Made by a program: the position numbers and the translations under genes
NCBI GenBank assembly: GCA_020055645.1
Contig: CM034547.1
Coordinates: 39,969,909-40,033,908 of the forward strand
Reading direction: 5' to 3'
DNA from: Tomocerus qinae
Taxonomy: Eukaryota; Arthropoda; Collembola; Entomobryomorpha; Tomoceridae
Length of the DNA stretch: 64,000 nt
Shown: in pieces, positions 1-64,000 of the stretch
Layout: each line of letters opens with the position of its first letter
Position numbering within the stretch: the stretch's first letter is position 1
Notes under the pieces: model-generated
What the model was told of the DNA's origin: nothing
The model's database searches: none
What the model saw: the letters and a program-made list of their open reading frames with translations, nothing else

Positions 1-322
1 ATGGTATACTGAATTTTAACCCTAAAGTCAATAAAGCTTTGAATCGAAAAGGAATATCTACATTTGTTAATTTATGGATAATGTCAGGAGTATTTTTTAC
101 AGATTTAAATAATTTGTATAACCTTTTTAAGCTACGACGCGACAAAGTTTTTGAACAGTTAAATTTAGAATACATATTATGGAACCTTCTGTTTTTCTTT
201 TTAGTGGGTAATGTTATTATAGAATCAAATGAGTGAAAGGAATTTGAATCAGTCAAAAATGTATTATTTGCAGTTAAAAATATTTCGTCACTTACTACGT
301 CGTAATCCCTAATGGCAGCTTC
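1..322. other. no gene recognised
   Basis: AT-rich sequence to the left of the minus-strand ORF. Only a 65-codon open frame without recognisable similarity is present on the plus strand. It may belong to the same mobile element as its right neighbour, since the window edge cuts it off. Confidence 0.4.
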
Positions 323-1414
323 TCATGATTCTGGTTTTTCTTCACTTTTTTGTTTAGAATTGGATGAATTTTTATTCCGTTGCCGTTTTCTTTTAGGTCG
401 AATAAGAGGACGGTCGGTTGATGAAGGGAGAGACTGGATGGTAGACGACGATTTTTGTACTTCTGCTCCTCTTTGTTGTAACTTTGCTAAGGTTTCCGAG
501 TATTTAGTTTTTACAGCATCGGGAGAAAAATCCTCTGAATTCGAATTAATCCTTTCTTCAATCTTCTTAGCGTAGAAGTTATAGGCCTCAGTTGGGGGGC
601 TGCTTTTGTCTTTCCTCCATTTTGGTAGAACAGTCTGAATTTTAGTTTTCTTTTTAGACCAATCAAACTGCTTTATGTTGAAGACCGTGAGAAATTCAGT
701 TTTTGCTTTCAGATAATGTATGGAGTATATGTTCCAGAAATAGTTGTGGATATCCGATTTTGATGTTTGTGCGGGAATACTATCCATAATAATTTTAGAA
801 TTTCTGAGTAGGAGAAGTTCTTGCGTAAAGAGTGATCCTAATTGATATTGTTTTTGAATTAGGCTGGCCAATGTTGATTTTAAGTAAGTTACTTCTTCGT
901 GCACTTTTTCTGGAAGATATTGAAAACAAGGGACAGAGAACTGGATTTTTGGGTTCATTAGCATAACATTGTGGTTTTCAGCATCTGTAAGGTTTTTCTT
1001 GAAGTAAATAATCTGAGAAGTCGACATAAAATTCTTTATTATTGATAAAGAAGCTTCCGAGTTGAGTGATACTGGACATGGTATATTGAGAAAGGTATTA
1101 ATGGAATCTTCAGATGGAATTAAAGGAATTATTTTTGTTTCCAGTAGTAGATCAACATATTCTTTAACAAGAAGATCAGTGTAATATTTGTCCAGATACT
1201 CACCAATGCAAAGAGCTTTTTCAGGATCAATTTGAGAAACTTTAGCTAGAATTTCAGCAGTAGATTTATTCTTTTTATTCCCCTCCAGTCTAATTCCTGA
1301 GTCGTTTGGTCTTTTTCTATAATTTGATTTTTTCGGGGATTTCGGTTGAGTTGAAAACAGAATATCAATTTCATCTTCGTTGTCATCGTACATTCGTTGT
1401 GCATTTTCTTCCAT
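323..1414 (-). CDS. hypothetical hydrophilic protein, possibly element-encoded
   Basis: An uninterrupted 363-codon frame. The open frame extends upstream to 1600, but I place the start at the Met at 1414, because the upstream codons run antisense through the Penelope-like coding fragment. I do not recognise the family. The protein opens with an acidic stretch (YDDNEDEIDILF), followed by a basic Lys/Arg-Asn segment that could be a nuclear localisation signal. The middle is alternating helical, and the C-terminal 40 residues are very basic (RPKRKRQRNK). No membrane segment or signal peptide is visible. The start lies only about 15 bases from the first clearly retroelement-derived sequence, in the opposite orientation. 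It may be an inverted piece of the same element, the target-site gene, or a host gene. A single-exon frame this long in an intron-rich genome favours a mobile-element or retrocopy origin; that is inference. Confidence 0.5.
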   Translation of the reverse strand: MEENAQRMYDDNEDEIDILFSTQPKSPKKSNYRKRPNDSGIRLEGNKKNKSTAEILAKVSQIDPEKALCIGEYLDKYYTDLLVKEYVDLLLETKIIPLIPSEDSINTFLNIPCPVSLNSEASLSIIKNFMSTSQIIYFKKNLTDAENHNVMLMNPKIQFSVPCFQYLPEKVHEEVTYLKSTLASLIQKQYQLGSLFTQELLLLRNSKIIMDSIPAQTSKSDIHNYFWNIYSIHYLKAKTEFLTVFNIKQFDWSKKKTKIQTVLPKWRKDKSSPPTEAYNFYAKKIEERINSNSEDFSPDAVKTKYSETLAKLQQRGAEVQKSSSTIQSLPSSTDRPLIRPKRKRQRNKNSSNSKQKSEEKPES

Positions 1415-1429
1415 TATTGAAAAATCGAG

Positions 1430-2165
1430 GACAGGTAAAAGTTTAGCCGAGATTTTTATTATACTAGACACTACCAGTATTATAGATGTAAATTCATGGC
1501 TATCTGAAAAGTTTAAACATAGATTTCTAGAATTTACATATGAGTTCAACGAATCAAAAATATCATTTTTAGATCTTGAAATACACTTGAATGAAAACAA
1601 AGAGATATCTACTAAACTCTACAGAAAGCCGATGTCCAAGAGTCAACCTTTACATTACCATTCAAATCACCGTAAATGTTTAATAAAATCGATACCTTAT
1701 GCTCAGGGTCTTAGAGTAATTAGATCATACAGTGACGTTTCTGAATCTAAAATAGAATTACATAAGCTAATGGATAAATTCATTCAAAGATGTTACCCTA
1801 AAGATGTAATTAATAACACATTATTAAAATTAGAAACTGTAACTAGAGAACAGACTTTAACACCTAAGAAGCCGCTATTAATACGTAATCTAAGCATACA
1901 CAATCCGGAAATATTTTCCAAAATGAATCTAACACTGACGGATTATCCAGCAAAAAACTCTAATCTAGATTCAAATTCTATTTACATAGTAGTACCTTTT
2001 TATAATTCCATAAGCGACTACAGCAAAATTATTTTAGAATCAATAAGGCAAGAAATTGAGAAATGTGATGATTTGATCTATAAAGAAATTGGAAAATGTA
2101 TAAACTTTAAAATTAGCTACAGTAAAATCAATTCTTTAGTTAATTACACTAAGATAAAAGATTAA
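1430..2165 (+). pseudogene. Penelope-like reverse transcriptase, C-terminal fragment
   Basis: Open frame of roughly 245 codons ending at a TAA at 2163-2165. The recognisable part starts around DVNSWLSEKF and covers the RT thumb and a C-terminal tail with VVPFYNSISDY, resembling the VPFHP-type tails of PLE proteins that lack an endonuclease. No YxDD palm motif is upstream, because the element is cut off near 1428. In frame but incomplete, so not expected to be active. Confidence 0.7.
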
Positions 2166-2520
2166 ATTTTAAGCTTGATATGCTTGAGATTTCTTTCTCA
2201 CTTATCCCCATATAAACAACACAAGCCGCCAAATCTACCCGCTTACTTCAACATACATTGTTCTTGTTATAATTGCACCGCTGACTGTCCCACCAGAATG
2301 TAAATAATAATTACTTTCATAGTTTGCAAATTGTAAATTAAATTTAAAAAGCACTTCCAGTTCTTGTAAACTACTACAAAAGGTAATACCTAATGGCATA
2401 TACTATTTTCTCAAATAATTTTTCTCTAAAATTGTTATGATCTGAATAACATTTCACTGTCCACTATAGTCATTACACATTGTTTGTATAAGTTCTTCCA
2501 TTCATGTTTTTGTATTTACA

Positions 2521-2551
2521 GTACCTGATGATGAAACGAAATCGATCGTAC
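2521..2551 (+). ncRNA. candidate minimal hammerhead ribozyme (copy 1)
   Basis: The core bases fall in hammerhead order: GTAC (2521-2524, stem I 5' side), CTGATGA (2525-2531), a 6-base stem-loop II slot, GAA (2538-2540), the self-complementary ATCGAT (2541-2546, stem III with no loop), the cleavage base C (2547), then GTAC (2548-2551, stem I 3' side). The A-T closing pair of stem III and the UH cleavage rule are satisfied. Palindromic loopless stem III and a tiny stem II are known for PLE hammerheads that act as dimers. Stem II is barely pairable, which is the weak point. Confidence 0.5.
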
Positions 2552-2681
2552 AAATAAAATACTATGAACTTGGAAATTGAAGTTGACTAGTTAAAAGTTA
2601 TTGTCGATTTAAGAAGCTTCTGACTCTTCGCATTCATTTTTTTAACTTTATGAGAAGAATCATCCCTAAATATTTTCCAAA

Positions 2682-2924
2682 ATGAATCTAACACTGACGG
2701 ATTATCCAGCAAAAAACTCTAATCTAGATTCAAATTCTATTTACATAGTAGTACCTTTTTATAATTCCATAAGCGACTACAGCAAAATTATTTTAGAATC
2801 AATAAGGCAAGAAATTGAGAAATGTGATGATTTGATCTATAAAGAAATTGGAAAATGTATAAACTTTAAAATTAGCTACAGTAAAATCAATTCTTTAGTT
2901 AATTACACTAAGATAAAAGATTAA
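2682..2924 (+). pseudogene. second copy of the PLE coding tail
   Basis: 80 codons identical to the end of the upstream PLE frame, duplicated by the 759-bp repeat. It is a coding remnant starting at an internal Met and would not be an independent gene. Confidence 0.8.
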
Positions 2925-3279
2925 ATTTTAAGCTTGATATGCTTGAGATTTCTTTCTCACTTATCCCCATATAAACAACACAAGCCGCCAAATCTACCCG
3001 CTTACTTCAACATACATTGTTCTTGTTATAATTGCACCGCTGACTGTCCCACCAGAATGTAAATAATAATTACTTTCATAGTTTGCAAATTGTAAATTAA
3101 ATTTAAAAAGCACTTCCAGTTCTTGTAAACTACTACAAAAGGTAATACCTAATGGCATATACTATTTTCTCAAATAATTTTTCTCTAAAATTGTTATGAT
3201 CTGAATAACATTTCACTGTCCACTATAGTCATTACACATTGTTTGTATAAGTTCTTCCATTCATGTTTTTGTATTTACA

Positions 3280-3310
3280 GTACCTGATGATGAAACGAAA
3301 TCGATCGTAC
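3280..3310 (+). ncRNA. candidate minimal hammerhead ribozyme (copy 2)
   Basis: Same core as the copy 759 bases upstream, in the second tandem unit. Two direct copies would let paired cleavage release a unit-length RNA, as proposed for PLE pseudo-LTRs. Confidence 0.5.
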
Positions 3311-3708
3311 AAATAAAATACTATGAACTTGGAAATTGAAGTTGACTAGTTAAAAGTTATTGTCGATTTAAGAAGCTTCTGACTCTTCGCATTCATTTTT
3401 TTAACTTTATGAGAAGAATCATCCCTAATTACAGCCACTGATTCCCCCGGGGCCTGCACCCAGTTTTCCTATCTAAACTGGCTGCAGAAAAAGAGCAAAA
3501 CATTCTATTATCGTCACCCTATAACGTTCGATGCACACTGGAGTCAATAACAACAGCAACTTGCAGAATCTATCCCCAAATTTTTGTTATTTTGGGTATT
3601 TCATTACTGCATGTGGGGGAGTAGCCATGGGGATCAAACTACTGTACCATAAAAGGATAAAAATAACCATCGTTAACAAAACATTGGGAAGGTGATAGGA
3701 AGTTGGTA

Positions 3709-5431
3709 ATGTCAGTCATGAATAATTACAAAATGAAAAGAATTGAAGTATTTTTGATTTTAACAGTACTAGTAGTTGTTACATTTATCGGTGTCAATAA
3801 TGTATTGTTTTCAAGGATTTCTAAATCTTCACAATATTTGAAGACAAATGGTTCGTCTGTAGTGCCATTTTTGTCATCAGTTTCTCAAGATTTTCAGTTG
3901 ATTGGAAATGGTTCAATAAAATCTTACGGATATTCAGCCTATTTTCATAAACAAGGGTACGGCATGAATTTAAAATGCACATATTATTTTAGACAGGCTA
4001 TACAAATCTCTGGTTCTTTTAATTTTTCAATACAAGGAAAGACTTAATCACATTTCATTGGTTTTTGAACCTCTTTCAGTGTTACCGGACAGGAGGGGAA
4101 ATCTGTAATTGTGGTGTCTGGTTTGTCAAAAAATTCTACCCTTGATTATTTTTGCCAATTATATAACAAGCACCAAGAACTGATCTCGAGCATCAAAGGA
4201 GTGCTGAAACCACTGAAGGTTGATAATACGCAATGGCAAATGCCATACCAGTAAGGATAAAAATAAAAATAATCATCATTAACAATTTTAAACATTAATT
4301 TGATAAACAGGTTAGATTAGATTTTTGTGTGTTTCTTCTTTTCTAGTCCTTACTACATAATCTGTCAATGCAATACTTCTGATGTAATTCCGTCGTTCGT
4401 TTCTGTGGTAGAATCAGAACAAAGTCAAAAAAATACGAAAAATCTGCTAAGAATCGCGTATAACACAGAACAGAAGTACAACTTTTCTATGTGCGTCCAG
4501 CCATTCTACAATTATGAGAAACCTTTTCAGTTTGTCGAGTGGATTGAATACTACATTCTAATGGGCGTTGAGAAATTTACATTTTATAACACGTCAATTG
4601 GGCCAAAAACTTCTTGTTTGATGAAAAGTTACGGAAATGCAGTCGAAATTTTACCCTTTTCATTACCTTACGAATTTCATAAGGAAATATATTTAGGTGG
4701 ACAAAGTATTTCAAATAACGAATGTGTACAGAGGTACAGAGGCCTGTCGAAATATTTAATTATTGCAGACACGGATGAAATGATAATGCCTGCATCCCCG
4801 TCAAAAGGAAACAAATTTAACGAAATGATGGGACATATAAATAACTACATGGCAAAACTAAATAATTATCGTAGCAGTGAAATATCAGTCTATAGATTTC
4901 TCAACAGATTCTTCATGTTGGACTGGATTTTACCTTTAGATGAAAACCTGACGTCGCCTTTGGAAGTTTTGGGGCTTCCAAATTCAGAGAGGGTTCTACA
5001 ACACTTGCTAATGTCAACAAAATTGCTCAAAGAAACTGAACCCGACGATTGGAGGTATTATTAATTTATTAATTATTATATTGAACGATATTGTACTTTT
5101 CATCGAATATTACGATTGACAACGATATTTTAATCTTTCGTTTTATTACAGAACCAAATGCATAGTAAATCCGGATTTAGTCGTAGAAATGGGGGTTCAT
5201 CATGTTCAAGAGTCCATGGGGGGTACCCAAGACGTTCTTGTACCCGAACAGTTGGCATATATCCACCATTACCGGAACTGCACAAATAGCGTGTCGTTTG
5301 TTGTAAATTGTAAAACGAAAGGCAGGGAGATAGACAATAGTGCCCAACGATTTGTAAAAGAAGTTGCCAACAGAGTTAGCCAGAGACTGTTTCAACTAGC
5401 TAAACATTGCAATTTGGATGTTGATTCTTAA
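3709..5431 (+). CDS. GT92 family glycosyltransferase
   Basis: Four exons: 3709-3956, 4080-4250, 4347-5054, 5152-5431; phases join exactly (2, 2, 2) to give 468 codons. The start is the first ATG of the frame that precedes NNYKMKR and a single membrane span (about residues 12-33, IEVFLILTVLVVV), so it should be a type II Golgi protein. GT92 (formerly DUF23) hallmarks: SAYF near residue 78, then VEWIEYYILMGVEKFTFYN, an acidic DTDE metal/nucleotide-sugar site in IIADTDEMIMP, and the late VEMGVHHV and HHYRNC motifs. The family includes galactosyltransferases acting on N-glycan core fucose in nematodes; the substrate here cannot be read from sequence. All hallmark motifs are present and the frame is intact. 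A poly(A) signal follows eight bases after the stop. Confidence 0.87.
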
Positions 5432-5438
5432 AATTACA

Positions 5439-5444
5439 AATAAA
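5439..5444 (+). terminator. poly(A) signal of the GT92 gene
   Basis: AATAAA eight bases after the stop codon, in a position that suits a very short 3' UTR. Confidence 0.6.
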
Positions 5445-8400
5445 TGTCCTAACATTCTAGGTAAGTGTAGATAATAATAAAACATGTTATAATAAACGTT
5501 TGTCATTAAGGCTAATTAAAGAGGCTTATTAAACATACTCCGTTCTCCATTTTTTGTGTATAATATACCTTTGACCTAAATTTTGTTTTTTCAGACCCCA
5601 TTTTAATGCTCCAAATATTTTCCAAAAGGGACATGCATAATTTTTAATGCATTCTAATCATTTGTAATTATATAAAGATGATGTTTAGTATTTTATTTTA
5701 ATTACGTTTTTATATTCATCAATTATCTTAATTATTATTTATATTATCAAACATTTTACCTTATTAGGTTAGGTATTCTAGATTGTAAATCATCGGCTGA
5801 AGTATTAACCGACTCAAAAGAGTTAGCACATGATTTGAGAAAGTTATGAAATTCTAATCTCGAAAACCTAGGTTGTAACATAAAATAGCTCTCCTTTAAA
5901 CTTCTTTGCTGTTAAAACGACTTTGCTTCACGTGAAGAGTATTTACTTTGAGTGTGAAGCCTTAATACTATTGGGACCTGTATATAAATACCATCCAAAA
6001 ACGAATACGTCCTACAAGGCTGAAGATGGAAGTAAATGCTCTTTCAAAACCCATGCATAATCAATGACATTTTGGCTTTTTTCGACATTACTTCCAAAAC
6101 CGAGTTCTAAATATAAATACGGGATAGTATTAGCAAATTGACAATCAAGGCATTTTGAAACGTGAATCAAAAATGAATCACTCGACATAATATTTATATC
6201 CAGTAAGTTTGTTTTTACGGATAATTGTGTGCATAGAGTATTTAGGTTCATTTTGCATTCTAAAGAAACGGGTTGACTACATACAAGATACATGTAAAAG
6301 TAAGGGTACAACGATGTAACGAGAAGTAACTAAGAAAGAGAGAGAAGATGGAGAGAGAGAGAGAGGGTATGAAGATCGTGCATCACCGAGAGTGAAATAG
6401 AATATTTAATACAAATTAGGAAGAAAGTTGGAGAAAGAGATAGCGACAGATAGATGAGAATTTCCCTTACGTGTTTCCGCAAATCGAGTGTGTGAATGGC
6501 TATCCATTATCGATTGTTGATGGAGAAAAGGAGAAAAGAAGTTGAACGAAGTTGGTAGAGGAAGAGTTCAGAGATGTTGGTTGGGGCTAAACGAATGAGA
6601 TAATTATGACAAGTATTTACTAATGAATCGAGCTGCAGAGCAACAGATCGAAGGAGGAGGATGTGCAACTATACGATTCAAGGGACAAACAAACACTATT
6701 TACGAGGAGGTAATTTAATTTAACACTCCGCATTTATCATCAACTAATCAGATCAAGTTAACCTGAATCTCTCCGTTAATTACTTTCACTTCATCTCACA
6801 AATGGTCAACCAACTCCCAACTCATTCATAAGTCACCAGAGAATTATTTCTCGGTTAAAATGGAGAGCTGAAATAAAAATAACGCTATATTGATCTACTT
6901 CTATGTTTGAGTTTAGAAGTGCCTGATATGTATTAATCTATTTATATATACTACTTACACGCTTTCTTGTTTGTTCAGTCTATTTTGAGATTGCACTTTA
7001 ATTTCACCTTTCCGTGTCCGTCTTGCGAAAATAATTTCGTTCAGTGCAAATGATGGAACAAATGATGAATTCGTGTTAGTGCGAGAATGTAGAGAACGGA
7101 GTAACAGGAAGAAGATCCTGGACCAACTGGCTAACTCAGCTTCGCTCTCTCCCAATTTCAGTCAGTGTAATTACATTACATTCTATGTAGACGCTGGACT
7201 GCAATTGCCAGGAGCAAACGCAAACGCTCCACACTCAATAAATTGTTCGGGCTCTGTAAAACTAATCAAGTTGATTCTACCGCATCGAATGATGTTAGAA
7301 GACAGATAACAGGAGAGCCGAATCGTTTTCTGACAAAGAAAATCCTCAGAATGGTCTTAACGATTTGCTCTACATTTCCCAAATACTTCACACATTTAAA
7401 CTGTTGAGAGAAGAATAAAAAATTGTTACGCTATAAATAGGAAACACTTGTTAGTAGTAACCCGGCTGAGAAGAAAATGGATTGAATGGTCACGTTGTGT
7501 CAAGTCATGATGTAGTTCTATGCAAGGTTGTCCTTTCTTTTATTCTACTAATAATATAATAAAGTAGTGCTGGATTCTTTGGAAAACGTGATCTCAATTA
7601 CTTTTGTATTTGCACTCTTTCTTTAGAGAAGGAAGACGGGTTTGTTGAATGTCATCAGACGCAGTGAAATTGTTATTGTCAAATGGATTGGTTGTTTATT
7701 CATTTCACTTGAGATTTCCATTAGTTCTCACTTCGGAGTAATCAGCAACTCCTAATGTTTACTTTAGCCGTGTTTAAATCTCGTTTTGATTGCGGAGGAC
7801 TAAACAAACACACAACTTGTAAATATCTTCTTTTGTTTACTTTTATTTATGGCACAATAGACTCTCTGCTCTCCGATATAATACTCTCGGTCGGATTTCG
7901 TGAATCGGATGAATAAAACTCTGCCTCCAGGTGGATTACAAATCAAATGACAACAGAGAGGAAGATGATGAAACGGAGTATTTAAAATGCCGCAGCTGGG
8001 ATTTACTTATATCTGCCCGAGAAAGAGTCGGCAGAGTGGCTGTAGACTAATGAGGAGTTTCGACTTCGACTGATTCTACTTTCTCTGAATCCTCGAATGC
8101 TCCGCTCGCTCGCTTTCCCCCTTTTGGGTTTTGGCCGGGCACAGACGTTGCACTCTGCCGAGCTGCTTACTTCGGTCCGCGGTCCCACCGCGGCCTCCTC
8201 CCGCTCTCTCCTACTACACTCACCCGAAACACCACTTTCACTCCCTCGGGCTTATACACCTTACCTTCCTACTTTCACCCAACTAAAATACTCCTAACTT
8301 CCCGACAAACCCGACTACTTACAACCCATAAATTGGTAAAAGATAAATTGGAAATTTTATTTCTAGTACTTAGTTCTCTACATGAAATTATTACAGTTTT

Positions 8401-8611
8401 TCTGTTATGGATTTTGTATCTGAATATTTATTTTTAGTCACAGATATGTATTTACTCGCAAATATTATTATAAATTATTAAAAAATTATTTTCCAATTAT
8501 TCTTTCTTACACGTTTCCCAAAGAACATTTGAAGCCCTAGTTGGAACGATTTCGACTTTCGACCCCATTAAACCGAATTAGACTTTATGTAGTTGGGTTG
8601 GGGGTTGTTTG
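5445..8611. other. gene-free stretch
   Basis: I see no coding exon with flanking splice signals and no family similarity. It holds a purine-rich GA microsatellite tract (about 6335-6367) and a comparatively GC-rich patch at about 8090-8220 that could be a promoter or first non-coding exon of an unseen gene. Short open frames here are not supported by composition. Confidence 0.5.
6335..6367. repeat. GA-rich microsatellite tract
   Basis: A run dominated by GAGA repeats inside a longer purine-rich segment (about 6325-6540). Confidence 0.8.
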
Positions 8612-8740
8612 TCTAAATTGGTCAAAGTTCGTCTAAATTGGTCAAAGTTCGTATAAATTGGTCAAAGTTCGTATAAATTGGTCAAAGTTCGTCTAAATTG
8701 GTCAAAGTTCGTCTAAATTGGTCAAAGTTCGACTAAATTC
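8612..8740. repeat. 20-bp minisatellite, about six copies
   Basis: The 20-bp unit GTCTAAATTGGTCAAAGTTC is repeated head to tail about six times; the third and fourth copies share a C-to-A change (GTATAAATT) and the last begins GACTAAATT. There are no spacers, so it is a minisatellite, not CRISPR. Confidence 0.93.
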
Positions 8741-11700
8741 AAACTCCAAAAATCCTCCAAACGTACTCCTAAATTACAAAATTCCCAAAAACAATTTCCA
8801 ATTCAATTTTACTGAATTTTAGCCGAAAAAGTAAAGATGCAACCGAATTTCTAGTAGTTCTACATTCAGTTATTGTAGTTATCATATTGGCAATAGCCAG
8901 GGTTGAAAAAATAGATAGACGGTATGCAGCTTTTGTATTTAGCTGAGATATTAGTCTGTTCTCCTGGAGCCCCTAGTCCTGGTGTGGAGTGTGGTAGTCC
9001 ATGACATGGAATAATATTCTGCCTAAAATTTATATTCTGCAAAGTATATTCTCAGCTATGATGTTTCTGCAGAAGTGACAGGCGAAAGTTCCAGTGATTT
9101 CCCCCTCCACCTTCACTCTCTCATCTCCAGCTCTTTCTGATCTGCTTTTCTTCTGCAACGCTCGTTGGCTTTGATGAATCTCGTCTACCGATTACATTCT
9201 CTCTCTCCCTTCGTCGATATTTATATATCCCTTCTAGTAGTAGTGCATATATAGTGTATCACGAACTTATCCTTTACCTGGCAGGGATCATGAGAATATT
9301 ATTTCCCTATGTTCAAACAGAATACTGACTGATCTACTAACAAGAGCTGAGTCTATCGTATTTATTCTCTCTTTTCTACCATGTAATCACATAATTAGCT
9401 AAGCACTAACATAGAAGCAAAAGCATGTAAATCCACTACGAGTGAAAGCAGAAGTGCAATGGAAGTTGAAGACTGACGCGATGACTCGGACATGATTTTG
9501 ATTAAAATAAGCAGAGTATAAACTACATATAAAATCTGGAAATAAATCGCATGAAATTTTAAATCTGATTGAAACAACGAATACCGGAAAACAAATGGAC
9601 CAAAAATTTCATAGCCACACCCTTTTCTGACAGAAATCTTGTGAATTTTACATCTAAAACAATGGATTTGGTGAAACTTTATTTCTTAAGGCAGATTCTT
9701 CCTTCCTTAACGAAAGTTCACCAAATATTGGTAAACAATATAAATGTATACAGATATATACCTGTATATATGAATATGGTATTACATTTTATGATTTTAT
9801 TGCTATATATAGAATAGCGTAAAATCCCTTGAGATGTGATTAGATAGAAAATAACAGAATGGTAGGCATAAAAGATTAGTAAGATGTCTACCTGTTTATA
9901 GTTGTGAGCAGGAGTGAGTTGTATGTAGTATTAGGACGGGTGAATGGATTGACTTCGGTCCCGAGTTGTGAAAGCTGAGAGGAGGGAGTTTTGTTGGATG
10001 GTCGTTGAAAAGCAAGTTTGGCTTTGCGAGTGGGGAAGAAAGTGCAATTCAACTTCTGTGAAGATCACTTTGGTTTCTTAAGCAGAGTGTACAAAGGTCT
10101 GCGGGATGAGAGTTTATAAAGTTGGACTGAATGGACATAAGTAAAATGACCAAATGAGACGATGGAGAAAGTCAAGTTTTGGGAAAGTTGGGTGTGTGAG
10201 GAAGAAAGTCTCCTGACTGGCGGAGACAGAAAGTTGAGAATCTATAAGTTAAATTCAGGTTTCTTTAGGTAGATGCATTTGGCATGGAGATGGTCAAGGA
10301 AGTCTGTCTGCCACTCTCCTCCAAGTACGAAGTCGTGTACTCTTCAAGTAGACACTCGAACTATCTGTCTATCACACAACAAGAAAATCGAAATTCTCTG
10401 TTTCGGAAGACTCTATTTATACATTGATTTATACAGTAGCACTGGATACACTGGCACACACACTCGGATTGAATAACGGCTCCTGATTCTTGTAGTTTTT
10501 AGCTCTCTCGACTTAGCAAGTATAATATAATTCAGCAGAAGCCAAGACTTGTGACTCTGACCGACGTTCTGGTGACTCAGAGCCGGTCAATAAGTAAATA
10601 CCAGTAGGCAACTCTGTTATTAAGGTAGGTGGCGGTATTAATAGCATCCTCCAGTCTGTCTGCTTGTCTCTTTTTACACATTCCTGTACAGGATTGATTT
10701 TTTCTCTGGAGATATTTTAATGTTTGCTAGCGTAGAATTATTTTAGTATTTTCTGATTTGTTAGTGGAAGAGAGTGTGTGAGGTATAGATGCAGTGAGTG
10801 ATGAAATGGAACTGAGGTGGTGATGCGTCCAGGTAGACGAGTGAGTGCCGAATCAACTGCCAAATATATTTAAGTGCATACATGGCAGTATATACTTATT
10901 TTTAGTAGAAGAAGGGAAGAGGTCGGAGTGAGGGAGAACGTCTGTAGTATGGAAGAACCAATAAATACATATATAATGCTATATTTAGTCTGTTTTAATA
11001 AACACGGAGAGAATGCCAAAGGACATATAGGTAGATACAGTGGTAGATAGGTAGGCAGGCGTGTGAGTGACTCAGTCACTTTCTATAATGTTATGATGCA
11101 GTTCAAAGAATAAAAGGTGTATTCATATTATACATAGAAAAGAGCCGAGAAAGCAGAACGCTTTCTTTACTTATTCTGCTATTAGTACATATATGTTATT
11201 CTGAACCTACCTACTATCTGTATAATATACTCATGTATGTTAACCCATCTCTACCATACTCTAGATACTCTACTATGATAACTACGCTAACGAACCACGC
11301 ACTAATAATATCCATACCCGTCTAATATTTAGTAGTTATTAGTGAGCATATGGATATATAGTAAATGAGTCAATCAACCAGATGCACGTATCCCACCTTA
11401 AATACCCTACCTCTCTCTCCACTCACTACTACTACTATTACATACGTAGACTCACTCTCCCTTTTCGGTTTCACTCTAGTATTTGCAAATACAGCACTAA
11501 AGGCCCACCCCACCCCCATTCCACTCCACTTCCACTACTCAGCTCTCTTCCTCAACCTTGTTTAGATATACATTCACACAATTACTTCTCTATACTATTA
11601 TATACCATTTAATAACCGTCTAACCCACTACTCATTGCTGAAATGGACAGCATAAAGAATTGTAATTGACTATGACGAGACGAGAGAACATGTTATCAAT

Positions 11701-13476
11701 ACTTAGAGTTATTCCCTGAGTATTTAATATGCAATTATAAATAACTCTTTTAAACAGCGACAGTTATAATATCTTTTGATGTTTCCACCCTGGATATCGA
11801 ATTCACATACAACAAAAAGTGTAAATGTACTCAGGCACGTAGTTAGAAAGGGCCGCCGGGGGCACGTCCCCCTAAATTTTAAGAAACAGAGAATTATTTT
11901 GTCTTTAAAGATTAAAAATCAAAAATCACCATCTCATCTTCATATTTTGCTGTACCCCCTTGTAAGGGGGGTACAATTTTACCAAGGCCTTGGTCAAATT
12001 CTTGAATCTTGAATACCCTTGTTTTAGAAAGAGCGACATTGACAAACAAGGCACGAAGATTGAAAACCACCATAATTATAGCATGTACATAGCACATGTA
12101 AACATGTTTATTCCTATAGCTAAATGTTGCTTGCCTGTTCTATACCGTGGAGGATTTCGTCTAAATGCGCTACGCGCAGTGTCTGACTAGCCAGTGGCCT
12201 AGTGGCTAAAATGGTTTTTAATCTGGCTAAAATTAAAACTCATGCAAATTTGACCAGGGCCATTTTAGCCCCATCAGGTCATTTTAGGCGGCTAAAATGG
12301 CCTCCTGGTTGGCCAAAATGTCAAAAAGCCGGCTAAATTTAAACACAGGCTATGCACAAGTCCATTTTACTTCAAAGCGGACACTTGAAGCAATGCGCCG
12401 CGCACACATGGATACATACATTTCAGTGTGCACAAATTACTGTCTGGGTTAATATGTCAGATGGTTGATTTAGATTGAGTTTGTATGTATTTTTGTATAG
12501 TCCCAAACGTCCCCTTGGATGTGACCCGTATTTAGTTGACATGTCGGGACGAATTTTTTAAGTCGACCAGGAAGATGGAAGATCTGTAGTATGTCTGTAC
12601 TTATTGAAGAAGTGTATCATAAAGGTAGTTGGTGAAAGTACTGAAAAAGATTTTGAGGAGCCATAGCTCAGAGACAGATTACGTGTATAAAGAAAGCAAA
12701 AGGACAAAATCGGAATGGAAATCCCATCAATAATTTTGGTATAATAATAATTGATGGGGAAATAGAAATTGATAGATGAAGAAGAGCTCAAAAATATCAA
12801 CATAACCTAACCCTAACATTTTAAATGAACCATTAAAAATGTTAACTTTTTGAAGTAATATCCATGCTTTCTTCATTTTTATACATTGTACCTATGAAGA
12901 CAAGCAGCATAAAAGGACCTTTTGGAAAAAAGGCTTTTGTATTCTAGATGGGAGTTCTAGACATGGTTCCGGGGTGCTATGTGCAATAATTTCATGTAAG
13001 TTCTGTTCTGTCTAGGTATTTACGGCAGTGTAGGTATTTATTATTATCCTACGGCACCGAAAGCCTTAGTTTTACTAAGAATTCTTGAAGGAACAAGGAA
13101 TGCATGCGTATAGCGTGCAGTGTGCCACTTGTCGAGACTGTAGCATGCAATTCCTTGTCAATGGTTGTATGTACCATGACTATTAGGTTAGTAGACTTAT
13201 GTATAGGTCGCAAGTGTTTGGAAAGTAAACTGAATTTATTTCAGCTGCAAATTGTCTTCACTCTCCCCGTGAAAGGGAATTACTCCAATCCAGATGAGAT
13301 TAGAAATTGTAAGCCCTGTGAGAGAGAGCCCACACTAAATTATTTTGGTCGTCTGGCTAACTGCACGCAACTCACTACTGTGACTTTCGTAAATGCTTTC
13401 ACTGCAACAGTATTATATTATAATCTCTATATAATAAACACAGAAGGAAAAAAACTTACCAATCTATCTATGTAAC
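8741..13476. other. gene-free stretch with repeat debris
   Basis: No supportable coding exon. A degenerate transposon-like fragment with a short C/G-rich segment lies near 11835-12000, similar in style to the end of the hAT MITE at 47640. At 12190-12350 several copies of a GGCTAAAATGG-type motif occur in both orientations, indicating an old foldback repeat. Confidence 0.45.
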
Positions 13477-14722
13477 TATGTATGTCTGGTAGGACAGCCT
13501 AGGGAACCTGCATATATTGCGTAACGCAAAATCCACTCCCCATGTGTAACGCAAATGCTGACTCCAACACTTTTGAGTACCTCCTCCTCCCATCAACTGC
13601 ACACGTAATATATGCATGTACCTTAGAAGCAAAAAAGCAAAATGCGCAAGACCAATTCCTCTAAACAACCGAAATGAGTCGTTTCATATTATTATAACAT
13701 CAAAACAATAATTGAAATTAACATAAGAAGGTTGAATGGTGGTGAATCGTGATTGGATGGAAATGATTAGCGAAAGGGGACATTTCGTAATGATCGTAAT
13801 GTGGCTTATTAAATAGCATTTGAAAACGTCTAATACAAATTGGTTATGCTATTTCAACAAATCTGATACATATTCACGTTTCATTTCATTTTTAAAAATA
13901 AATAAATACACTAAATAACATCCATTTCTAAAGAAAATGGATACAAATTTTGACAGGGACCTAAATTTTTTAACTTTAATCTGTAGCTGCTAAATTGTTT
14001 TTAAAAATCAAATTCAATTCTCTAAAATTTAATTGCAGCCGCGAACAATTTAGTTGATTTCGCCAAACTCGAATAGTTTTACTATTCGAATTTTTACATT
14101 TTCGAGAAGTAGAACTCACGAAAATGAAAATTACATACAATTTAAACCCTCAATAGTTGAACTTGTTTTCTCATGTTATATGTCTTCGCAATATTTTTTA
14201 GTAGAGCTGGGTTTACTTTTTTACTACCCTCTTGACTCTTGATTCTTTTGGCAGTTGGCTCACCTTTTTGTAGAATTAAATAATAGTGCTGGGTAACTAA
14301 CTTTTCTTAAAAAAATTAAAAAATATTTATTCATAAGTTGTACTCATAGAATTTGTACGTTTTTCCAAAATCCCAGGGGGAATCTTATTTTTCTGATTTA
14401 GCTTTTTGGTGACTTTTTGGAATTTTGTTTCAAAAATGGAGTCTTTCATTTTTCCCTGCATTGGAAGCTACGATGTACAGTTAATATTTTGGTTTAGGAA
14501 ATTCCTTTTTATCAGGAAGTTGGGGCTGCAGCTGATTTATCCACCACTATAGAGGTTAAAGTATTTTAATTTAAATATACTTTGTATTTACAAAGTTAAC
14601 AAAATAACCTATTGGTATGTTTTCGAAATTGTTTTTATTACTGTGAAGAAGGGTATAGCCTGCTAGCTGCTGAATTTCTCTTGAGTGCTAGATTTGCCCT
14701 TTAGCTGGGTTCACTAGTAAGG
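13477..14722. repeat. dispersed repeat, long copy
   Basis: About 80-90% similar to 52825-53665 across the parts that align, from CCTAGGGAACCTGCATATAT on the left to CTAGCTGGGTTCACTAGTAA-type sequence on the right. This copy carries about 330 bases (roughly 13870-14190) and a further 80 bases (14590-14670) missing from the other. No coding capacity and no clear terminal inverted repeats, so the class is unknown. Confidence 0.85.
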
Positions 14723-16099
14723 TATATATACTTAAAAGGATCCAAATCAGGCCAAGTTTACACTACTACATCTTAACTGTACATGCATACTCCTAAAGCT
14801 AAGACAAATGCACAAAACAATAATGTCTTCAAACAACAAAGAAATGAGTAAACTAATGCGTCTTACTACAATTAAATGAGTATTTGTGCCCAATGCAATC
14901 AAAATAGTAAAACCTTTCTCAAACCATGGATTATAGGGAAAGCAAAATGAGTTAGAAAATAAACATCGACATTCTGTAGACTATCCATTTCAAGTCAAAA
15001 GTAGTATTTGCACTCGATATTTCGTTTACACTCCAACTCAATAGAAAACGACGGCGAAAGTTTAGTGTTGTTAGTGTACATAAATAGACCGAGTGAGCGA
15101 ATGCTGTATACAGGGTGATTACAAAAACACACACCAAGCTCACCATGTAGAATGAAATCTTCATCCAGTCCCAGGGCGCAGTCAGAAAACATTTCGGGAG
15201 GGACCCGACAAAATAAAAGTAATAATATATACATTTTCGCACGAAGCGCGAAAAATTTTGCGTGTTAAGCCGAAAATTCCTCCCTCACTGCAGCTCTGTC
15301 CACTGTCCAGTCCATTGATAACAGCTAATTTTAAACTAAATAATATTATTTACAATATAATAATACGTTACAATAAGTGATGACAAGCATTAAAATTGGA
15401 CAGTTTTCCTAAAAACCTCTAAAAATCTTGACTTAAAATTCAGTAAATACTACGTTCACTTTAACTTCCCATTAATTTGTAGTCTGTAAATACAAACATC
15501 CGATAATCCCGTGTATGGTATAAATAAAGGGAGAAATGGTAATGGTACATGAAAAGAGAAAGTTTATAAAGGTTTATTATAAGATGACCCTGTAGGAAGG
15601 AAGGTTTTGAATGTGTGGACGAACAAAGGTAGAGAAGAAGTATTTCGGAGGCAGAGAATAGAAATGGTGAATGTTATTTATATTGTATTGTAGAGAGTGT
15701 AGTATAGAAAGTAGAGTGTAGTGGCATGGCCGTAGTGGCGACGGGAAGTAGCGATTGCTTTCTCTCAGTATCCAATTTGCTCTCAAGTCTCCTTCCAAAT
15801 CCCCAACTGACTGCGGATTCACTGATATTTTATTTACTCTCTTTGACTAGTACACACATACATCTACGAGACACTACAAAATACACAATTTATGTACTCC
15901 TCCCCTTCCCTATATACAATCCACTACAAAGCAATAATATATTGTATTAGGTACATTTTTAGACCTTTCTGTTCGATCTGCTTCTAAATTGCTTATTCCA
16001 CTTACACACTGTCTTATTATTTACTGACTACATTTCAACATGTTTCACATGCACGTATCTCTTTTGGTATTCAGATTAGAATGCGTCTTTACTATACAA
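14723..16099. other. gene-free stretch
   Basis: No supportable exon. At about 15108-15125 the sequence TATACAGGGTGATTAC looks like a solitary Tc1/mariner-type terminus, and GCACGAAGCGCGAAAAATT near 15240 resembles the GC-rich palindromic motif inside the MITEs at 40.5 and 47.7 kb, so an old DNA transposon probably ends here. Confidence 0.45.
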
Positions 16100-16105
16100 T
16101 TTATT
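16100..16105 (-). terminator. poly(A) signal of the LRGUK-like gene
   Basis: AATAAA on the minus strand, about 20 bases past the stop codon at 16124. Confidence 0.55.
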
Positions 16106-16123
16106 TGTTTTTAAATAAGTCCG

Positions 16124-19100
16124 TTAGCCATTCAAAGATTTCGGGTTTTTGAATTTGGTTGGATGATGTGGACGAGGTAGAATTGGTTGCAAAAAGTCCA
16201 CAGGGCAACGTTTCTTTTCAGTGAAAAGATGAGAGCATGGATCAACTTTCTGACAACACACACGCTCGTTCCCAACCAAAGAGTCCAGCCCTCTGACCCA
16301 GGAAGTTGAACAATTTCGATAATGGTCCAATCTGTGCTCTAAAAACATTTTGGCGTCTTTCGTGTTCATTCCTCCAAAAGAGAAACTTTTCTGGAGTTCG
16401 GGTGAAGCAAGAGTTTCACTATAGTTGCGGATGCACTCTTCCGTCAATTTCTCCAACAAGTCAAAACTCTGACAAATATTATTGGTGTCCAGTACGAAAT
16501 GAAAAAACCCGGGATTTTCTTGGTGAAATTCTTCATACTTCTCTCTAGTTTTGATTATAGACTCAGCTAAAGCGTCTCGGTGTTTAAATTTGTGATGTTC
16601 GAGGTCTGTGATTTCTCGGCATGTCTTATCAACTACCTCCTGCAATCCACCGTCACTTCCCTCATCGCCATCCTCATCCCCTCCGGAATTATCAATTGTC
16701 ATGTCCAGTACATCCTGAGTACTCATCAGAGCGTAGGCCTTTTCCAGCTTGTCTTCTAATTTAACCATGTCTTCGATTTTCGATTCTCCATCATCGTAAA
16801 CCCCATCAACACCCTCCATATCTTCATCTCCTTCTTCCAGCTCCGGAAATATCTCCCCATCCTCCCCATCGTATTCATCACCATCTATCATTCAGAACAC
16901 AATTCCTTTAATTTAATTGTGCCTTAAATGAGTGGTGAAAGTGCTAGGAACTACTTTCCCCGAATACTGTATGCTTAATTCCTAATAAACTAGATGACAA
17001 TATGAGTATATACATATACCAGAAGCCAAATAACATACCATTATGATTGTAAATCATTTTTTGTGTACAATGCATGATACAATTTACACATTTTCAGTTT
17101 AGAGTCTAGAGTTGACCCACAGGGATCAACTAATATAGTATTTTTGCATAATTCAATCAAATGAATGATGAACCAATAACTATCATGATCATTTATGCGG
17201 TAATACCAGAAAATATAATTAATGATGATATCACGATGAAAATAAATCTTACACAAAGACTGAAATTTCTCCGAAAGCACGATTCCCAAATCATCTTCAA
17301 AATGACTACTTGCTCTGTGTTTAGTGACTTTCGTAAATAATACTTCAAGTTCATTGGTTGGAGGAGCAGCCAGGTCTTCAAAGCTTGAACAAAGACAAGT
17401 ATTAGATTCTTTTTCATCACCCAACACAGCAGCAAATGCTCTGTTTCTTTCTTTACGTCGCTTGACCTCAGACTCTAATTCTTCAATCACACATTCAGGA
17501 ACTTCTCCGCTTTGTAAGAGTTTTTTCAAAACATCTCTGTCCTCGATGCATTTTACTTGCTTTAATAATTGGATCAACTCTTCAGGAGAAAACTCACTCT
17601 CTTTGGTGTCTTCTTCTTCCACTTCTTCGTCCTCTTCCTCGTCCTCTTCTTCAGACTCATTCGTTTCCCCTTCAACTTCTACCATTTCACCTGGAATATA
17701 TTAATTATGCCCATAGATTCAAATAGTTCAACTAAAAGTGGTATATTATGCTGATATTAATTATTTATTATCATTTTTGAAATTATGTTAATTTATTAAT
17801 ACCTGATGACTCATTGCTGAAAGCATTTTCTCCAGAAGTTTCATTGCTCTCCCCGGATGTATTTTCTCTTGATTCGCCCGACGTTTCTTCGCCAGTTTCT
17901 TCCTCTTCATCCTCGTCAGCATCTACAGGACTATCATCTCTCAAAACCAACATCCGATAATTGTCAAAGAAATCTTTGTACTCTTCTTCTTTATCTGCCA
18001 TTGGCGATATTTCATGCACGATTTTGAAATGCTCTGGAATGAAAGTTCGTTGAGGGAATACTTCTAAAATTTTGAGCCGTATTTCTTCACTCAGTGGCTT
18101 ATCAGTATGTTTTTTAACAATCAGAAAAAATGTTTTATCTGAATCAAAATTTTCCAAAACATTGCTCTCCAACTCTTCTGGTTGCCATTCTATTTTTTCT
18201 TCTGTAGTCGAATCTTTTGACGGAATATTCATAAGAAATTCAGTTTTTTTAGAAATCTTTTTCATTTTTTTCTTCTTTGGATAATAGAGCAGTTCTTCCC
18301 TTCGTTTTCTAGCCTCTTCTGATATTTCTACTTCAGAACGCTGCACAATATTTGTATATAAAGTATTTAAATATTACAATTATTAAACAACATGAAAATG
18401 CACATTTACTCTTTTGTGTGATATAAATTGTTTACAGATGGTTCTTCATCATTTCCTTCTTTCTCACTGGCCTTGTCGATGCTGATGTTGGTACTGGATT
18501 TTTCTTCATCTGGTTCTACTTCAACTTTTGTTCTGATAAATGCCATACTCTTGTTCTTACGATTTTTATTTAATTTAAAGACGGGCTCTCCGTCATTGTC
18601 CTAAATTAATTACAGAAATAATTATCATTCTAGACTCTGGATCTGGACTGAAATTGATTTCATTTCATTGAAATTTCATTCTATTTCTTTTTAATATTTT
18701 CTTCTTTCTGCAATAAAAACTGTAATATTCCTACACAACTCCATTCCTCTAATATTTACCATACCTGTATAAACTTGATGATCTACACTTTAATTAGATA
18801 CTTTAATTACCTCAGAATCCAGGTCCGGACCTGTTTTAAAAATTGTAAATCATTTTACTTTTATCATAGAGTTTAACGAATACTTATAATTAGCTACAAA
18901 TCTAACTATACCGTTAAACACCATCTTTTTAGAAGAAGTTTTGGTATTATAATCTAATTCAGCGTCTATTTCAAAATGTGCTGGCTTTAGAATTGAATGC
19001 GATGGATTAAATTCCAAAAATGGATCGTGTTGTGCTTCAGTGCTAACTCCACTTGCTAAAGATCAAAAGGATTCATATCAATAAATACATTTAAAGAAAA

Positions 19101-22100
19101 AAATGAAAAGTTCAGACTTTCAATTATATTACGTTTATTTTCAAAGTGAACGACATGTTCAGGATGAATATCCACAATTTCGGACTCATCACTCCCCTGA
19201 GTATCTGGCGGATGTTGAGCAACAAATTCGGGTTCTCGGGAAGGCAGAACTAAGATTAATTTTGGTCTCATTTTCCATTTTCTTATAGAAATAGCAATTC
19301 CTAATGGGACAGTGGCTACCAAAACAGAATTTCTTTCGACTGCTCTTGATATCTAAATAATAAAATAATATACATGAATTACTACGTTAAATCTTTATGC
19401 CTTTGCTACCACCACTTATGTCTCCCAAATGTATTTAAAAATTGGAATAAATAGGATAGGAATAAATCAATATTATAAAAAAAATTTAACACCTGAGATG
19501 TTGAAAATCCACAGATTCGTCCTAGAATGTGACTTGTAGATAGAAAGTCCCCCCTGTTCTTCATTTCAGCAAATGCTTCTACAGTAACTGGAATATCCAA
19601 ATTGCTACCTTCAAGCATGGCGGCTGTTGAATGAACTCCTCTGTACATTTGTAAGAATAAAGTTTTTGGTAATAGTAAAATATTCATAAATATTGACTGA
19701 TTGATATATTAATGGTCCCTAAGGGGTTTCCGTCCGCCCATGGAACCAAACCTTGATAAATTAAATGAAAAAAATCTCCTGACTCTAAATAGGCATAAGT
19801 ATTAAAATAGTAGTTGCCGTCAGATAAATACCCAAGATGAATAGCATGGCGAAATTTTTCCTTGAGGAGCAAAGCCAATTTGTGACATTCACTTTTAGGG
19901 GTACCGACGAGAAGGATAACTGGTGGAAATGGACGGATTTCCAGAAATGTTTCGAACATAGAATTGGCTGGTTGGCATGCACGATCTGCCAAAGTATTTG
20001 TGTGATCCTCACAGGACAACTTGAAAAACGATGGCTCAAATATATTCTTCGCGTTCCTCTAATAGACAGAAAATCATTTCTTTAACAATTATGTTCTTTT
20101 ATTTTTGCCTGATTTGAAGTAATTTATAACTTTAAATTTACAAGCTATGTAAACTTAGCGTTTTTAGGCTTTTATATAGAAACGCCGGAGCTTATTATAG
20201 TATACTACATTTCAATCGATCCGCATTTACATCTAGTCAAGAGGTCAAAATGAATTAACTTGAAATGAAATTCAACTGTCTTTAGGAAATCAAACATAAC
20301 TATCAAGAACAATTTAGAAAATTTTTTTTGTACCACCTTTTCTCATATTCCTAGAGAGATATCGCGGAGAGGAGTTTCGCCCGATAGCTACAAAAATCAC
20401 TTTTAATTGTACTACTTCTTTCACACCCTAAAATTCTCCCTCCCAGTTTCTTCTAATTTAGGGAAATACCAAAATTTGGCTACTTTGGTATTGCCACTTT
20501 GGCCCCACGATAATAAATCTTAATATTGAACCGGAGCTGGAAAACAAATACTTTGTCGTATATTACAGCGCGACCTTAAAGCATTCGTTGGGAATCCCGA
20601 ATCGGATTGGTTGAAATTTGAAATTCAACACACCATTACATAAAATATTATACTCATACTAAACTCAATACCATTTCTTCCACTGTGACTTTCTCGCCGT
20701 CTAGTAGCAGTAGTTGAGGTATAATATGGATAAACATGAGACGAGAATATTCCAAGTCAGCAATTTTATTATGGTGAATCCAAAGACAATGAAGATACAA
20801 GAAACATTTTAAATTGTCCAATTCTGAAAGATCTACAATTTTGTTGCCTAAAAGAATTCATTAATAGTATTCAACGGTTTTCAATTTTACGCTAAAATAA
20901 TAATCAGACTTGAAATCGAAATTTAAAGTGCATTGAACGTTCATAAAAATGCTCTCTTACGTTCTAAATGTAACTCCACAATATTTCCAAAATGTTTAAG
21001 TCCTCCAATTTCACATAATTGATTTCTGGCGAGATTTAAGCTTGAAATATTTGAGCACTTTTCAAAACCGCTAACAGTATTGGTCAAGCAATTCGCTTTC
21101 TACAAATTTCCACCAAAATTTTAAGTTACCGAAAGTGAAATTAGTGACTATAATATTGAATTCGTTCCTTACCAAATTAAGAATGAGTAAATTGGGACAA
21201 TTCAAATCAATCCTAGAAATCATGTTGTGCGAGAGATTCAGACTTTTCAAGTATACCATGTGTTGAAATCCAAAAATTTCTGTAATAGAATTGTCTGTAA
21301 CGAAAAATGTCTCATTAAAATGTCTAAATTATTTTTAATCCAAATAATTATTATAGCATTAAAATTTAATTATTACAAGATAAATTAATATCCGTCAATG
21401 ACCAAAAGGGTCGTAGATTTAGAATTTTAGAGATGCAGTTTTTCGAAAAATCCACTTCTTTGAGACCTATCGGAATGGGGCAAATGTCCAAGAATTTGTC
21501 AATATCATTCGAAGAAGCATTAATTCTTTGCAAATATTGCATTACACCCAGCCCTCGAACACCTTAAAATAAAAGTATCAATGAAACTATATGAAGGGGT
21601 TTTAACGTAACGAGTTAAAATCTTGGTAAATAATTGGAAATACATTTTAGATAGTTCCCCGAAATATCGATTTCTGTCAGATTAGTGAAATTAGTTATAG
21701 CTCCCAACTCAGTAAGACCCTTTCTAGGTAGAAGGAGTTTATTATATGGTTTGTTCCAATTTGTTAACTTTGAATATCCTTTCTGTAAACATAAAATGGG
21801 TCATAGTAAAAAATCTATTTGGTTGTGTTATCAGAGTTTTCATACACTATTAGAACCTATAGACCGCAGCCAGGGAGGTACCGTAAAACTTACCCCCATA
21901 AAGTAGTCGCAAAAAACCGCAAAAAATAGTGAAGCTGGTGATCTTTTTTGTCGGGGCCCCCCTCCCCAACCACCCGAATTATTTTTCTGGCTGCGGCCTT
22001 GAACAAAAATTAACCCGGTCGGAAATTGAAATTAATGTAATTCAATTAATCGCACTCTCTGACAAAATTACCCACCGAAATCACAAAATTAAATCACAAG

Positions 22101-22618
22101 TGTTAATTGCTCTCGCTCGAATACGCATTTAATATAAACTATATTTTCAACATGAAGCATGATCGGTTTACCTGAATATCTTCGCAAGTTAACGCCGTGG
22201 GTTTCTGGAACTTGCGTTTGGGTAAATGCTTGAATTGATTAGTGTCATTTTGGCCTTGGGTGTCAATAATTGTACAACTACTATTTCCACCGGAAGATGC
22301 CAAAGATACATATTCAGGTGTTCCTAATCCCCCGCCGATATCATTGATGATATTTCCATAATCGTCAATATAAAACACGGCCTGTGTTTTAGAAGCATTT
22401 GAGGCCCAGTAATCAACGGTATTATAATAAGCATTATCGTTCTCGCCATCCCACTCTTCATAATACGAATACAGTGGTTCATTAGTTACGTAATATTCTA
22501 TTTCCTCTTCTTCTTCGTCATTTAACACTTCGTCTGCTTCGAATGTCTGTTGAATCGGCTCCTCTCGATGTGCACATGTAAAAAGAAAGTCTTCAAGATC
22601 AATTGCTTGACCAGACAT
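16124..22618 (-). CDS. LRGUK-like: leucine-rich repeats plus degenerate guanylate kinase domain
   Basis: Fifteen exons (minus): 22618-22172, 21782-21645, 21562-21377, 21294-21173, 21099-20961, 20847-20672, 20058-19698, 19638-19493, 19352-19133, 19055-18912, 18830-18811, 18600-18436, 18340-17803, 17690-17253, 16884-16124; about 1,333 residues if one base is restored at exon 2. Residues 1-149 are acidic; ~165-400 are leucine-rich repeats (e.g. LTDINLSYNSI, LKSLNLSHNMI) ending in a cap-like LLLLDGEKVTVEE. Then comes guanylate-kinase-like sequence: a P-loop equivalent VGTPKSECHK without the GK(S/T), a strand-helix ISIRKWKMRPKLILVLPS, and far downstream NPGFFHFVLDTNNI resembling the domain's last strand. 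Between the last two lie nearly 600 mostly acidic residues. LRGUK serves sperm head and tail assembly in mammals; a structural, non-kinase role is inferred. The 59-nt intron between exons 7 and 8 is the least certain join. Confidence 0.68.
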
Positions 22619-23436
22619 CTTGTAGTCACATAAAATTAAAATTTTCTTCTGACACAAAGGAAGTAAGCAATGGAATTTTTAATTCTTGGGAACGTTTCGA
22701 AAATGCAATCACGCTCCCCATGCGTATGAATGAATTGAAAGTCAAAATATCAAAATTTATCGTATAGCATCAGCATAGCATCAACGAACCTAGAATAAAA
22801 TCCTCTTGAGAAACTGCATGAGAATCTCCCGAGAAACAAAACAACTAAAGCAAGTTAGAGTCAGACAAAAACATCAATATTTTTCCGTTTCAGACAATTT
22901 TGATAGAAAATGGAACTGATTTTTTTTCGAGGGCCGCCGGAAGTCACTATATTCATCATCGTTGCCAAGCCTCGAGGTGAGGGTGACGTGGACGTGACGA
23001 CGCGACGGCCTTTAAAAATTTTGAAAAATCTCCTGATGGGCCATGGGGGCTATGGGTATAAAACCCGCGATAAGTAAAAATAGGACTACTATATACCAGT
23101 AGTGTAGTTGATTCAAATGTATTTGCGGGGTTGTAAATTGATGAGGTGTAATAATAATGTGTAATTTGTGTAAGTGCAAAAGGTGCAACAGTTAATTTTC
23201 TTTCCCGGCAACGGCGACCCTTCTTGAAGGCAAAACTGGGTCACCGGACTGAAGGACAGAATTTACAGAAATCAATATAAAAATAGGTAAATCACTGTAA
23301 AAATGATTTGGGCATATAAAAAGAGGATGTTAAAAGTACTTACATTTGTTAATAGACTATTTTTTCTTAGCTCATGACTTTGATGTTTTTGCTGAACTTA
23401 ATTGAGAAATAACATACATTACATTTCAGTAAGGAT
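22619..23436. promoter_or_regulatory. divergent upstream region between the LRGUK-like gene and ALG8
   Basis: About 820 bases separate the two divergent start codons, so it should hold both promoters. A relatively GC-rich, CpG-containing segment at about 22930-23020 stands out from the AT-rich surroundings and includes two TGACG-type bZIP half sites. No TATA box is obvious next to either start. Confidence 0.55.
22984..22991 (+). promoter_or_regulatory. possible UPRE / bZIP site
   Basis: TGACGTGG, the core of the unfolded-protein-response element bound by XBP1/ATF6 in animals, lies about 450 bases upstream of the ALG8 start in the GC-rich patch. A second ACGTGACG follows directly. An eight-base match is weak evidence by itself; the context (an ER glycosylation gene) makes it worth noting. 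Confidence 0.35.
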
Positions 23437-25697
23437 ATGGAGACGTGGAAAAACTATGAAGATACGAATGGAAATTTTTGGGTTGCAGTTGCAGCCGCTT
23501 CGTGTTTTAAATTATTATTCCTAAATTCATAGTAAGTTAATTAATTATTGAAAATCAATAATTTATTTTAGTTATAGAGTGTTTATTACATTTGCGTTGG
23601 ATGGTTTATTAGAAATATGAAGTAGCATTATAATAATCACAGTATTATTTATGTCCCTGTTAAATAATTTGTGTCAAGTTTTACAAACCATGCATTTTTT
23701 GTTTACAGCAGATCTACTGATTTCGAAGTTCATCGAAACTGGCTTGCAATAACGCATTCTATTCCTTTAAAAGACTGGTATTATGAAAATAGGTCAAATT
23801 GGACACTGGATTACCCTGTAATAATTTAAAAAATATTTGCTACTACTATAATATCAAGTTTGACTTTCTCTATCTTTATTTTATCCAAAAAGCATAAAAC
23901 ATTAGTTTATGGTGTGAAGTAATGAGTTAATGCTCATTTGCTTGTGTTTTGCAGCCGTTTTTTGCTTATTTCGAGTGGGCGCTAGCCCATGTCGCGAAAT
24001 ATTTTGACCCCGAAATGTTAAACGTTGACAACCTAAATTATGCATCTGAGCGTACAATTTTGTTTCAAAAACTGTCTGTGATACTGACGGATTTTGTTTT
24101 GGCAATCGGTGTCCTGAGGTGAGCATCTCTATTTTTGTTTGGTATACATGGAAGTAAGGAGAGTCAAACTGCCTGGACTTATTTTATTCAATGTTTTAGA
24201 TGTTACGGGACCATTCGTCACGTCTTGTCTATTGAACAAGAACGACAAGTCAGTAGGATGAAGTTCTTTGCACTAATCTTCTTAAATGGAGGTCTTTTCA
24301 TGGTGGATCATATTCATTTTCAGTACAATGGATTTTTGTTTGGCGTTTTACTCCTTTCCATTTCAAATGTTATCGAGGTAAGACTTAAACAATTCTGACA
24401 TGCATGCACACAGTACTATCATTTTATCTATTATTAAATTATTTACAGGGCAAAATCTTTCAAGGATCTCTTTTGTTTTCGATACTTTTGAATCTAAAAC
24501 ACATATTTCTGTACATGTCCCCAGCGTATGGAGTTTTTCTTTTTGCTAAATACTGTATCAATACTAATGGTATTTCGATCCGATTTGGAAACTTGTTAAA
24601 ACTTGGTACCATTGTAGTCACCGTGTTCACGTCATCATTTGCCCCATTCTATCAACAACTACCACAGGTTTGTGAACTTTTGTGAAGCAAATAACCCCTT
24701 TTAATGAAATCATTGGTATTTTTGCAATATATATTTTTAATCTTAGGTGCTCAGCAGGCTTTTCCCATTCATGAGAGGACTGTGTCACGCCTATTGGGCT
24801 CCAAATTTTTGGGCAGCATACAGTTCACTTGATTTAATCCTCAATTTTTGTAAGTAATGTAATTTTTATTGTCTTGGTCAATTTTGAAGTATATAATGCA
24901 AAATTTTTTAATGACCATTCGGGTTTACTATAGTAATGCAAAGGGGAAAAAGTTCTTTGACTGGAGGTATTGTCGGGGAAAATCAATTTGCTGTTCTTCC
25001 AACAGTGCAACCAATTCAAAGCCTCATCATAACTCTCCTGCTCAACCTGGTACGTAAAATTAGGAATATGGATTTTTTTTTCTTCTCTTCCAAGAAAAAA
25101 TATTTTGATATATTTTCTGATTAGCCTGCCATGTACAAAATTTGGAAGCAGCCCACCGAGCTACACTTCATTTATGGGATTGTCACCACTGGTTGGACAG
25201 CATTTATGTTTGGTTACCATGTCCATGAAAAAGCTATTCTGAATGTTTTAATTCCTCTTGCCCTGATATCTTCGTTGGAGCCGAAAGTATTCCTCATTTC
25301 TCTTGCCGCAGGTTCATTTTCTCTTTTCCCTTTGCTGTTTACTCCATTTGAAATAGTTTTCAAAGCTCTAATATTTACATTACATCTCACTTTGTCTTTC
25401 TCTGTTTTGAATCCTGTAAAATTTAATTATTTTGAAATTTTATATCTACTTGGGTTTCTTCCTTTATATTTCGTGGAGAACTTTTTACCTTTGATTTTGA
25501 ATAAGTTTCCATTTCTACCATTAATATGTGTATCCGATTATTGTTTTCTTGGAATATTGTATACATATATTCGATTTTATTACAATTTCATGAACAGCTC
25601 TAATTGTTATACTCCTAAACTAGCAAACCAAGTGAAGTCAAAAAGTAATAGTGCTAAGACTTTGAACAAAAGAAAAAATAAACAAAAAGTGAGCTAA
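23437..25697 (+). CDS. ALG8: ALG8, dolichyl-P-Glc alpha-1,3-glucosyltransferase (second glucose)
   Basis: Eight exons: 23437-23531, 23709-23817, 23955-24118, 24200-24377, 24449-24667, 24747-24849, 24934-25049, 25125-25697. All phases agree and give 518 residues, close to the 526 of human ALG8. The enzyme adds the second glucose to the lipid-linked oligosaccharide in the ER lumen, using dolichyl-phosphate glucose. Diagnostic motifs: [16 protein letters not shown] and [14 protein letters not shown] in the first luminal loop (GT57 family, with the acidic catalytic residue in TDFE), [14 protein letters not shown], and [10 protein letters not shown] near the end. Multiple hydrophobic spans run through the C-terminal half, and the tail is Lys/Asn-rich (NKRKNKQK), as expected for ER retention. 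The frame is intact. Confidence 0.95.
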
Positions 25698-25702
25698 GTT
25701 CT

Positions 25703-25708
25703 AATAAA
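25703..25708 (+). terminator. poly(A) signal of ALG8
   Basis: AATAAA five bases after the stop, followed by a second AATAAA at about 25722. Either could define a short 3' UTR. Confidence 0.55.
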
Positions 25709-26882
25709 TATTTAAGACTAAAATAAATTACTTAAAATTGGTTGGAATGTGGATACTGGATCTGTGTGGTGGAAACTTAACACATGTTATTTCTTCGGTG
25801 GTTACATTTTCAGATACTGAGAATATTTTCCTTTCTGTTTCCTCCTGGATGGAAAATGGTGGAAAATATAGTGCTTTATAGCTTTACAGAACCAGTATGT
25901 ACAATATAACCACTACAATTTAATGGCGTATCCCTTTCTAGCTGTGCTTAAAATATAAAAGTAGAACATTGAAGTTGTTTTTTACCTTACCACTAGGAAT
26001 TTATAAATGTTAACCCGTTATATTCGTTTGGACCGAAATCGAAGGTTTCAAATAGCTTTAGGGGGGCTGTATACCAACCTTGTTTTTCTTAGGGTTGGAT
26101 TGGAGCATGCCAACAATGCAAAATAACACTCCTGTAATAGTTTACAAGAAAGACTTTTTGTTTTGAATATGCCGTTCAACGAATTTATTAAACAAAATTG
26201 ATGTCGGAAAGGATGTCACTCATGACCGTACAAAAGACATGAGTGGTTTTGTAGTTGGAGTACTTTGAGTACTAGTCTGACTGAGTATACTATATTTCAA
26301 TGGAGTTCTCATAGAAAAATATGTCGTTTGAAGGGGTGTGGTGTACCGTAATCTTACTCTTAATTTGTAAGTTTGTGTAAACATTATTTTGTACGAAGCG
26401 ATCTTGTGGCTCTTTTCTACTGATTTATTTTCATCCGGAATTATGGAGGTGCTACTAAAAATGCTGTCTCAAAATGACGATTCCCTTATCTGTTCTATTC
26501 TATCTATAATTTCTAATTCGTACAAAAAGAGAACTAAATTGGGGTCGATTAGCCATTGTACATTAAGAAATGTATTCAATAGTACAAGTACAAGGCCTGT
26601 AACAACGTGCTAAAAATTAAAATTACAAAACAATATTATGCAGTATTAAGTTACAGGGTTAAATGAACACTTGAGATTAATTAAATACAAAGAAAATAAT
26701 ACCATTAATACGTGTCAACGAGGAATAAAGAATAGATATTCTAATATATTACATTTGGTACTAATAAAATCCTTATAAATAAATAAATAACACTTTGTGA
26801 ACATTTCAAGCAAACCTACTTTTGTTAGGTAGACAATAGCATCATCCAGACAATCCAGAGCATTCTACACAAGTTAATAATT
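25709..26882. other. ALG8-PIAS intergenic stretch
   Basis: The two genes converge here. No coding exon can be supported; a 74-codon open frame at 26389-26613 has no family signature or splice context. Downstream transcript ends of both genes probably lie in this interval. Confidence 0.5.
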
Positions 26883-26888
26883 TTTATT
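26883..26888 (-). terminator. poly(A) signal of PIAS
   Basis: AATAAA on the minus strand about 350 bases past the PIAS stop codon, in an AT-rich setting. It would give a 3' UTR of roughly 370 bases. Confidence 0.5.
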
Positions 26889-27241
26889 ATTTGATTTCTA
26901 GTGAAGAGAAGGAAATGGTACGGAGGGTATTTTGAATTGAATGTCTAAAAATAAGGTGTAATAAAAGATCTCTCACTTTCGGTACAAACAGATCAAATGA
27001 AATGAATAAATAATACTGTCTACTACAACTAAAATAGTACATTTGCACATTAAGAGAAATAAAAACAATCAGACAACGTAGATTGTCTATTGACGGCGAC
27101 TGAACCAACTCGTATGAATTATTGTACTTGTACATTAACATTATATATCTGTTGTAATTATTGTTGTAATTACACAAACATACAATTGTGGTGCATGGGG
27201 CATTAAAAGTCGCAGAACATAATGGAATTAGATTTAAATCA

Positions 27242-30200
27242 TCAAGTTGGCCAGTTGTAGCCTCCACCAGTTCCGCTGCGGGTGTTGTAAGAAGGTTGAC
27301 TGAAATAATCCATGGGTTGATAATCTAACGGCCCGAAATTTGTCCCCCCTCTAATAATAGATTTTAAAATTATAACATGTTTAGGTCATTTGTAACTTAA
27401 AAAATGTTAATAGTTTTTAATCAGCCGCAAAAAGTCTTTGAGGTATGGGCAGGTGAACTACAAGTAATCAGTCAGAATTAATTGTCAGAGTTTAACTACA
27501 GAGAGTATTAGGTGAGTATTAAATACAACACGATTGTGCAAGAAATATACTACAACAGTACATGTGCAAAAGTAATTAGATAACAGTAAACTTATTTATA
27601 TAGCAATACAAACAGAAATGACAAGTAGTCATTATTAAAACAAATTAAGTCAAAGATAACTCATTACCATGAGCAAGTTTACTAAATTACAGGTATAGGA
27701 GTGGAAATTAGAATCCAAATATCTGGTTTCTGGAAGGAAAGTTTTTTGGTCTAAGAGTAAAATCAAGCATATCTATTTAGACAGTTAGATACATCTAGCT
27801 CTAATGGTCATTTTGTTGTTTGTGCCATTTAACTACTTATAATAGTATTTTTCTATTTTCTCTAAATCACAATCACAATACGTTTACAAATTACAAGACT
27901 AAATTGTAATTCTCCTAATGAAACATGATCACACGATGCTACAATTTAAGAATGTTTTCTTCGTATTAATAACATGCAAGTGAAAACTAATGAAAAAACT
28001 GTACCACGACTCACGAACGACCAAACTACACCTTAATTAACATCTCATGAAAATCGTAACTACCACAAACGAAGGAATACAACGCAATAACCGTACGTTC
28101 GTCCTTTATTTGGAATTAAATAGATCACAAGTCGGCGAAATGAATTGTCCGACTAATACAAATCCCTTCAAACAAACAACAATCAACGTAGTTACTCGAG
28201 CTTATAAAAATAAGTTCATAAATTAATTTTTCTGTTTTTGAACAAATTGTAATAAACATTGGTAAATTAATCTGCACTTAATGCTACAACTCTAACAATG
28301 TGAACAGGGCTCACACCTTGAGCACAATAGTAAAACTACATTTATAAAAAAAACTTGAAGAAGCTTCTACACGTTGGGCACAGCACAATACACTAACTGA
28401 TCATTTAGCAAGCTGTATGTTGTCTGTTATGTAAGTTAGAAAAACCAAATAATCGCTTTAGTATAAAAAGTAGAGTAGTGGAGACCACAAATAGTAAATA
28501 GTAAAGCACAAGTTGCACAAGCAAAAATTTTCGTAATAATAATTACTGGTAAGTTCCCTGCTGAGGCTGGGCGTTCCAATTAGAGCCATAGTGCACATAT
28601 CCTGGTGATGGTTGTGCTGAATATGTTGACAGTAAACTAGACGAAGAGTCATTTGAAACCGAAGAGTAGCCAGCTGCACTGGCAGGGGCGTTAGATGCAA
28701 GGACTGCTTGACGAGTATTGTACGCAACCTTGATTGTAATCACGCATTGCTAGTATTTATATCGAATTACTTAAATATTTCTAGAGCGTAACTATTTAGT
28801 TTTTTAGGAAATTACGGATGAAGTGAAGTTACTTCCGCTTCCTGAAATTGTTCCACTACCACTCTCCGCGAAAGAGGCGAAGTTAGAAAAATTCGGACCG
28901 GATGAACTTGAGGGTCCTTCCTTTACATTGCTGGGAGGTTCTTGTCTTAACTCTGGAGAGGGGGAAGGACTGCCCAGAGTTATACAGGCTGGACTTGCTG
29001 GAGTATGATCACTATTATTATCCATCTTAATTGACCCGTCGTTTGTTGTACCTTCAAAGTAGTAAACACTTAGCTTCGCTTTCACATCCTTCTTACTATA
29101 GATTATTTTAAGACAATGACCGTTTTTAATTATATCCGGAAATACCCAAAACGTAAAATGACTTAAGAGGGATTTCATAGTATGCTGACCTAGCCATTGG
29201 CAATGGTAAACATGGTAAATAGAGTAAAAACGTTATTTTATGGGATATTTACTTCCAGACATAATTGTTGACTTGCAGGTTTATTAACAATTTGTTTTAC
29301 TGCCAAAAACGTATAATGTTAATACCATACATGAAATATTATAATTTTTAGTTAAGTGACTCACTAGAAGATGAGGATGTTTCATCCACATAAGTGGCTT
29401 TACCACCTCTGGGTCTCAGAGTACGGGTAGGTCTGGGAGGCGGACTTGAGGGTTCGTCGGGCTCTGGGTCTGCTTCAGCATCTTCGTCATCCGAAGAGTC
29501 AATGGTTATGCATTCTACTTCTTTATTTTGTCTTTGTTTACTCGACGAAGAATTATTAACACTTGGTTTAACTAATTCTTCCACCGGGGAATCACTATCG
29601 TTGTCCGCAACATCTAAGGTTATTGTTTCTGACTTCCGTTTAGAAGGAGGTGGTACGTCCTCTTCAATGATCAAATCATCATCAATACAAATAGTCTGGT
29701 TAAGGTTGGGATTTTCTTTGCGAATACGCTGTAAATTTAAAAAAAGTTATCAGAAACCATTAAAGTATCTTTTAAAACTGATCATTCTAAATCTTTATCT
29801 ATCCTAATTAGAGACTATTAAAAATTTTTAATGATTAGGCAAAATCTCTTTACTTTAACTGGTGGGCTGCCACTATCGTCATTCTTCTTAGTCTTAATGG
29901 GCATCCATGTACCATCCGGAAGAATTTCAATGTCATTTCCATCACTAGCAATACTCTCCATTTTATTTAGCACGTCTTGGAAATATCTGACAGTTATAAA
30001 AAATATTTTTTTATTTTAATTCCCAATATATTTCATTAATATTAGTCAATCGTTAATTCCAAAAATTGTTTACCCATCAATATTTAAGTTATCAAATAAC
30101 GTTGCTCTGTCACAAACGGGACAATTCCATGACGGCTTTTTTTCATTCATTTGTAGGTATAGGTCTGCATCAAAACATTGAAGATGCGCACAAGTTGACG

Positions 30201-33200
30201 CTCGACATGGTAATGTCATTCGCCTTTTCCCAAGTGGACAAGCTATGGACACTTTGAAGGATGCTGTAGCAATTTGACAATCAGCCTCATCTTTTTCAAC
30301 GATGTCTCTAACTAAAAGTATTTAATAGTATCATTGTTAATTACTAAGTATTGCATCTGATAACAATGGCATAATAGTAATAGATACTACTTGTAAATAT
30401 TATAACTTACTCATTTTTTTAGTATAATCAGCCGGTCTCACCCCCTTGCTCTTCAATCTCGTCAATAAATCCACAGAGCATAATTTCTTAACAAGGTACA
30501 ATGAAATTGTATATGTTTTGTTTCCCTCAGCAGACCACACGACAGTGAAGTTATTTGAACAATGCGGACTTAGTTTTGCATAATTAGTGACATTTAGCGG
30601 TCGAGAGGGCCGTTTTGGCTCTACACCTGGGCGATTGCTTGGAATAGGGTGGGGGAGAGGAATCATCTTGCCATTTAGTTTTACCTGCAACGACGGGGGA
30701 AAACAGTCTTCTTGATCGCACGATGGATCAGACAAACAAAATCGGAGTTGAAGCTGTAATTTAATTTAGAAATAAATAAATAAATATGTTAGCTAGAACA
30801 TTAGTCAATAAGCAAGCAGTATTAACTTAGGGGTTTCATTTGTCTAGAGTCCATCTCTTGTGCTGACATGTAGCCGCACTACGGTCTAGTTTCGTTAGCT
30901 TAAAAAATGCACCTTATTTTGCCACGGAATCTGTGGCAAACAGAGGTAATGGCCGACAATGAGGCGAGGCGGAAATTAGGGGAGGCGGCCAAAACGGAAT
31001 AGACTCTAGACAAGGGTGTCATTAGTGCTTACGCTGGTGGAAAAAACTTTACTCCCTGGAAACCTGACGCATCTAAAAAAATTCCTGTGGCTAAAACAAA
31101 ATCTCCCATTCTTACTTATTTTAGCTTCTTTCTTTCTTGTCCTCTGAAATTGTTATATAATAGTAGTAATCAAAAGTAAAATCGAATCGGATTTGATTTA
31201 GATTCAGATTGAAGAAAATGGATCAAATCCAACATAGCTTTTGAGTGCTCTGATTAAAATAATTTGACAACTATGACGATTCAATAACAAAAGTAATGAT
31301 ATTCTACAGCTTAGCCAAGGTGAGTGAAATTGTCATGGTAATTGTCCCCATAACAATTTCACGCTTAGCTAAAAAGTGTTAGGCCAACACTACAACCTGC
31401 GATTTTCCAACCAAAATCTTTCTAATCCGAATCTAAATCGTCCCAGGAGACGATTCGAAAAATTCCGATGAGAACGATACGATTTTCCTGTTCGCGCATG
31501 AGCAGACGCAGTTTTGATGCAAAAAAGTAAATCAAATCGGATTCGATTCTACTTTTGATTACTACTAATGACGTAGAAGGAATTTGAATTAGAGCCCTGA
31601 GAGCCCGAATTTCCATAAGTGAAAATTGAAAGGTTATCAGAAAAATACAAAATTTTATTCGCAAGTGTCTTGGCAACTACCTCTATTATCTTAGGCAACT
31701 ACATAATGTCACTATGGAATACTGTTTATTTCCATATTTATTTTGCATAAAACAAATTCAAACAATGAAATTCGCGTGCCAAATAACTTACAAAGAAATC
31801 ACAGGGCTCTAATTCAAATTCCTTCAACATTTAAATATTTCTACCACCCCATGTTTGAAAACTGGTGACGTCGTTGGCCACTTTTCCTACCCATTAGTAT
31901 TTTTCCCATAGGGATATGGCCATCGCCATGGCCAGGTGTAGAAACTCCATACGGAAAATTGCTATTATTAGTTTTGCTATTGCTTTGGTTTGCTGTTGCT
32001 ATTGGTAACAACAATAACCTAACTTGACAACCTGAGCGACGAAAAACGTCGCTTATAGATATTCACAAAAAAATTGTCGCTTAGACATTCTTTATAGCTG
32101 TAACAGAAACCCAGGAAACCACTTCAGTTAATACTCATTTGCCAATAGGATGATCAATAAATACCTGGCAACCGTATTGAATTTTGGCATCACCATTAGC
32201 TGCGTGAATGATTTCTTTTGAAGATGCGACATCGGCCGATTGTTGAGACTCCAAACTAAATGGAAAGGTTGCTTCTTGAAGACGAGCACTTCCTTGAGGT
32301 TCTGTACAAAACCATGTCCAAGTTAAATAAACATTGAAATGGCGTTAGGGGAGAATGGAGTCACTTAAAGAGGGAGGGGTAGATTTATAGTTTATTAACT
32401 CACGTAAGTTGGTAGGTTTAATTATGTCGTACATAATATCATAAAATGGCAATTTCTTGAGTTTTACATTGGGGCATACTGGACTTGAGGCGACGGGAAT
32501 TAAGCCAGGTATTCTAGGCTGCGCTCCGTTGTAGCCAGAAAATGTATTTCTGACCTATTTAATTTATAACCCAATGCTAATTAACTTACAAATTAAAATG
32601 ATCTCGTAAAAAAACTTAAACTTTTCATTTTATTTACCTGAAGAACTTTGTCTGACGCACCACTGAAACCAGATGTAGTATATCTGCTGGCCACACCCGA
32701 TGAAAAATTAGTAGAATGTGGATTAGGAATCCCAGCAGAGGCTGGTTGAGGTTGACTCATTGTTTGCATTCTGAAAAATACAAAAACTTTGAATTCAATG
32801 GAAATCAAAATCAATTAATTGTTGGCTCTCAATAATAATTAAAATGTTTCAAAAATTTTCAGGAACTAAATCTTAATGAAAGGTCAATAGAGTTAACTAA
32901 TGTAATGATGTAGTAGCATAGAGAATTCCTCCCCAACTGAATTGTTATAATGTAGAATAAAGCAAAATGCTTATTTATTGACCTTTTCCAAGAACCAATT
33001 TAGCCTTTTGTGAAGAACTGCTACTCTCTTTCACTTCGCGTGATTACAAAGGATTGTCATTTTGTTCAATCTATGAACTTTGATTGTCACTTAGCAAAGA
33101 AATAACACTGTTGTACATACTCATAATAAACAAGTTACACGGGACTGTAATTTCTTTGGGCTTCATTTTCGGCGGATTTAATACATGAGAAGAAAATAAT

Positions 33201-35942
33201 TTTTATATAAATAAAAATAATATCGGCGGAAACCTACCGCGACTCCGCGAAAAAACAGCCCCAACGTAACATTTATGAAAGGCACGATTATAAGTTGGAA
33301 TTCATTCGAATGCTTATCCCAAATGAAGAGTCAACAAAGTTATTAAAATAAAAAACACTTTTAACACTTACTGGATCGTCCGATAAAGTTCGCGAACTTT
33401 TATAACGATATGTCCTGGTTTCCCTTTAATAAGTTCCAGAGCACGCTGTTGTAGTTCATTTTTCCTTCCGCTTCTATTTTTACCAGCATAGTTTAACAAG
33501 GTTTGCAATTCAGTAACTCTGAATGCCATAACCATATTCTGAAAACAACAAAATTACGGAAAAAAATTAACTAAATTGGGGTCTATAAATAATATTTCTT
33601 CGCTTTGCTTTGAAAAAATGCACTGAAAATAAACTGTAGATTCGTTCATCAAAATTTAGACATTTTACATTGTCTTCAAGGTTCCTTTAGTGTAGGAGGT
33701 TGGTCAGTCCGGGAGTTGGCAAATTAAAAGTTCACTTTTCCCCGGTTGAAATGCAGCAAACGGTGCGTGAAATTTACGAGTCCAGGTTAAGTTAGGTTAG
33801 AGGGTGGGGGTTGGGTAGGTTGAAAAGTGTCCATCAGGTCATGTCCATAGACTAAAACATGTCTTTGTACAATAAGACTGCTATTGCTATTAAGATATAG
33901 CTGCAACTGCCAATTTACCAAACTTCTTCCTTATTGGTTTAGAATTAGCGTTACCCTTGGCTACTGGTTGTTACCCTTGGCTATTGGTAGTGAGTAATAA
34001 CACGTGGGTATAATATAAACTGCACCATGGGGATAATACGTTTATAGCATTCTTAGAGTAAGCGAAGCGACAACCCACCAAAAATTACATCTTCTTTGGG
34101 TCATGTCCGATAAAGATCCGATGTAACATTGGGGGTCGTGTCTAAATATTCCGAGATATAGAGGTGGCTTGGGACTATCTCACGCTCCGTTTGCTGCACT
34201 CTGACCCTTTTCCCCTCTATATTCACCTGCCTGGAATCACCATGGGAGCCCTTTATCCTATCCAAGCAGTAGAGGACAAATTTTAGGATTTGTCCTCCAG
34301 AGGTGCAAAAGGGCATTTATAAATTGCAAACTTCCTGACTGACCAGGGGCCTATAACACCTTGGCTTGGCAATTTGCGCACGCACTTTTTACGCACTTTG
34401 TAATTTCTATAACTCAACTGTAAAACCTCTGAGGCTATGTAAACTGATGCAATTAGTATTAAAAATGAATTTTCTTGGCCAGTTGCGCTTCCAGAATTTA
34501 TCCTGTTGGGGACAGTTCCTGGACAAAAATTTGGCAAAGTCCAAAACACAAAGTGCAAAATAACGGTGTAATAGGTCCCTGACCAACGTTTGTCTAGAAC
34601 CTATACCCAATTGCCTAGAAAATGGGTATAGTATCGTTAGCTCTAAAAAATGGATCCTGTTTGCCACGGATTCTGTGGCAAATAGAGGCGATGGCCGACA
34701 ATGAGGAAAGGAGGAAATGAAGGTAGGCGGCTAAAATATCCATGGTTATTATAATAAACAATAAATTTTGGCCGCCTCCCTTCATTTCTACCTTGTCTAT
34801 GCCTCATTGTCGGCCATCACCTCTGTTTGCCACGGATTCCGTGGCAAACAGGAGCCATTTTTTAGAGCTAACGATATTATACCATATTGCTGAGGCAATT
34901 TGGTATAGATTCTAGACAAGACCAACCTCCTACCACAGAGGTACTCATCCCTGGCTGGGTAAATATGTCGAAGGATCGATTTCACATTCCCCCAAAATTT
35001 GCGGTTAATCTTTCCAGTACTGTACTTTATTATTCACCATTCACCAACACAAGCATTGGACGCTGTAGTCAAGGTGATAATGGATATATTATATAGTACT
35101 CAGAAAACTAACCATAATAAGACGGCCGTTTGTGTAATGTCGATTCCCCAGAGAAAAAAATCAGAGAGTATATTGTTTGTATAGAAACCTTGTATTGTAT
35201 TAGTAAGGTGGAGACATAGCGTGGATTTCCCGGATTTTTGTACCCAATTCGTATTCTCCTTACTAGACAGAGAGGCACACAAACCAAATAACCGTGGTTA
35301 CTTTCGGTTTGGGTGCTTACTTCTCTGTGGCAGTATAGGTAGAATTCGAATTGGGTGCAAACTCAGGGAATATCCCTGCTATGTCTTCACCTTGTAATGT
35401 AATCAGTAATGTAGTCATCTTGGTATTAGTACTATAAAATAAAGTCAAATATTAAATATGAATTCCATGCAACATAAACTGCCGTCTTACGGTTAGTTTT
35501 CTGAGCACTATTATTCATTATCACTATGACAACGGCGTCAATGTTTGTTGGACAGAAACAAAAGACTTTCTGGAAGCGGAAAGCTGTTGCCACTGTATAG
35601 GTTTTCACCAAAAATTACAAATCCATCTCAAAAAGTTATGGTTGTCTTTCCATTCCACTGAAGTACACACATAATATACACATAGAGAAAACCAGAACTC
35701 TGGAATTCTTTGTTTTATGTTTTACCCAACCTTACTATCAACTATAATGTATTAATTATAGTCAGGTTCGAATCACATTGATGTATACGATGTATGTGTA
35801 TGTATAAGCATAATATTAGAAATATGATCACTATTTCAACGTTTTGTGTAAATTATTCAGACCTATCCACCCAATATTGAATATGCAATCAAATAACACT
35901 AAAAAGTCAAAAAGAGCTTCTTACCCGCAGATCGCTATCCAT
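27242..35942 (-). CDS. PIAS: PIAS family E3 SUMO-protein ligase
   Basis: Twelve exons (minus): 35942-35925, 33538-33372, 32770-32638, 32554-32404, 32301-32165, 30753-30411, 30311-30074, 29986-29854, 29728-29365, 29051-28816, 28728-28547, 27350-27242; every phase fits, 736 residues. It promotes SUMO transfer from Ubc9 to transcription and chromatin proteins in the nucleus. Domains in order: SAP (residues ~8-45, with LQTLL), PINIT (~205-315, containing [22 protein letters not shown] and [13 protein letters not shown]), SP-RING (~335-390: [21 protein letters not shown] and CPVC as zinc ligands), a SUMO-interaction motif at ~511-523 ([12 protein letters not shown]) and a Ser/Gly/Tyr-rich tail with [12 protein letters not shown]. 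The first exon codes for only six residues (MDSDLR) and is followed by a 2.4-kb intron full of MITEs. A shorter C-terminus by intron retention is possible (see findings). Confidence 0.94.
27780..27960. repeat. segment shared with the Mutator-like element at 37.5 kb
   Basis: The last PIAS intron contains about 150 bases that match the reverse complement of 37560-37675, including a stretch of about 65 bases with only a few differences (AATCACAATCACAATACG and onward). It is either an old relic of that element family or a host piece taken up by it. Confidence 0.75.
30840..31013. mobile_element. 174-bp Mutator-like MITE in PIAS intron 5
   Basis: Ends TTGTCTAGAGTC and GACTCTAGACAA, inverted. Flanks GGGTTTCAT (30831-30839) and GGGTGTCAT (31014-31022) agree at 8 of 9 positions, the expected 9-bp duplication. 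Internally it shares the GCCACGGAATCTGTGGCAAA hairpin and ATGGCCGACAATGAGG with the 330-bp copy at 34590. Confidence 0.82.
31161..31567. mobile_element. MITE with ~40-bp inverted ends (PIAS intron)
   Basis: 31161-31201 (TAGTAGTAATCAAAAGTA and onward) is the near-exact inverse of 31526-31567. An inner hairpin around 31310-31372 pairs GTGAAATTGT with its complement. No coding capacity. Class not determined. Confidence 0.75.
31577..31824. mobile_element. short inverted-end element (PIAS intron)
   Basis: AAGGAATTTGAATTAGAGCC at the left is matched by its inverse at the right end (about 31800-31824). It lies directly beside the previous MITE. No protein coding. Confidence 0.65.
34344..34581. mobile_element. 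TIR element, hAT-like termini (PIAS intron 1)
   Basis: Left end CAGGGGCCTATAACACC and right end GGTGTAATAGGTCCCTG are inverse with two differences. The CAGGG start is common in hAT ends, but I could not find a convincing 8-bp duplication, so the class is tentative. Confidence 0.55.
34590..34919. mobile_element. 330-bp Mutator-like MITE in PIAS intron 1
   Basis: Ends TTGTCTAGAACCTATACC and GGTATAGATTCTAGACAA. The 9-bp flanks GACCAACGT (34581-34589) and GACCAACCT (34920-34928) differ at one base. The whole element is a near palindrome, with GTTAGCTCTAAAAAATGG on the left mirrored on the right, and holds TGCCACGGATTCTGTGGCA hairpins. Confidence 0.88.
35096..35509. mobile_element. MITE with nested foldback (PIAS intron 1)
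   Basis: Outer inverted ends: AGTACTCAGAAAACTAACC on the left, GGTTAGTTTTCTGAGCACT on the right, each continuing into a GACGGC stretch. Inside, 35203-35396 is a second inverted pair (AAGGTGGAGACATAGC versus GCTATGTCTTCACCTT), so one element probably jumped into another. Confidence 0.75.
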
Positions 35943-37524
35943 GTCCAAACCGTCTCGCTGTTAACTGTTTTCATCAACGGACTCGAAAAACCACATAGAA
36001 AATAATACAAATTTTGGTACCTCTACGTTTTCTTGACTGTTGACGCTTATGGGCAAAAATAATTAGAATTACATAAATGCTTTCGACATTTGGCTGGGGA
36101 CTATCAGTCTGGCGACTCTAGATACAAATTATTCACAAAATGATAATGTGAGAATTCAGAATTGTGAAATTATTTCAAAATAATTTGTCATTCGTAAATA
36201 TCTTATATCATATCACTTCATAATACACACATATCAAAATTAATGACAAAGTAAAGAAACTGCACTACAGTAAAATTACAGTTCACAAATATAACACACC
36301 AACAATAGCAGAACTAAAACTGTAAAAACAAAAAACCATGAAAATGAAACATTGAATTGAACTATTGAACACTTGACTTGACTTTGACTTACAAATATAA
36401 ACAAACTCTTACTCTACCGTTGAGTTGCTATTTTGTACTGTTTATGTTTTCATGAACATAAGTATGAATCTGAATGAAAATCATAAATCACGCTCAACGT
36501 TCGGAAAGCACAAAAAGTGCAGTCTAATAATTAGAGTACTGCCAAAAATAATTATTTTTAAACATTGTCGAATATTAGAATGAATTACCTTTTCTAGTTT
36601 CAGAGGAAATGAATGAACGGAAAATGTCGATAAGAGATTTTGAAGGCGGGATCAAGCAGTTAATTGTCTCTCCCCTCAACCATTCCTATAGTTTTGATTC
36701 GCCCGTTAAAGGAATTTCCGCTGTCAAGAAAATTCTTCTTATAAGAAAACTGATCCAAAGCGCTTCTAAAATTCCTCCCCCAATTGATTTCTTCACAATA
36801 AGCGGACAATTTAAATTGTGGTTTTGGCGCTTTAGTTCAACCAGATTTCAGCATGCTCTATGGCTCCACTCTATGACTCCTTTTCAGCACAGTATTCTCT
36901 ATGGTTTATCTGAAAATTCTGAAAATCGTAAAGCTTAAACGGCTATTTAAACCTTTCATTTTCCTCATATCCATATTTATTATAAGCGCAACAGGCTATG
37001 TTACCTCGATTTACAACATTTTCTATTTTATAGTTCATAAAATTATTTATGACTATTACTATTCAAAAAATACTTGGTGCCAATTTTGGCATTTGGATAA
37101 TTTCATGATACCCCATAGAAAATAGTACGGGGCATCGTAGGAATCATAGAAGTGCATTTACTCAATGGCTTTCTTTTCATATCACGCACTCTCATTTTCT
37201 TCTTTCTTGCTATTTCACGCTTTTCACCCTGCCCTTCCCTGTCACCTGTGTATGCCCGTTTTTCCTTCCCGAGTGTGTGCGTCACTGCGTCACTGTCTGC
37301 CACTCACTGGCCATGTTCACTTTGTCCACTCAGTCGTCCTGTGGTGCGTGCCGCTGCAGTGTGATTTTAAAGACTCAAGTTATTTCCATTGTTTTTGTTT
37401 TTATCATAATTTTTTGACATTGCTGATTGATTATGTGACTTATGATATTATGGCGTTAACTTATGATATTATGGCGTTACTTCGATTCTATGATACCCTG
37501 CTCTGTGTTATACCTGCTGAATAT
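35943..37524. other. PIAS upstream region
   Basis: Presumed promoter side of PIAS. No gene recognised. The longest open frame (36609-36938, 109 codons) has no similarity I can name and no supporting context. A 21-bp direct duplication (CTTATGATATTATGGCGTTA) lies at about 37439-37479. Confidence 0.45.
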
Positions 37525-38081
37525 TTGTCTAGAATCTATTCTATACCCTATATCTTAATTGTTGCATCATTATGTTTCATTAGTAGAATTACAATTTAGT
37601 CTTGTAATTTGTAAACGTATTGTGATTGTGATTTAGGGAAAATATAAAATAATCTAGCTAGATGTATCTAACTGTATTATGGTTTCACGCAAAGATTGAT
37701 CGTATCTAATAGCACATAGCAGCAAAAATTTGAAGGAGGTATAACAGCAAAAATTGCCATTTTTCGTCGTTTAACATGTGAAGGTTCTGTCCGCCCGAAC
37801 TGGCTCGTGTAAAAGGGATTTGGATATCATCACTACGAGCCAGTTCGGGCGGACAGAACCTTCACATGTTAAACGACGAAAAATGGCAATTACCATAGAA
37901 ATGTATTGGTTACAGATACCTCCTGTGCAAATTTTTTGCTGTATCCTTTCTATGCTATGTGTCTTTTAGATGGGGATCACCTTTAGATAAAAGGACAATA
38001 TAAAACTATAACTAGATAATATTATTATTATGCTTGATTTTACTCTTGATTTGCTGGCAATTGGGTATAGATTCTAGACAA
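37525..38081. mobile_element. 557-bp Mutator-like element
   Basis: Starts TTGTCTAGAATCTATTC, ends GGGTATAGATTCTAGACAA, and is flanked by a perfect 9-bp duplication GCTGAATAT (37516-37524 and 38082-38090). No transposase. The interior contains a segment shared with a PIAS intron and a perfect 57-bp-arm hairpin. Confidence 0.9.
37752..37891. repeat. perfect 57-bp-arm inverted repeat
   Basis: 37752-37808 and 37835-37891 are exactly complementary with a 26-base loop. Weaker pairing continues outward (GCACATAGCAGCAAAAATTT against its inverse near 37925-37965), so this is a foldback MITE nested in the Mutator-like element. Confidence 0.93.
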
Positions 38082-38109
38082 GCTGAATATGACTGCAATA
38101 CAATAACTG

Positions 38110-39843
38110 TTGTCTAGAACCTATACCTATTTGCTGGCAAATGGGTCTAGAGAGGTTCCCTCAAAAAAAGTGCATCAGATTTGTAATGATATTCATTACA
38201 AATTGTTGATGGCCGATGCGGAAATGAGGGGAGACGGCCAAAATATCCATGGTTATTATAATAAATAATAAATCTGAACACAGTATTTTCATTTCAAAAT
38301 TTTATATGATTTTCATAAACATTCTCAGGGGGAATATTTATTGCAACATTTGACTTCTGCATTACAGTAGATTGATATCAGTATAATGACGGCTTGAGCC
38401 GAAGAACGATGTATGTTAGAATAATATCCAATATTCATTTTACAATAGTAACTGTAAACAAACTAAATATCCGATAGTAACTTCACAACGCACCCGACAA
38501 CTGAATAATAATGTTAGTAATTGAATGGGATAGTGCAAAAAGTGCAAAAACAATCAAAATTTTATTTGGAAATCTATAAAACGGTTGAAATATTTTCAAA
38601 GTAAGTCTCCGACAGTCGACTGGCTAACAAAGAATTTAAACCGTTTTTAAATGCCTTGAAAGCCATTTTAGCCGACCAGCCGGCTGGTCACCGACTGAAC
38701 ATTATTCCCAAGTCAAGGTAGGGTCCAAAGTGGCTGAATTTAGTCAGCGGGATATATTGTTTCGCCCGTTTTCTTCTACCCCGTTTCCTCCAAGATGCCA
38801 CATAACCTATTATCCTAATATGCCTCCCGTAACTATTTTAGCCTCTTTTCTAACGTAATAAAAAATAAACATAGCTAACAAATAACATTATTTTTTATTA
38901 CATCAGTTTCAAAAGGAGGTAAAAATAGTGACGGGAGGCAATGTATACTATTTATTTATTGCAACATTTGACTTCTCCATTACAGTAGTTTGATATTAGA
39001 ATATATTACATACCTTTCAGCATATCATATTATTACCACCCTTCTAAGCTACACTTATCTTATCATATGACACTGCTCCACTCTATGAATAGTACAAGTT
39101 ATAATTGAGTTTGAGAGTTCTAAAAGTACACTTTTCAGTAACAATCTCTGTCTCTAATGGAGACAACAAAGTGTCACTATTGTCACCCAAGAGCAATACC
39201 CGACAGTCTTTAAATAATCAAACACATTTAGCCGCTGTCCAAGTTACTAGCCGATTTTAGTCGCTGTCCAATTTACTAGCCAATTTTAGTTGCTGTACAA
39301 TTTATTAGGCAATTTAATTGGACAACTGGTAAAAATGGTTTTGGTCGGATAAAATTGAACGCCAAATGTGGCTTTAATGTCCCCTGTTAACTATAGCTAA
39401 GCAAATAGGGTGGCACTGGCGCTGTAAATCACTTTAAAAAGAATAAAACTCGCTGAAAAAAGGAGTAATATTGCAGTGACTTGCAATATTGATGATGTAT
39501 AACCGAAAAATCTACCCTAACTAAGTCCTTTAGTATGCCTCATGATATGCTAAGATATGCAATATAATATACTGATATCAAACTACGGTAATGCAGAAGT
39601 CAAATGTTGCAATAAATATTCCCCCTGAGAATGTTTATGAAAATCATATAAAATTTTGAAATGAAAATACTGTGTTCAGATTTATTATTTATTATAATAA
39701 CCATGGATATTTTGGCCGTCTCCCCTCATTTCCGCATCGGCCATCAACAATTTGTAATGAATATCATTACAAACCTGATGCACTTTTTTAGAGGGAACCT
39801 CTCTAGACCCATTTGCCAGCAAATGGGTATAGATTCTAGACAA
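38110..39843. mobile_element. 1.73-kb Mutator-like element with ~280-bp inverted ends
   Basis: TTGTCTAGAACCTATACC at 38110 and its inverse ending at 39843 are flanked by a perfect 9-bp duplication CAATAACTG (38101-38109, 39844-39852). The inverted termini stay recognisable for about 280 bases (to ~38390 and ~39570). The middle is non-coding, with a nested MITE (38818-38941) and a third, direct copy of part of the terminus at about 38948-39005. Nine-base duplications plus very long TIRs are the Mutator superfamily hallmark; no transposase is present. Confidence 0.92.
38818..38941. mobile_element. 124-bp foldback MITE nested in the Mutator-like element
   Basis: TGCCTCCCGTAACTATTTT on the left is mirrored by AAAATAGTGACGGGAGGCA on the right, with AATAAAAAATAA against TTATTTTTTATT in the middle. 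Confidence 0.85.
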
Positions 39844-40168
39844 CAATAACTGTGCTCTGTGTGTGTTGACGACGGTTCGACCACAGAAAATCTGATTTTC
39901 AAATCGGGCCGGTCGGTACCACCTTTTTTCGTCTAACGACCACTATCGCTATTATTATTGTACCATTCTTGAACTCGGTTTGGAGAAGGGCTTACACGTC
40001 ATACAGGCAGATGACAAAAGGCTGTTTTTTGTTTTTGTCACAGCACAAAGGTTTTTGGAATTTTGAGTAAAAATCCTTATTCATGATTCCCATTCAGTCA
40101 AGGATTTTGACCAAGAGGAATACAATAAAATTCCTAAAAACATCGATAGCTCAATCTATCAGTGTTGC

Positions 40169-40838
40169 CTAGGCTGACCATCCGTCCCGTTTTTGGTGAC
40201 CTGTCCCGGCGTTCCGAAAGTGTCCCGTTTTCAGAAACGCGTCCCGTTTTTTAGAAAAAATTGAGTAGTACCTAATTTAATGACTACGAACAAAAAAGGA
40301 AAATTTTGACTAAAAATAAAATTTTAATTAATGGCGCGATTAATGGTAAAACTTGAGCAATCTACTGTACATATTGACTTTTCACAGCAAAAGACCTGAC
40401 ATTTTCATCACAATTGTTTGGAAACTTTAAGCCGTTTTAGGGAAAAATACCTGAAAATAAACGCTCATCGTACGATTAAAAGGAAATTGGAAATTGTAGA
40501 CCATTTTTGGCAAGCAAAACTTTAAAATTAACCAGCTTCGCGCGATAATAAGATTTTTTGTATATTTTCAGCAAAAAGGCGTTAAAACTAACGCGCTTCG
40601 CGCGATTATAATTGTCTTATAAGGTTGTTTTCGGCAATAATAGCTTAAAATTATCGTGCTTCGCGCGATTATATGTAATTTTTTAAAATGTTGGGCAAAA
40701 GTATCTTAAAATTAAAGCGCTTCAGGATGATATTCTTAATATACATATGGTTTAATGGCATTACCCCCTTCGAAATCGACTTCTAAATACAATACTGTAT
40801 AGGGTCCCGTTTTCCCTTCGTCAAATTATGGTCAGCCT
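40169..40838. mobile_element. TIR element with internal GC-rich subrepeats
   Basis: Left terminus TAGGCTGACCATCCGTCCCG, right terminus GGTCCCGT ... ATGGTCAGCCT, flanked on both sides by AGTGTTGC(C), an 8-9-bp duplication. The interior holds four copies, spaced about 62 bases, of a GCTTCGCGCGATTAT-type motif (near 40534, 40594, 40658, 40717). No coding frame. Confidence 0.8.
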
Positions 40839-40975
40839 AGTGTTGCCCCGATGCATCGGCCTGCCGATGAGGCCATTTATTACCAATTACCAATGCATCG
40901 GTATTGGCCATTTTCAAATTCCAGAATCGTCCTCTAGGCCGATTCTTTAGCCGATGCGACCCAGATCTAAAACCT
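40839..40975. mobile_element. truncated hAT MITE end
   Basis: AGTGTTGCCCCGATGCATCGG is the terminal sequence of the intact hAT MITE at 41521, but no matching right end follows; the segment gives way to the AGCTCGCCTGA-type unit near 40975. Confidence 0.6.
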
Positions 40976-40993
40976 ACAACAAGCCGTAACAGA

Positions 40994-42391
40994 AGCTCGC
41001 CTGAATAAAGGGGATCGTGTACACATTTTTGGTAGAATAATAGTAGAAAAAATATATTTTGATTATTAAAGTTAACAGTTAAAGTATTGACTGTAAAATC
41101 AAAATAAATTCAAAAATAGTTTATATTTGACTATCATAATGAACAGAAATGAAATGCAGATTAATAGATTAAAATTTAACACCTCATGTACAATAATAAA
41201 TTAATATTGTATACAAAATGAAATCTTCATACTTTGTTTTGTTAAACAAAAGCACATTCAAATATTCAATATTCCATTTAATCTTTAGTACCCTCGTTTT
41301 TCGGCAACTGGAAGCAGTTTTATAAATAAAAATCGTATTATTGCCCTTACTATTGAAAAGTGGCTGTTTTAGAAAACTCTCAAATGTTATTAGTATTGTG
41401 GAAAGGTTTATTACGACTATAAAATTACCTATTAAAAGCAAGCAGAATAAAATGGACAATTTGTGGTAGAATATTTTTACCAATAATTTGGCAATTAATA
41501 CTCTAATGCATGTTATTTAATAGTGTTGCCCCGATGCGGAGATTTTGCCGCATCGGCGTTCCCGATGCATCGGCCATTTTCATTTGGCCGATACCGATGC
41601 AAGGCCGATGCATCAGCTGATGTGGCGAAACTTGATACGCAGAAAAATTAAATTTTAATTTAATATACAGACAGTGGGCATCGATCGCTTTGAGTAGCTA
41701 ACACTTGACTAAAAATTTAAAAGCCGCAAATAAGTCAAGCAAACTTCAAAATTTATCTTTTGTACGAAAAGCAGCGAAGTAAAGTTGTTTTGCTTCAGTG
41801 GGCTATAGAGATAATTATTTGAAACAACATGGCATCTCCAGATAGGGGTAGAAGTTTAAAGTTTTAAATATAGTAATGCGGAGTTTATCATGTTTTATGC
41901 GCGTTTTGCAATTTTATTTACTTTGTCTATGCAAAGTCAACTACTTATGCTAAAATATAAAATCTTCATTGTAACATTGATAACGATGAATCGGTAATAG
42001 ACGGAAATGGCCGCATCGGCAACACTATTATTTAAGAGCAGAGATTCATGTTTGGGAAGCTAAGCAGTTTATTTTGGTCTGCGTTTTGAAACCATTTCTA
42101 CTATTTCAACACATTTTCAATAAAAGCGACATTATTCCAATTAATAGTAACACTATAGTAAAGATTAAATAACGTATTTTTTGAGCTGTTATTTTCGAAC
42201 CGTTGGAGATATTTCGTCAACAATCAATAGGGATCGTCACAAACCCATAGACGAGGTTTTTTGCTAAGTTTTGTCAAATTCCTTCAATTCTTTGGGAAGT
42301 TATCGTGGGGAGGAACTTAGGGTAGTGTCATCGCGCGGATGGGCAGACTGTGCGATTCTATTCTATACTTATACAGCTCGTCAGGCGAGCT
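40994..42391 (-). repeat. AGCTCGCCTGA-family unit, inverted copy
   Basis: Bounded by AGCTCGCCTGA (40994) and TCAGGCGAGCT (42381). The right part (42185-42391) is the inverse of the conserved CACGATAACTTTCGAAAG block of the units in ACAT1 intron 1. It is interrupted by the hAT MITE at 41521-42027. No protein-coding capacity seen. Confidence 0.75.
41521..42027. mobile_element. 507-bp hAT MITE with 8-bp target duplication
   Basis: TAGTGTTGCCCCGATGCGG and CCGCATCGGCAACACTA are inverted ends. TTATTTAA flanks the element exactly on both sides (41513-41520, 42028-42035), the 8-bp duplication diagnostic of hAT. Non-coding; several CGATGCATCGG palindromes lie near the left end. Confidence 0.92.
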
Positions 42392-42609
42392 AAAATTATT
42401 GTTCCTTGCGAAATGCGGGAATAATCCTTGACTTAGGGAATTATGAAAATCAACTCCTGTAGCTCTAGACGAAGGATGAATCTTCAGATGTTTGAGGATA
42501 GGATGAAAAGTAGTCTAAACAGTTATCTTTGCTAAGCCCAGCTGTGACAATTTGTTAGGTCGTATTTTTGGAGGTTTTCGTCCCTCATTTGTAACAGAAG
42601 GAATATATC

Positions 42610-49404
<6,795 letters not shown>

Positions 49405-49744
49405 ACTCCCTGATGGGGGAGATTGATAAAGCGAGTATTATATATCTACTATACTTTTACTGATGCAATAATGTACATTCTTGTGGTACAAATCACAGAC
49501 GTTATATTAACATAGATTTTATGGACTGCGGGTTTGAGCGCAGTGAAAGAGATACTAATTGACAAAGTTGTAACCTCTCTACTAGATTTATAAAAATGCG
49601 AGTTACAAATGGTAATATAAAAAAGATGTGAATTTGCCCCGCATTTACTGGGTTTTTTTCTTTTAAAGAACTATTTTACTGGAATTTATTTTAACTTTGG
49701 AATGTAACGACTTAGGTGCCAAATGCCAATTTACATTACATCAG

Positions 49745-49750
49745 AATAAA
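49745..49750 (+). terminator. candidate poly(A) signal of ACAT1
   Basis: AATAAA 340 bases past the stop; another lies at 49819-49824. Which one is used cannot be read from sequence. Confidence 0.4.
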
Positions 49751-51509
49751 CATATCTGTAATCTGAGTTAATAACCCTAATCCAAGCTTATGTATTGTAA
49801 ATTGTAAGGATAAGGTCAATAAATAAATGAAAAAATTAAAATGCTAACAACTGATAAGCAACATACAAATGCCAAAACATGTTGGTTAGGTTGGTGTACG
49901 CATTGGCATTATATTTTGTGGTAATTGGAATCATTATCAAATCATACGACTAATAGATGTGGAAGAAATTAAGGATATAGGGATTGCTTTGCAGATCCAT
50001 GTTGTGGTCTGTATAAGTTTATATATTTTAATATACTTCTATTATCCTTGCATTCTAATAGTATAATCTATTGTCAGTTGAATATACATAATATATCATA
50101 AATGACAAGTTATATAACATTTCTGGTCACATCAGGGACCTAGATATGTTATAGTTATATTTTAATTGTATGTCCATCTATTTACGTTACGTATTTTACG
50201 AATATAATATAGTTATCAAACTACCTACTCATAAGCACTTACAAAATAGATGTACTTCTTGTAAGCATGTGAAGCATTACTTATTTCAATACACTTTTAT
50301 CTAAGGCGAATGACTCTTGATTCCGATTACTCTACCCTATCCTAATTCATAATCCTCCTATCTGTAGCACAATAATGAGTCACAGTCATACACATACACG
50401 CAAACGCCAATAAATGTTCAGTTAATATCTGAACTTTGGACAGTTTGATTGAACACACAATGCAGAGTATTGTACTTCATTTATAAAGTGTCGAAGGAGT
50501 ACGTAGTATTTTGTAAGCTGATGTTCCTTCCGATTTGTTGAGTGCCAACTAATTTATTTATTAGTAAACTGGATGGAAAGGCTGGCTGGAGTATCGGAAT
50601 ACCCTATTAGATTAATATTATAGTCATGGCATTGTCATTCCCACAGAAAAATGACTCGCTGGCAAATTAAGGCTCACGTCTCCAACGTCACGGGACATGA
50701 CCTCGACTATCAAATTAGCCTTTAACTTTTTTTCGGAAACCGGATATAACTCCGAGAATACTGGTCGTAGAAAGACAAGGTTTGTCTCTAAAATCGTAGA
50801 AAATCCTGGCCTAGGGCTGCTACTCGGCATTTCTTGATATTCATCTCCGATTTCGAGATATTAACGTTTTAACTCGTTCTACTTCTCTAAGCAAAAACCG
50901 GGAAAAATGGGACATTGATCCCAATTCTCCCCAAAAGCAGTGGAATTCAATCGATTTCAATCGAAATCACATTATTGGACCGAATTTCTAACCCACAATT
51001 CACGTGCTATTTTGCGGTTGATGAGGAATTGGCAGATTTTACATGCATTGAAAGTATTAGCGAATTCTTAACCCTAGAATACAATAAACATTGGCAACCA
51101 ACATTATTAAATTATGACACATACGTACTAGTCCCACTAGGGCCAATATTTCATTAGCCTGCTAACAGAGAGGTTGTGGTACCCGTGATTTACACTGTCC
51201 TAGCTGTAATTAGGTCTCATTTTCATTCGTATTTTCCTAGCTTTAATAGGTTCATAAAATTCATAATTAACTACAATTTGAAATAACCTAAGAATGCATT
51301 TGTGACAAAAATATAATTCAAAAAAATATGAGAAAGCAAAGTCAGAAGATCCCAGCTGGGGGTAGGGCTATCTTATGCATTATAGGGTTAAGTAAGTACC
51401 TATTGTAGATAGCTCTGCTGGCAAGAAAAAGGTATACTTCACAACCGTTCACGGCTATTGGAAATGAGAATCGTTCTGAAAATGTCAAAAAATTTCGCGC
51501 GGATGTATA
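49751..51509. other. ACAT1 downstream intergenic stretch
   Basis: AT-rich, without a supportable gene. Open frames of 68 and 80 codons near 50624-50830 (-) and 50915-51157 (+) have no recognisable family or splice context. Confidence 0.45.
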
Positions 51510-52468
51510 CCGGGTGGCGCAGAATGATGTATACATGAACTTTGACCTTTAATAACTGACGATGGGTTTGGTGTATTTCAATGCTATGCAGACCATGTGA
51601 AAGAGCATGCGTTTTTTAGTGAGATTCTGAATTTGAAGACCCTCCATCACCAGACACCGACGTAATCGCTCCAACACTGACCGACCTGAATTTTTGTAAT
51701 ATTCCTGATTTATTTCCCATTTCCGTAACGATGCATGCGCTTAGTTGCATCAATGTTGTTGACTTTTCGGCATGGGCATTATCCTCAACGATTCCCTAAA
51801 GACTGAAATCACATGGTGTTAAGTCCGGTGATCTTGGTGGCCATGAAACCTATCCTCCCCTACTGATGCATCTGTCATGCAGGGAAGTGGGTATCAAACA
51901 ATTCCCTAATCCTAACATCAAGCCTGAAATGCGCCGGTGCCCAATCTGCCCCATCATCATTCACCCATTAAGTCTTTTTTCTGTCCAATGACTTAATTGG
52001 CCAGCTATTCAAGTAATTCCAAATCACAGTCGTTTAAAATCGTTTAGCAATTAAGCAATTTAGGCTTGATGTTAGGAAATGGTTTGATGCCCACTTCCCT
52101 GAAAGATGGGTCGGTTGGAGAGAATCGGTTTCATGGCCACCGAGATCACCGGACTTAACACCATGTGATTTCAGTCTTTGGGGAATCGTCGAGGATAATG
52201 TCCATGCTGAAAAGTTAACAACATTGATGCAACTACGCGCATGCATCGTTACGGAAATGGGAAATAAATCAGGAATATTACAAAAATTCAGGTCGGTCAG
52301 TGCTGAAGCGATTACGCCGGTGTCTGGTGATGGAGGGTTTTCAAATTCAGAAATCTCACTAAAAAACGCATGCTCTTTCACATGGTGTGCATAACATTGA
52401 AATACATCAAACCGATCGTCAGTTATTAAAGGTCAAAGTTCATGTATACATCATTCTGCGCCACCCTG
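51510..52468. mobile_element. mariner-derived foldback element
   Basis: Terminal CCGGGTGGCGCAGAATGATG and its inverse, flanked by TA on both sides (51508-51509, 52469-52470). The arms (about 51510-51930 and 52062-52468) are inverted copies of the same transposase 3' half. On the plus strand the right arm reads SWPPRSPDLTPCDFSLWG, the last catalytic-Asp region of the Tc1/mariner DDE transposases; the left arm is the same sequence inverted with more damage. The loop is ~130 bases. No catalytic core remains, so it is non-autonomous. Confidence 0.88.
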
Positions 52469-52794
52469 TATATTTACACTTTTTCTATGATTTCTTAAGT
52501 TAATTTCGATAAAAAGGAGACACATAGTTGCTAGTTGGCTAAGTGCCATCGCTCCGGAATTGTTTGTGATGTTGTACAGGGCCTCGCGGGTCCCTAGGCC
52601 GCCTCTGTCCAAATCTTATAGGGCTTTCAGAATATTATGCTCACACCACAGCTCACCATTGCTGTGAGTCATACCTGACGTTATAGATCATTTTAGATTT
52701 TTAATGGGTCCATCGTCCATGTCCTACTCATGTCCTACAAGGTGTCATCGTGGATTAATATCTCTATATATAATCGCAGACTTGAAAAATTTAC

Positions 52795-52835
52795 CTGTCT
52801 ATATATATTTATATATATATATATATGTATGTACG
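52795..52835. repeat. TA microsatellite
   Basis: A run of mostly TA dinucleotides ending in TATGTATGTACG, directly left of the dispersed repeat. Confidence 0.8.
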
Positions 52836-53665
52836 TGTGGTAGGGAGAACCTAGGGAACCTGCATATATTACGTAAAGCAAAACCCCCTCCCACATGTGT
52901 AACGCAAGTGCTGACTGCAACACTTTTGGGTATCCCCTCCTCCCATCAACTGCACACGGAATATATGCAGGCTCCTTATAAGCAAAAAAAGTAAAATGCG
53001 CAAGCCCAATTCCTCTAAACCAACGAAATGAGTCGTTTCATAGTATTGTTATAACATCTAAATGATAATAGTTTACACAAGAAGGTTGAATGGTGACTGG
53101 GGATCGAATGGAAATGATTAGCGAAAGGGAACATTTCGTAATGATCGTAATGTTGAATGTGCGTATTAAATAGCATTTCAAAACTTCTAACCCAAATTGG
53201 TTCTGCTATAATATCGAAAAACTTATTCAACATTTTTTAATAGAGCTAGGTTTACTTTTTACTACCTTCTTAATTCCTTTGTGCCAGTTGGGATATCTTT
53301 TTGTAGAATTAAATAACAGCACTGGGTAATTAACTATTCTTTAAAAATATTTATTCGTAAGTTGTACTCATGGGATTTGAACGTTTTTCCAAAATCCTAG
53401 AGGGAATCTTATTTTTTCGATTTTAAAAGTTTTGGTAACTTTGTGGGAGTTTTTTCGGAAATAGTCTTTCATTGTTCCCTATATTTGATGCTACTATCTA
53501 CAGTTATTATTTTGGTGTAGGAAATTCCTTTTTATCAGGAAGTTGGGGCTGCAGCTAATTTTTCCAACCACTGTAGAAAATAAAGGTGTATTAATTTAAA
53601 TGTACCCTGCTGAATTTCTCTTGAGTGCTAGATTTGCCCCCTTAGCTGGGTTCACTAGTAATATT
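52836..53665. repeat. dispersed repeat, short copy
   Basis: Same orientation as 13477-14722 and similar throughout except for two blocks missing here. The closing segment (GAATTTCTCTTGAGTGCTAG and onward) is nearly identical. Shares no protein-coding frame. Confidence 0.85.
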
Positions 53666-54287
53666 ATATGGGCTTTCAACTCGTTTTTTTTTGTTTTCCC
53701 ACAATTTTCTTTCACATCTGAAAACTATGAAACCTGGATTATGATGAACACCTCTTTATATATTCTTCATCAAACCAATCAAGCGTAATAAAACCGAGTT
53801 TGACCGAAGAGAATGACAACTTTCCATTTGCTTAAAGATAAAGATGTTGTTCGGCTTTATCACTTTTGTAAGTTCAATGATATGGAGTTAGGACACACTG
53901 CATCAAATACATATCGTATCTAAACATAGTAAATAGATAACTATATGTGCATGCACTGTAAAAGTGTAAAATACTAATGCACTAGTACCTATATATTACA
54001 ATATATACCATATAAGTTGTATAATGTCTAAATCAACATAACATTATAGTAAAATAATAACTTCTCAATTTTCTTAAAATCTGGAGTAGACATATAAATA
54101 CTCAACCCATTAAATGAAAAAAATGATGAATATACCAACATTGCATTTCATTTACTGCTACACTGTCAGACTACGCACACGAACGAAACAAACGCCAGGA
54201 CAAATGCACATTTCTTTCACCGACCTTTGACACAGATAATCACTACAACAAATAGTTGAGAAAAGTTAAACTATACATAGTGACGAA
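53666..54287. promoter_or_regulatory. region upstream of the P5C reductase gene
   Basis: Presumed promoter side. No canonical TATA box can be tied to the start codon at 54288, and no other gene is visible. Confidence 0.35.
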
Positions 54288-56883
54288 ATGGTGGTGGGAC
54301 AGAAACTTGGATTTATTGGCGCCGGTCAAATGGCCAAGGCCATCGGATTCTCCTTAGTTAACAAAGGTTCTTAATCTCACAATCACAATGCCTTAGATCC
54401 ATAGGAAGAAAATGGTTTCCTAAAAGGCCAAGCGATATTAACGTAATTTTAATATTTAAAAAGAGCCTAAATTTTTAATTTCATATTCATGCAACTTATC
54501 CGTTGAAATCTCGATATAAATCAATCCTCACCGAAACTTGATTTTGTATATAATACTATATAACAACAACAAAGCTGACATGACAGTGAGTAGGCTCTTT
54601 TTTGACGAAAGGTATATAAAATTATAATAATCAAGCGCTGAAACTTTTTGGCCATTTGAGAAAAAGGTTTCTTTTATGGATTTTGGAAGGGGGCTTTAAG
54701 CCTGGCAAACCTTATTATATTCCCATCAATACTTCTATGTTCTATGAACTTTTTTACTATCCCAGTAAGATCAGTTGATGCAATCTCTCCTATAGTAATA
54801 CAATTTAGCAGTGGTTTTCAAATGCTTGCCTCACAAAAATGATATTCGGCCTGCCGTAAATTAAAAAAATTCTAAGTCTCGTTTTCTTTAAAATATAAAT
54901 GTTGTTTTTGGTTACTTTGCAGTACAGGAAAATAAACTACGGCATGCCGAATTCTTACTGCAATTTTGTACCGCTCTGTTGAGTATTTGTCCATTCATTT
55001 TCGCCAGAATTTTTCCTAATATTCGTTTCGTTGTCACATATAAAACTAGTAGAATACCTATCATAGTACTAGTGCAATAATAAGATTGTCTCATTACAAT
55101 TACTAATCTTTAGGTTTGTTATCCGCTTCCAACATCATTGTAAGCAGTCCAGAAGTTGTTCATTTAGAAGAGTGGAAGACCATTGGATGCACCACTACCA
55201 AACAAAACTGTAATAAAACCCTTTTCACCCTTATTTCGGAATGAAGTCCCAAGATATATGCACAGTCGAGAAAGTTTTAATGATGTATAACATTTCTAGT
55301 GTAAAAAAATACATGATACTACACTTTTATAACATTTAGCATTCTTTGTATATACCATACCTATGTAATTCATCTAAAAATAATGTATGGCATGCCCATC
55401 ATTATACACTGCTAGTGTTTGAGTGGAATTTTCTTATTCGCTTAGAGTAAAAAGCTGATAAGAAATAATCCCGTGTACCCTCCCTATCCTTTAAAAGACG
55501 GGTGTTTGAAAAATCAAGTATGTTAGCGTAGTAGTTTATGAGTAGACCGCCGTTAAATTCGATTCTATCCTACATAACTCTTGGGTTTACACTCTTTAGT
55601 ATAAATTAACATTGAAATTGATTTCAAAGTTTCAATTTAAATGTAAATCACAAATTATTTAGTCCGTGTATTGAGCTCTCATTTACAAATTGTAGAAATT
55701 AATTCCCTAATCAATGCTCCAAGGTTGAGGTCACCACATCCGAGCCCCAACTTGGGGCAGGTTTGTTCTGAAAGACATTAATATAATTACAATATAAAAT
55801 TATCAATTTTCATGTAGCGGATGTTGTCAATTCTTCCGATTTCATCATGTGGGCAGTTAAACCACAAGTTTTCACCTCTGCTCTTAAAGAAATATCACTG
55901 GAAGGAGACGGAGAAGGAAAATTCCATATTTCAATTATGGCAGGATTGTCGCTAAATCAGTTCACAAGAAATCTCCAAAACCACTTTTCCTCAGTCAATT
56001 CCCAAAAAATTTCGACAGCCCGGGTTATGCCAAACATAGGAATGAAAGTTGGTTCTGGTTGTTCAGGTACTACATAAGTACAAATAAACTTTAGTAGTTA
56101 TTTGTTGTATTGTAGTCTTATATAGCATGGTGTTCTAAATCTGGCCAAAAAATACCACTTTTTGATGATGCAGTACATTATTTTATGAAATGGTAAATTA
56201 TTAGTATAGATCCAAATATTTTCGATTTATTTCCATTAAGTGTACACATTTGGCGAAGAAGTAAAAGTAGCAGACAAAGAAAAACTTGTGAATTTGCTCT
56301 CCTCCATCGGACTTAATTTCGAAGTTGCTGAGTCTCAAATTAATGCCTACTGTGGCCTTTTTGCATCTGGAATTGGATTTGTGAGTTAACCTTTTACCTG
56401 ATTTAAATAATTATGGTATATAGACAGATTTGCACAATTTGTATAGTTTTATTTTTACTCCGCCTGAATTTCAATATCTCGGCTTTCAAAGTCTTAATTG
56501 ACTTCAATACTTGATTGAACTTATTTATACTATTTAATATAATGTATGTATATTAATTATTGTAGAATAACGTTAATTTTAGTTTTTGTTTTCTGAAGAT
56601 GTTTCCTATTCTAGAGGCAATGTCGGATGGTGGAGTAAAAATGGGATTGCCCAGGGATGTTAGCACAAAAATTGCAGCACAAACAATGAAGGGAGCAGCA
56701 GAATTGCTTTTAAATGACGAAAAATCACATCCAGGGATTTTGAAAGATGCAGTGTGTTCTCCTGGAGGAACAACTATCGCTGGAGTAGCGGAACTGGAGC
56801 GACTCGGTGTGCGAAATGCCGTTATTAGTGCAATTGAAGCAGCTACTAAGCGTGGTGAGGAAATTGGAAAATCTCAAGATTAA
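54288..56883 (+). CDS. PYCR: pyrroline-5-carboxylate reductase
   Basis: Five exons: 54288-54366, 55114-55209, 55818-56066, 56241-56380, 56599-56883; phases agree, 282 residues. It reduces 1-pyrroline-5-carboxylate to proline with NAD(P)H, the last step of proline synthesis. The N-terminal Rossmann motif is GFIGAGQMA (residues ~8-16). Next come [26 protein letters not shown], and the C-terminal dimerisation/active-site domain with [13 protein letters not shown] and the P5CR signature [15 protein letters not shown]. There is no clear mitochondrial presequence ahead of the Rossmann fold (Met is 8 residues before it), so a cytosolic form like human PYCR3 fits; that is inference. The frame is intact. 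Confidence 0.94.
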
Positions 56884-57712
56884 CTCTGCCATTTTTCTTG
56901 AGGAGGGTGCACATCGTTGACCTTCGGGAACTAAACTATATACCCCATAGATCTTATAAGCCAGCCTCAGCAGATTGGAATTTTTTTTATTTGATTCCCT
57001 CATCCTTCAAAGAAAATTGTTTTTTAAAATCTAAGGAATTCGAGGATGGAAAAGGTCCAGGAAAAGTTTCAGCATTTAGAAAAAGATGAAAAATCTTATG
57101 CCGGATGCAAAAGTGTAGAATAACTATGATGGAGGTTGTATAATTGTATATTAAGAGATCATGAGAACATAATTAAGTGTGGTGGAGTGGCGTATATGGA
57201 GTATGATTAAATAATAGAAGTAGGAATTATTGTGAAAAACTCTCCAACAGTGTGTTGATTTTAATGAATTAATCATCTCTGTTTTGACGCTCAGCATTCT
57301 ATTTACAATGGTTGAATGTTTCAAGACATTTTAGTATTGTAGCAGCTATTGAAACTGAATTGCTGTTGTCAGAATGTCACTTCATAGTCACAGACAATAT
57401 CATGTCAGTAATTCCGTGAGAAGGATTTGTTTCAGTTATTCCATTATTTAACAACAATTTACATTATTCTCTTGTGGGATAGGTGCTAGCTACAGATTTA
57501 CATCTATTGCACTATTATATACTTATTTTTGTAGTTCTTATACAGTACAATTAGTAATAGGTAAGTTTATAGAAGAGTAACATTCATTCCACCCCGCACC
57601 AACGTAAACCTCCCAATATTTTATTATATTTACTGACGGTACAAACAAATTATTCAAGTACATCTCAAAAACAAGGAGAATGCAGTCCACCAGAGTTTAC
57701 ATCTCTCTTTGT

Positions 57713-57817
57713 GGTTGGACTAAGGCAGTAATGCCACTTATCTAGTATAGTGTTATTTTGGGCTCCTCAAAAATGTCCGAGGTATACCCCTTGGGGGGCG
57801 ACTACCTTAGTCCAACC
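57713..57817. mobile_element. short hairpin element (copy 1)
   Basis: GGTTGGACTAAGGCAGT on the left is mirrored by ACTACCTTAGTCCAACC on the right; contains the motif TCCGAGGTATAC. Confidence 0.65.
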
Positions 57818-58430
57818 CTAGTTACCTTCCTTGGGTGACATTTCAATAATTATTATTGTTATAGTAAATAGCGTAGTATACACGCATACTATATATATAG
57901 TATAATATAAATCGATGTAGTGTACATTCATGTAGTATACAATTTTATAATAGAACATAAATAAAGGCTGTATATTATAAGTTTGTTCTGACTTGATTGC
58001 ATTGTCGAAATGTGGGGGCGGGGCATCTCGTTCTACTTCTAATTAAAATTTATATATATTAGTAGAATTGCATAATATTTATTTGTAGGGTGCATGGCTC
58101 AAGTGGCCAATCCTTACAAACCCACCCACACACGTTTAGTAATAATAATTAGCTTATCTAGTAAGAAGTTGATGCAATTCGGAAGAAATGCCGATTAGTG
58201 AATAAAGGTATTTACATTATACAGGATTCACAATCAGTGTTGAGGGTTACCGTCTCTTCCGGTTATTAAAAATTTTGTGTGTAAAACTCTCATTCATTGC
58301 ATACTTATCATTTATATACACAGTTTCATATATCTTAACTAATTAATAGTTTCCTCTACATACTCCTCTCTACTTACAGTTTAAGTGTTCAATTAATTTT
58401 ACAAAACGGCAGTAGTTCTGTCTCTGATCT

Positions 58431-58526
58431 GGTTGGAGTAAGGCAGTGCCTTTTCAATCACCTCCATCCGAGGTATACATAATCGACAGATTTTAAAAAA
58501 ATGCCAACCCCTGCCTTACTCCCACC
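58431..58526. mobile_element. short hairpin element (copy 2)
   Basis: GGTTGGAGTAAGGCAGTG is mirrored by CTGCCTTACTCCCACC; contains the same TCCGAGGTATAC motif as copy 1, about 700 bases upstream. Confidence 0.65.
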
Positions 58527-61500
58527 GTTTATCCTCATCCCTAGCTCCTCCTACTATGTATCCTACTTTTCTCGTGTGTGATCATGTAACCTAATGAGTC
58601 TAACCTTAATGTATACTTACCTACTAAGACGTGGAGTTTTGTAATTTAGGTTTGTAAGATTGAAGACAAACTCGATTTATGTTTTAGCTGTAGTAAGTAA
58701 CCTATAAGAAGCAGATATCAGAAAGAAGGGACAGATAGCCAATCACGTATAATAAAATAAATACGTAGCCGCCTGCCTTACTGCCTATTAGTCTCGGATC
58801 ATTAACTCGTCCTTTGTTTGATTTTTGACTCCAAATAAACCTCACCGAGGGTTTCATCAGTATAGTCTTGATTCAAAGTAGCAATTCACCTAATTATACC
58901 TAATTTAACAATTATTTAGTACATCATGTAATATTCCTTTAAGATTCAGCTCTCAACTATTTTTCAAGTGAAAATTGGATACCTAAACATAAACATGTGT
59001 CTTCCCGGGCATACATTATTTTCAGAAAAACTTTGATTTCTCTCCGCGCTTTCGTCATAATTAAAATTTTAAATCAGCGTCTTTGGTAGACGTGTCCCAA
59101 AATTCGTACAAGAAAGAAAATTCAAAAATCTTGAAAATTGTAATTTCTGAGAACATCCCCCTTAAAATTCTGACTGTGGCCTTTCACTTGAATTTTTTGG
59201 AGTAAATTGCTATTTGGACTGCAACTACCAACCTAAATAATTCATGAAAAATAGGTAGTACGGTAGTAGTCTGAATTTTCAGTGCCTGTTTATCACCCGT
59301 TCTATTAGTAAAATGTGACTCTTTAGTAGCCAGATAGTTGTAAATTATCAAGTTATCAAAGCCTTGAAGCCTAAATCCCTTTCACAGCAGGCACAGTGCA
59401 GTACGTATTTTTTTTAAAAAAAAGATATTTTTCAAAAAGGTTTAAATTAGTAAAAAACGTTTCGTAGTTTTTGCGCCCACTTCCTAGCCATGATTACAAA
59501 ATGATTTTACAATTGATATTTTCAATTCATAATGCCACGAATGAAGTAACGAGTAATTTCAAACAAGTACAGTGGTGTTCGTTATATAGGACCAAGCCGC
59601 GATTGAGCTTGCATTTCCGTGCCATATAGTGAAGTAAGTTCAACTTATACAATCAGAGAATTTTAACTGATTGGATTTGTTATTTGAGAACACAAGTGTA
59701 GGTGGGTGTGAAATAAGATGAGAAATTGATTAGGCATGTGACATAGAATTATATATTATGAGTTAGTGCTAACTGTAGTATTAAATGTACTATTAATTGT
59801 TCGAATATCACAATACTATCGCTTTTTCTGTATAGCTCTCTACATTTAGTTTTTTGTTTATTAATGTCCTGTATAAAGTTAGCTAATATTAAATGTATTC
59901 TGTTATAATGTATTATTATAGGTGCCATACATATCCCACCTACCACTTCCAAAACTAGAACTACTACGAAGCTGAAAAGAAATTAACCTATGCACAATTA
60001 AAGTAATAATTTTTAGACGTACATTATAATTTTAATTATTTAAATCTGCCAATTTTAAAATCAGCATATACAAAACTGGCCAATCGAAAATCAAAAAGTC
60101 GCATTTTACTTATGACACAACAAATAGAATGGAATTAGGTAATGAATACAGTATAATATATTTAAATGTATTGTTGGTTAGTCTTACATCAACAGTTGTC
60201 CAAATTTGAGCTCTGAATTGTATTGGCTAAAGGTGTTTTATAAGTCTAAAAAAGACAATCATTTGGTACTTGTACAATTCATCAAAACTGTATTTAAATC
60301 TGTTTATCCACGTTTAGATTAATATATACATGCCTACTACATCGACTTACTTCATCCATGCACTAATAAAAATTAAGAGAACTGTAAGAAACAACAAAAT
60401 TTAATTATTCACAGAATTAGTAGTACTAAAATTATTTTGGCGAATTATCACCTCCATTTTACATACATGATAACCGCTTAGGCTAATATATATTATTTAG
60501 TAACTACAAGAAGGTACTTATAGCATACCTATAAACCTATTTTCAATTCTCATAATGATATTGGAGTAAATTGAACAATGGGAGACATAATGATTAATTA
60601 ACGATGGGAAAAGTTTTAGAATTATTAAGTCGTAAGAATTATTGTTGGGTAACAATTTATATGATACACATAATCCTAAGCTTTTATTTGTAGTAGAAAT
60701 CAATCATCGACTACTTAATTAATGTGTCATGTGGTTAATGTAATTGTGTGCTCATATTATTTGATTGTTTGAACGACACTATAGTTCCTATTATTACCTA
60801 AAACAATCAAGACTTCTCTGATGTCCCTATATGCTTATGAAATGCTTATTAGTTAAAGTCCCAAGGCAATTGAAAAAGTAAGTTTGGGGGAAAGTAGTGG
60901 GGTACATTATATTTTTACTTTTAGCCATTATTGAGGGGATGGGGCAAGCTTACCCAGCCCCATAACAGTTTATAGGCATAAACAGCATACTTCTGCTTTT
61001 CTCAAGGAAAGAATTGGGTGTGGCAATAAGTATTCATCAATGTACCCCCTACTACTGTTCGCTTTGGGATTATTTCGATATTTAATCGAAAAAAACAAAA
61101 GTTGTAAAAGTCTTTCAACATACGGCATTTTCTTAGCACCTTCCATTTTGGTTGTAATCAAAAAAGCCTGATGAAATAGATAAGAAATGTTAGTAGAGTT
61201 AGGTATAAGTTATACTGGAACTGAAAGAATTGTCTAAGTGCTAAGAGAAAAGTGAAAGTTGGGGAAAGTTGTCAACGGAGGAGAAAACAAAACTATTCAC
61301 ACACTGTTTTGCTTCCTTTATTGCTTCATATAGTAATTTGTCCACCTATTTATGTCCTTGTCCACTCGTATCATCAAATTGTACAATATCTCATCTTATA
61401 GATTTATAAATTTGTAGTACGTACGTATATAGGTTAACAACACTACTCAATGCTAGTAAGGTAGTTTATAATTATCCCTAGACGTAGTTAGGCTCTCTAT

Positions 61501-63931
61501 ATGCATATTCTCCGTCAAACTAACTCCAGTCTGCAATAAGGTTTTGAGATACTCGCCCCTCCATGTTAAATTCATGTAAAATCCCTCCAAACAAACAAAC
61601 CCTTTCTTCCACGTGTACTTATAGTTATGACTTAATTATTATTAATACTATATAATATATACATATTACGCAAGATGAGCATCCTCCTTTCTTCTCACAC
61701 TCCAATTTTCATTTTTTACGAAATGTTTTAACATGTTTTGATTCGTGTATCTATATAGTACTTATTATATCTATACTACTATTATATATAGTAAATAAGT
61801 AGTGTCCTTTCCAATTTTATATCCCAAATAATAACAATAGTAAATGTCTATTTCTACTTAATTATATACCTTATAATATTATAAGTCTGAATGGAACCAA
61901 TAGACATTGCTCAAAAGCTTATAATACGAATCGTGTACGAATTATTGTATTTTTATGGTGTCTGTGGCCTTACTTAATTCATTGTACGTGTACTGATGAT
62001 TAGTGGAAAGGTTTGTGCTCTCTCAGAAACACAGACGAGTGTCCACACGTATTCCTATGTTAAATACACAGTAAAGTTTGTGAGCAATAATTGAATTTCA
62101 TGTCATACGAGTAATAATGCGATGCAGATGCTCGATATTTTATAGGTATATCAGGCATTTGCATATATATATCCATTGTGTAGAAAATACTAAAAGACTA
62201 CTGAAATCCATCCCTGTCACATCACGCCCTATTCTATGTAATAAGTATAAGGAACACCGTAAACACGTTGTATGTCTAATGCCACAACTACTATAGGATT
62301 CTTCCCATCAAATATATTTGTATAGTCATCAGAGAACCAATATTCTACTACAGACACAGAAAGGAGCCAATCCTAGATTTATAGGGAAGTATTATAAATA
62401 GTTCAAAAACAGCCCCAACCCACTAACCCCTACTAATCGTGATTTCTAATTAATTAATCTATTTACGTGCACACAGATATAACTACAGGTGTTCATTATC
62501 CATGTATGAGCTCTAATCGTAACGAGGACCGTAATAACGTGTTGTACATTTAGCTATTATACCCTAATTAAGTGTCGTAGTGTAATGTAACGTGTATAAT
62601 AATTTGTTGAGCATTGTCGAACATTAAGTAGTCCTTTTGACATGACATTTTCCAAAATTTATGTCTGTACCTATATTTACGTATTTCACCCAATCTCACT
62701 ACCCTAATTTAGGCGAAAGGGAAAATTCTATCTTATTCTGCAAAACACTTTAGACTAGTATGCAAGTTGAGTCCCTATCTACCTCACTAATAAGTATCTT
62801 CTACATGACTTACCTCTAAAAGTGTTAATTAACTGTCTATTCAGTTATAAATTAATCTGTGACATAATGCAAAGGAAAAAGAGCAATTTTAGTTCGAGTC
62901 TCGTTTCCTTCACCTTAATTAACTCTCTGCTGGTTGACAGATTGACAACTGATGATGACATAAATACGACATCCATAATATAGGTCTTGGAACTGTACAT
63001 ATACATTCTGCTTACATAATATCTGTTATTAAATATTACCTAGCTTTGTGGATTTAGCTGCATTCTCGTAACAGCTTGTCCTATACCTGTATGTCATAAT
63101 ATACTAGTTACGGTACTTAGCCCACTTTACTATGCCGTATTGTCTTATAGGCAAGTATATAGTGTGAATGAGATAAATACTTATGTATTCACAGTTTAGA
63201 TCTGAATTCGTTGGGCTGCGCGTATGCACCAACTTCAATGTCGTCAATTTACGTATGAATGTCTAGTTGTTCAGGTGCTATTGGAAATAATTTGTAACGC
63301 GAGACACAAAACTTGGAAAGATTGGTTAAAAGGTTCATAATTCCAAAAGGTCATGTAGCTAAACATACGTATGTCTGTTTTGATAACGTGTCCTGTTCAT
63401 CTTGCTTTTATCTGACAGTGTCCAACTCAGCTTCTACCTACTACTACATATAATATGTACTGAGTACACTGTTGCACAGAAACCAAAGATAAATTCATAG
63501 ATGTACTACATAACACAGATAAATGTATTATTCATATGAATTCATTAACTAACAACAGTATGTATGTACTATTTACTCTGTGTTTGTTAATTATGTAAAC
63601 TGGATATTTCTACTAAGTACTTGGGGAATTTAGTTAATTAGTACGGTCTCTTGGTATTGTTGAGGAGTCCAATCTGTAAGTGAAGGTGCATCAGACCAAT
63701 ATTAATACTCACACAAGTACGTATATAGAGATTTATCGCTCTAATTACATAATATTTTATAAATGGTATTAATATGTAGCTGCTGTTTCTGGTGGACAGA
63801 GATGGATATCGACAGGCATCATCTTCTGCTACGTAAGGATTCCCATAAGTTGGGGCCTGGTCGCTAATACTAATATATTCTTTCGGTCGTATTTCCTCGT
63901 GCCACATCCACTTTTTGTTGACAATTATGTA

Positions 63932-63980
63932 TGTAGTAGTATTAGTAGTAGTAGTATGTAGTTAGTAGTATTTAGTAGTA
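63932..63980. repeat. TAG-type microsatellite
   Basis: Imperfect TAGTAG/TAGTAT trinucleotide tract at the right edge. Confidence 0.75.
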
Positions 63981-64000
63981 TCTGTATAGTCACTTACTTA

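Follow-up and report, generated by a model that had tools for sequence, protein, structure and literature searches.

The window analysed here is the whole 64,000-nt stretch at positions 39,969,909-40,033,908 of the forward strand of contig CM034547.1 of Tomocerus qinae (GCA_020055645.1), designated G000:C2:39969909-40033908 in the assembly that we examined (334 Mb, 115 contigs). Its start holds the right-hand part of a retroelement insertion that spans G000:C2:39967599-39973337 and is built of minus-strand and plus-strand copies joined head to head, with element 3' ends at both outer edges, only one arm of the structure lying in the window. The minus copy, mapped by blastn, is nearly full-length (3,759 bp, from C2:39967599 to window position 1449). 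Its 363-aa ORF1 occupies 323-1414 on the minus strand and is closed by an in-frame TGA (323-325); ORF2, a putative reverse transcriptase (RT) of 708 aa, starts within 1-322 on the same strand and runs on left of the window to G000:C2:39968104 (L016:7605-9731). The two copies have 6 nt in common at the head-to-head junction (1444-1449, or 10853-10858 of the locus, by blastn). From there a 5'-truncated plus copy extends over 1444-2669 and corresponds to element positions 2533-3758 of 3759 when aligned by blastn with the minus copy; it contains the end of the RT ORF, the 3' UTR, a hammerhead motif and the tail, and an ORF at 1350-2165 overlaps it. It is followed in partial tandem by a second, shorter and likewise 5'-truncated plus copy (about 2662-3429, element positions about 2992-3759, blastn). 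The earlier note on this DNA had described a Penelope-like tail at 1909-3426; its plus-side tandem stands, but the minus-strand half and the two-sided structure had been overlooked, as had the target duplications at the sister loci described below.

Host sequence resumes at 3430-3720, upstream of a GT92 glycosyltransferase gene (3667-5431) and without an abutting target duplication. A paralog of this gene, 90% identical, lies left of the insertion (L016:2246-3333), and the flanks adjoining the insertion also match one another in inverted orientation (78% over 195 bp). The GT92 repeat was considered as a possible target duplication; it abuts neither element end and was read as a gene paralog.

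The stop between ORF1 and ORF2 has the same position in all four copies read (TGA in the window; L012, L013 and L014), and for that reason it looks like part of the element's design, as two ORFs or readthrough, rather than decay. ORF2 has at least 64 matches at E <= 1e-5 (63 of the 604 first candidates were scored), and relatives outside the family are 43-60% identical among the matches listed. Open frames of 668-721 aa occur in 45 of these 64 listed matches and none of the 64 exceeds 721 aa, which leaves no extension at the place expected for a C-terminal GIY-YIG. RT motifs recognised by eye (FLDD, GIQMGG) are invariant in three proteins, and ORF2 also bears what we take to be a Penelope-specific RT motif. 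Pfam recognised neither RT nor endonuclease in ORF2; in two divergent relatives scanned, it gave RVT_1 in one (44% identical; E 0.0011, below the cutoff) and none in the other. No GIY-YIG endonuclease was found by Pfam in ORF1 or ORF2, a silence that weighs little since Pfam missed the RT as well, and a match of ORF1 to nSTAND_NTPase4 fell below the cutoff. AlphaFold gave a mean pLDDT of 32.4 over 237 aa. The one PDB match to pieces of the RT (E 0.076) was rejected as unrelated, L001 proved by tblastn to be a chance match and not a relative, and searches of viral_contigs and genome_contigs returned no relatives.

Element anatomy, the hammerhead and known motifs support the assignment to Penelope proposed in the earlier note: a pseudo-LTR, partial tandem and inverted copies and a tail are all present. 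We regard the element as young, two-ORF and Penelope-like, without a recognised endonuclease. Its coding unit of ~3.8 kb sets it apart from retrozymes, which also have tandem repeats with type I hammerheads but are described as small and non-autonomous, with RNAs of about 170-400 nt (PMC7229834), that is, as short non-coding multimers. Endonuclease-deficient Penelope-like elements and the Terminons likewise have two ORFs, with no endonuclease domain (none was recognised here either), and a hammerhead near the 3' end, as reported in PMC6431247; in contrast to Terminons, the element here lies inside long contigs. Two loci with the same element, A and B, are at 8.6 and 28.4 Mb of the 140 Mb of contig C1, and the window locus (C) is at 40.0 Mb of 71.8 Mb, so that a telomeric location does not apply to these three loci. 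No TTAGGG or TTAGG arrays were found at six ends of four contigs. The element 3' end reads CCCTAA (for example in window 2662-2669), the complement of a TTAGGG repeat.

The tandem on the plus side consists of two 759-bp head-to-tail units (1909-2667 and 2668-3426) without a single difference, as the earlier note had it, and the match extends 2 nt more (AA) at the junction. In the genome the unit has at least 12 matches at six places: nine, at A, B and C, cover its full length, and the other three are fragments (217, 65 and 64 bp). A pattern search of the genome for the hammerhead motif, allowing up to 3 mismatches, returned at least 10 sites, nine exact and one with two mismatches; the nine exact sites fall three each at A, B and C. 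Among these nine, the 759 spacing is found at the window locus only, the other same-strand spacings being 3,521 and 3,797 bp. The 759-nt unit or circle thus finds no support as a feature of the family, and the unit appears to be an isolated case in which a truncated copy formed a partial tandem. Judged from sequence, the window locus is the only one among the loci seen that could yield a 759-nt circle.

Each unit carries the motif order GTAC-CTGATGA-TGAAAC-GAA-ATCGAT-C-GTAC that had been noticed earlier. In hammerhead 1 (2521-2551, plus strand), stem I is formed by GTAC at 2521-2524 and 2548-2551, CTGATGA (2525-2531) is followed by the six-base linker TGAAAC, GAA and the self-complementary ATCGAT (2541-2546), and the predicted cut falls after C2547; the identical hammerhead 2 (3280-3310, plus strand) has CTGATGA at 3284-3290 and a predicted cut after C3306. 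The tested features of a type I core (CTGANGA ... GAA, A15.1-U16.1 and H17) are present. A loose minimal hammerhead descriptor finds two places in the 64-kb window, both of them these motifs. Applied to both strands of the window after dinucleotide shuffling, it found 39 places in 300 shuffles, with at least one in 36 of the 300, which corresponds to a chance rate of about 0.13 per window and about 0.0015 per 759 bp. The minimum free energy (MFE) fold extends stem I across an internal loop, pairing GTATTT (2512-2517) with AAATAC (2557-2562) within 2512-2562 on the plus strand; 234 of 20,000 random flank pairs did equally well as these six extra pairs. The covariance-model search proposed earlier gave a different answer: Rfam returned no hammerhead at the gathering threshold across the window, and on 1300-3700 at E <= 10 its sole match was an unrelated sRNA. 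The MFE fold of the monomer is a competing hairpin and no hammerhead (z = -0.94), and in the dimer the hammerhead is less favourable than a competing fold (-9.9 versus -17.8 kcal/mol).

From the 64 listed RT matches we picked 20 loci to spread over identities and read the stretch downstream of ORF2. A sense-strand hammerhead was present in 17 of the 20, at position 408-612 of that stretch, against none of 20 on the opposite strand and 28 of 4,000 shuffled stretches. The descriptor found no hammerhead in L062, L065 and L067, L065 having a lone core. Because this search required three or more stem I pairs, the 45/45 pairs that it shows in stem I follow from its design. When sites were picked by core and stem III palindrome with stem I ignored, all 48 stem I pairs at 16 sites were Watson-Crick (L050 and L060, neither of which has a perfect palindrome, do not enter this test). 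Among the 12 distinct sequences the count is 36/36 with varying pair types, a value that none of 20,000 shuffles (mean 26.0) reached; as in a type I hammerhead, stem I pairing is kept despite sequence change. Stem III behaves similarly. In a set of 15 hammerheads (14 from relatives plus the window; the near-identical L057=L054, L058=L051 and L064=L063 were left out), the string from A15.1 to U16.1 takes nine forms and is a perfect palindrome in 13, pairing with itself through G-U pairs in one and with a central C-C mismatch in one. The palindrome was not demanded by the search, although the outer A-T of the string was part of it. L059 and L056, which have a common linker and stem III and differ in the outer stem I pair, are both in the set of 15 and count as one among the 12 distinct sequences.

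Stem II is where the earlier description needs amending. One or two pairs had been proposed; TGAAAC is unpaired in the canonical register, and one G-C pair forms only with the first U bulged. The same holds across the set, with 0 of 15 pairing at 10.1-11.1 and 15 of 15 having 1-3 pairs (G-U allowed) once the first nucleotide is bulged. After A9 comes U or A and then G in all 15, and the linker ends with C in 14. In these sequences stem II is present but displaced by one extra core base. Some viroid hammerheads carry an extra nucleotide between A9 and stem II. Natural hammerheads have been reported with a stem II of a single pair and with a U-U mismatch at 10.1-11.1 (PMC3088659).

We consider the hammerhead motif real and conserved as a structure, as judged by its restriction to the sense strand, the shuffle control, stem I covariation and a palindrome kept across subfamilies. 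Stem III is self-complementary without a stable hairpin, as in the dimeric Penelope-like hammerheads, and the earlier prediction of dimer action from this loopless stem is strengthened by the 13 perfect palindromes retained while the sequence changes. A self-complementary stem III implies that cleavage should occur chiefly between paired copies, for example within a tandem transcript; for this putative dimer cleavage, covariation supports the structure. Penelope-like hammerheads that cleave as dimers were reportedly described by Lunse, Weinberg and Breaker in 2017 and by Cervera and de la Pena in 2014. The hammerhead here is a further member of this already known type: type I order, very short palindromic stem III, tandem copies and location in the element repeat are shared, and the U or A inserted after A9, before the G of stem II, in 15 of 15 may be a difference. 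Penelope-like hammerheads have been reported to act as dimers (PMC6466107; PMC7761336), and the present set offers a clean covariation case for selected dimerisation together with an extra core nucleotide.

The tail runs from the predicted cut to the element 3' end over ~120 nt (2548-2669, plus strand; ..ATCATCCCTAA). Of twelve 3'-end junctions of inserted copies, the internal one at B was set aside, as the element may simply run on there. At all of the 11 clear junctions (11 of 11) the copy ends within element positions 3755-3759, ~120 nt past the predicted cut, and none ends at the cut. It follows that the template RNA was uncut at that hammerhead, and initiation of reverse transcription at the 3' tail site is the reading that these ends suggest. 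In an anole element, reverse transcription has been reported to begin within the RNA, beyond the hammerhead, and mutating the hammerhead left insertion in vitro unimpaired (PMC11167929); a start past the hammerhead fits the element here. The hammerhead may serve to cut tandem transcripts down to units that are then translated or turned over. Two solo tail fragments, each about 65 bp long and lying from about 1499 in L035 and L036, both stop at one element position and continue CGACTT where the element has CGACAA; they possibly belong to another family with a common tail.

The two-sided anatomy is not limited to the window. Loci A, B and C all have the 3' tail at both outer ends and head-to-head joins, and five more minus/plus RT pairs occur among the listed matches. 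Four of these were opened (h73, h52.46, h36.47 and h39.95), each with the element 3' end on both sides; together with A, B and C they make up the seven loci examined, the pair C4:38548/41077 being left out. At locus A, 1291 bp left of the element recur exactly on the right; at B the target duplication is 3063 bp (99.87% identical) and at h73 about 2.94 kb (99.8%), and at all three loci the duplication adjoins the element on either side, give or take a few bases. At h52.46, 1,233 bp at 99.9% touch the left end and lie 1.58 kb off on the right, and at h36.47 the right flank recurs inverted on the left (about 1.5 kb), together with a direct 1,766-bp copy behind a tail fragment. No target duplication was found within 3.9 kb at h39.95, nor an abutting one at the window locus when 37 kb on the left were compared with 60 kb on the right; a search there for a short target duplication gave nothing beyond a 3-nt match. 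The tally over the seven loci is thus a clean kilobase target duplication in 3, another kilobase duplication in 2 and none in 2, the window included. The three clean cases belong to two subfamilies (51% RT identity). As a control, six left flanks were compared with six right flanks across loci (h36.47 not included), and in none of the 30 off-diagonal comparisons did a match reach 500 bp at 98%. Locus A is also surrounded by an older direct duplication, roughly 89% identical, so the region was already repetitive before, but it is the exact copy of 1,291 bp that adjoins the element. The arrangement at h36.47 (L047), inverted and direct copies of one flank around an extra tail fragment, resembles a fold-back fusion.

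A model that we think probably accounts for the whole is two-ended priming at a fixed 3' tail, head-to-head fusion and a hammerhead acting as a dimer. Since both outer ends are 3' tails, two host 3' ends would have been extended, and the order of the ends implies a 3'-overhang geometry, with the duplicated segment enclosed by the two ends. The type I hammerhead of the transcript, its stem III being self-complementary, would cleave mainly as paired copies. Reverse transcription would start ~120 nt downstream of the hammerhead cut, on RNA uncut there, with two separated host 3' ends each presumably being extended from the 3' tail site. Nascent copies would break off or switch template, which would account for partial tandems like the 759-bp unit, and the 5' ends of the copies would be fused head to head, in some cases through microhomology. 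If the host 3' ends lay kilobases apart, for instance on two sister chromatids or at distant nicks, the stretch enclosed by them would be duplicated. This last step is drawn from the kilobase target duplications at the sister loci; the window locus, without one, fits the two-sided scheme without duplication. At 8-10 bp (PMC3846280) such a geometry is an ordinary stagger; duplications of 1-3 kb suggest separated nicks or ends from two sister chromatids, and the inverted copy at h36.47 suits a fusion of sister ends.

These apparently endonuclease-less elements might cap pairs of broken or separated chromosome ends in the fashion of telomerase, priming each 3' end with their fixed 3' tail, fuse head to head and so make germline segmental duplications, a proposal that we put forward tentatively and rate somewhat short of even; sister chromatids broken at different places would then lead to kilobases of host DNA being copied, in direct or inverted orientation. 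Paired opposite-strand nicks 1-3 kb apart, made by an unrecognised endonuclease of the element (e.g. in ORF1), would be an enlarged version of ordinary Penelope target duplications. Their stagger would have the same 3'-overhang geometry as in short duplications, and the anole enzyme is reported to cut and extend both strands (PMC11167929); however, Pfam finds no endonuclease in ORF1 or ORF2, a weak objection given that it also missed the RT, and in Adineta the Penelope duplications reported are 8-10 bp or absent (PMC3846280), and we consider such nicks rather unlikely. We give little credence to the kilobase repeats being artefacts of assembly or of haplotypes. These insertions are long inverted repeats, which are hard to assemble, and the evidence comes from a single assembly, yet the repeats occur at three loci in two subfamilies and reach the element on either side to within a few bases; mis-joined haplotypes of a duplication-free insertion would not, we infer, simply yield a junction of element end and repeat start.

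Two further alternatives concern the window itself. The 759-bp unit could be a plain DNA tandem duplication that followed insertion, not a product of reverse transcription, and the complete identity of the two units and the 2-nt microhomology at their junction would suit such an origin. Its end, however, coincides with the 3' end that the element shows at other loci, where a random breakpoint would fall only by luck, and loci A and B contain other partial tandems ending at this same 3' end; a plain duplication is for these reasons distinctly unlikely. That the hammerhead is a dead relic or a chance match is hardly credible: the missing Rfam match and the competing MFE fold speak for it, but the sense-strand restriction, the shuffle control, the unbiased stem I covariation and the palindrome kept across subfamilies stand against it.

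Several known systems resemble the element in part. PAc, the Poseidon element of Anolis carolinensis, shares an RT start downstream of the hammerhead and a tail at the insertion ends, its hammerhead mutants insert in vitro and both DNA strands are cut and extended; it differs in having a GIY-YIG and a single ORF, against two ORFs here, and the text consulted mentions no kilobase duplications, which are present at the sister loci here (PMC11167929). The Penelope of Adineta vaga is reported to share partial tandems and inverted copies, most often head-to-head, but contains an endonuclease (PMC3846280). L1-mediated duplications in tumours are alike in that a retrotransposon bridges two ends, the segment between is duplicated and sister chromatids are proposed; those cases are described as somatic, single L1 events over megabases (PMC7058536), whereas ours concern kilobases in an assembled genome. 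A literature search of titles and abstract openings found no report of large target duplications of Penelope-like elements. Kilobase duplications with mirror-image joins are unusual and hint at a chromosomal entry route, and the insertion pattern is, within the literature searched, an undescribed variant that makes the locus worth following. The insertion route of Penelope-like elements is described as an open question (PMC11167929), and if our reading is true, two-sided 3' ends with kilobase duplications would show a way in which a retroelement gives rise to inherited segmental duplications, comparable to that of L1 in tumours (PMC7058536).

Elsewhere the window contains a 20-bp tandem array (8607-8739, 6.7 copies, 96% matches) and three arrays built of related 40-bp units, which seem to occur in both orientations (43877-44030, 45129-45274 and 45993-46172). 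An ORF at 52038-52394 is, by eye, presumably a remnant of a mariner transposase.
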